Positions 1-64,000 of a DNA stretch of 64,000 nt are shown here, in pieces (the first letter of the stretch is position 1; each line of letters opens with the position of its first letter). This DNA is from Spirochaetota bacterium. Lineage in GTDB: Bacteria; Spirochaetota; Spirochaetia; SPDA01; JAJSAL01. The notes under the pieces are model-generated. The model did not search any database. It was not told the origin of the DNA and saw only the letters and a program-made list of their open reading frames with translations. Position numbers and translations under genes: made by a program. The stretch spans positions 1 through 64,000 of the forward strand of contig JAJSAL010000173.1 in the NCBI GenBank assembly GCA_024274705.1, in the 5' to 3' direction.

Positions 1-125
1 CACGGAAGTTAAGCCCTCCTGCGCCGATGGTACTCCCAGCACCTTTTTCGAACCACCGTAGGGTGGAATCAAGTATGAAGTAAATCGAAAAATGGTGCTG
101 GGGGGAGAGTAGGTCATTGCCAGGC
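1..125 (+). rRNA. rrf: 5S ribosomal RNA, 3' part, with an extra ~50-nt helix
   Basis: The window opens inside a 5S rRNA. The conserved block ACGGAAGTTAAGCC is at the start, GCGCCGATGGTACT follows at 21-34, GGAGAGTAGG is at 103-112, and the 3' end TGCCAGGC is at 118-125 with a T-run just after it. In E. coli about 15 nt separate GGTAGT from the GAGAGTAGG block; here positions 35-102 (68 nt) separate the equivalents. The extra sequence folds into a near-continuous hairpin: 35-43 with 94-102 (9 bp), 44-51 with 85-92 (8 bp), and an inner CCACC/GGTGG hairpin at 53-66. The 5' part of the gene lies outside the window. Identity is secure; the insertion is read directly from the bases. Confidence 0.93.
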
Positions 126-184
126 TCTTTTTTTCCCTTTGCATTGTATCTTATTATCTTAAAAAGTAATATTCTTCGTTCATT

Positions 185-213
185 TTATCAGTATCATCCT
201 TCTTTGCTATAAT
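185..213 (+). promoter_or_regulatory. Putative sigma-70 promoter upstream of the thymidylate synthase
   Basis: TTATCA (185-190) and TATAAT (208-213) are separated by 17 bp, predicting a start near 220 and a leader of about 170 nt before the GTG at 389. The -10 is perfect and the -35 matches 4 of 6 positions. The spacing supports it, but it lies in A+T-rich DNA after the rRNA. Confidence 0.4.
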
Positions 214-281
214 TCAGTACCATTGCACGTACTATAACCGAATACGTCGGCAGACCGGACGGAATTCTACCGGATAGTACT

Positions 282-392
282 ATGAAATTCACAATTACGG
301 GCAAGTGTGTTATTATCTTTACCATGTTCGCCCAGCTCAAATGGGAGCAGAAGGATTACCGGACAGAAAACGGCAACGGGAGTGGTAAGTGA
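282..392 (+). CDS. Candidate 36-aa leader ORF overlapping the thymidylate synthase start
   Basis: An ATG at 282 opens a 36-codon frame whose TGA (390-392) overlaps the GTG start (389-391) of the next gene. The peptide begins MKFTITGKCVIIFTMF and ends in a polar Gly/Asn-rich tail. No convincing Shine-Dalgarno precedes it, and no family is recognisable. The overlap would allow translational coupling to the thymidylate synthase, but that gene has its own GGGAGTGG, so the short frame may be chance. Confidence 0.25.
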   Translation: MKFTITGKCVIIFTMFAQLKWEQKDYRTENGNGSGK

Positions 393-1297
393 AGAATATA
401 CCGATTTTACATGTAACTGGTGATATGCTGGCGGAAGCCTACGAAAATGCACTAGTCAGGCTCTACGAGGAAGGGATACGCTTCAGGACCCAGTATGACA
501 AAGGGGACGACCCTTTGAGTATCGATGCCACCATGAATATCACTATTAACGAGCCCGAAAAAGACCCGATGATTCACAAAGCATTCCCCGGCGGGATCGA
601 AGACCTGCGGGAATACGTGTTTGAACTTTTGGGTTTCAAGGATCACTGGGTGAAGAATATGAATGACCCGGACGATACCCGCTGGGAATACACCTATCAT
701 CAGAGACTTGCGGACTGGGGTGCCTGGAAGGAGCGGACCGATCACGGCGGGAGCCGGTCTGTAAGCCTCCTCAAGGGGAATAGCGGAAAGGGGATTGACC
801 AGGTCACAAAGGTTGTGGAAAAGCTTTCCAGGCAGCCTTTTACCCGCCAGGCCCAGATGATCACCTGGATGCCTTTCATGGATTTTGATGTGTATGATCC
901 TCCTTGTCTTCAATCCCTGTGGTACCGCCTGTTGGAGGATGGGGATGAGCTTTACCTTAACTGCAACGTCCGTTTCCGGAGTAACGATGCATGGGGAGCG
1001 AACTTCATGAACATGTTCGGTATTATTCATTTCAACAGGGAGCAGATCGCAGATCCGTTGCAGACCTATTTCGGAAAAACCGTGCGCCTTGGAAGGATGA
1101 ACTGGCACGCTGATTCCTATCATATCTATGGTAAGGATCTGGAAGCCTTTACCTCCCGATTCTGGGACAGGCTCAAATCATCCTCATTCGAGGACCGGGT
1201 GTATTATTTCAACGATCCTCTGATACAGGAAATCTGGAAAGAAGCCGAGGAAAAAGTGATGCGGAAAATCGAACAGTACGATAAGCGCGGCGGTTGA
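389..1297 (+). CDS. Thymidylate synthase family protein, divergent
   Basis: This 302-aa protein belongs to the ThyA fold family, which methylates dUMP to dTMP with methylene-tetrahydrofolate. The nucleophile motif is PPCLQS (Cys173). The nucleotide-binding signature is RSND followed by NFMN (Arg197, Ser198, Asp200, Asn208), and an HIYG motif follows near 246. Asn208 occupies the position that is Asn in dTMP synthases and Asp in dCMP hydroxymethylases, favouring dUMP as substrate. The histidine after the catalytic Cys in E. coli ThyA is Leu here, as in archaeal-type members, and the protein is longer than the usual ~264 aa. GTG 389 is chosen because GGGAGTGG lies just upstream. It stands alone between the rRNA and the ATPase operon. 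The family is secure; the exact substrate is inferred. Confidence 0.8.
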   Translation: MKNIPILHVTGDMLAEAYENALVRLYEEGIRFRTQYDKGDDPLSIDATMNITINEPEKDPMIHKAFPGGIEDLREYVFELLGFKDHWVKNMNDPDDTRWEYTYHQRLADWGAWKERTDHGGSRSVSLLKGNSGKGIDQVTKVVEKLSRQPFTRQAQMITWMPFMDFDVYDPPCLQSLWYRLLEDGDELYLNCNVRFRSNDAWGANFMNMFGIIHFNREQIADPLQTYFGKTVRLGRMNWHADSYHIYGKDLEAFTSRFWDRLKSSSFEDRVYYFNDPLIQEIWKEAEEKVMRKIEQYDKRGG

Positions 1298-1371
1298 GGG
1301 CATGTTTTAAAAACCCATTTAATGGTGACGATAATGGGAAGTTTGCAAAGTGTCAAACACCGGAAATACTA

Positions 1372-1398
1372 TTCAAGCATTTTTTTCTGCACTATACT
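1372..1398 (+). promoter_or_regulatory. Putative promoter of the V-ATPase operon (leaderless geometry)
   Basis: TATACT at 1393-1398 is a good -10 box. With the usual seven-base offset the transcript would begin at 1405, the A of the ATG. A weak -35 (TTCAAG, 1372-1377) lies 15 bp upstream. No Shine-Dalgarno precedes the ATG, which fits a leaderless mRNA. The -35 is poor, so this is tentative. Confidence 0.35.
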
Positions 1399-1404
1399 GT
1401 AACC

Positions 1405-1734
1405 ATGCAGGAAATACTGGATGAGGTCCTGAAGACCGAAGAGGAAGCTGAAGAGGCGGTGAAAGCCGCTCATGCGAAAGGTGCTGCACTGAAGCAGGAA
1501 GCGGAAACCGCGGCCTCAGAGACGATAAGGAAAGCCAGGCAGAAAGCCCGGGAACTGATTCATGAAGGTGTTGCATCGGAAAAAGAAGAAGCAGAGCGGA
1601 AAAGAAAGGAAGCGCTGAAAAAGGCGGAAGAGGATCAAGAAGCGTTTTTCAAGAGAAAAAAGGATGCAATAGAAGAAGCCGCTGATTCCGTCGTCGAAAT
1701 CATAATCCGTATCGATGTAGAACCAGATGGTTAA
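1405..1734 (+). CDS. V/A-type ATPase peripheral-stalk subunit H (G)-like
   Basis: A 109-aa protein that is almost entirely charged alpha-helix: Lys/Glu/Ala heptads run from about residue 8 to 95, typical of the right-handed coiled coil that pairs with subunit E in the peripheral stalk of A/V-type ATPases. It has no membrane segment and no Cys. The ORF track extends upstream to a TTG at 1294, but the upstream residues are unlike the family, so ATG 1405 is preferred. It is first in the operon and overlaps subunit C by 8 bp. Sequence identity of such coiled coils is weak, so the assignment rests mainly on composition and position. Confidence 0.75.
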   Translation: MQEILDEVLKTEEEAEEAVKAAHAKGAALKQEAETAASETIRKARQKARELIHEGVASEKEEAERKRKEALKKAEEDQEAFFKRKKDAIEEAADSVVEIIIRIDVEPDG

Positions 1735-2797
1735 ATCCAGGCTCAAACGGTATGCATACCTCAACGCCAGGCTCCGCTCCCGAATAAGTACGGTACTGAC
1801 GGACCAGGTGTTCGATCGCATGCTTCGTGCGAAGACCTTAAGCGAAGCATTTCACCATTTGACGGATACAAGGTTTGCATACCTGGAAGAGGTGTATACC
1901 CGGACCGGCGACCTTAAAATGGTGGAACTCGAGTTGTTCAGCAGAGAAATTGAACTGCTCCGTGATCTGGATAGAAATGCAGAGGACGAAATAAAACAAA
2001 TACTCAAAGCGCTATCTCTTCAGTACGAAATCGAAAATCTTAAAGGGATGCTGCGCCTCTGGTTTCAGTTCAGGATTAAACATACGGGAATCCGGAGTTC
2101 CACCGGGTATCTCTACAGGAAGACCATTGTTCACGATATCGATGTTGACGGAATCGTCAACGCCGGGAACCTGCAGGATATTATGAATCTCCTGGAACAC
2201 ACACCTTATAAAAATGTTATTGCGCCGGTGGTTCCGGAACATGGTACGATTGAGTCCCTCTTCCCCCTGGAGAATGCACTGGATATCTTTTTTTATCACC
2301 AGGTCTTTGCCGGTATCGAAGGTCTGGATGATACAGACGGAGGCATTGCAGAGCGGCTTCTGGGGATAGAGATCGATATCGAAAATCTTTCCAGGATCAT
2401 GCGTTTCACCTCCTTTTACTCAATGAAAACCGAAGAACTGTCTGATATTCTCATACCGGGAGGAAGATCTTTTGACCGGTCAACCCTCCTGGATGTCCTT
2501 CACAGGGACAACCCCCGGCAGCGCATCGAATCTCTGCTGAGCGGCAAATTTCCCGAGTGGAAAGTCATCGTTTCCCCGGACCGGGAACAGGCGAAAAACC
2601 GGCTGTTGCTGTTGGAATCGGTACTTCAAGGTATTTTAGAAAAGGAAGTCCACAGGTTACTCTTAGGTTATCCTTTTACAATCGGCATATTGCTGGCCTA
2701 TTATTTTATCAAGAGGAAGGAGACCCGAAGGCTGGTGACCCTGCTGAATGCGAAGCAGTACGGCATCTCCTTTGAGAGAGGAATGGAAGCGATATGA
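1727..2797 (+). CDS. atpC: V/A-type ATPase subunit C
   Basis: A 356-aa, mostly helical soluble protein of the AtpC/NtpC (V-ATPase d subunit) family. It caps the proteolipid ring and couples the central shaft to it. The opening (YAYLNARLRSR) and the repeated acidic/aromatic helices match the family and its usual ~330-350 aa length. It overlaps the upstream coiled-coil gene by 8 bp and the next gene (subunit I) by 4 bp (ATGA), so the three are probably translationally coupled. No truncation or frameshift is seen. Confidence 0.85.
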   Translation: MVKSRLKRYAYLNARLRSRISTVLTDQVFDRMLRAKTLSEAFHHLTDTRFAYLEEVYTRTGDLKMVELELFSREIELLRDLDRNAEDEIKQILKALSLQYEIENLKGMLRLWFQFRIKHTGIRSSTGYLYRKTIVHDIDVDGIVNAGNLQDIMNLLEHTPYKNVIAPVVPEHGTIESLFPLENALDIFFYHQVFAGIEGLDDTDGGIAERLLGIEIDIENLSRIMRFTSFYSMKTEELSDILIPGGRSFDRSTLLDVLHRDNPRQRIESLLSGKFPEWKVIVSPDREQAKNRLLLLESVLQGILEKEVHRLLLGYPFTIGILLAYYFIKRKETRRLVTLLNAKQYGISFERGMEAI

Positions 2798-4821
2798 TCT
2801 TCACCACGAGGATGAGGTTTCTCTCCGCGGTAGTACTGGATACGGATATGGAAGCTGTTACCCGGGAATTGCTGCAACAGGGGGTGCTTGATTTTATCAG
2901 TATACGTGAACTGAACATCCTGGAGAGAAACAGGGTTGAAACGGTGGAGCCGAAGGTATCCGAGGCGAGGCTGAAGGAGAGCCGCCGTCGTATCGAATCG
3001 TTCCTTGATATGGTGGATATTCGGCCCGGCTATGAACATGCCCTCTCCATCGATGAGTTCGAACCTTTGGATCCGGACGCTGTGGAACGTGAACTCGATG
3101 GAATCGGGACAGAAGTTCAGGGAAGACGAAACCGCCAGGGAGAACTTCAGCAGGATATCCTGAAGCTCGAAGAAATCCGCAGGCAGTTCGATGCGTATCA
3201 GAACCTCCAGGAAGGGCTGCTCAGCAGGTCTCAGTATTCGTTCCTTTCGATACAGGCGGGGTATATCCATCCCCGGCATGTCCAGGAGTTCACCCGGGCC
3301 ATCGCGCCGTACCCGAGTGTGTACCTGGATATGGGAGCGCCGGATAAGCCTGCGTTCCTGCTCATCTCCTTAAAACGGGACGAGGCCCGGATCCGGAGTA
3401 TTCTCTCATCCGTCGGCTGGACAGATGTGGAATTCCCGGAAGAGGTCCGGCAGTCAAAGGACGATGCTCTTTCCCACATCGATACAAAACTTGCGGCCCT
3501 CCGTGAAAACCGGGACCGGTTGAACAGAGAGGTTACGGAAGTGCTTCAGGGCAGGGCGGAAAGGCTTCAGGATATATGGAAACGGTGCGCCTTGAATGAA
3601 TTGTACTATAAGATACAATCCCGGTTCGGCAAAACGGCACGGACCGTCCTTTTTTCAGGATGGTTGCCGGCGTCGAAGCAGAAAGACCTGGAAAAAGGTA
3701 TCCTGGATGTCACGGAAGGTATTGCTTTCCTGGAGTGGAAAGATCCGGACACAGCTGTCCGGATGGAAGGAGTATCTGATGTTCCTGTACAGATGAAGAA
3801 TCCGGGGTTTTTACGTCCTTTTCAGGCCATGGTTCAGAATTATGCCATTCCCGAGTACGGGACAATCGATCCCACCCCGGTTGTGGCGGTAGTATATCTG
3901 ATGATGTTCGGGCTGATGTACGGTGATGCAGGTCATGGCCTGGTTATCATGGTGGCGGGAATCATCGGCTGGGTTTTGCGAAAGCGGAGCAAAAAGGGAA
4001 CCATACTGTCCCAGTTGATAACCTGGTGCGGCGGTGCCGCTGTTATTACCGGTATACTCTATGGATCGTACTTCGGTATGCCCTGGTTCGATCCTCTGTG
4101 GTTCGATTTTCACGGCCTTATTTCAGGGCACCCCCGGACGGGGAACTTGAGGGATATCTATGATGTGCTTAAAATCACGATTTATTTCGGGATTGGTGTT
4201 ATTACCCTGGGTCTTTTCTTTAACTGGATCAACAGTATCCGGAGAAAACGGTGGTTTCATCTTTTTTTCGGTAAAGCGGGACTCCTGGGGGGATGGATAT
4301 ACGGCGCAGGAATCTATATTGCTTTTTATTTTGTGCGTCACGATTATAAAGGACTCCCACCCGGAAGGTTCATCATCTATCTTGTGGCCGTTCCTGTTGT
4401 TCTCCTCTTTTTAAAAGCACCTGTTGAATTCCAACTGCACAGGAAAGAGCATCCGGAGAAAGCATTCACACCGTTTACGGTTATTGATTTTTTCATGGAG
4501 TGGATTGTAGAGATTCTGGAAATCTTTTCAGGATACCTTGCCAATACCCTCTCCTTTATGCGGGTGGCGGGGCTGGGAATCGCCCACGCAAGCCTGATGA
4601 TCGCGTTTTTCTCTATCGCACGAATGGTATCCCCCGGGGATGGGATTTCCATCGGGGGTATTGCCGTACTTGTTGCAGGAAATGCCATGGTTATCGTACT
4701 GGAAGGGCTCTCTGCAGGTATCCAGGCACTCCGGCTTAACTATTATGAATTCTTTAATAAGTATTTTACCGGTTCCGGTAAAGCCTATGCCCCTATTTCG
4801 TTGAAAGGATCGCTGAATTGA
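2794..4821 (+). CDS. atpI: V/A-type ATPase subunit I (a subunit)
   Basis: A 675-aa stator subunit forming the ion half-channels. The N-terminal ~330 residues are soluble, with long coiled-coil stretches (around 90-130 and 220-250). The C-terminal half has about seven to eight membrane segments beginning near PVVAVVYLMMFGLMYGDAGHG, the signature of the family. The late segment SFMRVAGLGIAHA supplies the arginine that faces the proteolipid carboxylate. Length and topology are normal. It lies between subunits C and K; that C precedes I differs from the commoner I-K-E-C-F order. Confidence 0.92.
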   Translation: MIFTTRMRFLSAVVLDTDMEAVTRELLQQGVLDFISIRELNILERNRVETVEPKVSEARLKESRRRIESFLDMVDIRPGYEHALSIDEFEPLDPDAVERELDGIGTEVQGRRNRQGELQQDILKLEEIRRQFDAYQNLQEGLLSRSQYSFLSIQAGYIHPRHVQEFTRAIAPYPSVYLDMGAPDKPAFLLISLKRDEARIRSILSSVGWTDVEFPEEVRQSKDDALSHIDTKLAALRENRDRLNREVTEVLQGRAERLQDIWKRCALNELYYKIQSRFGKTARTVLFSGWLPASKQKDLEKGILDVTEGIAFLEWKDPDTAVRMEGVSDVPVQMKNPGFLRPFQAMVQNYAIPEYGTIDPTPVVAVVYLMMFGLMYGDAGHGLVIMVAGIIGWVLRKRSKKGTILSQLITWCGGAAVITGILYGSYFGMPWFDPLWFDFHGLISGHPRTGNLRDIYDVLKITIYFGIGVITLGLFFNWINSIRRKRWFHLFFGKAGLLGGWIYGAGIYIAFYFVRHDYKGLPPGRFIIYLVAVPVVLLFLKAPVEFQLHRKEHPEKAFTPFTVIDFFMEWIVEILEIFSGYLANTLSFMRVAGLGIAHASLMIAFFSIARMVSPGDGISIGGIAVLVAGNAMVIVLEGLSAGIQALRLNYYEFFNKYFTGSGKAYAPISLKGSLN

Positions 4822-4857
4822 GTCATGTTGTATCACTTGCATCACAGGAGGAGAGAG

Positions 4858-5235
4858 ATGAATAATGAAAAGCGCAGATTTATGAAAAAGGTTCGGTTAT
4901 CAGTAATCATCGTTTCCGTAATAATCATCGTTTCCGGTTTCGTTACAGTAACCGGTACCTTTGCCCAGGAAAGCTCCGGGACCGGCTCTTCCGGAAAGGA
5001 ACTGACCGCATACCAGGCGGAAGTAGCCAAGTTCGGTCTTATAGCGGCAGCCCTGGCATTCGGTCTCGGTGCCCTGGGTGCGGGCATTGCCATTTCCCAT
5101 GTTGGTGCTGCAGCCATGGGTGCAATTGCGGAAAAGCCGGAGGTCGCGTCCCAGGCTCTCATCTTTATCGCTTTAGCGGAGGGTTTGGTTGTGTTCGGGT
5201 TTATCGCGGCCCTGATGATTCTGGGTAAGTTTTAA
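4858..5235 (+). CDS. atpK: V/A-type ATPase proteolipid subunit K (c-ring)
   Basis: A 125-aa rotor proteolipid. An N-terminal signal-like hydrophobic stretch (residues 13-36) is followed by a polar Gly/Ser linker and the classic two-helix hairpin (about 58-92 and 97-122). The ion-binding carboxylate is Glu108 in LAEGLVVFG. Residues that bind Na+ in sodium rotors (a Gln in helix 1, and Ser/Thr and Tyr after the Glu) are replaced by Ile, Gly/Leu and Phe, which points to H+ coupling. ATG 4858 is chosen because AGGAGG lies seven bases upstream; the ORF-track start at 4825 has no such site. Confidence 0.9.
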   Translation: MNNEKRRFMKKVRLSVIIVSVIIIVSGFVTVTGTFAQESSGTGSSGKELTAYQAEVAKFGLIAAALAFGLGALGAGIAISHVGAAAMGAIAEKPEVASQALIFIALAEGLVVFGFIAALMILGKF

Positions 5236-5246
5236 ACGGGCATTCC

Positions 5247-5552
5247 ATGAAATATATGGTACTGGGAGACGAGGACACCGTTCTGGGGTTCGGTATGGCC
5301 GGTGTTGATGGTTACATCGCCGAGAACAGAGCCGAAGCGGAGAAATACTTCAACGAAATCCGGAAGGATAATGATGCAGGTATCGTGCTCATTACTGAAA
5401 GAATCGCGGAAACGATACGGCCCCTTATAGACCACCTGATGTTTGCAGAAGAATTCCCCCTCATCCTGGAAATTCCGGACAGGAGAGGAAAGCTGGAAGG
5501 GAAGCTCGGTATACGTGAGATGGTAAATACGGCAATCGGATTGAAAATATAG
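5247..5552 (+). CDS. atpF: V/A-type ATPase subunit F
   Basis: A 101-aa protein of the V-ATPase F/NtpG family, a small Rossmann-like central-shaft subunit that binds subunit D. The start MKYMVLGDEDTVLGFGMAGV is the hallmark of the family, and DAGIVLITERIAE is the second conserved strand-turn. It follows the proteolipid gene after 11 bp, and its TAG stop shares one base with the GTG start of subunit E. Confidence 0.88.
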   Translation: MKYMVLGDEDTVLGFGMAGVDGYIAENRAEAEKYFNEIRKDNDAGIVLITERIAETIRPLIDHLMFAEEFPLILEIPDRRGKLEGKLGIREMVNTAIGLKI

Positions 5553-6211
5553 TGGAACCCAACACGGAAACAGGAAAAGAAGCGATTCTCTCAGGGATAA
5601 CAAAGGACGCCCAATCCGAGGCTGCCCGGATCCTGGAGGATTCCCGGCGGAGTGCGGAAGGGCGGAAGAAGTCCGCGGAACAGCAGGCGGAATCCATCAT
5701 CCGGGAGGCGGAAAGGACCTTAGCGGAACAGCAGGAGGCTATCCGCCGGGTCGTGCGGTCCGGGCAGGAACACTCCATCAAGCGTATGCATCTCGCCTCC
5801 CTGGACAGGGTAATCCGGGATGTAGTGCAGAAGGCGGAGGCGAAGCTGGAACGTATGATAGAAGATCCGGGATACAGGAAAGTGCTCCTCGGCTGGGTCG
5901 TTGAAGCGGGAGTAGGTCTGGACACACACGCGGCCAGTGTCCGGACGTCTATGAAGGAAGAACCACTTATAGATGATGATCTGCTGAAAGAGACCCGGAA
6001 ACAGATAGAAGAAATCACCGGGAGACCGATTGCCCTTACCGCATCGGTGGAGAGACCCCTGGCAAATCAGGGCGTGGTTCTTTCTTCCGAGGACGGAAGG
6101 CGGGCGTACAACAACCTGGTAAAAACCAGGATCCAGCGGTACAGAACGGAAATACGGAACCTTATCTACCGTCTGGTCTTTGATGAAGAATACGGGGTAC
6201 ACCATGAGTGA
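5552..6211 (+). CDS. atpE: V/A-type ATPase subunit E
   Basis: A 219-aa peripheral-stalk subunit. Residues 1-110 form a long charged coiled coil (EAARILEDSRRSAEGRKKSAE and following), and the C-terminal ~100 residues are the alpha/beta head that docks on the A3B3 top. Length is slightly above the usual ~190-200 aa. The GTG start overlaps the upstream stop by one base, and the 3' end overlaps the subunit A start by 8 bp. It should pair with the H-like coiled coil encoded first in the operon. Confidence 0.85.
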   Translation: MEPNTETGKEAILSGITKDAQSEAARILEDSRRSAEGRKKSAEQQAESIIREAERTLAEQQEAIRRVVRSGQEHSIKRMHLASLDRVIRDVVQKAEAKLERMIEDPGYRKVLLGWVVEAGVGLDTHAASVRTSMKEEPLIDDDLLKETRKQIEEITGRPIALTASVERPLANQGVVLSSEDGRRAYNNLVKTRIQRYRTEIRNLIYRLVFDEEYGVHHE

Positions 6212-7973
6212 GCGGATTGTCGGCAGAGTGAGCAGGATAAACGGACCGGTGGTGGAAGCCCGGAACATCGAAGATGCCATGATGATGGAGCTTGTCTACG
6301 TCGGAGAAGACCGTCTGGTGGGAGAGATCGTGAAACTCGCCGGAGACCGGGCCGTGATCCAGGTATACGAGGACACAACAGGTGTTGCTCCCGGTGAAAA
6401 CGTCTATGGTACCGGAACGTCCCTTTCAGCAGAACTAGGTCCAGGGCTGATCGGTACGATTTACGATGGTATCCAACGGCCCCTGGAAAAAATACGGGAT
6501 CTTTCCGGAACCTTCATAGATAAGGGTCTTAAGCTGCCCCCGCTGGACAGGGAAAAATCCTGGGAATTTGTACCCCTCGTCAAAGAGGGTGATTCAGTAA
6601 CCGGTGGCACGATTATCGGCACGGTAAAGGAGACTTCCCAGATTGAACACAGGATTCTCCTCCCTCCGGATGTTTATGGAACGGTGGAGGAGATCGGGCG
6701 GCAGGGTTCCTTCACCCTCGAACATCCTGTAGGCATGATCCGCTCCGGAAGTGATGTGAAAGAGATCTATATGAGCCACACCTGGCCGATCCGGAAAGCC
6801 CGGCCGGTTGCGGAAAGGATGAGCCTGGATGTTCCCCTGTTGACGGGTCAGCGGGTGATCGATACACTCTTTCCCATTGCAAAGGGCGGTGCTGTCACTA
6901 TTCCCGGGGGGTTCGGTACAGGCAAAACCATGACCCAACAGGCTGTTGCTAAATGGTGTGACGCGGATATCATCATGTACATCGGATGCGGGGAACGGGG
7001 AAATGAGATGACCGATGTACTCAAGGAGTTTCCGGGCCTCATCGATCCCAGGACAGGACAGAGCCTTATGGAGCGGACCATCCTGATCGCCAACACTTCC
7101 AACATGCCTGTATCCGCAAGGGAAGCCAGTATCTATACAGGTATAACCATGGCGGAGTATTACCGGGATCAGGGATACCATGTAGCGGTCATGGCGGACT
7201 CCACGTCCAGGTGGGCGGAAGCGTTGCGGGAACTGTCGGGCCGGATGGAAGAAATGCCTGCAGAAGAGGGGTTCCCGGCATACCTGCCTACCCGGATTGC
7301 GGGTTTTTACGAACGGGCTGGGTACATGCGGACCCTGGCCGGACGGGAAGGATCAGTTACCGTCATCGGTGCGGTCTCCCCTCCGGGAGGTGACTTTTCC
7401 GAACCGGTAACACAGCATACCAAGCGGTATGTCCGTTGTTTCTGGGCCCTGGACAGGCATCTTGCCAATGCCCGGCACTACCCTGCTATCTCCTGGCTGG
7501 AAAGTTACAGTGAGTATCTTCCCGATATCGAACACTGGTGGGAGAGCAATGCGGGTGTGAACTGGAAGAAAAACCGGATTGAGATCATGGACCTTCTGCA
7601 GAGGGAAGTAAGGCTCCAGCAGGTTGTCAAACTCGTAGGTCCTGATGCGCTGCCGGACAGCCAGCGTTTTATCATCGAGGTGTGCACCCTGTTCAAGAAC
7701 GCCTTTCTCCAGCAGAACGCCTTCGATGAGATAGACCGGTATTCTTCTGTTTCCAAACAGGCCAGGATGCTCGATCTTATCCTTCATTACTACAGAAGGG
7801 GTTCGGAAGTGATCCGCCGGGGGGTTACCCTGGTCAAACTCAAACGCATGAAAATTCTCTCCGAACTGGCGAAGATGAAACTGACCATACCGAATGAAGA
7901 TTCAGAGAGGTTCGACAGGTTGGAAATGCGCCTGGACCGGTCTCTGGATCAATTGGAGTCGATCCATGCTTAA
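6204..7973 (+). CDS. atpA: V/A-type ATPase catalytic subunit A
   Basis: The 589-aa catalytic subunit. It shows the N-terminal beta-barrel ([12 protein letters not shown]), the non-homologous bulge domain typical of V/A-type A subunits (about 115-195), the Walker A loop GGFGTGKT (235-242), and the conserved GERGNEM and [14 protein letters not shown] blocks of the catalytic core. Length matches the family (580-600 aa). ATG 6204 is preferred to the ORF-track start 6180 because family members begin near the barrel; it overlaps the subunit E stop by 8 bp. The 3' end overlaps the start of subunit B. Confidence 0.96.
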
Positions 7974-9357
7974 GGTGTCAAAACTTAAAGAAGGTGTCGA
8001 GTATATCGGATTGACGAAAATCGAAGGCCCCCTTATTTTCGTGGAGAACACCCATCCCGTAGGTTACCGGGAACTTGTCGAGTGTGTAGTAGACCGGGAA
8101 ACCAGGCTCGGCATCGTGCTGGATACTTCGGAAAAGGTGGTGATCGTCCAGCTGTTTGAAAGTACATCCGGCCTTACCCTGCCGAATACCCGGGTCCGGT
8201 TCAGAGGACGGCCCCTTACCCTGGGGGTAAGTGAAATGATGCTGGGACGGATGTTCAACGGTCTGGGTACCCCCATCGACGGCGGGCCTCCCCCTCCGGG
8301 GGCGGAAGAGAGGGACATCAATGGAAAGCCCATCAATCCTACGTCCCGGGAGTATCCCCAGGACTTCATTCAGACAGGACTCTCAGCCATCGATGGGATG
8401 AATACCCTGATACGTGGGCAGAAATTACCGATTTTTTCCGGAAACGGCCTCCCTCACAACGAAGTTGCCGCACAGATTGCACGTCAGGCAAAGATTCTGG
8501 GTGGAGAGACCGATTTCGCAGTGGTCTTCGCGGCTATGGGAGTAAAACACGATGTCGCCCGGTACTTTATGCGTTCTTTCGAGGAATCGGGGACCCTGGA
8601 CAAGGTGGCCCTGTTCCTCTCCCTTGCGGATGATCCTTCCATCGAGCGCCTTATTACGCCGAGGACAGCCCTTACCCTGGCGGAGTATCTTGCCTTCGAA
8701 CGGGACATGCATGTCCTTGTGATTATGACGGATATGACCAATTACTGCGAATCCTTACGGGAGATTTCTACAATCCGGGGAGAAATACCATCGAGGAAAG
8801 GGTATCCCGGGTATCTCTATTCAGACCTGGCCGAGTTATACGAGCGGTCCGGCATGATAAAGGGACACAAAGGGTCTATCACCCAGCTCCCGGTGCTCAC
8901 CATGCCGAATGATGATATTTCCCACCCGGTTCCGGACCTTACCGGGTACATCACGGAAGGACAGATCGTGTTCGAGCGTGAAATGTACGGAAGGAGCATC
9001 TATCCGCCGGTGGCGGGACTGCCTTCCCTGTCCAGGCTGATGAAAGACGGTATCGGAGAGGGCATGACCAGGGGAGACCATCCCCATCTTGCGAGCCAGC
9101 TCTTTGCCGCATACAGCTATGTAAAAGATGTACGGAATCTCGCCTCTGTTATCGGTGAGGAGGAATTGACACCCCTGGATCACCAGTACCTGGAGTTCGG
9201 TGAGTTTTTCGAAAAGAAGTTTGTCACTCAGGGGATCGATGAAGAGCGGTCCATCGAGGAAACACTGGATCTGGGGTGGCGGGCGTTGAGTATCCTTCCG
9301 GTGGAGGAACTCCACAGGGTAACAGAAGAGGAACTGGATGAATATTACGGCGGGTGA
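7966..9357 (+). CDS. atpB: V/A-type ATPase subunit B
   Basis: The 463-aa regulatory (non-catalytic) hexamer subunit. It has the N-terminal barrel ([16 protein letters not shown]), and the nucleotide-binding fold without a Walker A lysine: the equivalent loop reads [10 protein letters not shown], exactly as in V/A-type B subunits. The [30 protein letters not shown] block is almost invariant in the family. ATG 7966 lies within an overlap with the subunit A stop; the longer ORF-track start is a read-through into the A frame. Confidence 0.96.
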
Positions 9358-9375
9358 CCTGGTGATCTTGAAGTT

Positions 9376-10008
9376 ATGAGACGTGTACCTCCTACAAAAA
9401 CACAGCTTCTCAAGATAAAAGAAGAGCTGGATCTCGCCCGGCTGGGTCACGATCTGCTGGACCAGAAGCGTAATATCCTGATCATTGAACTCCTGACCCT
9501 GGTGGATCAGGCTGTAGATTACCAGGAACGGATCGAAAAGTCTCTCGCCGCGGCCTTCGGGTCCCTTGAAGATGCGGTCCTGCATATGGGAAAACGGAAC
9601 ATTCTTTCAGTTACCCAGGGGATCAACATAGAGGCCGAGATTACGCTGAAACAGCGGAGAGTGATGGGTGTTTCGATTCCGGTTGTGGAGACGGACTACA
9701 CTGAACACGGCCCCTATTTCAGCCTGATAGGAACGGGATTCAGGATCGATGAAGCGATGAGTAACTTCAAGGATACTCTTAAGACGGCAGGTCGATTGGC
9801 GGAGCTGAAAGTATCCATCATGCGTCTTGCCAGGGAAGTTAAAAAAACGATACGTAAGGTGAATGCCCTGGATAAAATAGCAATACCGGACCTGGAAGAG
9901 ACCCACACCCATATCTCGAACCGCCTCGAGGAAAATGAACGGGACATGCTTATCCTGATGAAACGGGTGAAAGCGAGGTTAGAAGGGGGGAGGAGAAACG
10001 GGATATGA
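9376..10008 (+). CDS. atpD: V/A-type ATPase subunit D (central shaft)
   Basis: A 210-aa shaft subunit. The N-terminal motif VPPTKTQLLKIKEELDLA and the C-terminal helix NALDKIAIPDLEETHTHISNRLEENERD are diagnostic of the D family. The antiparallel coiled coil formed by its two ends rotates inside A3B3. It follows subunit B by 18 bp and overlaps the universal stress protein gene by 4 bp, so the operon continues beyond the ATPase proper. Confidence 0.93.
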   Translation: MRRVPPTKTQLLKIKEELDLARLGHDLLDQKRNILIIELLTLVDQAVDYQERIEKSLAAAFGSLEDAVLHMGKRNILSVTQGINIEAEITLKQRRVMGVSIPVVETDYTEHGPYFSLIGTGFRIDEAMSNFKDTLKTAGRLAELKVSIMRLAREVKKTIRKVNALDKIAIPDLEETHTHISNRLEENERDMLILMKRVKARLEGGRRNGI

Positions 10009-10490
10009 AATCCGTATTAACGAATATACTGGTCTTCGTCGACGGGACGGAAGAGTCGGTTGCAGCTTCCCAGTATGCTGTTCTATTAAGTCTTCAGACT
10101 AAAGCCGCCTTGACTGCGCTCTATGTAATCAATACCCGGGCCCTTGACGATCTTGTCAAATCCAGGATATTCCTTCAATCTGAGCAGCAGGAATACCGGC
10201 AGGACCTGGAACAGGATGCTCAGCGTTACCTGAATCATGTACGCGAACTTGCGCGGCAGAAAGGTGTTGCAATGGAAACGATAAAAGTGAGCGGAGCCGT
10301 TCAGGCGGAGATCAAGCGGACAATTAAAGAACTGGATATCGATCTCCTAGTGATAGGAGAACTCTCCCGTATCAGAAGCAGACGGGATGAACTCTACAAC
10401 GAGGCTGAACGGGCGATGAGGAGTGTTCAGTGTCCGGTACTTGTTGTAAAGAATACCGATGCAGTGTGGGACCTGTTCGAATCGGTGTGA
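10005..10490 (+). CDS. Universal stress protein (UspA family)
   Basis: A 161-aa single-domain Usp protein. The N-terminus (NILVFVDGTEESVAASQYAVLL) is the first strand and helix of the fold. Near the C-terminus, DIDLLVIGELSR and QCPVLVVKN are present, but the ATP-binding G-x2-G-x9-G(S/T) loop is not evident, so this may be a non-ATP-binding UspA-type member. The ATG overlaps the subunit D stop, linking it transcriptionally and probably translationally to the ATPase. A stress or energy-status role is inference from that context. Confidence 0.8.
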   Translation: MKSVLTNILVFVDGTEESVAASQYAVLLSLQTKAALTALYVINTRALDDLVKSRIFLQSEQQEYRQDLEQDAQRYLNHVRELARQKGVAMETIKVSGAVQAEIKRTIKELDIDLLVIGELSRIRSRRDELYNEAERAMRSVQCPVLVVKNTDAVWDLFESV

Positions 10491-10502
10491 GGGAGGAAAC
10501 AC

Positions 10503-10952
10503 ATGGCTCTTATCGATCTTATATCTAAAGAAATAGTAAAAGTTCCATTAACAGGAACCAGCAAGACAGAGATCATCCGGGAACTGATTCAGGTGATGGA
10601 AGCTGCCGGGCGGATTAGCGATGCTGAACAGGTGTACAACGCTATTATGGAACGGGAAGCCAAGGGAAGCACCGGACTGGAACAGGGCATTGCAGTTCCT
10701 CACGCGAAAACCGAAGCAGTGGATAAGCTGACTATTGTCATCGGTATCTCCCCGAAGGGAGTTGATTTCGACGCCCTCGACGGTGAACTATCGAAAATAT
10801 TCTTTCTGATGCTTGCCCCGCCGGACCAGTCGGGACCACATATCGAAGCCCTCTCTGAGATTGCCAGGCTTGCCAGGTCGTCCGTTTTTTTACGCACTTT
10901 GGCCGGTTCTAAAACACCGGAAGAGGTTGTAGAACTGATGACTGGGGATTGA
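10503..10952 (+). CDS. PTS EIIA (PtsN-like / fructose-type) domain protein
   Basis: A 149-aa stand-alone EIIA domain of the fructose/mannitol/PtsN class. The phosphorylatable histidine is in GIAVPHAKTEAV. Start ATG 10503 has GGGAGG nine bases upstream. It is the last gene of the ATPase operon and no EIIB or EIIC lies nearby, so a regulatory (nitrogen-PTS-like) role is more likely than sugar uptake. Coupling an EIIA and a Usp protein to the rotary ATPase suggests control by phosphorylation state, but this is inferred only. Confidence 0.82.
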   Translation: MALIDLISKEIVKVPLTGTSKTEIIRELIQVMEAAGRISDAEQVYNAIMEREAKGSTGLEQGIAVPHAKTEAVDKLTIVIGISPKGVDFDALDGELSKIFFLMLAPPDQSGPHIEALSEIARLARSSVFLRTLAGSKTPEEVVELMTGD

Positions 10953-10960
10953 GCAACCCT

Positions 10961-10984
10961 CACGGTAACGGGACGTTCCCCGTG
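10961..10984. terminator. Hairpin between convergent ptsN-like and histidine kinase genes
   Basis: CACGG/CCGTG outer arms enclose an AACG-GGA-CGTT hairpin in the 39-bp gap between two convergent genes. No clean T-run follows immediately on the plus strand (a T6 lies 12 bp on), so termination is plausible but unproven. Confidence 0.35.
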
Positions 10985-10991
10985 TCTCCGG

Positions 10992-12845
10992 TCAGGCTTT
11001 TTTCCGGGGATTCCACTTGCGAATTATACGAAACAGCTCGTTCGCTGCAATGGGTTTCGAGATATAATCATTCATACCTGCATCTATGCACATCTCCCGG
11101 TCGCCTTTCATGGCATTTGCGGTCAGTGCGATAATAGGAAGGTCGGTGAATCTTCCGGTTTTTCGGATTGTTCCTGTAGCCTCGTAGCCGTCCATGTTGG
11201 GCATCTGTACGTCCATGAGAACCAGGTCAAAAGTGTTGTCCTGAACAGCTTCCACCGCTTGTTTTCCGTCATGGACGATATGAACAAGTATCCCTTCCTG
11301 TTTGAGAATTTCGCTGATCACTTTCTGATTGATTTCATTGTCTTCCGCCAGCAACACGGAAAGTCCATGCAGGGAATCATCCGGATCTCCCGGCACCTGG
11401 AAATCCGCACGGCCGGCTTCAGTCCCGGTTCTTTCACTCAAGCCTAATGGAACGGTAAAGAAAAAGGTAGAACCGGCACCCGGTTCAGATGTCAGGGAGA
11501 TCTCTCCACCCATCAGGTCCACCAGGCTCCTGCTTATGGAGAGACCCAGTCCTGTTCCCCCGAAGCGGCGTGTAGTGGTTCCATCTGCCTGTTTGAAGGC
11601 TTCGAAGAGATATTTCGCCTTTTCACCGGGAATCCCGATCCCGGTATCGCTGACGGAAAATGTGATATCTATTGAGTGTTCAGTCTGGTTTTCACTTTTT
11701 ACGTATACGGTGACGGAACCGTTTTCCGTGAATTTAACGGCATTGGAAATGAGGTTTGTCAGTACCTGGGATACCCGGACCGGATCACCCCTGAGAAGCA
11801 GGGGAGTTCCCTCTTCTATAACTACGGAATAGTCGAGACCTTTTTCCCCGGCCTTGATCAGGAACATATCGTACACCTGGTGGATCATACTGCTCAGATC
11901 GAAGTCGACAGATTCGATTTCCAGTTTTCCCGCTTCGATTTTTGAAAAGTCCAGGATTTCGTTTATAATCGACAGGAGTGAGTGCGACGATGTTTTAATC
12001 ACACCCAGATAATCCAGCAGTTTTCCGGACACATCCTGCTGGATCGCCAAATCAGTCATACCTATGATTGCGTTCATAGGTGTTCGTATTTCGTGCGACA
12101 TGTTTGCGAGGAATTCGCTTTTCGCCCGGGTAGCCTGTTCGGATTTCTCTTTTGCAATCAGCAGCTGATGAAAGATCTTTTTCCGTTCCTCCACCTCTTT
12201 TTCCATGTCCCGGGTTTGTAAAAACAGGTTTTTCTGGTAATACTCGATTATGTAGTTTGCCAGTATGCCCAGGATCACTGCGGAAACAAGGAAAAAGTTG
12301 TTGTTCAGATAGGAAGGAAAATCTTTAGTGGGAAATCCGCCGGTGATTTTATGGTGAACCAGGATCGCTACACCATTGTAGAATACACAGGCTGCAACGG
12401 AACCGATTGCAGCGTACCGTACACTCAGCCGGGTAAACGTGTGGTTCCACAGAATGATAAGAATAAGACCCGCATAGTAGTAGTGATACCCGAGTTCATC
12501 GGGCTGAGATATGGCGATCATCCAGGTAATACCGAGACTGCTTGCAAGGGTCGTCAACAGCAGTGCCGCCTGATAAAATTTTTTAAACAGGGGAGAAAAA
12601 CTGAGAAACAGGATGCCTAGGTTAAGGGGGAGGAGAAATGCGTACCGGATAAGCCAGACCGTGTATTTTGATTCCGGGACGATCCAGATATCGAGGATGC
12701 CGAACACAGAAAAGAGAAAGGCCGCCAGCAGAAGACCGATACGGATGATGAAAATATTCTGATCATAGAGCGCCTCCTGGTACTCCATTTCGAGTTCCCA
12801 GGTGAAAGACCGGATGGGAATTGAGAGAAAATGTTTTATAGACAT
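10992..12845 (-). CDS. Hybrid sensor histidine kinase with C-terminal receiver
   Basis: A 617-aa membrane kinase. The N-terminus has about six hydrophobic segments (residues ~30-205) with no recognisable extracellular sensor. A HisKA domain with phospho-acceptor motif MSHEIRTPMNAIIGM follows, then a HATPase domain with N box (LISNAVKF), G1 (DTGIGIPG) and G2 (GGTGLGLSIS), and finally a receiver (VLLAEDNEINQ, acceptor in LVLMDVQMPNMDGYEA). No HPt or output domain is fused and no partner regulator is nearby. It lies 25 bp downstream of the GH13 gene on the same strand, so the two may be co-transcribed. The membrane-embedded input domain suggests it senses the membrane or a lipophilic signal, which is inference. 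Confidence 0.9.
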   Translation of the reverse strand: MSIKHFLSIPIRSFTWELEMEYQEALYDQNIFIIRIGLLLAAFLFSVFGILDIWIVPESKYTVWLIRYAFLLPLNLGILFLSFSPLFKKFYQAALLLTTLASSLGITWMIAISQPDELGYHYYYAGLILIILWNHTFTRLSVRYAAIGSVAACVFYNGVAILVHHKITGGFPTKDFPSYLNNNFFLVSAVILGILANYIIEYYQKNLFLQTRDMEKEVEERKKIFHQLLIAKEKSEQATRAKSEFLANMSHEIRTPMNAIIGMTDLAIQQDVSGKLLDYLGVIKTSSHSLLSIINEILDFSKIEAGKLEIESVDFDLSSMIHQVYDMFLIKAGEKGLDYSVVIEEGTPLLLRGDPVRVSQVLTNLISNAVKFTENGSVTVYVKSENQTEHSIDITFSVSDTGIGIPGEKAKYLFEAFKQADGTTTRRFGGTGLGLSISRSLVDLMGGEISLTSEPGAGSTFFFTVPLGLSERTGTEAGRADFQVPGDPDDSLHGLSVLLAEDNEINQKVISEILKQEGILVHIVHDGKQAVEAVQDNTFDLVLMDVQMPNMDGYEATGTIRKTGRFTDLPIIALTANAMKGDREMCIDAGMNDYISKPIAANELFRIIRKWNPRKKA

Positions 12846-12870
12846 CGATGGCGCCGTGTAAACTGCATGA

Positions 12871-15363
12871 TTATCTCAGTAGTTCCTGCGGAACTGTTAC
12901 CTTCTCCCTGGTAAACCACATTCTCTGGTAGGGCATACAGACGATGTGAATATATCCTTCTCCGGAAATCTTAACATGCCTTCCGGAAATATTATCGTAG
13001 AGTTCCTTCGAAGATGCTCCACAGGTATCGGGTAAACATACGTCTCCAGTGTATTCCCTTCCGCTTACGTTAATTACCGCGAGGGAGCAGTCATCTCCGC
13101 AGTGATTGTAGATCACCGCCAGGGGAACCCCCTTCTGTGCTCCGATGACTTCCGCCTCGGAACCCCGAAAATGGAGCGCCGGATCAGAATCCACCAGTGC
13201 AATGAGGTTGTTCATTCCCGGGGCCACCTTTCCCTCGAAGGTGCTCCGGTCCGACAGAAGTTCCGTGATCTTAAGGTATTCCGATTTTGTCCGTTTCAAG
13301 TCCCTCAGTTCTCCGGTTCGGCTCAACTTTTCGTGATCATTGGGAAGGGCCATAAGGTCGTTGAAATAAATGGATTTTACATTTCGTCCAATAAGGGCGA
13401 ATGCGAGGGTATAGAAGGCGAGGAACCGCGCCACTTCCAGGTCCTGATCTCCCAGCCGGACAAGGGAGTCCCTGGTGGTTGTGCACAGTTCGTAAGGCTC
13501 TCTGCCGTGAATCACCTTGTTTACAAAAAACCTGATTGCCTGTTCTGCCGGTTCGGATTGTTCTGCGTATCCGGATAACACGGCGAGGAGCTGTTCTTCC
13601 GACTGTACTTCCGGTCTAAGACGCAGTTCACCAGGTGCGGTTCCCTTTTCGAAAAGGACCGGGCCAGTACGATCAGGATCGATGCCGGTCTGTCTGCAAA
13701 AATCGATAAACTCTTCTTCTGCGTACCGGAAGGGAGGAACCGATTTGTATTTGATTTTTCCTCCGCCTGCAGCTACGGTATCAGCCAGACTCTGCCGTTC
13801 GGAAATTGTAAGGAGGTCCATACTCCCCCGGACGGATTTGCCGTCATGGCTTTCTGCCAGGCTGAACCTGATACTCGATTCAGGGACATCATACCTGGAA
13901 ATCAGTTCGAAGATTCTCGGCAATATCATCGGTTCCCGGTTGTTGAACACGGCGGGGAGGATGCCCGCCAGATGAAAATCATACATCATGGGCGGCGGAG
14001 CTTCTTTGTTGGACATCTGTTTCAGAACTGCAGTGAGGGTATCGTTTACCTCGAGATTCGCGACGATCCTGGGAGAGACGCATTCCATGGAGAGGTACAG
14101 GATCTTCATCAGCTTTGAAACTTCCGGAAGACCGAAGCAGGAGGTTCTCCATTTTTTAAACGCGAAATTAGCTGCGTCCAGACGCAGCATGCTTAAGTCC
14201 ATGCTTAAGTACCAGGAAAAATCGTCGGCCAGCATGGTGAGACCTTCCAGGGAAGATGTATTCAGATCTACCTGGACATGGCTGAAGGTGGTAAGCGCCC
14301 GGAATTCCTTCCCGAAAATCTCGGGGTCTGCCGGAAGATACGTCCTCATCACCGAAACAGCGACCTCAGGTTCATAGCCGATACGTACCAGCAGCTCTTC
14401 CGGGGTATCGATGGCCCGGGTGAAGATATACGGCGTATGCTGTACCTCCTGGGTGGCGGATACGGTAAATATCTCCTCCGGATCTATGCCCAAGCCTTCG
14501 ATACATGACCTGAATGCGGTGATATGCCGGTAATCTTCCGATATCAGCATTTGGTCGTTACGAATTTTGTTGAATATCGAAAGGAGACTGATCACCGGTT
14601 CCGGTATGTCCTTGTTTACCTTACCTTTTAGCCGCTGCCCCATCTCTGCAACGCGCTCTGCCTGAGACATGCCCGCATATGCAGGGTCTTCCGGCTGCCG
14701 CCTGAAAATACTGAAAAGAGGAAACGGACGGGGTCTGAATACTGTATCGAAATCTCCATTTTTCAGCCGTTCCCGGTAGTCGTCTTCGGAAAAAATAAAG
14801 AAGCACTTTCCGGCGGCATCATTGCCCTGAATATATTCCTGAAACCTCGGGTTTTCTATATCCACATGATTGAGTACGAAATCCGTCATGGAAAAATAAC
14901 GTTCCATCAGGTCCGTGAACTGTTCGTTTGTACCAAAACGATGATGGATCCGGCTCCGCTCAATCTGGGAAAAATACCCGTCGTTGAACCGCGATTCTTC
15001 GATTCTGCATGCAGGGAGCATGTGCATACCCCGGATTGCGGGGAAATATTCATCCAGAAACTTGACCATGGTAACCAGGGTGGGTTTGTCCCGTTCATAC
15101 ACACTGTCAGCATAGGTGATAACCAGGGTGTTCTGGGAAATCCGGGACAAGGGATCATCGGGATCGTATGCTCTATCCTTTTCCTGTACTTTCCGGGACT
15201 TGTGGTTCCATACTTTTTTCAACATGGAAATCCAGTATCCGGTAATCTTAAGGGCGAGAGTACCATACTCAGACTCAGGGTACACCTTCGAAAAAAGGGT
15301 TCGTATCGCTTTTATTTTGTTCGCTTCCAGGGGGTCCCATAAGGATGTTCGATTTTTTTCCAT
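12871..15363 (-). CDS. GH13 sucrose/glucosyl phosphorylase-like protein, long form
   Basis: An 830-aa alpha-amylase-fold protein closest to the GH13 sucrose-phosphorylase group. Recognisable blocks in order: the (beta/alpha)8 entry with MLPACRIEESRFNDGYFSQI, the FVLNHVDIENPRFQEYI region, the nucleophile motif LRLDAANFAFKKW followed by TSCFGLPE (family: LDA..YA.KK..TSCF), the acid/base region VANLEVND, and a SHDGKSVRG block for the HD pair. Classical sucrose phosphorylases are ~490-560 aa; about 200 extra residues are spread over the N-terminus and barrel loops. Start ATG 15363 is preferred to the ORF-track start 15576 because GGGAG and a promoter lie just upstream. The substrate cannot be told from sequence: a phosphorylase of a glucoside other than sucrose is possible. 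Confidence 0.75.
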   Translation of the reverse strand: MEKNRTSLWDPLEANKIKAIRTLFSKVYPESEYGTLALKITGYWISMLKKVWNHKSRKVQEKDRAYDPDDPLSRISQNTLVITYADSVYERDKPTLVTMVKFLDEYFPAIRGMHMLPACRIEESRFNDGYFSQIERSRIHHRFGTNEQFTDLMERYFSMTDFVLNHVDIENPRFQEYIQGNDAAGKCFFIFSEDDYRERLKNGDFDTVFRPRPFPLFSIFRRQPEDPAYAGMSQAERVAEMGQRLKGKVNKDIPEPVISLLSIFNKIRNDQMLISEDYRHITAFRSCIEGLGIDPEEIFTVSATQEVQHTPYIFTRAIDTPEELLVRIGYEPEVAVSVMRTYLPADPEIFGKEFRALTTFSHVQVDLNTSSLEGLTMLADDFSWYLSMDLSMLRLDAANFAFKKWRTSCFGLPEVSKLMKILYLSMECVSPRIVANLEVNDTLTAVLKQMSNKEAPPPMMYDFHLAGILPAVFNNREPMILPRIFELISRYDVPESSIRFSLAESHDGKSVRGSMDLLTISERQSLADTVAAGGGKIKYKSVPPFRYAEEEFIDFCRQTGIDPDRTGPVLFEKGTAPGELRLRPEVQSEEQLLAVLSGYAEQSEPAEQAIRFFVNKVIHGREPYELCTTTRDSLVRLGDQDLEVARFLAFYTLAFALIGRNVKSIYFNDLMALPNDHEKLSRTGELRDLKRTKSEYLKITELLSDRSTFEGKVAPGMNNLIALVDSDPALHFRGSEAEVIGAQKGVPLAVIYNHCGDDCSLAVINVSGREYTGDVCLPDTCGASSKELYDNISGRHVKISGEGYIHIVCMPYQRMWFTREKVTVPQELLR

Positions 15364-15373
15364 GATACTCCCA

Positions 15374-15402
15374 AGCATAAAACGTAGAAAAAGAGACTGC
15401 AA
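15374..15402 (-). promoter_or_regulatory. Promoter of the GH13 gene, near-leaderless
   Basis: On the minus strand TTGCAG (15402-15397), 17 bp, then TATGCT (15379-15374). The predicted start is about 15367, only four bases before the ATG at 15363. GGGAG sits between -10 and ATG, so it would be largely upstream of the transcript start. Confidence 0.5.
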
Positions 15403-15511
15403 CCCTTTTATGCAGGAAAAAGAATAAAAACTCCAGCGTTCTTTCGGATTACACGGCGGCGGAGTAACGAATCCGGCTCCTTTATCGTACGAGGCCTCAT
15501 AATTCCCGGTC

Positions 15512-15539
15512 TTGCATCGATTGTTCAATACGCTATAAT
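15512..15539 (+). promoter_or_regulatory. Promoter of the unknown-protein/pyrophosphatase operon
   Basis: TTGCAT (15512-15517), 16-bp spacer, TATAAT (15534-15539). It predicts a ~20-nt leader containing AGGAGG before the TTG start at 15566. It is one of the best promoter matches in the window. Confidence 0.6.
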
Positions 15540-15565
15540 AGGTAATACACAGCAGGAGGCGGACC

Positions 15566-16189
15566 TTGGAATACAATATTCATCAGGATAAAGAATGGGA
15601 ATACCTGGGCACAACTATCGGCAAATATGTAAACGAACTGGCAAAAGTGAAAACGAATCCGAGTTCGTATATTCTCCTTCCCAGCCGAATACCCCTTAAC
15701 AGTCAGAAAGTGCATTTCCGAAACAGTTTGCTAAAAGGACTGGATGAATCCCTGGATGGTAAATGTACCTATACCAGTTATCAGAAGAGCAATTGGTTCT
15801 CTTTTTACTGGCGGCTCAAGATGAAGATTCTGACCGATGGAGGGGAGCGGCTGTGTTTTCTCTACGGCAATGATGTGGACAGGAGGCTGCTTTTCGGCGA
15901 TGTTCCCAGCGAGGGCCTCAGCATGATTGAAGAGGTGATCATGAAGGATGTTCAGCACCTGTCTGTGAATGATCTTTTACAGGATAATTCCATCGATGCT
16001 TTCGCGGAATCCCTTATGACACCCTTAGCGGAGAAGCTTATCACCATAGACAGGCTGCACAGGTATGAAGACAACCGTATCCGGTTCGATCTCATTTTCG
16101 ACGATATGCGTTACAGGCTTATCCTTTCGGTTCGGGACCTGGGGGAGAAGCTTGTATTTCCCGAACTTGCGGTGTTCATCGAAGATTGA
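15566..16189 (+). CDS. Protein of unknown function (207 aa) upstream of pyrophosphatase
   Basis: A soluble 207-aa protein with no signal peptide, no membrane segment and no family I recognise. The TTG start is well supported: AGGAGG sits seven bases upstream. The composition is balanced and acidic toward the C-terminus. A basic and aromatic patch near residues 60-85 (CTYTSYQKSNWFSFYWRLK) and an Asp/Arg-rich stretch near residues 175-190 (RIRFDLIFDDMRYR) stand out. It lies 15 bp before hppA under the same promoter, so a link with pyrophosphate or ion homeostasis is possible but unproven. Confidence 0.7.
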   Translation: MEYNIHQDKEWEYLGTTIGKYVNELAKVKTNPSSYILLPSRIPLNSQKVHFRNSLLKGLDESLDGKCTYTSYQKSNWFSFYWRLKMKILTDGGERLCFLYGNDVDRRLLFGDVPSEGLSMIEEVIMKDVQHLSVNDLLQDNSIDAFAESLMTPLAEKLITIDRLHRYEDNRIRFDLIFDDMRYRLILSVRDLGEKLVFPELAVFIED

Positions 16190-16204
16190 CCACGGGGTGG
16201 TTTG

Positions 16205-18490
16205 ATGAAGAAGCTGTTAATTGTAACTGTTCTGTTGACGGGCTCGATCGTTCATCTTTTTGCCGCGCAAGGCAATCTTCCCGGTAAGGTCGATTTGATG
16301 TGGGTTGCCTGGCTTGGTTCGGTATCTGCATTGAGCTTCGCCTTCATTCTCACAGTGTATATAATGAAAAAAGACCCGGGAAATGAAAGGGTGAGGGAGA
16401 TAAGTTCTCATATCCTTGAAGGCGCAAACGCTTATCTCGGTCAACAGTATAAGATCGTGGGTATTTTTTTCGGTGTTATGTTCATCCTGTTTCTTTTTTT
16501 GGCATTCACTTTAAAACTGATATCAGTATTTGTACCCTTCGCATTCCTTACCGGCGGATTCTTCTCCGCCTTGTCGGGATTTCTGGGAATGTTCGTTGCC
16601 ACCCGGGCCAATTCCCGTACGGCCTGGGCGTCAAAAACGTCCCTCAATGCCGGGCTCCGTGTAGCATTTTCTTCCGGAACGGTTATGGGCATGGTGGTTG
16701 TGGGTCTCGGGATTCTGGATATTGCAATATGGTGGAAAATACTTACTCTGTTTCAACTTCCAGTGGAAAAAATTCCCCCGGTGATGATCACTTTCGGCAT
16801 GGGGGCATCTTCCATGGCTCTCTTTGCCCGTCTTGGCGGAGGAATCTTTACGAAAGCCGCTGATGTCGGAGCCGACCTGGTTGGAAAAATTGAAGCCGGG
16901 ATTCCGGAGGATGATCCGAGGAATCCCGCTGCAATTGCGGACAACGTCGGAGACAATGTAGGGGATGTAGCCGGTATGGGGGCGGACCTGTATGAATCCT
17001 ATGTCGGTTCGATTATAGCCACCATGGCTCTTGGCAGTGTCGCTTCCCTGAAGCTGGAAGGTATTGTTGCCCTGCAGCTGATCCAGATACCCCTTCTGAT
17101 TGCTGCTGTCGGAATTATCTGTTCCATTTTAGGTACCTTTTTCGTACGTACCAGGGAAGAAGCCTCTCAAAAGGAACTTCTCCGTGCGCTCCGAATCGGT
17201 ATCTATTGCACCACCGTTTTAATCGGTGTGGTTTCACTCTTCCTCATTGTTTCTATCCTCGGCAGCCGGATGATCGGATTGTGGGGTTCGGTGGTAACCG
17301 GTTTGATTGCAGGTAATATAATCGGTTTTGTTACCGAGTATTTCACGTCCGACAATTACAGACCGACAAGAGAACTGGCTGAAGAATCGCTTACCGGGCC
17401 GGCAACTGTAATTATAGGCGGACTTTCGCTGGGCATGGGCTCGACCCTGATCCCGGTTATAACCGTGGTTATCACAACCCTGGCAGCTTTTTTTCTTTCC
17501 GGCGGATTTCAGCATCCCGGCCTCGGACTCTACGGTATCGGTCTTTCCGCTGTGGGGATGCTTTCAACCCTGGGGATTACTCTGGCTACCGATGCCTACG
17601 GACCGGTGGCGGACAACGCCGGGGGTATCGCGGAAATGGCAAAACTCGAACCGGAGGTCCGGAAGAGGACAGATGCCCTTGATGCACTGGGCAACACTAC
17701 CGCAGCGACGGGGAAGGGCTTCGCAATCGGTTCCGCTGCCCTGACTGCCCTTGCACTCCTTGCAGAATATGCAAACAAGATAATCGAAGCCCTGGACCAT
17801 CTCATCAGCATGGGAAAAGAACCTTTCAGCATCGAACACTTTGACATCAGAATCCTGGAGATTGCCAAGACAACGGCAGGAAAAATCCAGTCGATACACC
17901 TGAATATCGATCTTCTCGACCCGAGGATTCTCGTCGGGCTTTTCCTCGGTTCTGTACTCCCCTTTGTGTTTGCGTCATTATCGATGAAAGCAGTCGGCAG
18001 GGCCGCCGGAGCCATGGTTCAGGAAGTTCGTAGGCAGTTCAGGGAAACCCCGGGTATTCTCGAAGGAACCGAGAAAGGAGATTATGCCAGGTGTGTTGCT
18101 ATTTCCACCAAGGGAGCCCAGCGGGAAATGATCCTGCCGTCCCTGCTTGCCATCGTTGCTCCGTTAATCGTGGGAATTCTTTTGGGTCCTTTTACGGTTA
18201 TCGCCATGCTTGCCGGCGCCGTAGGTTCAGGTTTTGTCCTGGCCATAATGATGGCAAACTCAGGAGGAGCCTGGGATAACGCAAAGAAACTCATAGAAGG
18301 AGGTTCTTATGGAGGAAAAGGCTCTGATTCCCACAAGGCATCCATCGTGGGTGATACAGTCGGCGATCCTTTCAAGGATACTTCGGGACCTTCGATAAAT
18401 ATTCTTATTAAACTGATGTCCATGGTGTCTATTGTATTCATACCTGTTATTCTGGTTCTTAATAATTTGTTTTTACAGTGGGTTCTGTGA
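16205..18490 (+). CDS. hppA: Membrane-bound ion-pumping pyrophosphatase, K+-dependent type
   Basis: A 761-aa, ~16-helix membrane pyrophosphatase that hydrolyses PPi to pump Na+ and/or H+. The substrate site [22 protein letters not shown] is intact, as are the later DNAGG and DNAKK acidic motifs. The [11 protein letters not shown] segment has Ala where K+-independent enzymes have Lys, indicating K+ dependence. In helix 6 the semi-conserved glutamate is Glu264 in LYESYVG, the position seen in the sodium-pumping Thermotoga enzyme; plant proton pumps carry it one turn later. A Na+-type pump is therefore favoured, though Na+/H+ dual pumping cannot be excluded. ATG 16205 is chosen over the TTG three bases earlier; GGGGTGG precedes it. 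Confidence 0.95.
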
Positions 18491-18551
18491 GTGATCTGAA
18501 ATGATCAGGTCCATATACAAGATAAAAAAAATAGCGGAATCTGAAATTCCG

Positions 18552-18560
18552 TGATACAAT
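18552..18560 (+). promoter_or_regulatory. Extended -10 promoter of the glp-type operon
   Basis: TGATACAAT forms an extended -10 element without a recognisable -35. A short perfect hairpin (18535-18551) lies directly upstream. The predicted start is near 18567, just before the structured leader. Confidence 0.4.
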
Positions 18561-18570
18561 AGAGGACAGA

Positions 18571-18693
18571 GCAGGCGGTGAGAACGGGTTCAAGTATCGG
18601 GAAAGGTCTAATACAATGCCCCGAGGCGTCAGAACCGGTAAAAGCCATTAATCCTGGACTCAGGAGCGCCGACCTTTGTGTTCGGCCGCCTGC
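18571..18693 (+). ncRNA. Candidate structured RNA leader (possible riboswitch) before glpA
   Basis: A 123-nt region is closed by a perfect 8-bp helix: GCAGGCGG (18571-18578) with CCGCCTGC (18686-18693). Inside are GAAC/GTTC (18582-18591), TCGGG (18597-18601) with CCCGA (18620-18624), GGCG (18625-18628) with CGCC (18667-18670), and TCCTG-GACT-CAGGA (18652-18665). In addition AAAGGTC (18602-18608), lying in the loop of the TCGGG hairpin, is exactly complementary to GACCTTT (18671-18677), a 7-bp pseudoknot. The block starts about four bases after the predicted transcription start. I recall no matching riboswitch class. The pairing was found by eye; no folding energy or covariation is available. 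Confidence 0.45.
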
Positions 18694-18710
18694 AATATTT
18701 ATTCCCGCTA

Positions 18711-20168
18711 ATGGTAAAAGAAAATCAACTACAAAACCTGGTCAGTGCTGACGTTGCCGTCATCGGGGCGGGGGTAAGCGGCGCTTCCGTTGCCCGGACC
18801 CTTTCCAGGTATCAACTGGATGTGGTCCTTCTGGATAAGGAAGCGGATGTAGCCTTCCAGACGTCCAAGGCGAACAGCGGGATCATCCACGCCGGCTTCC
18901 ATCACAATAAAAAATATTTGAAAACCGAACTGGAACTTAAAGGGAACATGATGTTCGACCGCCTCCACCGGGAACTGAAGTTTCCCTTCTACCGGTGCGG
19001 GATCCTGGTGGTAGCGATGCAGCAGGAGGAACTCAAGTATATATGGCACCTGTACGAACAGGGACAGGAGAACGGGGTATTCGGCATGGAGATGTGCTCC
19101 CGGGAGAAGATGCTGGAACTGGAGCCTGGACTGAATAGTGATGTGGCAGGCGGCCTCTATGCGCCCAGTGGAGGTATCATCGAACCGTACCTCTATGGGT
19201 TTACCATGGTGGAATCGGCACAGAAGAACGGTGTAAAGGTGGTCATGGACTTCAATGTAACCAGTGCGGATTTTTCGGGCAATAGCTATATCATACGGTC
19301 CGAAGACGGCAGGATCGTTAAAGCCAGGTATGTGATCAACGCCGCGGGGCTCTACGCCGACGAGGTTTCCAGGATATTCGGAGGAGAAAAGTACACCATC
19401 CGCCCCAGGAAGGGGGAGTACTACGTGATGGACAGGACCACGAAGGCACGGCCGAAACACGTGCTTTTTCCTGTGCCCACCCCGGTATCCAAGGGGATCC
19501 TGATCATCCCTACCGTTGAGGGGACCGTGCTGATAGGTCCTACCGCGGAAGTAATAGAAGATAAGGAGGACCTGTCCACATCAACGGAGAAACTGCATAG
19601 CATCTTCGATGCATCCCGGAAGATGATGAAGGAGGTGTCCCAACATGATGTGATTACCACTTTTGCCGGGAGCAGGCCCTGTTTATCAAGCGACGATTTC
19701 TATATCGATGTCTCAGGCGTCGCCCCCCATTTTATCCAGGTCGCAGGAATCCAGTCTCCGGGATTGACCGCCTCCCCTGCCATCGGGGAGTATGTGAAGG
19801 ATTTACTAAAGAAAGCCGGGTGTGTGCTTATCGGAAAACCCGGGTTCGATCCTTCCCTGGACAGGGAGTACCGGTTCAGTGAAGTTTCCAGGGAAGAAGC
19901 GGACCGGCTGATCCATGAAAACCCCGCCTGCGGAAACATCGTGTGCAGGTGCGAGAACATCTCCGAGGAGGAGATCGTCACAGCGATCCGGAAGGGACAC
20001 CGTACTCTGGACGGGATCAAGTTTTACTCCAGGGCCGGTATGGGCCGGTGCCAGGGGGGCTTCTGTTCGTACAAGATTATGAAGATCATCATGCGGGAAA
20101 CCGGTATGAGGTATGACCGGATTACCAAGCACGGAAAGGGAAGCGTCCTCCTGGTGGATGAGCTGTAG
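18711..20168 (+). CDS. glpA: Glycerol-3-phosphate dehydrogenase-like FAD oxidoreductase (GlpA/LhgO family)
   Basis: A 485-aa FAD-dependent dehydrogenase of the DAO/GlpA family. The dinucleotide motif VIGAGVSGASVARTL opens the protein and a C-terminal BFD-like [2Fe-2S] domain follows (CRCENISEEEI ... GMGRCQGGFC). This is the anaerobic GlpA architecture and differs from aerobic GlpD. It probably oxidises glycerol-3-phosphate to dihydroxyacetone phosphate and passes electrons to the neighbouring flavoprotein. The ORF track begins at GTG 18678, which has AGGAG 11 bases upstream but lies inside the candidate RNA helix; ATG 18711 is used here and the true start is uncertain. It is the first gene of a three-gene unit. 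Confidence 0.82.
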   Translation: MVKENQLQNLVSADVAVIGAGVSGASVARTLSRYQLDVVLLDKEADVAFQTSKANSGIIHAGFHHNKKYLKTELELKGNMMFDRLHRELKFPFYRCGILVVAMQQEELKYIWHLYEQGQENGVFGMEMCSREKMLELEPGLNSDVAGGLYAPSGGIIEPYLYGFTMVESAQKNGVKVVMDFNVTSADFSGNSYIIRSEDGRIVKARYVINAAGLYADEVSRIFGGEKYTIRPRKGEYYVMDRTTKARPKHVLFPVPTPVSKGILIIPTVEGTVLIGPTAEVIEDKEDLSTSTEKLHSIFDASRKMMKEVSQHDVITTFAGSRPCLSSDDFYIDVSGVAPHFIQVAGIQSPGLTASPAIGEYVKDLLKKAGCVLIGKPGFDPSLDREYRFSEVSREEADRLIHENPACGNIVCRCENISEEEIVTAIRKGHRTLDGIKFYSRAGMGRCQGGFCSYKIMKIIMRETGMRYDRITKHGKGSVLLVDEL

Positions 20169-20180
20169 CGGAGCAGGCTG

Positions 20181-21437
20181 ATGAAAAATAGAGCATGCGA
20201 TGTGGTTGTTGTCGGTGGCGGTGCCGCAGGCATGGCGGCCTCCCTGGCGGTTCTGGAACAGGGGTATTCGTCTGCCATCGTTGAAAGGGAAGAGCGGCTC
20301 GGGGGTATCCTCCTCCAGTGTATCCATAACGGATTCGGCCTGACCGAGTTCAACGAAGAGCTGACCGGGCCTGAGTACGCGGAGAGTTTTTTTACCTCTG
20401 TACTCAAAAGTGATATCCAGGTATACGTGGATACCACGGTGACAGCCATAGAGCGCAGCCGGGAAGGCCTCGAGGTCTTTTTCGTGAACACCAGGGATGG
20501 TATTATACGAATGTCCTGCCGGGCCGTGGTTCTTGCCATGGGATGCCGGGAGCGGAACCGGGGGAACCTTCGTATCCCCGGGACACGGCCTGCCGGGGTG
20601 TACACTGCAGGGCTCGCCCAGCGGCTTATCAACATGGAAGGGTACATCCCCGGGAAAGAAGCGGTGATCATCGGCTCCGGTGATATCGGACTTATCATGG
20701 CGCGGCGGATGGTGTGGTCCGGGTGCAGGGTCCACGGGGTGGTGGAGATCCTCCCGTATCCGTCAGGGCTTACCCGGAATATCGTCCAGTGCCTTAAAGA
20801 TTTCGATATTCCCCTGTACTTACGCCACATCATTTCCCGGATCCATGGAAAGCACCGGGTGGAAGGGGTGGATGTGACACCCCTGGTTAACGGTATTCCT
20901 GATGAGGAGAACACCTTTTTTATACCCTGTGACACTCTTCTCCTTTCAGCCGGTTTGATCCCGGAAAATGAACTATCCAAGGAGGCTGGGGTAGTGATCA
21001 ACCCACAAACCGGCGGACCCCTGGTGGATTCCACCATGATGACCAGCGTGGAGGGGGTGTTTGCCGCAGGAAACGTCCTCCATGTACACGATATCGTGGA
21101 TTATGTCACCGAGGAAGCGAGAAGGACCGGCGGGTATGTGGCGGAGTACCTAACAGGATTCAAGCCTTCACTGCAGGTAAAGGTGAAGGCAGGAAGCAAT
21201 GTACGGTACGTGAACCCTGCCATGTTCAACCCGGAAAGACCGGACAGGTTGTATCTTCGCAGCCTGATCGTAAAGAACAAAGCAGTGGTGGATATATCTG
21301 TTGATGGAACTCCCCTCCAACAGATCAAACAACGGCATGTGCAGCCCTCGGAGATGATCTCTATTTCCTTGAGCGCCGCCGGCATCGATCCTTCGATTTT
21401 CACACCGGATTCCGCGATGGAGGTTAGCATCCTGTGA
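20181..21437 (+). CDS. NAD(P)/FAD-dependent oxidoreductase, partner of GlpA
   Basis: A 418-aa pyridine-nucleotide-disulfide-type flavoprotein. FAD motif VVVGGGAAGMAASLAVL is at residues 7-23, the second GxGxxG (IIGSGDIGLIMARRM, near 162) should bind NAD(P)H, and a C-terminal FAD block (GVFAAGNVLHVHDIVDYV) follows. No redox CxxC lies next to the first motif. In many anaerobes this protein sits between GlpA and a DUF1667 protein and is thought to transfer glycerol-3-phosphate electrons to NAD+ or another carrier. It lies 12 bp after glpA and overlaps the next gene by 4 bp. Confidence 0.85.
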   Translation: MKNRACDVVVVGGGAAGMAASLAVLEQGYSSAIVEREERLGGILLQCIHNGFGLTEFNEELTGPEYAESFFTSVLKSDIQVYVDTTVTAIERSREGLEVFFVNTRDGIIRMSCRAVVLAMGCRERNRGNLRIPGTRPAGVYTAGLAQRLINMEGYIPGKEAVIIGSGDIGLIMARRMVWSGCRVHGVVEILPYPSGLTRNIVQCLKDFDIPLYLRHIISRIHGKHRVEGVDVTPLVNGIPDEENTFFIPCDTLLLSAGLIPENELSKEAGVVINPQTGGPLVDSTMMTSVEGVFAAGNVLHVHDIVDYVTEEARRTGGYVAEYLTGFKPSLQVKVKAGSNVRYVNPAMFNPERPDRLYLRSLIVKNKAVVDISVDGTPLQQIKQRHVQPSEMISISLSAAGIDPSIFTPDSAMEVSIL

Positions 21438-21793
21438 AACGGGAGCTGATATGTATAAGCTGTCCTATAGGGTGTGAGCTGACGGTTGTCCGGAACAATG
21501 ATGGGACCCATTCCGTTCACGGGAATCAGTGTCCAAAGGGAGAGGACTATGCCCGGGAAGAGATCAATTCGCCGAAGCGGATCGTAACAACCACAGTAGC
21601 CCTGGAAAGTAATGTGAGGCTGCGGGTGCCTGTACGGACAAACAAGCCCCTGCCGGTGAAACAGATTCAGGGGATCCTTGAGGAACTCCATTCCATGAAA
21701 CTGAAGATTCCGGTTCGCCGGGGAGACCCGGTACTAAGGGATTTCCAGGGTACCCGAGTGGATGTGATTGCTTCCTTGTCGGTAGGTGTATAA
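21434..21793 (+). CDS. DUF1667 CxxC protein of the glycerol-3-phosphate module
   Basis: A 119-aa DUF1667 protein. The start (RELICISCPIGCELTV) has the C-x2-C-x3-C cluster, and a fourth cysteine lies in NQCPKGEDYA, giving four ligands for a [4Fe-4S] or zinc site. The C-terminal half carries the basic TVALESNVRLRVPVRTNKPLP region typical of the family. It is co-encoded with GlpA and the FAD oxidoreductase (4-bp overlap, GTG start), and probably mediates electron transfer within the complex. The biochemical role in the family is not firmly established. Confidence 0.85.
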   Translation: MKRELICISCPIGCELTVVRNNDGTHSVHGNQCPKGEDYAREEINSPKRIVTTTVALESNVRLRVPVRTNKPLPVKQIQGILEELHSMKLKIPVRRGDPVLRDFQGTRVDVIASLSVGV

Positions 21794-21996
21794 GCCGGTA
21801 CGAAACAGGTAATCTAACCCCTGTGTATTGCCTGATAGCATCATAGCCCTTTGGAAAAATAAAATCGCCGAGACTGTAAACACAGCGGAAATACTTTTTA
21901 TCAGGTTCCTGCGGAGACAAGATAACGATTGAAATAATGAGAGAGATACTCCTGTATGAAGCGGTTGCTTTATATATGCAGGTTTTTTCGGCCGGG

Positions 21997-23010
21997 TCAT
22001 CCCCGCGCCACTTCGACGGGTCGGCCGATCTCCAGGGACTTCTTCGCCGCAAGAGCGATTAACACCGAATTCAACGCGGCTTTACCGCCGGGAACATCGG
22101 TGCCTTCATTAACCGCTTTGACGAAATACCTGAGCTCTTCAGCAAAAGACTCGGCATACCTCTCCAGAAAGAAAAACATGGGTTTCTCCCACCGGACTCC
22201 ATCGGCATCACTTAAGGATACCCTGGACGGTGTGTCATTGGCACAGACGGCACAACCCTTACTGCCGAACACTTCGGCACGCTGATCGTAGCCGTAGGAG
22301 GCTTTTCGGGAATTATCGATAACTCCAAGGGCCCCGTTTTCAAACCAGAGTGTTGTGACGGCGGTGTCAATATCCCCTTCCCGGCCGATGGCAGGGTCAA
22401 TAAGAACAGCTCCTGCGGCATGTACCTTCATTACTTCACTTCCCGTGAGATACCGGGCCATGTCGAAATCATGGATGGCCATGTCCAGGAAAAGTCCGCC
22501 GGATACCCGGACATATTCCACAGGCGGGGGTTCGGGGTCCCGGGATGTAATACGCAGCAGATGCACGTCACCTACGGTTCCATCGGTAACGGCCTGACGC
22601 AGAGCCCGGAAATTGTGATCGAAACGGCGATTGAAACCGATCTGGAATACAACCCCGGCATCTTTCACCACTTCCAGGGTTTCCCTGATGACATCAGGAT
22701 CCTGATCCAGAGGCTTTTCGCAGAAGACATGCTTGCCGGCCAGAGCGGTTTCCCTGCTGATAGCTGCATGGGTGTTGGTAGGAGAACAGATCAGAACGGC
22801 ATCAATGTCGGGATCCCTCAATATATCCCTGTAGTCTCTGACTACCCTGGTAATCCCATGATCGGCCGCCCAGGCCGTCAGCTCCTCGCCGGCAAAGGGA
22901 TCGGCCAGCAGGGACACCTCGACACCGGTAACCCTGGTTGCCAGGTTGCCGGCGTGGACCTTACCGATCCGCCCCCCGCCGACGATTCCGAATCTTAAGT
23001 TTTTATGCAT
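21997..23010 (-). CDS. iolG: Gfo/Idh/MocA oxidoreductase, probable inositol 2-dehydrogenase
   Basis: A 337-aa NAD-dependent dehydrogenase. The Rossmann motif FGIVGGGRIGKVHAGNL is N-terminal, the EKPLDQDPD segment carries the conserved EKP lysine, and the DMAIHDFDMARYLTG region supplies the catalytic Asp/His. These fit IolG, which oxidises myo-inositol to scyllo-inosose. The neighbouring iolB supports that reading, but close relatives act on other sugars. CGGAG lies upstream of ATG 23010. A 182-bp gap with an iolE-like remnant separates it from iolB. Confidence 0.82.
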   Translation of the reverse strand: MHKNLRFGIVGGGRIGKVHAGNLATRVTGVEVSLLADPFAGEELTAWAADHGITRVVRDYRDILRDPDIDAVLICSPTNTHAAISRETALAGKHVFCEKPLDQDPDVIRETLEVVKDAGVVFQIGFNRRFDHNFRALRQAVTDGTVGDVHLLRITSRDPEPPPVEYVRVSGGLFLDMAIHDFDMARYLTGSEVMKVHAAGAVLIDPAIGREGDIDTAVTTLWFENGALGVIDNSRKASYGYDQRAEVFGSKGCAVCANDTPSRVSLSDADGVRWEKPMFFFLERYAESFAEELRYFVKAVNEGTDVPGGKAALNSVLIALAAKKSLEIGRPVEVARG

Positions 23011-23031
23011 ATTCTACTCCGTTTTCTCCAG

Positions 23032-23109
23032 TTACAGTCCTGTCTGTTCCCGGATGTAAAGCCGGGCCTTGAGCGCATATTCGAAGGGGTTGGTTTTCCC
23101 GGAGGCTGA
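23032..23109 (-). pseudogene. Remnant of an IolE-like (inosose dehydratase) C-terminus
   Basis: On the minus strand this stretch reads as an open C-terminus, GKTNPFEYALKARLYIREQ followed by TGL and a stop. It resembles the conserved tail of IolE/xylose-isomerase-like enzymes (NP-EYA---R-Y). No start codon or catalytic region precedes it, because iolB ends at 23193. It sits exactly where an iolE gene would be expected, between iolB and iolG, and is best explained as a deletion scar. The match is from memory of the family and is short. Confidence 0.4.
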
Positions 23110-23192
23110 TTCCGGATATATCCGCCCCGGCATCCTCGGGGTGGACCTGCCCCATACCCTGTTCGCTGTGACCCTGGTTGACCTCAGCGTTC

Positions 23193-24008
23193 TTATTTTG
23201 TCCCCTTATAGGGCCGTTCGGGCCAGATTTTCACATTTTTTTCAAGAAGCCATTCATGCTCCTTTCGGAAATACCTCGTTGCGGGCAGCCAGCGGTTACC
23301 GGTGAGATGGGGTATCATCCAGATGTAGTACATCGCGTACCCGGCGGCAGCCACTTGAGAGTGGGTTGTATCAGGATTGATCAGGCAGGTGCTCCGGTGC
23401 CTGACAATACCGGCGTCATCATCAAGGAGTGACACGCCGAATCCCTGACTGGGGAACATCCGGTAATGGTAAATCTCGGGATGGGGATGATCGTGAGGCG
23501 GATAACTGGACCATTTTCCCGGGTGATTGATCACCTCTCCCAAAACCATATTGGAGAACCCGGCATTCCCGCCGTCGAATACGGTACGAACGGTTCGTAT
23601 GGAAGCCTCGTTCAGAGTCCCGGCGCCGAAAACGTCGTTACGGATATCCTTCTTCCCGTAGTAAACCGACGGGAAATCCCTGTCATTGATACAGGCCTCA
23701 AAACAGAGTTCTGCGCCACCGGAACCGCCGATGAGCTTTATCGGTTTATCCGCAGGAACATGCAGGGCTTCGGGATTTTCATCAAAACAGGATACCCGGG
23801 TCGCTGTACGTTTTTCTTCCCTCCAGATGAAACGCACGTTGCCGCTGATAAGCATCAAGGCCCGTTCTTTACCGGTACTATCTTCCCAGACGTCGCCTTC
23901 GGCCAGCTTCAGGATTCCGAAATCCAACAGCAGCCCCCCGGTATTGCCTGCATCGCGGACGATCATGGTCATACCGTTTCTGAATGGCCTATTCTGATGT
24001 AAAATCAT
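23193..24008 (-). CDS. iolB: 5-deoxy-glucuronate isomerase
   Basis: A 271-aa bicupin of the IolB/KduI family, which converts 5-deoxy-glucuronate to 5-dehydro-2-deoxy-gluconate in inositol breakdown. The diagnostic block is SSYPPHDHPHPEIYHYRMFP, whose His and Glu residues bind the metal, followed by the QGFGVSLLDDDAG and HSQVAAAGYAMYYIW strands. Length fits the family. GGAGAAGGT directly precedes ATG 24008. No other inositol catabolic genes (iolC, iolD, iolE) are intact in the window. Confidence 0.9.
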   Translation of the reverse strand: MILHQNRPFRNGMTMIVRDAGNTGGLLLDFGILKLAEGDVWEDSTGKERALMLISGNVRFIWREEKRTATRVSCFDENPEALHVPADKPIKLIGGSGGAELCFEACINDRDFPSVYYGKKDIRNDVFGAGTLNEASIRTVRTVFDGGNAGFSNMVLGEVINHPGKWSSYPPHDHPHPEIYHYRMFPSQGFGVSLLDDDAGIVRHRSTCLINPDTTHSQVAAAGYAMYYIWMIPHLTGNRWLPATRYFRKEHEWLLEKNVKIWPERPYKGTK

Positions 24009-24174
24009 ACCTTCTCCAATTAAAATGATAAGAAAAACGATTCAGGAATAATAGAGAAAATGATCCAGGAGTGCAATCCCCGGAGAATGAATAAGTGCGG
24101 GATTCCACACGATACGGTGAAAAATGTCTGAAATAGAGTAAAAAGCGGTCTGGAAGAAATAATTCTGTTTATGT

Positions 24175-24291
24175 ATGATTATGAAACGCAAGCGGGCACC
24201 GGGAAACTATTGGTGTCCCATGAAAGACAATCATACAACTTTTACTGACTGCTATGCTTTCCCTGAAAGCGTCGTTGTCCGCTTTACATGA
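24175..24291 (+). CDS. Candidate 38-aa ORF overlapping the methyltransferase start
   Basis: ATG 24175 opens a 38-codon frame (MIMKRKRAPGNYWCPMKDN...) ending in a TGA that overlaps the next gene's ATG as ATGA (24288-24291). Neither this ORF nor the methyltransferase has a clear Shine-Dalgarno. If translated, it would couple to the downstream gene. An imperfect inverted repeat (GGGCACC / GGTGTCCC) lies inside. Coding status is uncertain. Confidence 0.25.
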   Translation: MIMKRKRAPGNYWCPMKDNHTTFTDCYAFPESVVVRFT

Positions 24292-25070
24292 ATATGTCCT
24301 TGAAAGAGATTCTTTCAGAAGAAGATTTCCGGCTCTACAGGGAGAACATTACCCTCCTGGAAGAGCAGGTGTTAGGTCATTTCCCCGGGGCTTATGAAGC
24401 AGCGGATATACTTCGGGGTATCCGAAGCGTCCCCCGGCACCTGTTTGTACATGCCGAATACCGGTATCTCGCGTACACCGACAATGCATTTCCCACGTGC
24501 CGCGGACTGACCACCTCCGCGCCGTCGGTGATTGCAGAGATGATTTTCCGGTCCGGTATCAGCCGGGGCGGCAGGTTCCTGGAGATCGGTACAGGCACAG
24601 GATATCAGGCGGCAGTCCTCGCGGAAATGGGGGTGCATGTCTTTACCATTGAAATAGACAGGGTTGTTTCGGCCTCGGCCAACCGGATCCTCTCCCGCTT
24701 AGGATATAAAACGGATAACACGATCCGGGATAAACGAGCCCTGGCGGAGGCGAAACGCACATTCTCCGCCATGCGCCGGCTGTTTCCCCACCGGGGGAGG
24801 ATAGAACTTCTGGCAGGAAACGGTGCCGGGGGACTTCCGGAACACGCCCCCTACCACGCGATCATTGTAGCTGCTGCGGTGCAGCATATGAAAGACATAT
24901 CCGGGCTGCACATGCAGTTACGGGACCGGGGCAGGCTCCTTTTCCCCTTCGGGTACAGGAATTCCCAGCGATTACATATCGTGGAACGGATACACGATAG
25001 ATTTATTACTTCGGTGATCGAGGGGGTCTCTTTCAGTTTTGTGCCGCTGACCCCTTCAAACGGCTGGTGA
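24288..25070 (+). CDS. pcm: Protein-L-isoaspartate O-methyltransferase-like protein
   Basis: A 260-aa SAM-dependent methyltransferase of the Pcm family, which repairs isoaspartyl residues. The substrate-side segment GLTTSAPSVIAEMI precedes the SAM motif I LEIGTGTGYQAAVLAEMG (around residues 98-116), and EIDR supplies the ribose-binding acidic residue. A ~40-residue insert (RDKRALAEAKRTFSAMRRLFPHRG) lies between motifs I and II and makes it longer than the usual ~210 aa. The family is clear; whether the insert changes substrate is unknown. No ribosome-binding site is visible. Confidence 0.8.
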   Translation: MNMSLKEILSEEDFRLYRENITLLEEQVLGHFPGAYEAADILRGIRSVPRHLFVHAEYRYLAYTDNAFPTCRGLTTSAPSVIAEMIFRSGISRGGRFLEIGTGTGYQAAVLAEMGVHVFTIEIDRVVSASANRILSRLGYKTDNTIRDKRALAEAKRTFSAMRRLFPHRGRIELLAGNGAGGLPEHAPYHAIIVAAAVQHMKDISGLHMQLRDRGRLLFPFGYRNSQRLHIVERIHDRFITSVIEGVSFSFVPLTPSNGW

Positions 25071-25083
25071 AATTAATTTTTTG

Positions 25084-25112
25084 TTGAATATCCTCAATCA
25101 AACTGATATAAT
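25084..25112 (+). promoter_or_regulatory. Promoter of the DUF4143 ATPase, near-leaderless
   Basis: TTGAAT (25084-25089), 17 bp, TATAAT (25107-25112). The predicted start is about 25119, four bases before ATG 25123. This argues against the ORF-track TTG start at 25081, which would be upstream of the transcript. Confidence 0.55.
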
Positions 25113-25122
25113 TGGACCTAAT

Positions 25123-26280
25123 ATGTCATACCTGTTGCGATTTTTAGACCAAAAAAAGGGAAGTTTCTTTCTTTTTGGACCAAGAGGGACGGGAAAATCC
25201 ACGTGGCTTCGATGGAAATATCCGGATGCCGCCTGGATAGATCTCCTGGACACTGAAAGTGAACGGAAATACAGTGCCAGGCCGGAAAGAGTGAAAGACT
25301 TTGTGAATGCCAACAGAAGTAAGGGGACCATAATAATCGATGAAATCCAGAAAGTTCCCCAGTTGCTTTCTCTGGTTCATCAGCAGATAGAACTGGATAA
25401 ATCTATCCGGTTTGTTCTTACCGGATCAAGCGCACGAAAACTCAAACAATCCGGTGTGGATCTTCTTGCCGGTAGGGCGATTCACCGGCAGATGCATCCC
25501 TTTATGGCGGCTGAGCTCGGTTCGTTATTTAACCTCGAAAAGAACCTGAAACTGGGGATGGTTCCTCTGGTTCTTTTTTCCGGGACTCCGGCAGAGACGC
25601 TCAAAGGGTATATCGATCTTTACATACAGCAGGAAGTGAAGACCGAGGGATTGGTAAGAAGATTGGACGATTTTAATCGATTCCTGGAGATTATCTCACT
25701 GTCTCACGGTCAGCTGCTCAATGTTACTTCCATCGCACGAGAATGCACGGCTTCCCGTAACACGGTGGAATCGTATATTACTATTTTAGAAGATCTGTTA
25801 ATCGCCGTCCGCATACCTGTCTTCACCCGCAGAGCCAAGCGTGCAATGGCAGCCCACGCAAAATTCTATTTTTTCGATTGCGGAGTATTCCGGTCTGTCC
25901 GCCCTTCCGGGCCCCTCGATTCGGAAAGTGAGATTGGCGGACCATCCCTGGAGGGACTCGTGCTTCAGCATCTCCGTGCCTGGATAGATTACCAGGCAGC
26001 TGATATGAAGATATATTTCTGGCGTACCCAGGCGGGCAGTGAAGTAGATTTTGTCCTGTATGGAAACAACGGCTTTTTTGCCATTGAAGTGAAGAACAGC
26101 ACTTTTATTCGAAAAGCCGACCTTCGTGGATTAAAAACCTTTCACCATGATTATCCCGAATCACGGGCCATATGTCTCTATCGAGGAGAAGAGACTATAG
26201 AAGAGGACCGTGTCCTGTGCATGCCGGTAGAAACCTTCCTTAAATCCCTGCACCCTGATCAGCCGATCTTTCCCATGTAG
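25123..26280 (+). CDS. AAA family ATPase with DUF4143 domain
   Basis: A 385-aa P-loop protein. The Walker A GPRGTGKSTWLRW is near residue 20, Walker B-like IIIDEIQKVP near 70, and a sensor-like FVLTGSSARKL near 100. The C-terminal DUF4143 half contains the winged-helix-like SIARECTASRNTVESYI segment and a restriction-endonuclease-like end (GSEVDFVL ... FAIEVKNS). Such proteins are common, often horizontally mobile and functionally obscure; defence or regulatory roles have been suggested. The 3' end overlaps the convergent fumarate reductase gene by 22 bp. A truncated relative lies at 58217-58837. Confidence 0.85.
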   Translation: MSYLLRFLDQKKGSFFLFGPRGTGKSTWLRWKYPDAAWIDLLDTESERKYSARPERVKDFVNANRSKGTIIIDEIQKVPQLLSLVHQQIELDKSIRFVLTGSSARKLKQSGVDLLAGRAIHRQMHPFMAAELGSLFNLEKNLKLGMVPLVLFSGTPAETLKGYIDLYIQQEVKTEGLVRRLDDFNRFLEIISLSHGQLLNVTSIARECTASRNTVESYITILEDLLIAVRIPVFTRRAKRAMAAHAKFYFFDCGVFRSVRPSGPLDSESEIGGPSLEGLVLQHLRAWIDYQAADMKIYFWRTQAGSEVDFVLYGNNGFFAIEVKNSTFIRKADLRGLKTFHHDYPESRAICLYRGEETIEEDRVLCMPVETFLKSLHPDQPIFPM

Positions 26281-27884
26281 TCCGGCAGGAGGATCGGGGA
26301 TATCCGGTCTGTTTTAATCCCGGCGTCCGCCAGTTCCCGGTGATACCGCCTCAGGTGATCCAGGGTAAGTGTTCCAAAGGAGGTTTTCCCCGCGTACTCG
26401 GCAGTGCTGTTCCCGCTCCGTATGCCGAACACCACGATGTCCAGGAGGGAGTTTCCCATCAGCCGGTTCCGGCCGTGGACCCCTCCGGTCACTTCCCCTG
26501 CCGCGAAGAGGCCCCTGACCGGTGTTTCGCCGCTGCTGTTGATGGTAAGACCGCCGTTCTGGTAGTGCAGGGTAGGGTAAACCAGCATGGGCTCTTTCGA
26601 AATGTCGATGCCGTGGCGTATGAACTGCCGGTACTTGGCCGGAAAATTGGTCTTGACAAATCCCTCGCCCTTGAGGATCTCTATCATGGGAGAATCGAGC
26701 CACACCCCGAACCTGCCGGTAGGGGTGGTTACCCCCTTCCCCCGGTCTCCGCACTCCCTGATGATGGCGGAGGATTCCACGTCCCTCGGTTCCAAGGGAT
26801 ACACGAACTGTTCCCCTTCGATGTTGAGGAGCTGTGCTCCCGAGCCCCGTACCTTCTCGGTGATCAGGAGGCCTACATTCTGCTCGGGGTAGGCGATACC
26901 CGTGGGATGTATCTGGCTGGAATCCATGTAACGGAAAGGAACACCCGCCCGGTAGGCAATGACGATTCCGTCCGCTGTGGCGCCGTAGTGATTGGTCGTG
27001 GGAAATCCCTGGATGTGGAGCCTGCCGAACCCGCCGGTAGCGATGATCACAGCTTTCGCCTTTACAAGGAGAAACCTGCCGGTCTCCATGTTGTACATGA
27101 TACCGCCGGTAACTTCGCCGTCTCCCCCGGTTGTAAGCTCCACCACCGGGGAGAACTCGATCACCTGTATCGAGTCCCTCCTGTTCTTTACCTCGTCCCT
27201 TAAGACCCGCATGATGGCCGCACCGGTCATGTCCCCGGCGGAATGCATCCTTTTCCGGCTGGTCCCTCCGCCGTGGAGTACCTTCATCACTCCGTCGTTT
27301 TCCTTGTCGAACATCACCCCTTCCTTTTCCAGCCATATGAGGGCTTTCGGCGCGTCCGATGTTAAAGCTTTCAGCAGTTCCGGATCATTGGTAAAGTGGC
27401 CGCCTCCCATGGTGTCCAGGTAGTGCCGTGCAGGAGAGTCCTGGGGCTTACTTGCGCCCTGTATTCCCCCTTCCGCCATCATGGTATTGGCGTCACCGAT
27501 CCTGAGTTTTGTCGCCATGAGAACCGACATTCCCCGGTTGGCCGCAGTGAGGGCGGCAGACGCAGCGGCTCCGCCTCCGCCGACAATGAATATATCGGTC
27601 TCGTAATGGACCGTCCCGGTATCGAAGGTATCCGGATCCACCATGCTTCGGGCTTCAAGGATTTCCGCGACTTCGTTCTGTACAGCCTCTCCCCTGTTCG
27701 GTCCGAAATTGACCGGCCTTTTCGTTCCGTCCATATAGTCCGGATGATATTGTTTTAAAAAGGAATCTACATCCTCCTGGGGAAGACGGGCATGGTGTTT
27801 CCCTTCTTTTGCATCCTGGACCCTTTTACGTCTCGACTTTTCAACGTTCCTGATGAGATTCTTCATGTATTCCACGTAAGGCAT
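26259..27884 (-). CDS. Soluble fumarate reductase / succinate dehydrogenase flavoprotein (TfrA-like)
   Basis: A 541-aa FAD protein of the FrdA/SdhA/TfrA family. The FAD motif IFIVGGGGAAASAAL is near residue 98, after an unusual ~90-residue charged N-terminal extension. Catalytic landmarks are present: SSQIHPTG, TLHYQNGGLTI, and GVHGRNRLMGNSLLDIVVFG. The covalent-FAD histidine of membrane FrdA/SdhA (SHTVAAQGG) is replaced by Asn (ANTMMAEGG), so FAD should be non-covalent, as in soluble fumarate reductases. ATG 27884 is chosen because AAGGAG lies upstream. It is the last gene of the ten-gene Hdr operon and no membrane anchor subunit is encoded, so electrons must come from the soluble Hdr proteins. 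Confidence 0.85.
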   Translation of the reverse strand: MPYVEYMKNLIRNVEKSRRKRVQDAKEGKHHARLPQEDVDSFLKQYHPDYMDGTKRPVNFGPNRGEAVQNEVAEILEARSMVDPDTFDTGTVHYETDIFIVGGGGAAASAALTAANRGMSVLMATKLRIGDANTMMAEGGIQGASKPQDSPARHYLDTMGGGHFTNDPELLKALTSDAPKALIWLEKEGVMFDKENDGVMKVLHGGGTSRKRMHSAGDMTGAAIMRVLRDEVKNRRDSIQVIEFSPVVELTTGGDGEVTGGIMYNMETGRFLLVKAKAVIIATGGFGRLHIQGFPTTNHYGATADGIVIAYRAGVPFRYMDSSQIHPTGIAYPEQNVGLLITEKVRGSGAQLLNIEGEQFVYPLEPRDVESSAIIRECGDRGKGVTTPTGRFGVWLDSPMIEILKGEGFVKTNFPAKYRQFIRHGIDISKEPMLVYPTLHYQNGGLTINSSGETPVRGLFAAGEVTGGVHGRNRLMGNSLLDIVVFGIRSGNSTAEYAGKTSFGTLTLDHLRRYHRELADAGIKTDRISPILLPDYMGKIG

Positions 27885-27921
27885 GGTATTTTCGTCTCCT
27901 TCCAAAAGGTTGTATCTGCCG

Positions 27922-28635
27922 TTATACAGGTTCGATGTCCCGGTCTTTATAGAGCTGTATCAATTTCTCCTCTGAAGCCCCGGTGAGGGATTCGAATTCT
28001 TCTTCGAAAGCGCCTTCTGCTATCTCTTTTACCCTCAACGGCAGGTCCGGCGCTTCCGGAACTATGTGCCGGGCGTACAGCCTCCTTGCGAGTACGCCGA
28101 TGTGGTACTGGACAATTTCCGCCGGGCAACGGGACGCGCAGAGGCCGCACATGATGCACTCAAAAGAAAGCTCTGCGGCCTTTTTTATATCGCCCCTAAG
28201 GGCCGCGTTTACGTACTCCATCACCTTGATATCCTGGGGGCATATCTTCCCGCAGGAATTACAGCTTACGCACCGGGCGATTTCCGGATAGTACCGGAGT
28301 ATGGTATTCACCGTGGGCTTAAGCTTTTCAAGATCATACACAGCCTTGTTTGCTGGAAAGAAGGGAATCTGGGTAAGGAACATGCCCTCTTCCACTACGG
28401 TCTGGCAGGCAAGTCCTACTTTTATCCTGTAGTCCCCTTCCGTCCGGTAAACCGTGGCGCAGGCACCGCAGATGCCTCCTCTGCAGCCGCACCCCAGGAG
28501 CATCTTGTAACCGGAATACTCAAAGGCTTTCAATATCGTTGCAGTAGAAGGAACAGCGTACTCTTTCCCCATGATGTAGATGGGAATCAAGTGCATGTCT
28601 TCCTTCCGGTCCCTCTCTTCGATCTTTTCGCTCAT
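27922..28635 (-). CDS. Fumarate reductase / succinate dehydrogenase iron-sulfur subunit
   Basis: A 237-aa FrdB/SdhB/TfrB-type protein. The N-terminal plant-ferredoxin fold has a [2Fe-2S] ligand set GCGCRGGICGAC with a later Cys77. The C-terminal domain has two cysteine clusters, CVSCNSCGKICPQD and CIMCGLCASRCPAE. Unlike methanogen TfrB, no HdrB-like CCG domain is fused; that function may be supplied by the HdrB encoded in the same operon. It lies 37 bp upstream of the flavoprotein gene and 19 bp after the tandem HdrA gene. There is no anchor subunit. Confidence 0.87.
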   Translation of the reverse strand: MSEKIEERDRKEDMHLIPIYIMGKEYAVPSTATILKAFEYSGYKMLLGCGCRGGICGACATVYRTEGDYRIKVGLACQTVVEEGMFLTQIPFFPANKAVYDLEKLKPTVNTILRYYPEIARCVSCNSCGKICPQDIKVMEYVNAALRGDIKKAAELSFECIMCGLCASRCPAEIVQYHIGVLARRLYARHIVPEAPDLPLRVKEIAEGAFEEEFESLTGASEEKLIQLYKDRDIEPV

Positions 28636-28654
28636 ACGAACCCCCGAACTGTAG

Positions 28655-31600
28655 TTATATCAAAAGAGTTTCAAATTCAGTCATGATCTGTTTGTTGGTA
28701 AAACCGGCCACATCGACGGCGCCGCTGAAACAGGTGGACGCGCATCCTCCGCATCCTTTGCAGAGCAATGGGTTCACCACCGCCGTCTCCTTTTCCGGAT
28801 CAAGTTCTATAGCATTGAAGGGGCACACCTGTACACATATACCGCAGGCGCTGCAGGCCTGTTCATTGATCTTTGCGGTAAATGCTTCCGCAGAAAGGGT
28901 TTCCTTAGTCAGATAGGTGAGGGCCCTTCCTGCCGCGGCCATGGCGCCTGTAACAGACTCTTCCACTGTTTTCGGTCCGTGGGCCAGGCCGCAGAGGAAT
29001 ATCCCTTCTGTTGCAAAATCGACAGGCCGCAGTTTCACATGGGCCTCTAGGAAATACCGGTCTTCATCCAGGGGGACTTTCAAGAGCCGTGACAGCTCCG
29101 GGTTGTCTTCCCCTGCGTCGATGCCCACGCTTAAGACCAGCAGGTCCGCAGGGAGGATGATTTCTCTCCTAAGCAATTCATCATAACAGCGGACCTCCCG
29201 GTTTCCCTGTTCATTGGTTGCCGACTCGGGCTTCATCGTTTCCGGGTACCGGATAAAAACGACTCCCTCATTTCGGGCTTCGGTGTAGAAAGCTTCGGAA
29301 AGACCATACGTACGGATATCCCGGAAGAGTACGTATACATCTTTCCCCGGGAAGGCCCTCTTCAGTCTGCGGGCGTTGTGTACTGCCTGCCCGCAGCAGA
29401 CCCGGCTGCAGTAATTACGGTCTCCTTCCCGGGAATCCACGCACTGTAGCATTACAATAGAATCGGCCAGCATGATGAGGGGATGATCGTGGGATATCAT
29501 GCAGTTCAGTTCCCTCTGGGTGACCACCCCATTGTCCACGCCGTACCCGTAGCTGGTTGTTCTGTGCTCCCCGGCCCCGGCGGCGACAATCACCGCTCCT
29601 ATATTCACATTCTCTTCTGCGTCATTGTTGTCCAGCACAGCGGTAAAATTGCCCACGTATCCGGAGGAGCGGCTGAGAGTAGTGTTCAAGTGGACCTGGA
29701 TGTGCCGGTGCTCCTGGATCCGGGTTATGATGTTGTCCAGGTACTCTGGCATGTCCCCGATTTTAGAGGTAGAGTACATGTGACAGGCGTTGCCCCCCAA
29801 GGTATCCGATTTTTCCACGAGATGAACCGGATATCCGCTGTCTGCCACAGTAAGGGCCGCGGACATACCTGAGATGCCGCCTCCTATGACCAGACAGCTT
29901 TTTTGGACCGCCGTTTCTGTTTCTGCAAGGGGGGAGAGCAGTCTTACCCTGGCAACGGCCATATTCACCAGATCCACAGCTTTCCTGGTCGCATCAGCCG
30001 GTTTAGACTGGTGCACCCAGGAACACTGGTCCCTGATATTGGTCATGTGCATGAGGTACTTGTTGAGACCGGCCTCACGGATGGCGGAGCGGAAGAGGGA
30101 TTCGTGGGTCCGGGGAGAACAGGAAGCCACAACCACACGGTTGACCCCTTTCCGCCGGATCTCCTGTACGAGAAACGTAAGGGAATCTTTTGCGCAGGCG
30201 TAGATTGTATCCAGGGCAAAGACAACGTTCCTTAATGTTTTTACCTTTTCTACGACAGCAGGCACGTCCACCACAGAACTGATGTTAGTACCGCACCTGC
30301 ACACCACCACCCCGATCCTGGGCGGGATGCCCCTGACGTCGATTTCGGGGATTACTGTGTCGCCGGTTTTATAAACTGCGTCCGGTTCGTATTCGTCCCG
30401 GCCGTTCCCCCTGGCCCGTTTTCTGAGCAGCCTGGCTGCCGATCCTGCACCGGCGCTGGCGGAGACAACGGTTTCCGGAATATCCATGGGTCCTGTGATC
30501 GAGCCACAGGCGAATATCCCTTCCACGCTGGTTGAAGTCCTGTCATAGGGGGACACCAGGGGGAACCCTGAATTGTCCTTCACTATTCCCGCCTGGTCCA
30601 GGAGGTTTCTCACCGAGGGGGAGGTGCGGATCCCGATGGAAAGGACAACCAGGTCGAATTCTTCTGTTCTATGGGTCCCGTCAGGTCTTAAGTACATGAT
30701 GTTCAGGTTTCCGCTCTCCGGGTCCTCCTGGATTTCTGATACCCGGCTCCGGATGTATCGCACATCGTATTCATGCTTCGCCCTCTCTACGTACCGGTCG
30801 AACCCTTTTCCATAAGTACGGAGATCGATGTAAAAAATCGTCGATTCTGCTGAGGCCGCGTGTTCCCTGGTGATGATGGCATCTTTCGTTGCCTGCATAC
30901 AGCAGAAGGATGAGCAGTAGGAGTTGTTCCCATTTTGTTGATCCCGGGACCCGACGCACTGGATAAAGGCGATCCTCTCCGGTTCTTTCCCGTCAGATGG
31001 CCGCATGATGTGTCCGCCGGTGGGACCTGAAGCGCTTAAGTACCGTTCGTATTCGATACTGGTGATCACGTTGGGATAGATGTGATACCCGTATTCCGGC
31101 CGAATACGGGGAGGGTACTCCTCGGTTCCCGAGGAGAGGATTACCGCGTCAAAAACGTGCTCAGATATGCGATCCTGGTCCTCATAATCGATGGCTTTCG
31201 CCTCGCACACTTTACTGCAAACACCGCACTTCCCCTTATTAAGATAGAGGCAGTGCTCTTTTTCGATCCGGTATATCGCCGGAACTGCCTGGGCATAGGG
31301 AATATGGATACATTTCGTTTCTGTAATACCGCGGTTGAACAGGTCGGGAATCCTGACGGGGCATTTTTCAGCACACATTCCGCAGGCAGTGCATTTTTCC
31401 GGATCGACAAAACGGGCTTTTTCCCGGATGCGGGCGGAAAACCTTCCTTCCCTCTTTTCCAGGTGCTCTATGCTCGAAAAGGAAAGGATGTCAACAAGAG
31501 GGTGACTGGAGAGTTCGATAAGCTTCGGCGAGAGAATACAGGTGGAGCAGTCGTTTGTGGGAAATGTTTTGTCCAGTTGGGCCATCCGGCCGCCGATACT

Positions 31601-31705
31601 GGGAGCTTCCTCTACAACACTCACCCGTACACCCATCTGGGCAAGGTCCAGAGCTGCCTGAACTCCCGCGATGCCGCCGCCTATGACGAGAACTCTGTTA
31701 TCCAT
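28655..31705 (-). CDS. HdrA-like protein, tandem (double) flavoprotein
   Basis: A 1016-aa soluble protein made of two HdrA units. Unit 1 (1-~455) has FAD motif VLVIGGGIAGVQAAL, a ferredoxin pair (CTACGMCAEKCP and CGVCSKVCEAKA) and the HdrA signature FIQCVGSRD. Unit 2 starts with the HdrA N-domain (IGVVVCRCGTNISSVVDV, near 470), then a second FAD motif (CLVIGGGISGMSAAL, near 615), MLQCVDSREG, and a C-terminal bacterial ferredoxin (CSACGICVQVCP, CKGCGGCASTC). HdrA is the flavin-based electron-bifurcating subunit of heterodisulfide reductases. It overlaps the upstream HdrC-like gene by 8 bp and directly precedes the fumarate reductase pair, so it is the likely immediate partner of FrdAB. Confidence 0.88.
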   Translation of the reverse strand: MDNRVLVIGGGIAGVQAALDLAQMGVRVSVVEEAPSIGGRMAQLDKTFPTNDCSTCILSPKLIELSSHPLVDILSFSSIEHLEKREGRFSARIREKARFVDPEKCTACGMCAEKCPVRIPDLFNRGITETKCIHIPYAQAVPAIYRIEKEHCLYLNKGKCGVCSKVCEAKAIDYEDQDRISEHVFDAVILSSGTEEYPPRIRPEYGYHIYPNVITSIEYERYLSASGPTGGHIMRPSDGKEPERIAFIQCVGSRDQQNGNNSYCSSFCCMQATKDAIITREHAASAESTIFYIDLRTYGKGFDRYVERAKHEYDVRYIRSRVSEIQEDPESGNLNIMYLRPDGTHRTEEFDLVVLSIGIRTSPSVRNLLDQAGIVKDNSGFPLVSPYDRTSTSVEGIFACGSITGPMDIPETVVSASAGAGSAARLLRKRARGNGRDEYEPDAVYKTGDTVIPEIDVRGIPPRIGVVVCRCGTNISSVVDVPAVVEKVKTLRNVVFALDTIYACAKDSLTFLVQEIRRKGVNRVVVASCSPRTHESLFRSAIREAGLNKYLMHMTNIRDQCSWVHQSKPADATRKAVDLVNMAVARVRLLSPLAETETAVQKSCLVIGGGISGMSAALTVADSGYPVHLVEKSDTLGGNACHMYSTSKIGDMPEYLDNIITRIQEHRHIQVHLNTTLSRSSGYVGNFTAVLDNNDAEENVNIGAVIVAAGAGEHRTTSYGYGVDNGVVTQRELNCMISHDHPLIMLADSIVMLQCVDSREGDRNYCSRVCCGQAVHNARRLKRAFPGKDVYVLFRDIRTYGLSEAFYTEARNEGVVFIRYPETMKPESATNEQGNREVRCYDELLRREIILPADLLVLSVGIDAGEDNPELSRLLKVPLDEDRYFLEAHVKLRPVDFATEGIFLCGLAHGPKTVEESVTGAMAAAGRALTYLTKETLSAEAFTAKINEQACSACGICVQVCPFNAIELDPEKETAVVNPLLCKGCGGCASTCFSGAVDVAGFTNKQIMTEFETLLI

Positions 31706-32117
31706 TCTGCTCCCTTTTGTCTGGAAAAAGGTTTTTAATCAGAGATCGCCGCTGGTCCTGAGCCTGCTTTTCCGAATCCTTAAGTTCTTCCACCAGGCCG
31801 GGGTTGGTGTATCCTTCTTCCACAGCTATCTTCCGGAGGACCCTCATAAGTTCCGGAAACCGGACATCCTGGGGGCACCTGACATAGCACCGGTAGCAGG
31901 TCATGCAGTACCAGATAAGACTGGAACTTAAGACCTCTTCTTTCAACCCTAAGAGTATCATGTGGATGATTTTCCTGGGACTGTATTCCGGTTCCACTTC
32001 GCTTACAGGACAGGAGAGGGTACAAGTACCGCATGCGAAACACCGGTTTACAAACTCGCCCCCGGGATACCTGGCCACCTGGTATTTGAAATCAGCTTCT
32101 TTTGTTTTCTCATTCAC
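31698..32117 (-). CDS. HdrC-like iron-sulfur protein
   Basis: A 139-aa protein with two [4Fe-4S] motifs: CFACGTCTLSCPVSE near residue 22 and CMTCYRCYVRCPQDVRFPEL near 71. This is the HdrC architecture, a relay between the HdrA flavin and HdrB. It overlaps both neighbours (8 bp each), showing tight translational coupling between the FdhB/FrhB-like gene and the tandem HdrA gene. It is the second HdrC of the operon and no second HdrB accompanies it, so it may relay electrons to FrdB instead. Confidence 0.85.
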   Translation of the reverse strand: MNEKTKEADFKYQVARYPGGEFVNRCFACGTCTLSCPVSEVEPEYSPRKIIHMILLGLKEEVLSSSLIWYCMTCYRCYVRCPQDVRFPELMRVLRKIAVEEGYTNPGLVEELKDSEKQAQDQRRSLIKNLFPDKREQNG

Positions 32118-33231
32118 GGTTTACATCCTCCACTTCCGGCAGTTCCTGTTCCTTGAAGGTGACTACCGGGAGTTTTTCGTCTATGTCCCGGCCTGCCTGG
32201 TAATCGAAGAGCATCTGCACCTCCCGGCTCATGAGGTTGTAGATCCGGCTTAAGGGTATCCCCGAGGGACATGCCTGTTCGCAGAGGCCGCAGGAAACGC
32301 AGGAAGAAGCCATATGGTTCATCTTTGTCAGGTGAAAGAGGAGGGTGTCCACCGGCATGGTGAGTTTCCCTTTCTTCCTGGCCCTGGCAAGGTGACGCAT
32401 GGATGAGTATCCCATCTTTTCCGGTGTGAGAAGGCACTCCTTGCAGTAGCAGATTGGACACACGTCTCTGCAGTTGTAGCACCGGATACAGGTACTAATC
32501 AGGTCAAGAAGAGCTCCGATCTCTTCCGGCTGGTTTTCCCGCTTCCGTACCGTAATCGCTTCGAGGATTTTCTCCCGTATCGATGAATCAGCGGGTTTAT
32601 CCGGTTCGAACCCCTGGATGAGCTCTTTCCCCTTTTCTGAAAGGACGGTTACTGCCAGGTCACTGCTGTCGGTTCCTATCCAGGAGATATTCAGGTCCCC
32701 GCTGGCGGCGTAGAATCCGTCGCACATGGTACAGGCGGCCCTTAAGCCGGGTGAGTCGGCATCGGCAAAACCACCCATGAGCTCAGAGGTCATGGTTTCC
32801 ATGTCCCTCTTTTGATCTTCGAGCTGATGGTGAAATTCCGTAACCGGAAAGGTACCGGGGCAGTCGAAACCGATGAGATAGAAATGGTCCGGGCTCACTT
32901 GGTTGAGCTTGGCGAGCTCTATCGTTGCCCTCACTTCACAGGGCCTTAAGAGGACTGCGATCCTGTCTTCCCGGCCGCTGTCGCCTAAGTCCCGGGTTAG
33001 CTCCGAGACGATGCGGGCGGCATTGACTGTTTGAACAGGGATATAGGGATTCATGAGCTTAAGATGGACCGGATCCGCGGCAAGAACCGGGACTGCGCTT
33101 CTCTGCTCCGGATCACCGATCATGGTGAGAACCCCATCTACTTTCTGCTCCGCGAGAAGATGTGCAAAAAGCGTTTTCAGTTTTTCCAGACCATCTTTAC
33201 CGTCGATGTTCAAGCTGTACATTTCCATCAT
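32110..33231 (-). CDS. FdhB/FrhB-like iron-sulfur protein of the Hdr assembly
   Basis: A 373-aa protein of the coenzyme F420 hydrogenase/dehydrogenase beta (FrhB/FdhB) superfamily. The VLLRPCEVRATIELAKL and HFYLIGFDCPGTFP segments are the family signature, and CTMCDGFY follows. The C-terminal third has two ferredoxin clusters, CIRCYNCRDVCPICYCKECL and CVSCGLCEQACPSG. Relatives act as electron-input modules in Hdr clusters. Whether it binds flavin and accepts electrons from NAD(P)H, formate or F420H2 cannot be read here. It follows mvhD with one base between stop and start. Confidence 0.78.
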   Translation of the reverse strand: MMEMYSLNIDGKDGLEKLKTLFAHLLAEQKVDGVLTMIGDPEQRSAVPVLAADPVHLKLMNPYIPVQTVNAARIVSELTRDLGDSGREDRIAVLLRPCEVRATIELAKLNQVSPDHFYLIGFDCPGTFPVTEFHHQLEDQKRDMETMTSELMGGFADADSPGLRAACTMCDGFYAASGDLNISWIGTDSSDLAVTVLSEKGKELIQGFEPDKPADSSIREKILEAITVRKRENQPEEIGALLDLISTCIRCYNCRDVCPICYCKECLLTPEKMGYSSMRHLARARKKGKLTMPVDTLLFHLTKMNHMASSCVSCGLCEQACPSGIPLSRIYNLMSREVQMLFDYQAGRDIDEKLPVVTFKEQELPEVEDVNRE

Positions 33232-33232
33232 C

Positions 33233-33658
33233 CTATATTGCCAGTTTTTCCCTTAAGGGGTTCGGTCCCAGTTTTTTTATGTGGTCCACGATGTCCCGTA
33301 CGGTTTCCGCGAAATACGCCCCTTCGCTGGCGCTGATCCACCGGAGCCACACCCGTTCCGGTTCGAGGCCTGACTTTTCCAGTATCTTTTTCAGCGCCGC
33401 CACCCTTCTCCGGGCTTTGTAGTTTCCATTCAGGTAGTGGCAGTCGCCGGGATGACACCCGCCTATGAGTACCCCATCCGCTCCCTCTAACAGCACTTTG
33501 AGCACATAGGTGGGGTCCAGGGCGCCGCTGCACATGAGACGGATGATGCGGATATTTGCCGGGTACTGCATCCGGGAGGTTCCTGCAAGGTCAGCCCCTG
33601 CATAGGTACACCAGTTACAGAGAAATGCTATTATTTTCGGCTCAAAATTGTCTTCCAT
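33233..33658 (-). CDS. mvhD: MvhD-like [2Fe-2S] electron-transfer protein
   Basis: A 141-aa MvhD/HdrD-delta family protein. Its cysteines occur as FLCNWCTYAGAD, RLMCSG and GCHPGDCHY, the standard ligand pattern for the [2Fe-2S] cluster that delivers electrons from an input enzyme (hydrogenase or formate dehydrogenase in methanogens) to HdrA. No hydrogenase is encoded nearby; the adjacent FdhB/FrhB-like gene and the NfnB-like domain of the upstream protein are the candidate donors. It lies 6 bp after the HdrA/NfnB fusion gene. Confidence 0.9.
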   Translation of the reverse strand: MEDNFEPKIIAFLCNWCTYAGADLAGTSRMQYPANIRIIRLMCSGALDPTYVLKVLLEGADGVLIGGCHPGDCHYLNGNYKARRRVAALKKILEKSGLEPERVWLRWISASEGAYFAETVRDIVDHIKKLGPNPLREKLAI

Positions 33659-33664
33659 AATAGT

Positions 33665-36600
33665 CTACACTACCTCCTCGATCATCTGATACAGTTGTTT
33701 CTTCGTAAATCCGAGCTGTTCTGTTGCCGCGTTGGGACATGCGGTAGCGCAGGCACCGCACCCCTGGCACAGCACTTCGATGATGCGGGCTTTACCGGTT
33801 TCTTCATCCAGTTCCCGGGCATCGAAGGGGCATATCTCAACGCAGAGTCCGCAGCCGCTGCACACCCGTTCTATGCACCGTACCGGGTTCCCGGTGGAGG
33901 TAATCTCCTCTTTTGCCAAAAGGGTTGCGGCCCTTGCAGCAGCCCCTCCGGCTTGAGACATGGATTCCATCAAGTTCTTCGGCGAATGGGCAAGACCGCA
34001 GATGAACATCCCCTCTGTTGCCACATCCAGGGGTTTAAGTTTCGCGTGGGCTTCGAGAAAAAATCCCTCCCTTGTCCGGGGAATTTTCAGGATTTTATGA
34101 AGGTCCGGGTCCTGATGGGGCGAAATGCCTGTTGTTACTACTGCGATATCCGTATGGTATTCCTGATCTTTTCCAAGGATGTGATCGAAAAAGGTGAGGA
34201 CCGGCCGGTTTTCCCCGTCCAGGGTGAGCACCGGTTTGCTGTTCTGTTCATAACGGACAAAGTTGACTCCGGCCTCCCGTGCTTCCTGGTAGTACGATTC
34301 GTAAAAACCGTAGGTCCGGATGTCCCGGTACAGAACGAGGATATCCGTATCAGGATTGTTCTCCTTCGCTTTAAGAACATTTTTCATGGCCTGTTGACAG
34401 CAGATACGGCTGCAGTACTCCTGCCCCTCTTCCCGTGAGCCGACACAGAGGATCATGGCGATCCTGTCGAAAGATTCACCGGCAGCAAGCTTTTCCTCCA
34501 GTTCCTTCTGCTTCAGAACAAGATCTGATTCTCCATAGCTGTATTCCCGGGTATCCGAAAGCTCTGCTCCGGTGGCCACGATAATTACCCCGTGTGCTAT
34601 TTCGATGGTTTCTCCGGATTCCCGGATGGTCAGCTCTGTCTGGTAGTTGCCCACGTATCCATTAAGACCGGTTACAACAGCTCCATTCCTGACCTGTATC
34701 AGAGGGTTTTCACCAATACTCTGCTCAAGGCTGCTTAAAAACCCCTGGATATCATCCCCTGTGAGGATGTATTTCATGTCCCTCGCATTTCCTCCCAGTT
34801 CGTGCTCCCGTTCCACCAGCACTGCTTCGAATCCCTGGTTCGCCAGGCTTAAGGCCGCCCACATGCCGGAGACACCGCCACCTATAACTAAGCCCCGTTT
34901 GTTTACCGGAAATTTCGAACGGTGATAGGGGGAAAGGAAACGGGTTCTGGCGGCACCCATGGTGACCAGCTCTTTCGCCTTTTCCGTGGCTTCTTCCGGG
35001 GTGTGCATATGGACCCAGGAACACTGTTCCCGGATGCCCACGAACTCGAAGAGAAAAGGGTTGAGGCCTGTTTCCGCCAGGGTTTCCTGAAAGAGCGCTT
35101 CGTGGGTCCTGGGCGTGCAGGAGGCTACGATGACCCGGTTGATGTTGTGTTCCAGCACTGTGTCCTTAATCTGCTGCTGGGTATCGGAAGAGCAGGTGTA
35201 GAGGTTTTGCTCAGCGTACACTACATCGGGAAGAGCCCCTGCATAGGCCGCGACCTTTTCTACGTCTACAACGGACCCGATATTGATACCGCAGTGACAG
35301 ATGAAGATCCCGATGCGGGGCTCTTCTTCCAGGATGTCCCGCTCTTCGGTTTCCTTCTTGACTGCCGCCAGTTCACCCCGCGCCTCTTTGAGGAGAGACC
35401 CGGCGTATGACGCCGCAGCTGATGCGGAGGCGACCGTTTCCGGAATGTCCATGGGGGATACGGCTGTCCCGCAGGCGAACACGCCCCGGACGGGCGTCTG
35501 CTCCCGGAAAAACCGGTGGGTACTGAGAAATCCATGGTTCAGTGATGGGAGACCGAAGGCTTCGGTAAACTCTTTTTCCGCCGAAGGCTCCATGGCAGTG
35601 GAGAGTACGATAAGATCGTACACCTCCTCCTGGACGTGTTCCGTTTCGCCTAAATATTTCACCATGAGATCGCCCGACCCGGGCACTTCCTCCACCAGGG
35701 AGAGCCTGGATTTCCGGAAGCTTACACCATACTCATCCCTGGCCCGGGTGTAGTACGCTTCGAAGTCCTTTCCATAGGACCGGATATCCATGTAGTAGAT
35801 GTGGCATTCCAGGCCGGTACAGTGTTCCTTGGCAATCACCGCTTCCTTGATGGCGTACATACAGCAAACGCCGGAGCAGTATTCCTTCCCTTCATGCCGG
35901 ACCTGCCTGGAGCCGACGCACTGGATCCAGGCAATTTTCTTCGGGATCCTTCCGTCGGAAGGGCGCTGAACGTGCCCGCCGAAAGGGCCGGAAGCGGAAA
36001 GGACCCGTTCGAACTCTCCGCTGGTAATAACATTGGGATACCTGGAATACCCGTATTCCAGGAGGGGTGACGGATCGAATTTCTCGTACCCTGTAGCCAG
36101 GATCACCGCGCCGGTATCGATGCTGATAGTCCGGGTTTTCATCAGGTGGTCAACAGCGTCCCGGCCGCACACGTCGGTGCACAGCCCGCATTCGGAACAT
36201 TCCCCGCAGCTTAAACACCGTAAGGCTTCCGCCCTGGCGGTCTCTTCATCGAATCCTTTTTCCAATTCCACAAACGAGGTTACCCTTTCTGAAGGCGGTA
36301 CGACCGGCATGGGATGCCTTGGTGTGGACCGAACTGCGATATCCGGCAGTTCGGTAACCACTTGTGCTTCCGGTTCTGTCCGCTTAAGTTCCTCACCCTG
36401 GAGGTACCGTATCATCGATTCCGCCGCCCTGTGACCTGCGGCAACGGCTTCCACGGCGGAAGCGGGACCGGTTACTCCGTCCCCGCCTGCGAAGATCCAG
36501 GGCACCCCTGTCTGGAGGGTTGCCGGGTCCGCTTCTATCCACCCCCGGGAGGACAGGGTTATACGATCGAATCCATCGAAGGCGGAAGTGTCGAGGCGCT

Positions 36601-38101
36601 GGCCTATTGCGGTGATGATATAATTCGCCTGGAAGATAGTTTCCTGTTCCGGAAAAGTCCGGGATGTGAAGTTCCCATGCTCATCGTAGATCCTTATGTG
36701 ACGGATACACTTAAGACCGGTAACCCGGCCGTCTTCCTGCACTACCTCCACCGGCGCCCAGGAGGGTTCGATGATGATTCCTTCTTCCAGGGATTCCTCT
36801 ATTTCCCATGAGTAGGCAGGCATTTCTTTAACAGTCCGGCGGTACACGATGGTCACCTTCTCCGCACCGCACCGGAGTGCAGACCGGGCAGAGTCGGTTG
36901 CCACGTTTCCCCCGCCGATGACCAGGACGGTTCCGCTTATGCCTGCCGGTTCGCCGGAATTGACGGTGTTAAGGAAATCGATTCCTTTGAGCACTCCTTC
37001 CGCGTCGATACCAGGAATGTCCAGGTCTCTGGGAGTCCCCGTCCCGGTTCCGAGAAAAAGGGTGTCAAACCCTTCCTTCCGGATATCTTCCAGGGTCATA
37101 TCACTCCCCACGTTCACCCCGTACCGGACTTCTATGCCCGGGAAAGAGAGGAGGAGGTCCGTCTCTTTCGCCAGCACCTCTTTATCCAGGCGGAAGCCCG
37201 GGATCCCTGTAAGAAGGGTTCCGCCGGCTTTTTGTTCTCTGTCGAAGATCACCACGGTGCATCCAGCAACGGCCAGATCTTTTGCCGCGGTGAGGCCGGA
37301 AGGACCTGCTCCGATGACCGCCGCCTTTCTCCCGGCGAGCCCCGGAATCTGTTCATCTTTCGAAACAGTGTCTTCGCCTGACCCGTTGCTCCCTGGTGAT
37401 GAGTGCTGGCCCGACAGAGCGCGGTCCGAGATAAACCGCTTCAGGTAGTTTATGGCCACCGGTTCGTCGATATCGCCCCGCTTACAGGCTGATTCACAGG
37501 GATGATGGCATATCCGCCCGCACACCGAGGGAAGGGGATGGCGCTCCAGAATAAGACGGTAAGCCTTTTCATACTCGCCTGTCGAAAGGAGGGCGATGTA
37601 TCCCTGAACATTGACATGGGCAGGGCAGGCGTCCCTGCAAGCCGGGATCCCTTTTTTCCCGATGGAAAACACGTTGGGTATGGCCTGGGGATACCGCCGG
37701 TAGATCGCCTTCCTGGTGGCTAAGCCCTCGTCGTGTTCGCTGGGCAGGGTGACAGGACACGCTTCGGCACAGTCCCCGCAGCCGTTGCATGCCGACGGGT
37801 CTACATAACTCGCTTTGATATTCAACTTAATGTTGAAATCGCCTGCAACACCTTCGAAAGACGCAAGTTCCGCATTGGTGATGAGCCTGATATTTGGGTG
37901 CCTGCCTACGTCCACCAGCTTGGGAGACATGATGCACATGGCGCAGTCATTAGTGGGAAAGGTCTTGTCCAGACCTGCCATGGCGCCGCCGATGCAGGGC
38001 TTCTTTTCGATGAGATACACAAGGTATCCCATTTCCGCGAGATCCAGGGAAGCCTGCATGCCGGCGATTCCAGCACCGAAAACCGCTGCTGATCCAATCA
38101 T
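33665..38101 (-). CDS. Giant HdrA fused to an NfnB/GltD-type NAD(P)H oxidoreductase
   Basis: A 1478-aa protein with a composite layout. Residues 1-~140 are an HdrA FAD domain (FGAGIAGMQASLDL) and ferredoxin (CNGCGDCAEACPV). About 150-600 is a complete GltD/NfnB-type module: an Fe-S domain (CRDACPAHVNVQGYIALL, CGRICHHPCESACKR), FAD motif VIGAGPSGLTAAKDL, and NAD(P)H motif VIGGGNVATDSARSALR. Then come a ferredoxin (CLSCGECSECGLCTDVC) and the rest of HdrA unit 1, and a second full HdrA (N-domain ICHCGINIGSVVDV near 920, FAD motif near 1060, C-terminal CSGCGLCVEICP and CQGCGACATACP). It would let NAD(P)H feed the bifurcating HdrA flavin directly. GGAAAGG precedes ATG 38101. No frameshift is visible across the 4.4 kb. 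Confidence 0.88.
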   Translation of the reverse strand: MIGSAAVFGAGIAGMQASLDLAEMGYLVYLIEKKPCIGGAMAGLDKTFPTNDCAMCIMSPKLVDVGRHPNIRLITNAELASFEGVAGDFNIKLNIKASYVDPSACNGCGDCAEACPVTLPSEHDEGLATRKAIYRRYPQAIPNVFSIGKKGIPACRDACPAHVNVQGYIALLSTGEYEKAYRLILERHPLPSVCGRICHHPCESACKRGDIDEPVAINYLKRFISDRALSGQHSSPGSNGSGEDTVSKDEQIPGLAGRKAAVIGAGPSGLTAAKDLAVAGCTVVIFDREQKAGGTLLTGIPGFRLDKEVLAKETDLLLSFPGIEVRYGVNVGSDMTLEDIRKEGFDTLFLGTGTGTPRDLDIPGIDAEGVLKGIDFLNTVNSGEPAGISGTVLVIGGGNVATDSARSALRCGAEKVTIVYRRTVKEMPAYSWEIEESLEEGIIIEPSWAPVEVVQEDGRVTGLKCIRHIRIYDEHGNFTSRTFPEQETIFQANYIITAIGQRLDTSAFDGFDRITLSSRGWIEADPATLQTGVPWIFAGGDGVTGPASAVEAVAAGHRAAESMIRYLQGEELKRTEPEAQVVTELPDIAVRSTPRHPMPVVPPSERVTSFVELEKGFDEETARAEALRCLSCGECSECGLCTDVCGRDAVDHLMKTRTISIDTGAVILATGYEKFDPSPLLEYGYSRYPNVITSGEFERVLSASGPFGGHVQRPSDGRIPKKIAWIQCVGSRQVRHEGKEYCSGVCCMYAIKEAVIAKEHCTGLECHIYYMDIRSYGKDFEAYYTRARDEYGVSFRKSRLSLVEEVPGSGDLMVKYLGETEHVQEEVYDLIVLSTAMEPSAEKEFTEAFGLPSLNHGFLSTHRFFREQTPVRGVFACGTAVSPMDIPETVASASAAASYAGSLLKEARGELAAVKKETEERDILEEEPRIGIFICHCGINIGSVVDVEKVAAYAGALPDVVYAEQNLYTCSSDTQQQIKDTVLEHNINRVIVASCTPRTHEALFQETLAETGLNPFLFEFVGIREQCSWVHMHTPEEATEKAKELVTMGAARTRFLSPYHRSKFPVNKRGLVIGGGVSGMWAALSLANQGFEAVLVEREHELGGNARDMKYILTGDDIQGFLSSLEQSIGENPLIQVRNGAVVTGLNGYVGNYQTELTIRESGETIEIAHGVIIVATGAELSDTREYSYGESDLVLKQKELEEKLAAGESFDRIAMILCVGSREEGQEYCSRICCQQAMKNVLKAKENNPDTDILVLYRDIRTYGFYESYYQEAREAGVNFVRYEQNSKPVLTLDGENRPVLTFFDHILGKDQEYHTDIAVVTTGISPHQDPDLHKILKIPRTREGFFLEAHAKLKPLDVATEGMFICGLAHSPKNLMESMSQAGGAAARAATLLAKEEITSTGNPVRCIERVCSGCGLCVEICPFDARELDEETGKARIIEVLCQGCGACATACPNAATEQLGFTKKQLYQMIEEVV

Positions 38102-38115
38102 TTTTTTTACCTTTC

Positions 38116-40074
38116 CTATGTCAACGTGTCTATCATGGCGTAATACTGTTCCATGAAAAAATTATTCTGCCTGGCTGCACCTGAAGGGCAGGTGACGATA
38201 CACCCGCCGCACCCGTGGCAGAGCACTTCATTTACCCGGGCTGTTTTCTTTTTTGTATCCAGCTCGATGGCGTCATACACGCACTGGGTAACGCACTGGC
38301 CGCACCCCATGCACATCTCCTCGTCGATGATGGACACCGTGGGTTCCTGCAGGAGTTTATCTTTCGAAAGCAGTTCCACGGTTTTGGATGCCGCGGCACC
38401 TGCCTGGGCCACCGTATCAGGAATATCCTTCGGGGCCTGGGCGCACCCGGCGATAAAGATGCCGGCACTTAACGTTTCTACAGGCTTAAGTTTGGGATGA
38501 GCTTCCGAGAGAAACCCGTTTACATCCTGCTGGATTTTGAGCTTGTGGACCACATCCTTAAGGCCGGTGGAAGGTCTCATTGCCATGGAGAGTACCACCA
38601 TGTCGGCCCTCACCGTTACCTGGTGGCTTGAGAGGGTGTCCATCCCTTTCACCACGATTTTCCCGTCGTCCCGGTACATCCTGGAAACTCTGCCCCGGAT
38701 GTACACAACGTCATCCTCTTCTACTGCCCGCTGGACGAATTCCTCGTAGTTCTTCCCTCCGGACCGGATGTCCATGTAGAAGATGTAAGGCCGTCCGTCA
38801 GGTACCTTGTGCTTGTAGAGCATTGCGTGTTTTGCCGTGTACATACAGCATACCTTCGAGCAGTAGGGGAAGTGATTCTCAGGGTCCCGGGAACCGGCGC
38901 ACTGGATGAACACGATTTCCTTAGGTACGTTGCCGTCGGAAGGGCGAAGCACTTTGCCTGCGGTAGGACCGGAAGCGGAGAGGAGGCGTTCAAAGGAGAG
39001 GGAGTCCAGAACATCCTCGGTATATCCCAGCCGGTACTCTTCCAGGTTCTCCTTTCCGTAGAGGTCGTACCCGGTTGCAACGACAATTGCCCCCACCTTG
39101 ATTTCTTCTATTGTGTGGGTCTGTTCGAAATCCACGGCATTACAGGGGCATACCTTTTTACAGACCTGGCACTTTCCCTCTGTCAGGTATATGCAGTTCT
39201 CCCTGTCGATGATCACCTTGTTGGGGACCGCCTGGGGGAAAGCGGTGTAGATCGCCTTCCGCTCGCTTAAGTTCCGGTTGAACCCGGATTGTACTTTGGA
39301 AGGGCACTTTTCCGTGCACACCCCGCAGCCTGTACAGAGGTCCCAATTTACGTATGCCGCCTTTCGCCGTATTTTCACCGTGAAATTCCCGACAAAACCG
39401 GAAACCTCTTCCAGTTCACTGTAGGTTCGGAGGTGTATGTTTGTATGCTGCCCTGTCTCCACCATCCGGGGAGTGAGGATGCACTGGGCGCAGTCCAGGG
39501 TGGGGAAGGTTTCCGCAAGCTGGGCCATGTGGCCGCCGATGTAAGGGTTCCTGTCCAGGAGGTAAACTTCGAACCCGCAGTTGCTGATATTGAGGGCCGT
39601 CTGCATACCGCTGATTCCCGCCCCGATTACGAGGGCTTTTTTCTCCACAGGGGAGGACGCCTCCACCAGGGAGTGGTTCCTCCTGGCCCTTTCCACGGTG
39701 CTCAGGATAATCTCTATCGCTTTTTCCGTTGCTTTTTCATGGTCATTTTTGTGGACCCAGGAACACTGTTCACGGATATTAGCGATTTCGATTCGGTAGG
39801 GATTCATTCCCGCACCGGAGGCCGCCCTGCGGAAGGTGGCCTCGTGGAGCCTGGGGGAACAGGAGGCGATGACGATGCTGTCCGCCTCTTCCGCTTTACA
39901 GGCTTCCCGGAGGAGATTCTGCCCCGGTTCGGAGCACATGTACTGGTAATCCCGGGCAAAACTGATACCCGGTTCTTTCGATATAACCTCTTTTACTTTT
40001 TCGATATCTACCACGGATGCGATGTTGGTACCGCAGTGGCATACGTATACCCCGACTCTCGACTGCTTCTTCAT
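38116..40074 (-). CDS. hdrA: HdrA, canonical length
   Basis: A 652-aa HdrA. Domains in order: N-domain with VYVCHCGTNIASVVDI, FAD motif LVIGAGISGMQTAL (near 150), CAQCILTPRM, an inserted ferredoxin pair (CTGCGVCTEKCPSK, CQVCKKVCPCNA), FIQCAGSRDP, a thioredoxin-reductase-like segment, and a C-terminal ferredoxin (CMGCGQCVTQC, CHGCGGCIVTCPSG). This is the standard flavin-bifurcating HdrA plan. It overlaps the hdrB stop by 4 bp and precedes the giant fusion by 14 bp. It forms a classical HdrABC core with the two upstream genes. Confidence 0.93.
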   Translation of the reverse strand: MKKQSRVGVYVCHCGTNIASVVDIEKVKEVISKEPGISFARDYQYMCSEPGQNLLREACKAEEADSIVIASCSPRLHEATFRRAASGAGMNPYRIEIANIREQCSWVHKNDHEKATEKAIEIILSTVERARRNHSLVEASSPVEKKALVIGAGISGMQTALNISNCGFEVYLLDRNPYIGGHMAQLAETFPTLDCAQCILTPRMVETGQHTNIHLRTYSELEEVSGFVGNFTVKIRRKAAYVNWDLCTGCGVCTEKCPSKVQSGFNRNLSERKAIYTAFPQAVPNKVIIDRENCIYLTEGKCQVCKKVCPCNAVDFEQTHTIEEIKVGAIVVATGYDLYGKENLEEYRLGYTEDVLDSLSFERLLSASGPTAGKVLRPSDGNVPKEIVFIQCAGSRDPENHFPYCSKVCCMYTAKHAMLYKHKVPDGRPYIFYMDIRSGGKNYEEFVQRAVEEDDVVYIRGRVSRMYRDDGKIVVKGMDTLSSHQVTVRADMVVLSMAMRPSTGLKDVVHKLKIQQDVNGFLSEAHPKLKPVETLSAGIFIAGCAQAPKDIPDTVAQAGAAASKTVELLSKDKLLQEPTVSIIDEEMCMGCGQCVTQCVYDAIELDTKKKTARVNEVLCHGCGGCIVTCPSGAARQNNFFMEQYYAMIDTLT

Positions 40075-40973
40075 GGGCGTGGACCCCTTAAGGAGATGCC
40101 CCGCCTCCCGAGCACAGGAACAGGATCGATGGAATGGAGGGAATAGTCGTTAACATCGTCAAGCCCGGCCAGGATATTCAGGAGTTCCGCGATATACATC
40201 ACCGGAATGGTTTCTGCATCCGGATCGTTTTCCCCTTGCACCAACTGGTAGTAGTCCAGATTGTAGTAGCACAGGGGGCAGGATGTGACGAGGATGTCCG
40301 CCCCGTTCTTCTTTGCGGAACAAGTAATCTCCCGGGTCCTTGCAGTCACGATTTGTTTCTGCGAAACCGTCTGAAAAGAACCGCAGCACTCTGTTTTAAA
40401 CGGGAAATAAACCGGTTCGATACCGAAGAGCGAAAGTGTCTGTTCCATAATATCCGGGTCGTCCGGGCAGGGATCGATGGAAATTTCTTTCGGCCGGAGG
40501 AGCATGCATCCATAGTACGCCGCGGCTTTGAGGTCCGTTTCTACGGGTTGTATTCTCTCCCGTATGGTGTCGAAGCCGATACGCTCTTTCAGGAGGGTGA
40601 GGAACTGGACCACATTCACCTCATCACCCCGGATGGAACGATCTTCCATGTACATGAAATCGTTTAAAACGTCCCGTTTTTCTTTGTCCTTTTTAATAAG
40701 GTCCCGGGCCCTGGCAATAGTGTTGTAGCACATGGAGCAAAGCACCAGGAGGTCCGGTCTTCCTGTTTCGGCTGCCCGGATAAGGTTCCGCACCGGTGCT
40801 AAGTGCTGCATCAAGTTGTCCCGTGCAAGGGAAAAGGTGGTGCCGCAGCAAAACCACTCTTCCAGTTCCACCACCTCCACGCCGAGGAACTCCAGCAGGC
40901 GGAGGGCTGCCGTTTCAAAATTCTTACCTGTGGTTTTTACAGCGCAGCCGGGCATATAGGAAACTGCGTTCAT
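40071..40973 (-). CDS. hdrB: HdrB, heterodisulfide reductase-type CCG protein
   Basis: A 300-aa HdrB with two complete CCG domains: Cys10, FCCGTTFS and CSMC; then YYGCMLLRP, ECCGSFQT and CPLC. These ligate the two non-cubane [4Fe-4S] clusters that reduce a disulfide in methanogens. The organism shows no methanogenesis genes, so the real acceptor is unknown: another disulfide, or simply electron relay. It lies 12 bp after hdrC and overlaps hdrA by 4 bp. Confidence 0.92.
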   Translation of the reverse strand: MNAVSYMPGCAVKTTGKNFETAALRLLEFLGVEVVELEEWFCCGTTFSLARDNLMQHLAPVRNLIRAAETGRPDLLVLCSMCYNTIARARDLIKKDKEKRDVLNDFMYMEDRSIRGDEVNVVQFLTLLKERIGFDTIRERIQPVETDLKAAAYYGCMLLRPKEISIDPCPDDPDIMEQTLSLFGIEPVYFPFKTECCGSFQTVSQKQIVTARTREITCSAKKNGADILVTSCPLCYYNLDYYQLVQGENDPDAETIPVMYIAELLNILAGLDDVNDYSLHSIDPVPVLGRRGISLRGPRP

Positions 40974-40985
40974 ACGTATCCTTCT

Positions 40986-41396
40986 TTATGGAGTCATTTT
41001 TCTGAAATTCGCAATCAATGCTATCTGGGGAAGGTTGTTAAGCTCTTCTTCCGCAATTTCCGACGGATTGGTGATGGATATATTTTCTCTTAAGATGATT
41101 TGTCTTAAGGCTTCCATGATGCGGGCCAGGTCCACTCCTTTCGGACACCGGACCTTGCAGGTTTGGCATGATGCACAGAGCCATATGGCTTCTGTCCGGA
41201 GCACCTGTTCGATTTGCCCTAACTGGAGAAGTCTGATCACCGAATGGGGAGAAATATCCATTGCAGAATAAGAGGGGCATCCGGCACTGCATTTCCCGCA
41301 CTGATAACAGGCGGACACGTTTTCCCCGCTGATTTCCAGGACATACTCTATACGTGGTGCAGTGTACAGCGATCGGGAAAGTTCAATTTCTTTCAT
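40986..41396 (-). CDS. hdrC: HdrC, first gene of the ten-gene Hdr/fumarate reductase operon
   Basis: A 136-aa HdrC with CYQCGKCSAGCPSYS (residues ~31-45) and CASCQTCKVRCPKGVDLARI (~74-93), two [4Fe-4S] ligand sets in the usual HdrC spacing. AGGAG lies eight bases before ATG 41396, and a 46-nt leader separates it from a strong promoter carrying the GntR-type operator. It heads the run hdrCBA through FrdA. Confidence 0.9.
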   Translation of the reverse strand: MKEIELSRSLYTAPRIEYVLEISGENVSACYQCGKCSAGCPSYSAMDISPHSVIRLLQLGQIEQVLRTEAIWLCASCQTCKVRCPKGVDLARIMEALRQIILRENISITNPSEIAEEELNNLPQIALIANFRKMTP

Positions 41397-41447
41397 GGGT
41401 CAACTCCTAACGGCCTGGACAGTTCCTGTGAAAGCTCCGGAGCCTTT

Positions 41448-41476
41448 ATGCTACAATAATTGTATACAATATGCAA
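41448..41476 (-). promoter_or_regulatory. Promoter and operator of the ten-gene Hdr operon
   Basis: On the minus strand TTGCAT, 17 bp, TAGCAT. The 15-bp operator (41461-41475) reads TGTATACAATATGCA on the plus strand; it overlaps the -35 and most of the spacer, so a bound repressor would block polymerase. The same layout recurs at 50531-50559 and 58085-58113. The -35 starts four bases after the upstream permease stop. Confidence 0.72.
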
Positions 41477-41480
41477 TCCC

Positions 41481-42602
41481 TTATTTTTTTCCTGGATACC
41501 AGGTTTTGTAGTTTAGTACTATGAAAGAGATGGTTGAAAAGACTACAGCCATACCTGTGAGTACCAGGATATTGGATGTTACACTTTTCAGTGGAAGATC
41601 GAGAGTGTAATACCTGATTAGATTCAGGGCATACATATTGGGAAGAATATGAGCAATAAAACCCGTCACACTTGTTATTTCAACCTGCACGGTACTCATT
41701 CCTCCGGAGATGAACCAGGAGAGGATGGCACCGAACATCACAGCCATTGCCGAGGCGTAGAAATTCTTTGCAAATAAAGAGACGATTACAGCCAGGGCAA
41801 TGTAATACAGGGATGCCGCGGATAGTACCGGCAGGATTCTATCGAAGAATACGAAAAAGTTTTTCCCTGTGAGCAGCCAGGCCAGGGCAATATTAATAAC
41901 AGCAGTTACTATTGAAAAAAGCCAGCAGGCGCCGATTCTGGCAGCAAAAGAGCTGAACGGAGATTTTGGCGATAATTTGTAGAAAAGTAGTGTATTGTAA
42001 TCTTTCTCTTTAAAAAAAAGGTAGAGATACAGGAACATTCCCCCGATAATAGTGGCAAGAAAAAATGAGCCCGAGGCAATAATCTCCACCCATTGGACCT
42101 GGGCGGGGTGTTTTTCTGTTACGGATATCCTGTATTGCCGGTAGTATTGCGAATAGTAAGATACAATTCCTTCCTGGAGGTAAAGCCTGAGGTTTTTACC
42201 GAAATCTGAATTGAAGTTATTTAAATAGTACTTTATTACCGGATACGTGCCCCGGGCAACATCCTTTGAAAAGCCTCCAGGGATTTCGATTACAGCTGAA
42301 AACTCGCCGGATTTTATCAATTCCAGAATATCAGGCTCATCGCCGGGGATTTCTTTCTTTTTAAAATATGGAACATTCCCCAGGGGGGATACTTGAGAAA
42401 GTATTTCCTCTTCCAGCCTACCGGACATTTGCGATTGGTCGTTATCTATAATTCCAATTGTTATTGAAGTGAAACTTCCAAAAATCAGGCAAAAAATAAT
42501 CAGAATCGCCGTTGGGGCAATAATCCCCGCTGCAATGGGTTTCGGATCCGCTAAAAACAGTAAAGCAGTCTTCTTTATTTCTTTAAGGGCCAGCATTACC
42601 AT
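41481..42602 (-). CDS. ABC-2 type transporter permease (second)
   Basis: A 373-aa ABC-2 membrane subunit. One N-terminal membrane helix (residues ~18-40) is followed by a large external domain (~45-175) and a C-terminal block of about five helices (~180-370) ending in VLNYKTWYPGKK. This is the DrrB/YhgE-like exporter plan. It overlaps the first permease gene by 7 bp and is the third component of an exporter with the ATPase at 43652. Substrate unknown. Confidence 0.82.
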   Translation of the reverse strand: MVMLALKEIKKTALLFLADPKPIAAGIIAPTAILIIFCLIFGSFTSITIGIIDNDQSQMSGRLEEEILSQVSPLGNVPYFKKKEIPGDEPDILELIKSGEFSAVIEIPGGFSKDVARGTYPVIKYYLNNFNSDFGKNLRLYLQEGIVSYYSQYYRQYRISVTEKHPAQVQWVEIIASGSFFLATIIGGMFLYLYLFFKEKDYNTLLFYKLSPKSPFSSFAARIGACWLFSIVTAVINIALAWLLTGKNFFVFFDRILPVLSAASLYYIALAVIVSLFAKNFYASAMAVMFGAILSWFISGGMSTVQVEITSVTGFIAHILPNMYALNLIRYYTLDLPLKSVTSNILVLTGMAVVFSTISFIVLNYKTWYPGKK

Positions 42603-43651
42603 AGCAGACCCCGGTATTTTGTGTTTTTGATTAAATCTCTATATCTTTCAAATAGAATGAGAAAGAGTATTACTCCAAGAATGAGCGGATAAAAAACCAG
42701 GAAAGGTTCAAAGGGACCTGAAAAATTGATATGGAGTACTAGTTTTACCAGGGAAGACACGGGATTTATTGACATCAACGTTTGTACCAATGGAGCCATC
42801 CCCCCGGCGGTACCGAAACCTCCGCCGAAGGCCCAAAGGGTAATGCTTGCAATAAGGGAAACAAGGAAGGTGACAAGTTTGTTTTTTAGTATAACACCAA
42901 CCAGCATGCCCGGGGGAATTGCTAATACAGACCCGGTAACCATGAGAATGATTATCTTTGGTGGAATTGGGGTCTTTGCAATTGCTGCAGATATGGAAAG
43001 ATAGAATAAGAGGGAAATTTGGACTTTAATAAATACACTTAAAAATTTTGCCAGTATTACGTGTGCCGGAGCTACAGGTGACAGCTTGAAAAGGGTTATC
43101 ATGTGGTTATCCCATTCCTCGGTGAAGGAGAAGGAGCCGAAAAGAAATCCTGAGAAAATAATGGCGAAAATAAATATGGATGAACCAAAGAATGCGCTCC
43201 AGGGGGGATCTCTTGAGTATACGGGAATTTCTTCAACAGTTATTGCTATTTCCGGGATTGAAGAGCTTACAATACGTGATAACACTCCGGTTAACCTGTT
43301 CCGGTAGTTTTTTGTTATGTTTGCATCAATACTGTTTACTTCCAGAAGGATATCTCCGGTAAGCACACCGTTATTGAGGGTGATGTTCCTGTTTTCTGTA
43401 ATAGTAATCATGTTTTCTTCATCGAGGTAATGAAAGTAACTGCTGCCGCCGGGAGACGTGAAGGATAATACGTGCGTTTGAAATTCCCGGGAACCGTTTA
43501 TTCTTACCGGGAAACTGATATCGTTTTTAAGGTTTGAAGTGAACACAAAGAGAAAGAGAACCGGCGATATGAGTGCGATTATATGAAAAGAGAGAGTTGC
43601 AGTGGTGGAGAGAATTTCTTTCTTTATCAGAATACAATATCTCTTTATCAT
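42596..43651 (-). CDS. ABC-2 type transporter permease (first)
   Basis: A 351-aa ABC-2 permease of the same plan: an N-terminal helix (ILSTTATLSFHIIALISPVLFLFVF), an external domain of ~120 residues, then about five to six helices. It starts one base upstream of the ATPase stop and overlaps the second permease by 7 bp. Two different permeases plus one ATPase suggest a heterodimeric exporter. Nothing indicates the cargo. Confidence 0.82.
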   Translation of the reverse strand: MIKRYCILIKKEILSTTATLSFHIIALISPVLFLFVFTSNLKNDISFPVRINGSREFQTHVLSFTSPGGSSYFHYLDEENMITITENRNITLNNGVLTGDILLEVNSIDANITKNYRNRLTGVLSRIVSSSIPEIAITVEEIPVYSRDPPWSAFFGSSIFIFAIIFSGFLFGSFSFTEEWDNHMITLFKLSPVAPAHVILAKFLSVFIKVQISLLFYLSISAAIAKTPIPPKIIILMVTGSVLAIPPGMLVGVILKNKLVTFLVSLIASITLWAFGGGFGTAGGMAPLVQTLMSINPVSSLVKLVLHINFSGPFEPFLVFYPLILGVILFLILFERYRDLIKNTKYRGLLW

Positions 43652-44419
43652 TTAATCCCTTAAGTTTCTTCCTGTGTAATGGAGAAATACATCGTCCAAA
43701 GAAGGTTTTTTCCTGATAATTATCTCTTTTTTTCCGATGCTGGATTTTAATTCATCTACGGTTCCCATGGCAATATTTGTTCCGTTGTCAATAATAAGGA
43801 GGTTGTCGCAGAGAAAATCCGCTTCACTCATAACATTTGTTGTTACAATTACCGTTTTTCCTTTTTCCGCCAGCCCCTTGATGTATTCCCATATCTTATG
43901 GCTTCCCTGGACATCTACCCCTAGGGTTGGTTCATCGAGAATAATAATCTCGGGGTCGTGCAGCAGCGCTCTCCCAATGGCAAGCCTGCGTTTCATCCCG
44001 CCGGAATAGGTCCTGACTTTCTCCCTGGACCGGTGATGCAGGTCTACAAGCTTCAGAATAGTATTCACTTTATCTTTGAACCCCTTCATTGTGTTTAAAT
44101 ACATGGCACAATGGAATTCAAGGTTCTGAAATCCTGTCAATTCGGGATACAGGGACGTCTCCTGGGGTACAAAGCCAATGAAAGACCTGATCTTCCTCCA
44201 GTCCCTGAGAGGATCTAATTCCGCAATTGAGATAAACCCGCTGTCCGGAGAGAGTATTCCCAAAAGAAGTTTTACTGCCGTTGTCTTTCCACTTCCATTT
44301 GGACCAAGAAGACCAAAAACACTTCCCCGGTTAACTTCGAAGGTAAGACCATTCGTGGCTGGTGTACCTGGTTTTTTATCATATGTAAAATATACATTTT
44401 TGAAAACGATACTTTTCAT
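43652..44419 (-). CDS. ABC transporter ATP-binding protein
   Basis: A 255-aa ABC ATPase. Walker A is GPNGSGKTTAVKLLLG (near residue 38), the signature is TYSGGMKRRLAIGRALL, Walker B is EIIILDEPTLGVD, and the switch region reads TVIVTTNVMSEAD (usually H, here N, at the switch histidine position). The ORF track runs upstream to 44830 but that part is unlike the family; ATG 44419 with AAAGGG upstream is preferred. The switch His-to-Asn change is unusual but occurs in some exporters. Confidence 0.88.
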   Translation of the reverse strand: MKSIVFKNVYFTYDKKPGTPATNGLTFEVNRGSVFGLLGPNGSGKTTAVKLLLGILSPDSGFISIAELDPLRDWRKIRSFIGFVPQETSLYPELTGFQNLEFHCAMYLNTMKGFKDKVNTILKLVDLHHRSREKVRTYSGGMKRRLAIGRALLHDPEIIILDEPTLGVDVQGSHKIWEYIKGLAEKGKTVIVTTNVMSEADFLCDNLLIIDNGTNIAMGTVDELKSSIGKKEIIIRKKPSLDDVFLHYTGRNLRD

Positions 44420-44430
44420 ACTAGTACCCT

Positions 44431-44529
44431 TTAATCCATGTGCAGGCCGGAGACTGACAGTTGGGTGAACTCTTCCATAATATCGAGGACGGTGCTGAGG
44501 ATGGTGCCCCTGGTGTTGTCCGTATTCAT
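44431..44529 (-). CDS. Small 32-aa ORF ahead of the ABC ATPase
   Basis: A short frame (MNTDNTRGTILSTVLDIMEE...) starts at ATG 44529 with AGGGAA upstream and stops 11 bp before the ATPase start. It is helical and amphipathic and resembles the first helix of a MarR-type regulator, so it may be a truncated regulator gene or a genuine short leader ORF. No second exon-like continuation is seen. Confidence 0.35.
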   Translation of the reverse strand: MNTDNTRGTILSTVLDIMEEFTQLSVSGLHMD

Positions 44530-44559
44530 TATGTTCCCTGTATGTATGAATAATGTGAC

Positions 44560-45153
44560 TTATACAATCAGGTATCTTGGCACTTTCTTTTTGTATTGTA
44601 AATAAGCATCGCCATGAACTGTATACAAATATTTCTCTTCTTTCAGTATCATTGTATGCACGAAAAAAAATCCCAATACCGAAAGGCCAAGCAGCATTAA
44701 GTTTTGTAGTATAACCGTATATGCGGCAAACATGAGGATGTATGATGCAAAATATGGATTGCGTGTAAACCGGTATATACCCGAGGTAATTAACTCGGTT
44801 TTCTGATCCTCTATCACCCCGACTCTCCATGAATCCTTGAGAGAAACCAAGGATACACCCGATATAACAAGATTCATGAGAAGAAGGGCTAAGCCGGTAA
44901 TCATTGCTGTGAAGCTCTTAATAAATTGAATTTCTCCGAAAGGCCGGTCGAGGAGGCTGAAGGTCATGGCGGCACTTATGAAAAAGGCGAAGTAGACGAC
45001 GGCGGTAATCGCCTCCCTGTTATTTCCGCGTATCCGGTTTCCGGTTTTTCGTCGAAGGATAATATTTTTTGCTACGAACATTCCCTGGAAAACTAATTGG
45101 TGTATTACTATGATCAGCCAGGTTTCTATCACCTTCGTTTCCTTTTTACACAC
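44560..45153 (-). CDS. Membrane methyltransferase, isoprenylcysteine/phospholipid methyltransferase family
   Basis: A 197-aa integral membrane protein with about five hydrophobic segments. The C-terminal signature SGIYRFTRNPYFASY and EEKYLYTVHGDAYLQYKKKVPRYL is that of the ICMT/PEMT-like SAM-dependent family. Bacterial members methylate lipids or small molecules, and the substrate is not predictable. The ORF-track GTG start (45153) may be seven codons long; an internal GTG at 45132 has AAAAGGA upstream. It is on the same strand as the ABC exporter. Confidence 0.75.
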   Translation of the reverse strand: MCKKETKVIETWLIIVIHQLVFQGMFVAKNIILRRKTGNRIRGNNREAITAVVYFAFFISAAMTFSLLDRPFGEIQFIKSFTAMITGLALLLMNLVISGVSLVSLKDSWRVGVIEDQKTELITSGIYRFTRNPYFASYILMFAAYTVILQNLMLLGLSVLGFFFVHTMILKEEKYLYTVHGDAYLQYKKKVPRYLIV

Positions 45154-45261
45154 ATAACAAGACTGGAGAAGAACTCCATTTTACAGGTACATTTCTCCTT
45201 TACCATTATACCAACTTCGGCAATGGAGTGCAGTGTAATTGTCATCAGGTGGAACGTCTTG

Positions 45262-45681
45262 TTAGAAGTCTTTTGTGTTCATTAGCTTTCTTAGAAAAGA
45301 AACATATTTCCTGTCTTCTGTATTAATATGACCTAACCACCATTCTTTTAAAAATTTTAAAACCATATCTGAGTCCTTATCCCTGTTGGCATTAATAGAA
45401 AGCTTTTTTGTTTTCCTTACCAACCCCTTATGCAATAGAATGTGCTCTTCGAGAGCAAGATAGCGTACCTCTGCGAGCAGAGCTTCTTCGGTTTCAAAAT
45501 GGACAGCCGTATACTGTTCCAGCATAATCATGGTGGGCTTTATTATTTCAGGTCCATGTCCGGATTGTATAAAATAGTATAATGAATTGATAGTTGAAAT
45601 AATTCCTCTATGTTGTTCGTCAATTATAGGAATACCAATTTCGTTGGTATCACTCCAAACTATGTACAGGTTATTCTTCAT
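45262..45681 (-). CDS. Bacteriohemerythrin family protein
   Basis: A 139-aa four-helix hemerythrin domain that binds a di-iron site and O2 (or senses O2/NO). The ligand motifs are IDEQHRGII, AVHFETEE, HILLHKGL and HINTEDRKY, giving the usual set of His residues plus Glu and Asp. In anaerobes these proteins are linked to oxygen detection or detoxification. It stands at the head of the minus-strand group leading to the methyltransferase and exporter, with a 108-bp gap after it. Confidence 0.88.
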   Translation of the reverse strand: MKNNLYIVWSDTNEIGIPIIDEQHRGIISTINSLYYFIQSGHGPEIIKPTMIMLEQYTAVHFETEEALLAEVRYLALEEHILLHKGLVRKTKKLSINANRDKDSDMVLKFLKEWWLGHINTEDRKYVSFLRKLMNTKDF

Positions 45682-46039
45682 GCCCGTTCTCCTTATAAAA
45701 GCTCTTCACCACAGAACCGGCCTGCACCAGCTTAGCGGCCGAAGAAGGTGGACAGGGGTAATACCGAATCCCCGGTGTATAACTATTTCCATTCGATTTT
45801 CCTTCGGACCTGCCGTTCCTTGCAGCCGTACAGTCAGATACAGTAGCTCAGGTTTATCAAATATATCTTCTGTATATTATAAGACATAGAAGACACTTTT
45901 AATTCAACCTGGTCTTCTATTATATCATACATGTAAAACCCTCGATCTCCTGAAGAGAAACCGCCAGCCCGGATTCGGCAAATCCGCCGGCAGGTAAGCA
46001 GCCGGTATGTGTATCCGTCATCGGGCTTGTCCACTCATG
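45682..46039. other. 358-bp intergenic region between hemerythrin and the second hdr operon
   Basis: No convincing gene is present. It holds the 8-bp inverted repeat at 45887-45919, an imperfect stem on the minus strand near 45968-46000 (GGATT/AATCC core) just after the tandem HdrA stop that could act as a terminator, and a 32-codon minus-strand frame (starting MYDIIEDQ) with a weak GAGG site. The 66-aa ORF-track line here looks like chance. Confidence 0.5.
45887..45919. repeat. Inverted repeat TAGAAGAC-N17-GTCTTCTA
   Basis: A perfect 8-bp inverted repeat with a 17-bp A+T-rich centre. The arms are far apart for a terminator hairpin and no T-run follows. It could be a regulator site or an mRNA hairpin for the upstream hemerythrin region. 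Confidence 0.45.
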
Positions 46040-49000
46040 TTATTCCACCGCCGCATCGATGGCTGCCATGATCTGCTTGTGGCTGAAGGTGCTCTGCTGG
46101 GTGGCCTTGTTGGGGCATACCATGGCGCACACACCGCAGCCCTGGCAGAGACTGGCTACCACCCCGGATACGCGTTTGTCTTCTTCTATGACCCGTGCCC
46201 CGTAAGGGCAGTTTTCCACACAGAGTCCGCAGAAACGGCATTGCCTGGGGTTCATGTATGCACGGGTCGATTTTGCAGTGAGTTCCCGGCGGGCAAGGAG
46301 TGCCGCGGCCCGTACAGCAGCGCCTTCGGCCTGGGTAATGCTCTCGAAGATGTGTCTGGGACTGTGGGCAAGACCGGCCATGAATATCCCTGCCCGGGTA
46401 AAATCCATGGGACGCATCTTGGGGTTGGTTTCCCGGAAAAACCCGTCTTCATCTAACGGCAGGTCCATAAACTCAGCAAGACCGGTGTTGTCCCGGGGTT
46501 CGATCCCGGTACTTACAACCACCAGGTCCGCCTGGAGGGTGACCGTCTCCCGGATGATGGGCTCTGTGGTAATGATCCGGATCGGTCCTTCTGCCGGTTC
46601 CTCGAGTTCCGGTTTGTCCGGCAGTTCGTAACGCATGAATACAACTCCCGCTTCCCTGGCTTTCTGGTAGGCTGCTTCCATAAAGCCGTAGGTACGCGCT
46701 TCCCGGTACAGCACGTAGACGGCGGTTTCCGGTGATATCTCTTTAAGTTTCAGTGCATTTTTTACCGCATGGGAGCAGCACACCCGGCTGCACCAGGGAT
46801 GGTGTTCATCCCTGGACCCGACACACTGGATCATGACCACGGTGTTCCATGCGGGGTCCGAGTTTCCCTGTGCAAGGGTTTTTTCCAGATCTTTCTGGGT
46901 CATCACCCGGCTGCTCGAGCCGTAGAGATACTCCGTTGTCGGCGCCCCTTTTCCACCGGTTGCCAGGATGACCGCGCCGTAGGTGTTCGACGTTGTTTTC
47001 CCGCCAGGCCCGGTGAGTTCAGCTGTGAAGTTTCCGACACTGCCGGCGAATCCCGACAGTTCCGTACCCGGATACATTGTCACGTTTTCAGCCTTGGTTA
47101 CCTTTTCATGGAGTTCCCGAAGGATGCATTGAATGTCACCCCCATCGATGGTGTAGTACGAGGTCAGCAGGTTGCCCCCCAGACGATCTTCCCGTTCAAC
47201 CAGATCCACTGCCACCCCCATATCGCTTAACGCAACAGCAGAAGTCATACCGGTTACGCCGCCGCCGAGGATCAGCACTTTCGGATAAAGCCGGTAGGTT
47301 TCAGTTGAGACAGCTTCGTGATGATATGCCTTAGCTGAAGCTATTTCGATAAGAGACTGGGCTGCCCCGGTAGCCGGATCTCCGGAAAACCCTGAATCCC
47401 CGGGGCTTTCGATACTGTCCCCCTGGAAGGCCCAGGCAGCGCCTTCCCGTATATTGGCCCGCTCCAGGAGAGAGGGATTGAGTCCTGCGCTTCGCATCAT
47501 GGATGCGAATTCCTTCCCGTGCAGCCTGTGAGTGCACCCTGCCACTACCACCCGGTTGAGTTCCTGTTTCCGGATAATCTCTCTCATGGCAGCAAGACCT
47601 TCGGGTGTACACAGATCATCCAGTACTTCAGTATGACTGACAATGTCGATTTTCCGTGTATAGGCCTCTGCCTTGTCTAAATCTATCGCCTCTGTCATGG
47701 TGTCTCTGCACCTGCAGATGAATACGCCCAGCCTGGGGTCTTCCCCGGTTACATCCCGTTCATCGGATTCAAGGGTTTTTTCGGTTTTGGAAGGGAGGTT
47801 CTCAGGTAGTCCCAGCATCCCTGCGACAGCCGAAGCTGCAGCGGAAGAGTCGGCAATCACTTCGGGAATATCCATGGGCTCGTGGAACGCTCCACCGATA
47901 AACACCCCGGGACGGGTCGTTCCTCTGGTAGAGAATGGTCCTGTTTTCGCAAACAACCACTGGTTAAGCTCTATACCGGCCGCATGACTTAAAGCTTCCG
48001 CTCCTTTAGGATGGTCCAGTCCCACTGCCAGGACGATCATGTCGAAATCTTCCTGCACGTGTTCACCCTGATCATTTAAGTACTTTACATAGAGATCTTT
48101 CGTTTTTTCATATTGATACACCGAAGAGACCATGCTCCGCCGGTAGGTAATTCCCGGCTTTGCCATAACGTCATCCATGTAATGCTCGAATCCCTTACCG
48201 AAAGCCCGGATGTCCATAGTAAATACCGTAACTTCCAGGTCAGGGTAGTTCTCTTTGGCCATGGTGATCTGTTTAGCAGTGTACATACAGCAAGCGGAGG
48301 AACAGAATTCGTTTCCCTTCTCCCTGTCCCGTGAGCCTACACAATGGATAAAAGCGATCTTTTCCGGAGTCATCCCATCGGAAGGGCGGGTAAGCCGGGC
48401 CCTGGTACTGCCGGCGATACTGGCCATCCGTTCGAACTGGATACTGGTGAGCACATTGGGATAATGTCCCCATCCGAATTCACTCCGTTTCTCCACGTTG
48501 AACGGTTCGAACCCGGGAGACAACACCACGGCCCCTACCTGTATATCAGTCTTGATAGTATGCATGTCCAGGTCTATGGCGTTCTCCGGACAAACCTCCA
48601 CGCATTTACCGCACCGTGTGCACACATCCATGTCGATCACAAAGGCATCCGGTACGGCCCGGGAGGGGGGAGGATAGATAGCTTGCTGGAGGGCGATACT
48701 CCCTTCGAATACGCTTGGGCGGGATTCCGGACAGACTTCCCTGCACTTTCCGCACCGGTTGCATCTTTCTATATCCACATACCGGGGCTTTCGAAGCACC
48801 TTCGCGTTGAATGCACCTGCCTTTCCTTCCAGGGCTTTCAGTTCCGTTAAGGCCAGAATATGAATATTCGGATTCGTGTCTGCTTCAAGGGTAGGGCAGT
48901 ACGACGGCTGTTCCGGGAGCATGATGCAGATTCCACAGTAGTTCGTGGAAAAGGTCCTGTCTAAAAGGTGGAAGGAACCGCCGATGCCGGGAGCGCTGTC

Positions 49001-49120
49001 CAGGAGATACACCTGGTATCCCATGCGGGCCAGCAGGTGGGCTGTTCCCATACCGCTTATACCGCTTCCCACCACCAGGACATCCCTGCAGGAAGGATCG
49101 GACAGCCGCGCCAATGACAT
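46040..49120 (-). CDS. HdrA-like protein, tandem (double), second hdr operon
   Basis: A 1026-aa double HdrA. Unit 1: FAD motif VLVVGSGISGMGTAHLL, CGICIMLPEQ, ferredoxin pair (CNRCGKCREVCPES, CTRCGKCVEVCPEN), FIHCVGSRDREKG. Unit 2 (from ~480): N-domain variant VFICRCRDTMTEA, in which the usual CHCG becomes CRCR, FAD motif ILGGGVTGMTSAV, and IQCVGSRDEHH. The C-terminal ferredoxins are CRFCGLCVENCPYG and CQGCGVCAMVCP. The ORF track extends 124 codons upstream through the hdrB gene; ATG 49120, which overlaps the hdrB stop by one base, is the proper start. It lacks the NfnB module of the other operon's giant protein. Confidence 0.87.
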   Translation of the reverse strand: MSLARLSDPSCRDVLVVGSGISGMGTAHLLARMGYQVYLLDSAPGIGGSFHLLDRTFSTNYCGICIMLPEQPSYCPTLEADTNPNIHILALTELKALEGKAGAFNAKVLRKPRYVDIERCNRCGKCREVCPESRPSVFEGSIALQQAIYPPPSRAVPDAFVIDMDVCTRCGKCVEVCPENAIDLDMHTIKTDIQVGAVVLSPGFEPFNVEKRSEFGWGHYPNVLTSIQFERMASIAGSTRARLTRPSDGMTPEKIAFIHCVGSRDREKGNEFCSSACCMYTAKQITMAKENYPDLEVTVFTMDIRAFGKGFEHYMDDVMAKPGITYRRSMVSSVYQYEKTKDLYVKYLNDQGEHVQEDFDMIVLAVGLDHPKGAEALSHAAGIELNQWLFAKTGPFSTRGTTRPGVFIGGAFHEPMDIPEVIADSSAAASAVAGMLGLPENLPSKTEKTLESDERDVTGEDPRLGVFICRCRDTMTEAIDLDKAEAYTRKIDIVSHTEVLDDLCTPEGLAAMREIIRKQELNRVVVAGCTHRLHGKEFASMMRSAGLNPSLLERANIREGAAWAFQGDSIESPGDSGFSGDPATGAAQSLIEIASAKAYHHEAVSTETYRLYPKVLILGGGVTGMTSAVALSDMGVAVDLVEREDRLGGNLLTSYYTIDGGDIQCILRELHEKVTKAENVTMYPGTELSGFAGSVGNFTAELTGPGGKTTSNTYGAVILATGGKGAPTTEYLYGSSSRVMTQKDLEKTLAQGNSDPAWNTVVMIQCVGSRDEHHPWCSRVCCSHAVKNALKLKEISPETAVYVLYREARTYGFMEAAYQKAREAGVVFMRYELPDKPELEEPAEGPIRIITTEPIIRETVTLQADLVVVSTGIEPRDNTGLAEFMDLPLDEDGFFRETNPKMRPMDFTRAGIFMAGLAHSPRHIFESITQAEGAAVRAAALLARRELTAKSTRAYMNPRQCRFCGLCVENCPYGARVIEEDKRVSGVVASLCQGCGVCAMVCPNKATQQSTFSHKQIMAAIDAAVE

Positions 49121-49971
49121 CACAGGAGCCCTAAAGACCTTAAGAGCGGCCGGCCGTCGAGCATGTGTTTTTTCAGCCAGTGTTCCACCTCCCTTACCGG
49201 AGTGCCGAAGGCCAGGCTCATCAGTTCCGTTAGGTAAAAGACAGGGAGGTTTTGACCTGCCTGCCGGCTGTCTATATTTAGATGACACATACCGCAAATA
49301 GTAACCAGGCAGTTTGCCCCGGCCTCTACACTTAAGTCCACCAGTTTGTTGGAGAGGGTGGTTACGATGTCCGACCGGCTCAATACCAGGCTTGCCCCGC
49401 AGCAGTCCACCTTGTGGGACCACTCTTTCACCTCGGCTCCCAGGGCAGCAGTCACGGTGTCCATGACCATCGGGTGTTCCGGATCGTCCCATCCTGTCAG
49501 GGCAGGGGGCCTTAAGAGTACGCAGCCGTAGTATATGACAGGCTTTAACCCTGTAAGAGGTTTGACAACTTTCGACCGAACCGTGTCCAGACTCACATCG
49601 GTGGTGAGGATATCCAGGAGGTGACGTACCTTCCCTTTGCCGTTGTAGGAGAAGCCGAGGGTTTCCTCCATGTCCTTCCGGAACGCCGGGTCAACCCTGA
49701 GATGATGGTCCGAGTTCAACACCCTCTGGTAACATCCCGGGCAGGCGATTGCAAGGTCCCGCCTTGCGTCCTGGCTCAAAGCCACGGTTCGTGCAGAGAG
49801 TTCGTTGTTCAATTGAAGACTCAGGCTGTGGGCGGATGTGGCACCGCAGCAGTTCCAGTCTTCCAGTTCGACCAGGTCGACACCCAGGGTTTTGCATGCG
49901 GCTTCGGTGGAACGGCCGAACTCGTAGGCCGTAGTTTCCGCTGTACAGCCGGGATAGTATGAATACTTCAT
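49120..49971 (-). CDS. hdrB: HdrB, second copy
   Basis: A 283-aa HdrB with both CCG domains: YYPGCTAETTAYEFG, NCCGATSAHSL, CPGCYQR; then YYGCVLLRPPALTG, DCCGASLVLS, CGMCHLN. All expected cluster ligands are present. It differs considerably from the copy at 40071, so the two are old paralogues and not a recent duplication. It overlaps the tandem HdrA start by one base and follows hdrC by 14 bp. Confidence 0.92.
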   Translation of the reverse strand: MKYSYYPGCTAETTAYEFGRSTEAACKTLGVDLVELEDWNCCGATSAHSLSLQLNNELSARTVALSQDARRDLAIACPGCYQRVLNSDHHLRVDPAFRKDMEETLGFSYNGKGKVRHLLDILTTDVSLDTVRSKVVKPLTGLKPVIYYGCVLLRPPALTGWDDPEHPMVMDTVTAALGAEVKEWSHKVDCCGASLVLSRSDIVTTLSNKLVDLSVEAGANCLVTICGMCHLNIDSRQAGQNLPVFYLTELMSLAFGTPVREVEHWLKKHMLDGRPLLRSLGLL

Positions 49972-49985
49972 GAAAAGCTCTCCTC

Positions 49986-50522
49986 CTACACTCCGGACCG
50001 TTGGAACAGCTCTTTTAGCCTGTCCAGGTCCCGGATCTTTTTCCAGAGGTGAAGGGCTTTCCCTTTTGCGAAGAGCTGAAGATTCCAGGCCAGGTCATTC
50101 AGGAGCTTCCCGGGTGTTCGGAGTTTGTATTCCAGCATCATAGAGAGCTCATGGACCCGCCCGAAACGGCGGATAGACTCAACAAAGGACCTGTGCAGGG
50201 CGTACACTTCCTTTTCAGCCGGTGCAACCTGCCCTTCCAGGGCCATTTCTTTAAGGGTGTCCATCACATTGTTGATCCGTATACCGTTAGGACACCGGGC
50301 CCCGCAGGTTTCACAGCCCACGCAGAGCCAGATAGCTGAACTTTTTAGGACCCGCTCCTTCTGCCCAAGCTGTACCATCTTGATTACCTGGGCTGGGCCT
50401 AAGTCCATTGCATAAGCAGTAGGACATCCAACAGAACATTTCTGACAGTAAAAACAGCCTTTCACGGGCTCTGTGCTCAGTTTTTGAACAGCAGTGATAA
50501 AGGAAGCATCAATGGTTACCAT
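49986..50522 (-). CDS. hdrC: HdrC, second copy, with C-terminal extension
   Basis: A 178-aa HdrC: CFYCQKCSVGCPTAYAMDLG near residue 22 and CVGCETCGARCPNGIRINNV near 66. The C-terminal ~60 residues (helical, basic) extend beyond the usual length. The ORF-track start at 50552 lies inside the operator; ATG 50522 begins about two bases after the predicted transcription start, making it essentially leaderless, and no Shine-Dalgarno is seen. It heads a compact hdrCBA operon. Confidence 0.87.
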   Translation of the reverse strand: MVTIDASFITAVQKLSTEPVKGCFYCQKCSVGCPTAYAMDLGPAQVIKMVQLGQKERVLKSSAIWLCVGCETCGARCPNGIRINNVMDTLKEMALEGQVAPAEKEVYALHRSFVESIRRFGRVHELSMMLEYKLRTPGKLLNDLAWNLQLFAKGKALHLWKKIRDLDRLKELFQRSGV

Positions 50523-50530
50523 AGGGATGA

Positions 50531-50559
50531 AGTATACTATAATTGTATACAATATGCAA
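50531..50559 (-). promoter_or_regulatory. Promoter and operator of the second hdrCBA operon
   Basis: On the minus strand TTGCAT, 17 bp, TATACT. The operator TGTATACAATATGCA (plus strand, 50544-50558) overlaps the -35 and most of the spacer. The predicted start is about 50524, two bases before the ATG. Confidence 0.72.
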
Positions 50560-50633
50560 TTAAAATTTCACCGTATGTTCCGGATACTATTCTCTTTTCC
50601 ATGCTGAACTTCCCGGGTATTTGGTGATATTCT

Positions 50634-51290
50634 TCATCTCGGGGTGAAATAAAAGTTTTCCAGGTGCTCCATGGTGAGCCTCTCGGCTTCTTCACCGTCG
50701 TGACATGCGATTGCGTCGATGATCCGGGGATGGAACGAGAGGTTTTCTATTATCTGTTCCGCCCGGACGTACCCTGAGACCCGTAACAACTGCACCTTCA
50801 CATCGATGCTCTTCATCATGTCGTAGAGGTAGGAGTTCCCGGTTCTCCGGGCCATTTCCAGGTGAAACTCGCTGTGCTTCTCATACACCGCTGCTTTATC
50901 GCCTTTTTCAGCCAGGACAAGACACGCATCCGATATCTTTCTTAGGGACGCTACGTCATTATCCGAAGCGGTCTGAGAAATAAGCCGGGCGGTAAGGAGC
51001 TCCAGCTGCATCCGCACTTCGCCGATTTGCTTCCTGTCTTCCGGTTTCAGCTTCACCACCCGGGCAAAACTCCTGGGAACGATTTCGATGATACCCACCT
51101 GCTGAAGTTTCTGAAGGGCTTCCCGGATGGGCGTCCGGCTTACCTTGAGAGAAGAGGCTATAGACTCCTCGGGAATTTTCTGTCCTGCTGCGAGCCTTCC
51201 TGAAAGGATCATCTTCTTGATGATATCGAAAATCTGGTCCGGCAGTTTCCTTCTATCCATGATATCCCGGTCTAATTCGAACCCTGCCAT
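50634..51290 (-). CDS. GntR-family transcriptional regulator, FadR/FCD type
   Basis: A 218-aa regulator. The N-terminal winged helix reads PEESIASSLKVSRTPIREALQKLQQVGIIEIVPRSFARVV, the classical GntR motif. The C-terminal all-helical FCD domain has the putative metal-binding histidines in HSEFHLEMARRTGN and LSFHPRIIDAIACHDGEEA. Ligands in this subfamily are often organic acids or acyl-CoAs. It is divergent from the aldehyde:ferredoxin oxidoreductase gene, and four near-identical operators lie at its own and three neighbouring promoters, so it is the probable repressor of the whole set. The start used is ATG 51290; the ORF-track start lies in the operator. Confidence 0.9.
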   Translation of the reverse strand: MAGFELDRDIMDRRKLPDQIFDIIKKMILSGRLAAGQKIPEESIASSLKVSRTPIREALQKLQQVGIIEIVPRSFARVVKLKPEDRKQIGEVRMQLELLTARLISQTASDNDVASLRKISDACLVLAEKGDKAAVYEKHSEFHLEMARRTGNSYLYDMMKSIDVKVQLLRVSGYVRAEQIIENLSFHPRIIDAIACHDGEEAERLTMEHLENFYFTPR

Positions 51291-51315
51291 GTACGTGCCG
51301 TCCCGTTGTGTATCC

Positions 51316-51354
51316 TTGTGTAATGTGATGCAATAAATGTATACTATATACAAT
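51316..51354. promoter_or_regulatory. Operator in the regulator/AOR divergent region, with AOR promoter
   Basis: On the plus strand TTGTGT (51316-51321), 18 bp, TATACT (51340-51345). The 15-bp operator TGTATACTATATACA (51338-51352) is a nearly perfect palindrome and covers the -10. No comparable minus-strand -10 for the regulator was found. AAGGAGG precedes the AOR ATG at 51376. Confidence 0.65.
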
Positions 51355-51375
51355 TAATCCGTCAAGGAGGGCCGC

Positions 51376-53115
51376 ATGCACGGCGTTTTTGGTAAAATTC
51401 TTGAGATAGACTGTACCAGGAAGCAATTTCATGAGCAGCCCCTGGATGACAGGGTGTATGAACAGTACATCGGTGGTAAAGGACTTGGTGCATGGCTGCT
51501 GCTACAGAGGAATCCGGAAGGGGTGGATCCACTGTCACCGGATAACCACCTGATTTTTGTCACCGGGCCTGCCTGTGGGTTCGGTATCTGGGGGGCCAAC
51601 AGGTATGCGGTGATCACCAAATCTCCCCTTACGGGCGTGTTCTGCGAAGCCTATTCCGGGGGCAAAGCGTTCCTGCAGCTTGCCCGTTCCGGGTACGATG
51701 CCCTGGTCATCCGGGGAGCCCTGGATTCGTGGCATTATCTGGAGATACGAAACGGCTCCGTAAGGTTTAAAGACGCCGGAACCCTCACGGGAAAAGACAG
51801 TTTTGAAACAGAGAAGATGCTGAGAGAGGAGTATACATCAGAAAAGCCCGCTGTTCTCACCATTGGTCCTGCAGGAGAAAACCTGGTCAAGTTTGCCTAC
51901 ATCAATAACGACTTCGGAAGATGTGCGGGAAGGGCCGGGACCGGTACTGTGATGGGAAGCAAGAAGATAAAAGCCCTTGTGGTTATCGGGGATACGGAGA
52001 AAGAGGCCTTCGATCCGGAGGGTTTGAGAGAATACAAACGGTTCCGTCTTGAAAACGGCAGGGATCACAGCAGTACAAAGGCGTACAAAGCCTCGGGTAC
52101 TCCCCTCGTAGTAGACATAACCACAAAAGTGGAGGCATTTCCTTCACGGTACTGGTCTGAAGGGACGGTTAAGCACGTGGAAAAGATCAATGCATCCGCT
52201 CTCCATACTCTGTGCAGGGTGAAGCAGAAATCGTGCCTGTATTGTTTTATCGCCTGTACACGAGGCACCACTGTTACCAGCGGCAGGCACGAGGGACTGG
52301 AAACTGACGGTCCGGAGTATGAAACAATCAATGCCTTCGGGGGGCTCAATCTTGTTGACGATATCCGGGAAATCGCTTATTTAAACGATCTTTGCGACCG
52401 GCTGGGAGTGGACACCATAACCGCGGGGAACGTCACGGCCTTTGCCGTAGAGGCATCTAAGTCGGGTAAGATTCCGTTTGAAATCGATTACGGTGATGTG
52501 GACAGGATAGCCGAACTTCTCAAAATGATTGCCTCACGTGAAGGCATTGGGAATCTCCTTGCCGAGGGAGTCCGGACCGCGGCACAGGAACTGGGCATGG
52601 AGGAACGGGCGATCCATGTAAAGGGGCTGGAACCACCGGGATACGACCCCCGGTACCTGCAGGGTATGGGCTTAGGATATGCCGTTTCCGACCGGGGAGC
52701 CTGCCACCTCCGGACCACCTTCTACAAACCGGAACTGGCCGGGCTTATCGACCCGCAGACAAATAAAGGAAAAGCGGAGATGCTCCTGGAGTACGAGGAC
52801 CGGCTTGCTATCTATGACACCCTTATCCTCTGCAGGTTTTTCCGGGACATGATCTACTGGGATGAACTGGGTACCATTATCCGGGGAACCATGGGTCTCG
52901 ACCTGAAGGAAGGGGATATGAAGCAGATTTCCCGAACCATCGCCCTTACGATCCGGGAGTTCAATGTAAGGGAAGGGATGACCCCTGAGGATGATGCCCT
53001 CCCTCCCTGGTTTTTTACAAATACCCTGGGAAAGAATAAGTATATTCTCGAAAAAGGCAGGTTTCAGGAACTGGTGGACGACTATTACCGCCTCCGGGGC
53101 TTTTCAGGGAAGTAA
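51376..53115 (+). CDS. Aldehyde:ferredoxin oxidoreductase (tungsten enzyme family)
   Basis: A 579-aa AOR-family enzyme, which oxidises aldehydes to acids with ferredoxin, or runs in reverse at low potential. The N-terminal domain (GKGLGAWLLL, ITKSPLTGVFCEAYSGG, NNDFGRCAGRAGTGTVMGSKK) binds the tungstopterin. The [4Fe-4S] ligands are SCLYCFIACTRG plus a later cysteine in LILCRFF, matching the C-x2-C-x3-C...C pattern. The GLEPPGYDPR and SDRGACHLR blocks flank the active site. Length is slightly short of the ~605-aa archaeal type. Its promoter carries the operator shared with the aldehyde dehydrogenase and Hdr operons. Confidence 0.9.
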   Translation: MHGVFGKILEIDCTRKQFHEQPLDDRVYEQYIGGKGLGAWLLLQRNPEGVDPLSPDNHLIFVTGPACGFGIWGANRYAVITKSPLTGVFCEAYSGGKAFLQLARSGYDALVIRGALDSWHYLEIRNGSVRFKDAGTLTGKDSFETEKMLREEYTSEKPAVLTIGPAGENLVKFAYINNDFGRCAGRAGTGTVMGSKKIKALVVIGDTEKEAFDPEGLREYKRFRLENGRDHSSTKAYKASGTPLVVDITTKVEAFPSRYWSEGTVKHVEKINASALHTLCRVKQKSCLYCFIACTRGTTVTSGRHEGLETDGPEYETINAFGGLNLVDDIREIAYLNDLCDRLGVDTITAGNVTAFAVEASKSGKIPFEIDYGDVDRIAELLKMIASREGIGNLLAEGVRTAAQELGMEERAIHVKGLEPPGYDPRYLQGMGLGYAVSDRGACHLRTTFYKPELAGLIDPQTNKGKAEMLLEYEDRLAIYDTLILCRFFRDMIYWDELGTIIRGTMGLDLKEGDMKQISRTIALTIREFNVREGMTPEDDALPPWFFTNTLGKNKYILEKGRFQELVDDYYRLRGFSGK

Positions 53116-53169
53116 TTCTTCCTATTTGTTATCTTCTTTTTTATCGATTACCCATGCTGCCCACGCGTG

Positions 53170-53577
53170 CTACCCTTCGGTCAACTCTGTCAGCACCTTT
53201 CCCGAAGAAACAGGGTGGAGAAACGCGATTTTATTTCCGTGGCTTCCTTCCCTGGGTGTATCATCGATCATCCGGATGTTGTTCTTCTGTAACCCCGCGA
53301 TCTCGTCGATAATATTGTCCGTGTTGAAAGAGAGGTGGTGCAGTCCCGGCCCTTTCTTTGCGATATGTTTCGCTACCGGCCCCTCAGGAGACGTGGATTC
53401 CAGCAGTTCAATTTTCACTTCTCCCACTTTGAACACAGCGATTTTCACTTTCTGATCAGGTATTTCCTCGATTCCTATGAATTCGAGTTTGAGGACATCC
53501 CGGTAAAAGGGGATGTGTTCGTCCAGTGAGTCAACGGCAATGCCGATGTGATCGATCCTCTTAATCATCTTCTTCAC
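53170..53577 (-). CDS. mce: Methylmalonyl-CoA epimerase
   Basis: A 135-aa glyoxalase/VOC-fold enzyme interconverting (2R)- and (2S)-methylmalonyl-CoA. Metal ligands are visible in RIDHIGIAVDS (His), GLHHLSFNTDN (His) and the C-terminal IAFLHP region; the LLESTSPEGPVAKHI stretch is typical of Mce. It overlaps meaB by 17 bp and ends the mutase operon. Confidence 0.92.
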   Translation of the reverse strand: MKKMIKRIDHIGIAVDSLDEHIPFYRDVLKLEFIGIEEIPDQKVKIAVFKVGEVKIELLESTSPEGPVAKHIAKKGPGLHHLSFNTDNIIDEIAGLQKNNIRMIDDTPREGSHGNKIAFLHPVSSGKVLTELTEG

Positions 53578-54514
53578 ACTCCTTTAAAAAGGTTTGAATC
53601 TTGTCATTGATAAATGCGTAGGGTTTTACCTCTTTCCTGTAAATCATATCGATCCAGGTGTCCAGGTTTTTAGAAAGCTCGAAATGTACGTCCAGCATCT
53701 CGTGTACTTTGTAGGAGAAAATAGCGGTGATGTGTTTTTTTACCCGTTCTTTACGTTTGTCCTCGAGGCATCCGTTTTCACACAGCTGTTCGTAGTATTC
53801 ATAGATCGTGTCCAGAAGAGCATCGATACCGTCATCGGTCCTTGCGGATACCAGGGCGACGGGATGAGGCGTACTCCCGGGTGCCTGTATGGCCAGAACA
53901 TACTCAATCTCGGATTTCAGTCGCTCCGCACCGTCTATATCCTTTTTATTCACCACAAAGACATCGCCGATTTCCATGATGCCCGCCTTCATCATTTGGA
54001 TCTCGTCTCCCAGACCGGGAACCAGTACGAGGAGCACAATGTCCGTAAGCTGGATAACCTCTATCTCCGATTGTCCTACCCCGATTGTTTCCACGAGAAT
54101 CGTTTCAAAGCCTGCCGCATCCAGGATTTTGATGGTATCGCCCGTAGCAGGCGAGATGCCTCCCAGGTGTCCCCGGGTTGCCATGGAGCGGATGAATACA
54201 CCCGGGTCGTCGGCGTGTTTCTGCATTCTTAAACGGTCACCTAAAAATGCGCCCCCGGAAAACGGGGAGGACGGGTCCACTGCGACTACCGCAACGGAAT
54301 GCCCCTTCTCTCTTTCCCGCTGTATCAGCCTGTTTACCAGGGTGCTCTTGCCGCTGCCGGGAGGGCCGGTGATTCCCCACACCCGGGCCCGTCCGGTATG
54401 GGGATGCACTTCATCTATCAGCTGTTCCTTTCCGGCCTCATCGTTCTCGATAATGGTAATCGCCCTTGCGATGGCCCGGATGTCCTGTGCGATCAGTTTC
54501 TCAACGACTTCCAT
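53561..54514 (-). CDS. meaB: Methylmalonyl-CoA mutase-associated GTPase MeaB
   Basis: A 317-aa P-loop G3E GTPase that protects and reloads the B12 mutase. Walker A is GPPGSGKSTLVNRLI, the switch regions include AVDPSSPFSGGAFLGDRLRM, ETIGVGQSE supplies motif III, and NKKD is the guanine specificity motif. Its length and C-terminal dimerisation arm are normal. It follows the B12-binding subunit by 9 bp and overlaps mce, so it is dedicated to the mutase encoded upstream. Confidence 0.95.
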   Translation of the reverse strand: MEVVEKLIAQDIRAIARAITIIENDEAGKEQLIDEVHPHTGRARVWGITGPPGSGKSTLVNRLIQREREKGHSVAVVAVDPSSPFSGGAFLGDRLRMQKHADDPGVFIRSMATRGHLGGISPATGDTIKILDAAGFETILVETIGVGQSEIEVIQLTDIVLLVLVPGLGDEIQMMKAGIMEIGDVFVVNKKDIDGAERLKSEIEYVLAIQAPGSTPHPVALVSARTDDGIDALLDTIYEYYEQLCENGCLEDKRKERVKKHITAIFSYKVHEMLDVHFELSKNLDTWIDMIYRKEVKPYAFINDKIQTFLKECEEDD

Positions 54515-54523
54515 CGGGACTTC

Positions 54524-54922
54524 TCAGCCTGTATTAATGGACTCGATAAAACGGGTAATGTCCTCGATGTTGGCACCGGGAGTGAAGATTGCCTGTACTC
54601 CAATCTCTTTTAGGGAAGGGATATCATCTTCAGGAATGATTCCGCCGCCGAACACGACAATGTCATCGATATGCTTCTCTTTAAGGAGGTTCAGAACTTT
54701 GGCAAAGAGTTCGTTATGCGCTCCGGACAGGAGACTCAGGCCTATAAAGTCCACATCTTCCTGGATAGCTGTTGTGACGATGGAGGATGGAGTCTGACGG
54801 ATACCGGTATATATCACTTCGTACCCCGCATCCTTTAAAGCCCGGGCAATGTACTTGGCTCCCCTGTCATGGCCGTCGAGACCCGGTTTGGCAATCAATA
54901 TTCGCTTTTTTTTCTCTTTCAT
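54524..54922 (-). CDS. mcmA2: Methylmalonyl-CoA mutase small (B12-binding) subunit
   Basis: A 132-aa stand-alone cobalamin-binding domain. The base-off/His-on motif is present as [12 protein letters not shown] (DxHxxG), followed by SLLSGAH and the GGGIIPEDD loop that accommodates the nucleotide tail. It pairs with the catalytic subunit encoded just upstream, as in other split-subunit mutases. ATG 54922 with GGAG upstream is preferred to the ORF-track start 54934. Confidence 0.95.
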
Positions 54923-54937
54923 GGTGATCTCCATAGA

Positions 54938-56611
54938 CTACACAACAATTATTTCCTGAAATTCCCCGAACTCCTGTTTCAGAACAGTGCATATTTCTTC
55001 GATGGTTGCATAAGCTTTTACCGCGTCGAGAATATAAGGCATGAGGTTCCGGGAACTCTCCTGTGCGCCCTTACGCAGGTTTTCCAGGGAGTCTTTTACC
55101 TTCCCGTCGTCCCGGGTTTTCTTTACGTTTTCCAGTTTCTGAATCTGGATATCCCGGATTGACGGATTGACCCTGGGAAGACCTCTCAGCGGCGGTTCTT
55201 CTATATAGAATTTATTCAGACCGATCACCACCTGTTCTCCTGAAGCAATCCTGATCTGGTACTGGTACGCGGCGTCCTGGATCTCTTTCTGCACGTACCC
55301 CTTTTCGATCGCCCGGATCATGCCTCCCATGTTTTCGATTTTTTCAATGTACTCCCAGGCTTTCTCACACATCCCGTCGGTAAGGGCTTCCACGTAGTAT
55401 GAGCCGCCTAATGGATCCACCGTTTGTGCCGCCCCTGATTCATACGCCAGGATCTGCTGTGTTCTTAAAGCTATCCTCACCGATTCCTCCGGAGGAAGGG
55501 AGAGGGCTTCTTCTTTCGAGTTTGTGTGCAAGCTCTGGGTTCCCCCGAGTACCGCGGCCAGGGCCTGGATAGCCACCCGGATAATATTGTTATCCGGCTG
55601 TTGGGCTGTAAGGACGGATCCGCTGGTTTGCGTGTGAAACCGGAGCATCATCGACTTCGATTTCTTCGCGTCGAACTTCTCTTTCATGATCCTTGCCCAT
55701 AGTCTTCTGGCAGCCCTGAACTTTGCCACTTCTTCGAACAGGTCGTTGCCGGAGCAGAAGAAAAACTAGAGCCTCCCGGCGAAATCATCTATGTCCAGAC
55801 CAATCCCCACAGCATTCTTCACGTACTCGATCCCGTCTGCCAGGGTGAATGCGATCTCCTGTACAGCCGTAGATCCGGCTTCCCGGATGTGATACCCGGA
55901 TATGCTTATGGTATTCCACTGGGGTACCTCCCTGGAGCAGTACTCGAAAATGTTGTTTACGATCCGCATGGACGGCTCCGGCGGAAAAATGTAGGTCCCC
56001 CGGGCAACATACTCTTTCAGGATGTCGTTCTGCACGGTCCCCCGGATCTTTTCCTTTGAAACGCCCTGTTTTTCCGCTACAGCGATGTACATAGCCAGGA
56101 GGATCGCCGCAGGTGAGTTGATGGTCATGGATGTGGACACTTTGTCCAGGGGAATGCCGTCGAAGAGGACTTCCATATCGTGTAGGGAATCGATGGCCAC
56201 CCCCACTTTTCCCACTTCTCCTTCACACAGCGGGTTGTCGGAATTCAAGCCGATCTGGGTCGGCAGGTCGAAGGCAATGGAAAGGCCTGTCTGGCCCTGG
56301 TCTAAGAGGAATTTATACCTCTGGTTTGATTCCTCGGCTGTGCCGAAACCGGCGTACTGGCGCATGGTCCAGAACCGTCCGCGGTACATGGTGGGTTGTA
56401 TCCCACGGGTGAAAGGATATTCCCCGGGGAAGCCCAGGTATTCCATGTACTCTTCGTCGGTTGTGATGGAAGGCAGGTACACCCGTTCAACAGGAAGGCC
56501 CGAGGTGTTGCAAAACGTTTCCTCCCGCTCGGGAAACCTGTCGGTTACTTTTTTAACGGTTGTATTCTGCCACCGTTCTTTTTCCTGGTCCAGAAATTGC
56601 TTATCCGGCAC
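54938..56611 (-). CDS. mcmA1: Methylmalonyl-CoA mutase large subunit, interrupted by an in-frame TAG
   Basis: The catalytic subunit (~557 codons) is read as two ORFs, 55766-56671 and 54938-55729, in one frame. The only defect is a TAG (55766-55768, codon 282) between FAGRL and FFF, where the family has Ser or a small residue (RLSFFF). Reading continues in frame ([17 protein letters not shown]) with full similarity to the end. Substrate residues fit methylmalonyl-CoA, not isobutyryl-CoA: Tyr76 in TMYRGR and Arg204 in KEYVARGTY; His241 lies in [12 protein letters not shown] 56611 with AAGGAGG upstream is the start. It could be a nonsense mutation, a sequencing error or a read-through codon. Other genes here end in TAG, so wholesale reassignment is unlikely. 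Confidence 0.85.
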
Positions 56612-56624
56612 TTTTATAGCCTCC

Positions 56625-57995
56625 TTACTGACTCCAGATCTCCTCGTCCTTAGGTACCGGTGCATCTTCATTGAACAGGCCGATTCTAGCGATGTTGAGA
56701 AGATGGGTATAGGTAAGGTTTTCGGAGATGCTGTTGTTTCCCCAGGAACCGCACCCTAAGGTAGTGGTTGGGGCAAATCCGTTTTTGAAACTTCCTCCTG
56801 TACTTGTAGAGGAAACCTGGTTCACCGTGAGCCGGCTTATAGGAAGTACTGTGCCGGCGTATTCTATATGCTCCCGGTTGTTGGAATGAATCGCAACGGT
56901 GTGACCGATGCCGTCCAGGAGAAGGTTGGTGTGGGCTATTTCAACCGCATCTTCGAAGGATGTATAAGGAAGAATAGTCAGGACGGGACACATTTTCTCC
57001 TTGCAGAGCAGGTCGGCGGATCCAGGTCCCCTGGCTTTAAGAAGAAGCACCCGTGTTGCCTCCGGAACGGCTACCCCCGCAAGGGTGCACACAGTCTGGA
57101 CGGATTGACCGACCACCTCTTTGTTCATAATTCCGTCTTCGGTAAAAATAGCTCGGCGGAATTTGTCGAGTTCTGCTTCATCGTCGCTGTAATAAGCTCC
57201 GCTCTTTTTAAAGATGTCTACCACTTCATCGAGTTTTTCCTCCGGGGCCAGTACGCACTGTTCCCCGGTACAGATAATGCCGTTGTCAAATATTCTCCCT
57301 GTTATGATTTTATCCACGGCAGGTTTAATCTCCACGTCCCGGTCGATGATCACCTGAACATTACCCGCCCCGACACCGAAGGAAGGCTTTCCGCTGGAGT
57401 AGGATGCTTTGACGACACCCATACCGCCGGTGGCTATAATTACGTCTACCGCCCTCATCAGTTCGTTGGTGAGATCCAGGGAGGGCTCTTCGATGATCTG
57501 GAGCAGATGTTCCGGCGCCCCGAGCTTCCGGAATTCTTCGTTGATAAGGTCGATCGTATAGGTACCGCATTTCTTGGCCCTGGGGTGGGGCGCTACGATT
57601 CCTGCGTTTCTCCCTTTGAGGACGAACATGGCATTGCACATGGGGGTAACGATAGGATTGGTACAGGGCGTTACCATAGCTACAACTCCCACAGGTTTGG
57701 CTACGTAGATGATTCCCTTCTCTTCATCCCGGTCTATAATGCCCACGGATTTTTTTCCTTTAAGACTGTTCCAGATAATCCGCGGTTTCCCCTTGTTTTT
57801 AAGGACTTTGTCTTCGTACACCCCCATGCGGGATTCATCCACGGCCATCCGTGCCAGCTCTTCCGCGTTGTCGTGCACCGTTTTCCCCACTATGCGGACA
57901 AGCCGGTCTACCTGTTCCTGTGAATACGATTCAAATTCTTTTTGTGCTGCTTTTGCTTTTGAGACCAGATCTGCGATGTATTCCTTGCCGCTCAT
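56625..57995 (-). CDS. CoA-acylating aldehyde dehydrogenase (EutE/PduP/AdhE-N type)
   Basis: A 456-aa enzyme converting an aldehyde, CoA and NAD+ to acyl-CoA and NADH, or the reverse. The catalytic cysteine is in [16 protein letters not shown]-binding residues are in [36 protein letters not shown], and the C-terminal [28 protein letters not shown] block is diagnostic of the acylating subgroup. It has no microcompartment-targeting N-terminal helix and no shell genes are near. It is the first gene of the mutase operon, 13 bp before the mutase start, behind an operator-controlled promoter with an ~80-nt leader and GGGAGG just before the ATG. Confidence 0.9.
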
Positions 57996-58084
57996 GACCT
58001 CCCCCTTTATTATAGTAGAGATGTACCCGTACTTCGCAGGGGTGTGGCAACGGACGATTCAACCAGGAAGCCGGGGTTCGGAGA

Positions 58085-58113
58085 AGTATATTATAATTGT
58101 ATACAATATGCAA
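58085..58113 (-). promoter_or_regulatory. Promoter and operator of the aldehyde dehydrogenase/mutase operon
   Basis: On the minus strand TTGCAT, 17 bp, TATACT. The operator TGTATACAATATGCA (plus strand, 58098-58112) is identical to the sites at 41461 and 50544. The predicted start is near 58078, giving a leader of about 80 nt before ATG 57995. Confidence 0.72.
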
Positions 58114-58216
58114 ATATTTTTTTTAATGAAACACTCACGAAAGGTTCCCTTTCCGGCATGGTTACAACGGGCCGAAGAAGCAATCCCGCTGATCGTTCTT
58201 TGGTGATGTAAACGCT

Positions 58217-58837
58217 TCATTTCAACAGTGTTGTCAAAAAACTCTCAATGTACTCAGGTTGAATAACCGAAATATTATTCCGGGATTCTATTCTGTCTCC
58301 ACCGTAGATCAGCATACCTTCACCGGACAGACCGGATTTTGGAATGATGTTGTTGAAATATCGGATATTGCCGAAGAAATCGGGATGAATGGTTTCTGCG
58401 GATTTAATTTCTATGGGAAATGGCCGGCCACCGATTTCATACACGATATCGACCTCGTTCCCTTTGCTGTCACGGTAAAAATATAAATTATCAGGCAGGG
58501 CCCTGTTATATCGGAATTTAAGAATTTCTCCCACAACCAGGTTTTCAAAAAGATTCCCCTTTAATGGGTGATTTTCCACATGTTCTTTTTTTTCTAGTCC
58601 CAGCAGCCTCGCCGCAAGACCAGTGTCATAAAAATAGAGCTTCGGTGATTTCACCAGTCTCTTCGACATGTTTACATGATAGGGTTTTAATAGATAAACA
58701 ACGAAGCTGGCCTGGAGCAATGTCAGCCATTCGGATGCTGTTGTGTAGGAAATACCAGTATCATTCCCAAGGCTTGAAAGATTAACTATCTGTCCTACTC
58801 TCCCCGCGCATAATCGAAGGAATTTCTCAAATAACAA
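58217..58837 (-). pseudogene. DUF4143 ATPase fragment lacking its P-loop half
   Basis: A 206-aa open frame corresponds only to the C-terminal half of an AAA/DUF4143 protein: LCAGRVGQIVNLSSLGNDTGIS winged helix, LYFYDTGLAARLLGL, and the nuclease-like NEVDIVYEI ... FPIEIKSAETI end. Upstream codons (...PLTPYYKTCLRN) remain in frame for a short distance and then a stop appears; no Walker A segment exists. It is a 5'-truncated relative of the ATPase at 25123, though not a close copy. Confidence 0.7.
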
Positions 58838-59001
58838 CAGGATATTTCGTAAACAGGTCTTGTAATACGGTGTTAATGGTCCTGGGAATCTTCTTTTTCA
58901 CACGTTCGATTCCTCACCGAACAGATTGCAGAATTATTCTTCAAATTGTACTAATTCTTTGACTCAAAGTCAACACGTATCCCCTTCAGTACAATCTGAG
59001 C

Positions 59002-59031
59002 AAAAAAACCCCCGGCCGAAAAGACCGGGGG
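59002..59031 (-). terminator. Rho-independent terminator of the PFOR gene
   Basis: On the minus strand CCCCCGG, a short loop, CCGGGGG, then seven T. It lies 22 bp after the stop of the pyruvate:ferredoxin oxidoreductase gene. It is the strongest intrinsic terminator in the window. Confidence 0.9.
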
Positions 59032-59053
59032 TGTAATAGTCTTCCAGGTAAAC

Positions 59054-62000
59054 CTAAATTGGTTTTTCCGCAAGGTACTTATACATCTTGTACTGAGTTT
59101 CGATATCTCTCCGTACCTGCCCGAGGAATTTTTCCGCCTTTTCCGGTTTAGTCTGCCTTAAAGACCTGAACCGGAGTTCGTTGTACATGTAGTCCGCCAC
59201 ATCCGTACTTGGTTCTTTTGAGTCCAGGATAAGGGGGTTTTTCCCTTCCTTGGCAAGAGCAGGGTTGTACCGGAAGAGAGGCCACATGCCGGAAGTAACG
59301 GCGGCTTTCTGCTGATCCATTCCCTTTGTCATGTTGATGCCGTGGGCAATACAGTGGCTGTAGGCGATAATGATGGATGGTCCGTCGTATGCTTCGGCTT
59401 CCAGGAATGCCTTTATTGTCTGAATGCGATTATATCCCATGGCTATTCTGGCGACGTACACGTAGCCGTAGCTCATCATCATCATCCCGAGATCTTTCTT
59501 ATTCAGAGCTTTTCCGCCTGCAGCGAACTTCGCAATGGCCCCGGTGGGGGTAGCCTTGGACATCTGTCCGCCGGTGTTGGAATACACTTCCGTGTCCATA
59601 ACCAGGGCATTCACGTTTCTACCCGAGGCCATAACGTGATCCAAACCTCCGTACCCGATATCGTACGCCCAGCCGTCCCCGCCCAGGGTCCATACAGACC
59701 GTTTAATAAGGGCGTCTGCCAGGCTTAACAGGTCTTTTGCTTCGGGAGAAGTGCTTTTTTCACAGGCTGTTTTCAGGTCTGCCACCCATACCCTCTGCTG
59801 TTCGATCTCTTTCTGTTCACTTTGAGGATTATCAAGGATCTTCTGACATAGTTCCATATCCAGCTTGGCACCTGCATCGTCCTTGAGGGTGTTAAGGAGT
59901 TCCCGCGCGAAGGTATTCTGTTTGTCCGCAGTAAGCCGGAACCCGAGACCGAACTCAGCGGCATCTTCGAACAGGGAGTTCGACCAGGCAGGTCCTCTGC
60001 CGTCTTCCCGGGTGGTGTACGGTGTTGTCGGCAGGTTTCCGCCGTATATGGAGGAACACCCGGTGGCGTTGGCTATGATCGCCCTGTCTCCGAAGAGCTG
60101 GGAGAGGAGCTTGACATAGGGTGTTTCGCCGCATCCCGCGCATGCCCCTGAGAATTCGAACAGCGGCTGCAGCAGCTGGGTTCCCTTTGTGGTTTTTCTG
60201 TTGATGAGGGAGGGATCAGTATTCGGTATGGAAAGGAAATAGTCCCAGTTTTTCGTTTCCTGTTCCCTCAAGTCGTGCTGAGGTTCCATGTTAATAGCTT
60301 TTTTATCGGTTTTTTCACCTTGTACCTTCTCGTAAGCCGGACATATGTGCACACAACCGCCGCAGCCTGTACAGTCTTCCGGTGCTACCTGGATGGTCAT
60401 TTTGAGCCCTGCAAAATCTTTCCCTTTGGCATCAGTACTCTTGAATGTTTGGGGTGCTTTATCCAGGTGTTTCGGATCGTACGCTTTCATCCGGATGACA
60501 CCGTGAGGACACACGGCGGAGCAGTCTCCGCACTGAATACAGATTTCCGGTTCCCAGACCGGGATGTGTTCGGCGATATTTCGCTTTTCATATTTCGTGG
60601 TCCCAGTGGGATAGGTACCGTCATCGGGTAGTTTTGAAGTGGGTATCCTGTTTCCCCTGCCGGCAATGATCTCACCGGTTACGGATTTAACGAAATCCGG
60701 AGCACTGCCGGGGACCGGGTCCTTCATGTGGAGGTTTCCCCGGGTCTCTGCAGGATACTCCACCTGAACAATCTTATCGGTAGCCCCGTCTATAGCGGCA
60801 ATGTTCCTGTCTACGATGTCCTGGCCTTTTTTGCCGTAGGTCTTTTTAACTGTCGTTTTAATAAGATCCAGAGCTTCCTCTTTCGGCAGGAAACCGGATA
60901 TCAAAAAGAACGCAGTCTGCATAATAACATTGATCCTGTTCCCAAGCCCAACATCTTCCGCGATTTTAATGGCGTCGATGATATAGAACTTCAACTCTTT
61001 GACGATAATTTGATTCTGTACCTCCACCGGCAGCTCTTCCCATATCTGATCTTTAGCGTAGTGGGTTGTGAGGAGAAATGTTCCGCCTTTCTCTGCGTAC
61101 TTCAGCATATCGTATTTTTCGATGAAGCTGAAATTGTGACATGCCACGAACTGGGCTTTCTGAATGAGGTAAGCACTCTTTATCGGTTTTTTTCCGAACC
61201 GGAGGTGGGAAACCGTAACGGCTCCTGCTTTCTTGGAATCGTAAACAAAGTACCCCTGGGCCCAGTTGTCCGTGGCTTCTCCAATAATTTTGATGGAGTT
61301 CTTGTTCGCCCCGACAGTGCCGTCGGAACCAAGACCGAAGAACATAGCCTGGTGGAGTCCCTCGCCGTCGATTACCCATTCCGGGTCCCATTCCAGGCTG
61401 TCTCCGTTCAAGTCATCGATAATTCCTACGGAAAAATGATTCTTCGGTTTATCATTGCCAAGATTATCGAACACACTCTTTACCATGGCAGGAGTGATCC
61501 CGTGGTCGGAAAGGCCAAGGCCGTACCGGCCGCCTACGATTTTCGGATAACTCTTGAACTTGGAGTCTCCGTTACTCATCACTTCACCGAAAGCGGTCCG
61601 TACATCTTCATACAGAGGCTCCCCGATGGCTCCCGGTTCCTTGGTCATGTCCAGGACGGCGATCCTTTTCACCGATGACGGGAGTGCTTCTACCATGTGG
61701 CTCGCAGAGAAAGGACGGTAGAGCCGGACTTTGAGAATCCCCAGTTTTTCCCCTTTTAAGCTTAAGTAATCGACTGTTTCCTCAACAGTATCCGCAGTGG
61801 AACCCATAAGGATGATTACCTTCTCAGCGTCCGGTGCTCCGACATAATCGAACAGATGGTACTGCCTGCCAGTGAGTTCCGCGAACCGGTCCATTGCCTT
61901 CTGCACAATTCCCGGTGCTGCGCGGTAATACTTGTTGACTGTTTCCCGGGCTGCAAAGAACACGTCCGGATTCTGACTGGTGCCGCGGATACTGGGATGC

Positions 62001-62635
62001 TCGGGATTGAGTCCCCTCAAACGGTGGGCATGGATCAGTTCCGGAGGAAGCATCTGCTTCATGATGTCATAGGGAATCTCCTCCACCTTTTTCACTTCAT
62101 GGGAAATCCTGAACCCATCGAAAAAGTGGATAAAGGGTACCCGGGATTCCAGGGTCGCTACCTGGGAGATAAGGGCACAGTCCATCACTTCCTGTACCGT
62201 GTTGGAAGCAAGCATGGCAAATCCCGTAGACCGCACGGCCATAACATCCGAGTGGTCACCGAAGATGGAGAGCGCCTGGCACGCTACGGAACGGGCTGAG
62301 ATATGAAACACTGTGGGAGTGAGTTCTCCGGCAATCTTGAACATGTTCGGGATCATCAGGAGGAGACCCTGGGACGCGGTAAAGGTGGTAGTCAATGCTC
62401 CGGTAGTAAGGGCCCCGTGCACCGCTCCGGAAGCGCCTGCTTCGGACTGCATTTCGATAACATCCGGTATTGTTCCCCAGATGTTTTTCCGGTCCATTGC
62501 CGAGTAAAGATCTGAAAGTTCGCCCATGGGAGACGACGGAGTGATCGGATAGATCGCGATTACCTCGTTCGTCGCATGGGCCACGTACGCCGCTGCCGTG
62601 TTGCCGTCTATAGTTACCATGTTTTTCTTTGACAT
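59054..62635 (-). CDS. nifJ: Pyruvate:ferredoxin (flavodoxin) oxidoreductase, single-chain
   Basis: A 1193-aa homodimeric-type PFOR converting pyruvate and CoA to acetyl-CoA, CO2 and reduced ferredoxin. The N-terminal domain begins [34 protein letters not shown]. The two ferredoxin clusters are [17 protein letters not shown] and [16 protein letters not shown]. The TPP domain has [23 protein letters not shown], the [16 protein letters not shown] metal site, and [14 protein letters not shown]. Length is normal for the family. ATG 62635 with AAGGAA upstream is preferred to the ORF-track 62674. A strong terminator follows. It supplies the ferredoxin that AOR and Hdr would exchange with. Confidence 0.97.
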   Translation of the reverse strand: [1193 protein letters not shown]

Positions 62636-62772
62636 ATATAGTTCCTTTGTGAAGGGATATTTGATTTTCAGCAAAACTATACTCCTTAATCACCCGACAT
62701 TCAAGGGCATATAGCTGGAAAAGGATAATACATTGATAATAAATGCTAAATATCAACAGCAATCGATAGCAT

Positions 62773-63996
62773 TCAGTAACGAATCCACCTGATGATTTCC
62801 CGAAATGTATGCCGTTTTCCCGTCATAAGGATCCCGATGCGGAATATCTTTGACGCTGCAAACATGGTAATGAAGATCGCCGTGATAAGGACGGCAACAC
62901 AGAGAATAATTTCCCATGGGGGAGGCATGTTCACCAGGACCCGGATAAACATGACGATAGGCGAGGTCAGGGGAAAGTAGGAGAGGACCACCACAAAAGT
63001 GGAATCCGGATTCATAACTATCGGAGATATAAGGACCAGGGGGATCACCAGGAACATGATAAGGGGCCATCCCAGTTGTCCTAAGTGCTGCGAATCCTCT
63101 GCGCCGGCTCCAAGGGCTGCAAAGGCGGAAGAGTAGAGGAGGAACGCAAGGATGAAGAACATTGTCAGGAAACCGAAATAACGGGGGTCGAAGGAAAACT
63201 GCACCTCAAAGGGGCGGATCATCCGAACCAGGGCGAGAAGGATAAGGGAGACGGATATCCACAGGGTGTACTGAAGCAGGCCTGCTGCTCCACGGCCGAT
63301 GATTTTTCCAAAGAGGATGTCCATAGGCCGGACAGAGGAGAGCATGATCTCTACGGTTTTCGATGTTTTTTCATCCACAACAGAACGGCCGATCATCTGG
63401 CCGTAGAGGAGGATAGTCATATAGAGGAGCATCACAAAAGCGAGGGCGGTAAAGAAGATGGTCAGAAACTCCTGCCGCTCTGTTTTACCTGTACGGCTGA
63501 TCCTCCGGATATCCAATCCGGTGTTCCGGGTGAGATTTTGCACTTCCCCGGGATCGAGACCCTGCCGGGAGAGCCGCTCCGCCACGATAGTATCACTTAT
63601 CACCTGCTGAAGGGCTTCTGTGATAATCGGGTTCGTCCCTGATGCTGAATAATAGGAAATGGAACCGGCTTCGAGATAATTTTCAGGGATAACAAGGAAC
63701 CCTTCGTTTGCACCGCTTAACACCTTTTCCCTCTGATCTTCCAGGGATCCCAGGGTATCCGTCACTATACCCATGGTGTCGAAAGCCTGCTCAAGGGCAG
63801 CCGTGAACGAAGGGCTGGAAGAGAGGATGCCTATCCGGGTTCCCTCCTTTATCCCGCCGGTTCTCATGGAAACGATCGCCGGGAGGACGGTAACTGCCAG
63901 AATGAGGAAGGGTCCGAGAATAGTCATGATGATGTAGGTCCTGTTGGCTGCGGTCATCTTGAATTCGTGTTTGACGATTTCCAGCAGCTTTTTCAT
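62773..63996 (-). CDS. ABC-2 type transporter permease (NatB-like)
   Basis: A 407-aa ABC-2 family permease. One N-terminal helix (TYIIMTILGPFLILAVTVLPAIV) is followed by a ~150-residue external domain and six C-terminal helices, with VVDEKTSKTVEIMLSSVRPMDILFGKIIG (intracellular coupling helix) before them. It resembles the NatB/YhaP sodium-export type. ATG 63996 is four bases from the window edge; its ATPase partner is probably just outside. Substrate not predictable. Confidence 0.85.
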   Translation of the reverse strand: MKKLLEIVKHEFKMTAANRTYIIMTILGPFLILAVTVLPAIVSMRTGGIKEGTRIGILSSSPSFTAALEQAFDTMGIVTDTLGSLEDQREKVLSGANEGFLVIPENYLEAGSISYYSASGTNPIITEALQQVISDTIVAERLSRQGLDPGEVQNLTRNTGLDIRRISRTGKTERQEFLTIFFTALAFVMLLYMTILLYGQMIGRSVVDEKTSKTVEIMLSSVRPMDILFGKIIGRGAAGLLQYTLWISVSLILLALVRMIRPFEVQFSFDPRYFGFLTMFFILAFLLYSSAFAALGAGAEDSQHLGQLGWPLIMFLVIPLVLISPIVMNPDSTFVVVLSYFPLTSPIVMFIRVLVNMPPPWEIILCVAVLITAIFITMFAASKIFRIGILMTGKRHTFREIIRWIRY

Positions 63997-64000
63997 CGCC

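Follow-up and report, generated by a model that had tools for sequence, protein, structure and literature searches.

What is the folded element in front of a glp-type operon in a spirochaete genome, and does it belong to this operon? The window (the whole stretch of 64,000 nucleotides that was analysed, contig JAJSAL010000173.1 of a Spirochaetota bacterium) carries at positions 16202-18490 a gene for a membrane-bound (Na+/H+) pyrophosphatase, and the element fills the gap between this gene and the operon. An earlier note on this DNA had proposed a candidate structured RNA with a pseudoknot and had tied it to the operon and its metabolites.

Homologues were first found by plain blastn. Comparison of the stretch with 98 relatives returned four places in three genomes with 71-74% identity, none of which adjoins glp genes. 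From these four places and the window copy (five sequences), covariance model R1 was built. A second covariance model, R2, was used for further searches. The features in the window are:

18568-18696, + strand: whole RNA as matched by the covariance models (R1: 119.8 bits, E 1.7e-27; R2: 104.6 bits, E 1.8e-25; the window copy is in the training sets of both)
18571-18693, + strand: RNA core, P1 to P1'
18571-18578, + strand: P1 5' strand GCAGGCGG, pairs with 18686-18693 (perfect 8 bp)
18582-18585, + strand: P1b 5' strand GAAC, partner GTTC at 18680-18683
18587-18591, + strand: P2 5' strand GGTTC, partner GAACC at 18632-18636
18592-18596, + strand: J2/3 AAGTA, unpaired purine-rich joint, highly conserved in alignment A4
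18597-18601, + strand: P3 5' strand TCGGG, partner CCCGA at 18620-18624
18602-18608, + strand: pseudoknot 5' strand AAAGGTC in the P3 loop, exact 7 bp with 18671-18677
18620-18624, + strand: P3 3' strand CCCGA, partner TCGGG at 18597-18601
18625-18628, + strand: strand GGCG of the likely helix P6, partner CGCC at 18667-18670; crosses P2
18632-18636, + strand: P2 3' strand GAACC, partner GGTTC at 18587-18591
18637-18646, + strand: P4 hairpin GGT AAAA GCC, reduced or degenerate in the window copy, optional in the family
18652-18665, + strand: P5 hairpin TCCTG(GACT)CAGGA, contains the AGGAG read earlier as a ribosome-binding site
18667-18670, + strand: strand CGCC of the likely helix P6, partner GGCG at 18625-18628
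18671-18677, + strand: pseudoknot 3' strand GACCTTT, partner AAAGGTC at 18602-18608
18680-18683, + strand: P1b 3' strand GTTC, partner GAAC at 18582-18585
18686-18693, + strand: P1 3' strand CCGCCTGC, followed by AT-rich AATATTTATT, a putative weak terminator in the window copy
18711-20168, + strand: first gene of the glp-type operon, with DAO and BFD-like [2Fe-2S] domains (Pfam DAO 1.8e-68)

The closing 8-bp helix, the inner stems, the 7-bp pseudoknot (its two strands are spaced by 63 nt) and a CAGGAG within a stem, all described in the earlier note, are present where it had placed them. Its list of stems needs two amendments: P4 is degenerate in the window copy, and the short helix GGCG/CGCC (P6) had been overlooked. 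Comparison of the copies shows that P1 and P1b together form a long closing helix, and that the RNA further comprises an arm of P2 and P3, the optional P4 and the conserved hairpin P5. The P3 loop pairs with the 3' side of the RNA, which creates the pseudoknot, and P6 is a likely additional short helix.

The RNA is widespread but rare. With R1, 9 of 395 genomes from the class were positive. An exact DNA pattern, run over 84,980 species with one genome each, hit 25 contigs labelled as Spirochaetes, Desulfobacterales/Deltaproteobacteria, Acidobacteria, Verrucomicrobia, Planctomycetota, Chloroflexi and Atribacteria. All 25 were confirmed by the covariance model (E 4e-11 to 1e-33). Using R2, the RNA was found in 2 of 193 genomes of an acidobacterial class, 5 of 289 Verrucomicrobiota, 16 of 297 Desulfobacterota (one doubtful), 1 of 201 Chloroflexota and 5 of 199 Planctomycetota genomes (one weak). 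Altogether, about 55 further copies are known from Spirochaetota, Desulfobacterota, Acidobacteriota, Verrucomicrobiota, Planctomycetota, Chloroflexota and one Atribacterota bin. This corresponds to a sporadic occurrence in at least six phyla and in about 0.5-5% of the sampled genomes, rates that are slightly high since the sampled sets include the seed genomes. One match with 28 bits (L121) is doubtful and adds no evidence. Metagenome bins account for many of the RNA-positive genomes, and at least one of the labels seems to be incorrect: the binned Planctomycetota contig L036 shares 83% identity over 762 bp around the RNA with the spirochaete contig L008, and is probably mis-binned.

Is the structure real? 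The fold of the window RNA has -45.8 kcal/mol compared to -36.96 +/- 3.43 for shuffled sequences (z -2.58, 3 of 200 as good). This comparison, one of the checks named in the earlier note, favours the RNA, but taken alone it lends modest support and is only suggestive. The second check, covariation in homologues, is decisive and settles that this is a structured RNA: Changes on both sides occur in most modelled pairs and exceed the controls. Among 30 distinct sequences, 30 of 35 pairs show such changes. In the alignment of 52 copies (A4), the number is 33 of 35, and 91.4% of the cells are paired. The covariation score of 0.513 compares with 0.170 +/- 0.008 after shuffling (0 of 500 as high) and with 0.055-0.116 when the partners are slid. 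RNAalifold, applied to the same 52 copies, returned the same helices apart from P4, with 27 of 29 pairs doubly changed.

The individual helices contribute as follows (52 copies). In P1, all nine modelled pairs are doubly changed and 93.9% of the cells are paired; P1b covaries in 4 of 4 pairs (94.7% of cells paired) and P2 in 4 of 5. All six modelled pairs of P3 covary, with GCGA/TCGC in L027 as an example. P4 covaries in 5 of 5 pairs where the hairpin exists; it is missing from many Desulfobacterota copies. P5 is paired in 99.6% of the cells and covaries in four of its five pairs (e.g. TGCGG/CCGTA, TTCAG/CTGAA).

A4 had been fitted to the nested structure, and the model did not contain the pseudoknot, which therefore provides the cleanest, independent test. 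With its own partner, the stem comprises on average 5.04 bp compared to 3.78 +/- 0.14 bp after swapping of partners among copies (0 of 2000 as high). All six column pairs are doubly changed, and variants such as GAGGT/ACCTC, GATGTC/GACATC, GAGATT/AATCTC, TGGA/TCCA and GCGG/CCGC are seen. P6 is paired in 99.5% of the cells. It hardly varies, the exceptions being a compensatory change found in L105 and L106 (AGCG/CGCT) and a single G-U pair, so this helix is graded as likely, with weaker support than the others. G-U pairs outnumber A-C combinations 63 to 26, which means that the + strand of the window is the RNA strand. That 18571-18693 holds a genuine conserved structured RNA is practically certain.

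Where does this RNA begin and end? Directly upstream of P1, a sigma-70-like -35/-10 match of at least 8/12 is present in 55% of 29 loci, compared to 4.7% of 1179 control stretches taken from these loci. Similarly, at least six Ts within the 12 nt after P1 are found in 59% of the copies and in 6.3% of the controls. Both figures count consensus matches. In the window the signals are weak: the promoter score is only 7, due to a weak -35 box, and the T-run is weak, too. The putative promoter of the window copy is:

18555-18560, + strand: TACAAT, resembling a -10 hexamer; presumed promoter, from which the RNA is predicted to start at about 18567

The statement in the earlier note that the block starts where transcription is predicted to start is probably right, with TACAAT as the corrected -10 element. 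Its statement on the other end has to be adjusted slightly: The in-frame ATG is located at 18711, 18 nt after P1. In the family as a whole, the statistics support that the RNA has its own promoter ending just upstream of P1 and that P1 plus the T-rich run would act as an intrinsic terminator in many copies. A promoter-like site and a T-rich run at the ends of the fold are the anatomy of a stand-alone ncRNA gene.

The position in front of an operon suggests something different, a cis-acting leader or riboswitch that controls the glp-type genes. These encode the DAO/BFD oxidoreductase, a pyridine nucleotide-disulphide oxidoreductase and a DUF1667 protein, and the RNA precedes the first ATG on the same strand at a distance of only 18 nt. 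In three clades, the placement before typA, a ppi gene and a gene for an APC-type transporter is comparable. In its compact, pseudoknotted fold with invariant joints, the window RNA resembles preQ1-II and SAM-II riboswitches. However, unlike these riboswitches the window RNA has no consistent downstream gene, its neighbours are randomly oriented and it matches no Rfam model. Of the nearest downstream genes, 23 share the strand of the RNA and 17 lie on the opposite one (p 0.43; genes called mechanically). Many copies are arranged tail-to-tail with an opposing gene or carry their own T-run, and six (L010, L025, L026, L039, L107 and L112) end 7-38 nt from an opposing gene. The neighbours vary: typA, cyclophilin-type ppi, APC-type transporter and ABC transporter genes as well as tRNAs are among them, and both orientations occur. 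An all-against-all blastp of ORFs within at most 20 kb around 32 copies revealed no shared neighbour family beyond related loci and generic ABC-type hits. A position constantly upstream of and codirectional with functionally related genes was not found. Furthermore, an R2 scan detected no RNA near 12 orthologues of the first operon gene (55-64% identical) in relatives. Because these orthologues lack the RNA, the glp-type operon is, as far as genome comparison can tell, a local neighbour and no conserved partner. The tie to the operon and its metabolites is not supported, and a leader or riboswitch is very unlikely. Local cis effects are possible where a copy lies 18-30 nt before a gene on the same strand, as is the case for glp in the window, typA in L116/L117 and the APC-type transporter gene in L110.

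The earlier note had also considered that a stem hides the ribosome-binding site of an alternative GTG start codon. A GTG does occur at 18678. The CAGGA strand is, however, kept in copies without a downstream gene on that strand; it is simply the 3' strand of P5. Pfam and NCBIfam domains start at residue 24-25 of the frame extended to this GTG, and in the orthologues the protein similarity does not set in before residue 6-13, counted from the ATG at 18711. The frame from 18678 is thus not conserved, and the idea of a hidden ribosome-binding site for a GTG start is rejected. Such conservation, which the earlier note had listed as an argument against a structured RNA, was looked for and not found.

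Several recurrent neighbourhoods were observed. In five related Desulfobacterota (L116, L117, L118, L119 and L120), a ppi gene, a typA-like GTPase gene or both are located downstream of the RNA; no other context is conserved across several genomes (gene names by eye). In three unrelated clades, seen after the fact, it follows a tRNA gene on the same strand with gaps of 14 nt (tRNA-Ala), 48-260 nt (tRNA-Arg/His) and 165 nt (tRNA-Phe). The tRNA-linked loci are L039 2430-2630, L016 2386-2937, L022 2219-2553 and L104 1261-1631. In L039, where the gap to the tRNA-Ala gene is 14 nt, both may be co-transcribed. On the spirochaete-type contigs L008, L010 and L023, the RNA is close to a gene for a small holin-like membrane protein (MLTPEL...), on differing sides.

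The patchy distribution could also be explained without an RNA gene, by a mobile DNA element or a folded, single-stranded attC-like recombination site. Up to three copies occur per genome, and genes for a tyrosine recombinase, transposases, RAYT and group II intron RT were found by eye near some copies. In Pyrinomonadaceae, units of about 280-300 bp are duplicated, and the duplication includes the promoter region. On the other hand, no recombinase is common to the surroundings of the copies. Where an attC site is a hairpin, the RNA has several branches and a knot. Its fold lies between a promoter-like site and a T-run, and the excess of G-U pairs identifies one strand as that of the functional RNA. 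No copy was detected in 72,556 plasmids, 50,697 phages or among viral contigs, where the single pattern match (L102) had no model match and is due to chance. Neither association with a particular integrase nor presence on mobile replicons was found. The tree of the RNA follows the phyla, with 9 phylum changes compared to 26.4 for shuffled labels. A mobile element or recombination site is a quite remote prospect. Because the tree follows the phyla and the occurrence is 0.5-5%, the history would fit an old, patchy inheritance, mainly within phyla, with some transfer and duplication.

Multiple and decayed copies were seen at several loci. The planctomycete genome G1545 has three copies (L162 7252-7386, L162 8225-8359 and L163 6066-6200). 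The two in L162 form a tandem with a distance of 970 bp that encloses a small HicB-like gene, and both have the same palindromic repeat CCACGAAACAC...GTGTTTCGTGG upstream. The L163 copy is near a RAYT-like remnant. Two partial copies, L068 1501-1600 and L069 776-903, were considered as insertion sites and rejected: In L068, promoter and 5' half were lost by a 410-bp deletion relative to the orthologue L033. L069 retains promoter and 5' half and diverges at P4, where it is cut.

Is the RNA a member of a known family? Rfam 15 at gathering score returned no family for the window and seven other loci; only tRNA neighbours matched. Permissive scans yielded nothing for the window; in L117 and L030, no match had an E below 2. 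The impression of the earlier note that the RNA resembles no known riboswitch class stands. By these searches it is unrelated to every family testable here. Full-text searches of the literature turned up no description; an earlier one outside Rfam is possible.

Short, structured, stand-alone and scattered in its distribution, it is of the same general kind as several known RNAs, and it might be a diverged form of one of them (Y RNA, 6S RNA, raiA/ModT or a piece of tmRNA). Bacterial Y RNA (YrlA), short and stand-alone, has a long closing helix and a patchy distribution, and the window RNA shares all these traits. In contrast to Y RNA, it has no Rfam match, and the Y RNA partner Ro60 (TROVE, PF05731) is missing in 43 of 45 RNA-positive genomes; its presence in just two led us to discard Y RNA as a candidate. 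6S RNA (ssrS) is a stand-alone regulatory ncRNA with its own promoter. The window RNA, too, stands alone and has a presumed promoter, but 6S RNA folds into one long, imperfect hairpin that has a central bubble, whereas the window RNA is multibranched and pseudoknotted and has no Rfam match. RaiA/ModT (RF03072) is a conserved, structured ncRNA that stands alone; it has a closing helix, two pseudoknots have been proposed for it, and it occurs in many species without a fixed partner gene as target (PMC11706538). The likeness lies in the stand-alone bacterial ncRNA with closing helix and pseudoknotting. However, raiA/ModT is reported from Bacillota and Actinomycetota, with eight helices. At about 125 nt, the window RNA is the shorter of the two; it occurs in other phyla, and no Rfam model recognises it. 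As neither Rfam nor the permissive search of three family members gave a match and TROVE is almost always lacking, descent from a known stand-alone RNA is extremely unlikely. Most likely, the RNA represents a new family of stand-alone pseudoknotted bacterial ncRNAs, a kind that includes raiA/ModT.

In summary of its genetics, 18568-18696 on the + strand is probably a stand-alone gene for an ncRNA of about 125 nt from an undescribed family that would act in trans, perhaps bound to a protein. The stand-alone, trans-acting gene as such is rated slightly higher, as quite probable. How might the RNA act? The conserved unpaired bases (AAGTA, TCA, AAT and the joint before the pseudoknot) are short and inside the knotted core, the loops are variable, and the RNA has no long conserved open stretch for antisense pairing. 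For this reason, base-pairing to targets is unlikely. What remains is recognition of the fold by a protein or a ligand, or catalysis.

A self-cleaving or otherwise catalytic RNA with the invariant core as active site would account for the compact knotted centre, the invariant joints AAGTA, TCA and AAT, and the dispensable P4, as in small ribozymes. Promoter and terminator at the ends of the fold would, however, be an unusual setting for self-cleaving motifs, and no Rfam ribozyme family matched. Catalysis is unlikely. The RNA might instead act in trans as a compact folded molecule that most likely binds a protein and less likely a small ligand; it could form an RNP or be a decoy regulator. Protein binding is placed first because ends, promoter and stability fit an RNP, and as mode of action it is a tentative proposal with a chance slightly under one half. 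In the window, the weak T-run may allow read-through into the glp-type operon, so that the RNA promoter may also serve the operon by virtue of its position.

New RNA families with clear covariation over several phyla are rare, and earlier ones, among them 6S RNA, raiA/ModT, OLE and riboswitch classes, tended to open new biology. It is conceivable, if rather doubtful, that this stand-alone, double-pseudoknotted RNA with its patchy occurrence in at least six phyla constitutes an undescribed class whose biochemical role (dedicated RNP, trans-acting ligand sensor or ribozyme) is absent from known RNA classes. The case also corrects a natural mistake: An RNA just upstream of an operon need not be its switch. 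A complete alignment, a fold that has been tested, boundaries, a presumed promoter and terminator and some 55 additional examples are available for the family, and expression analysis, structure probing and identification of the partner can start at once from these data.
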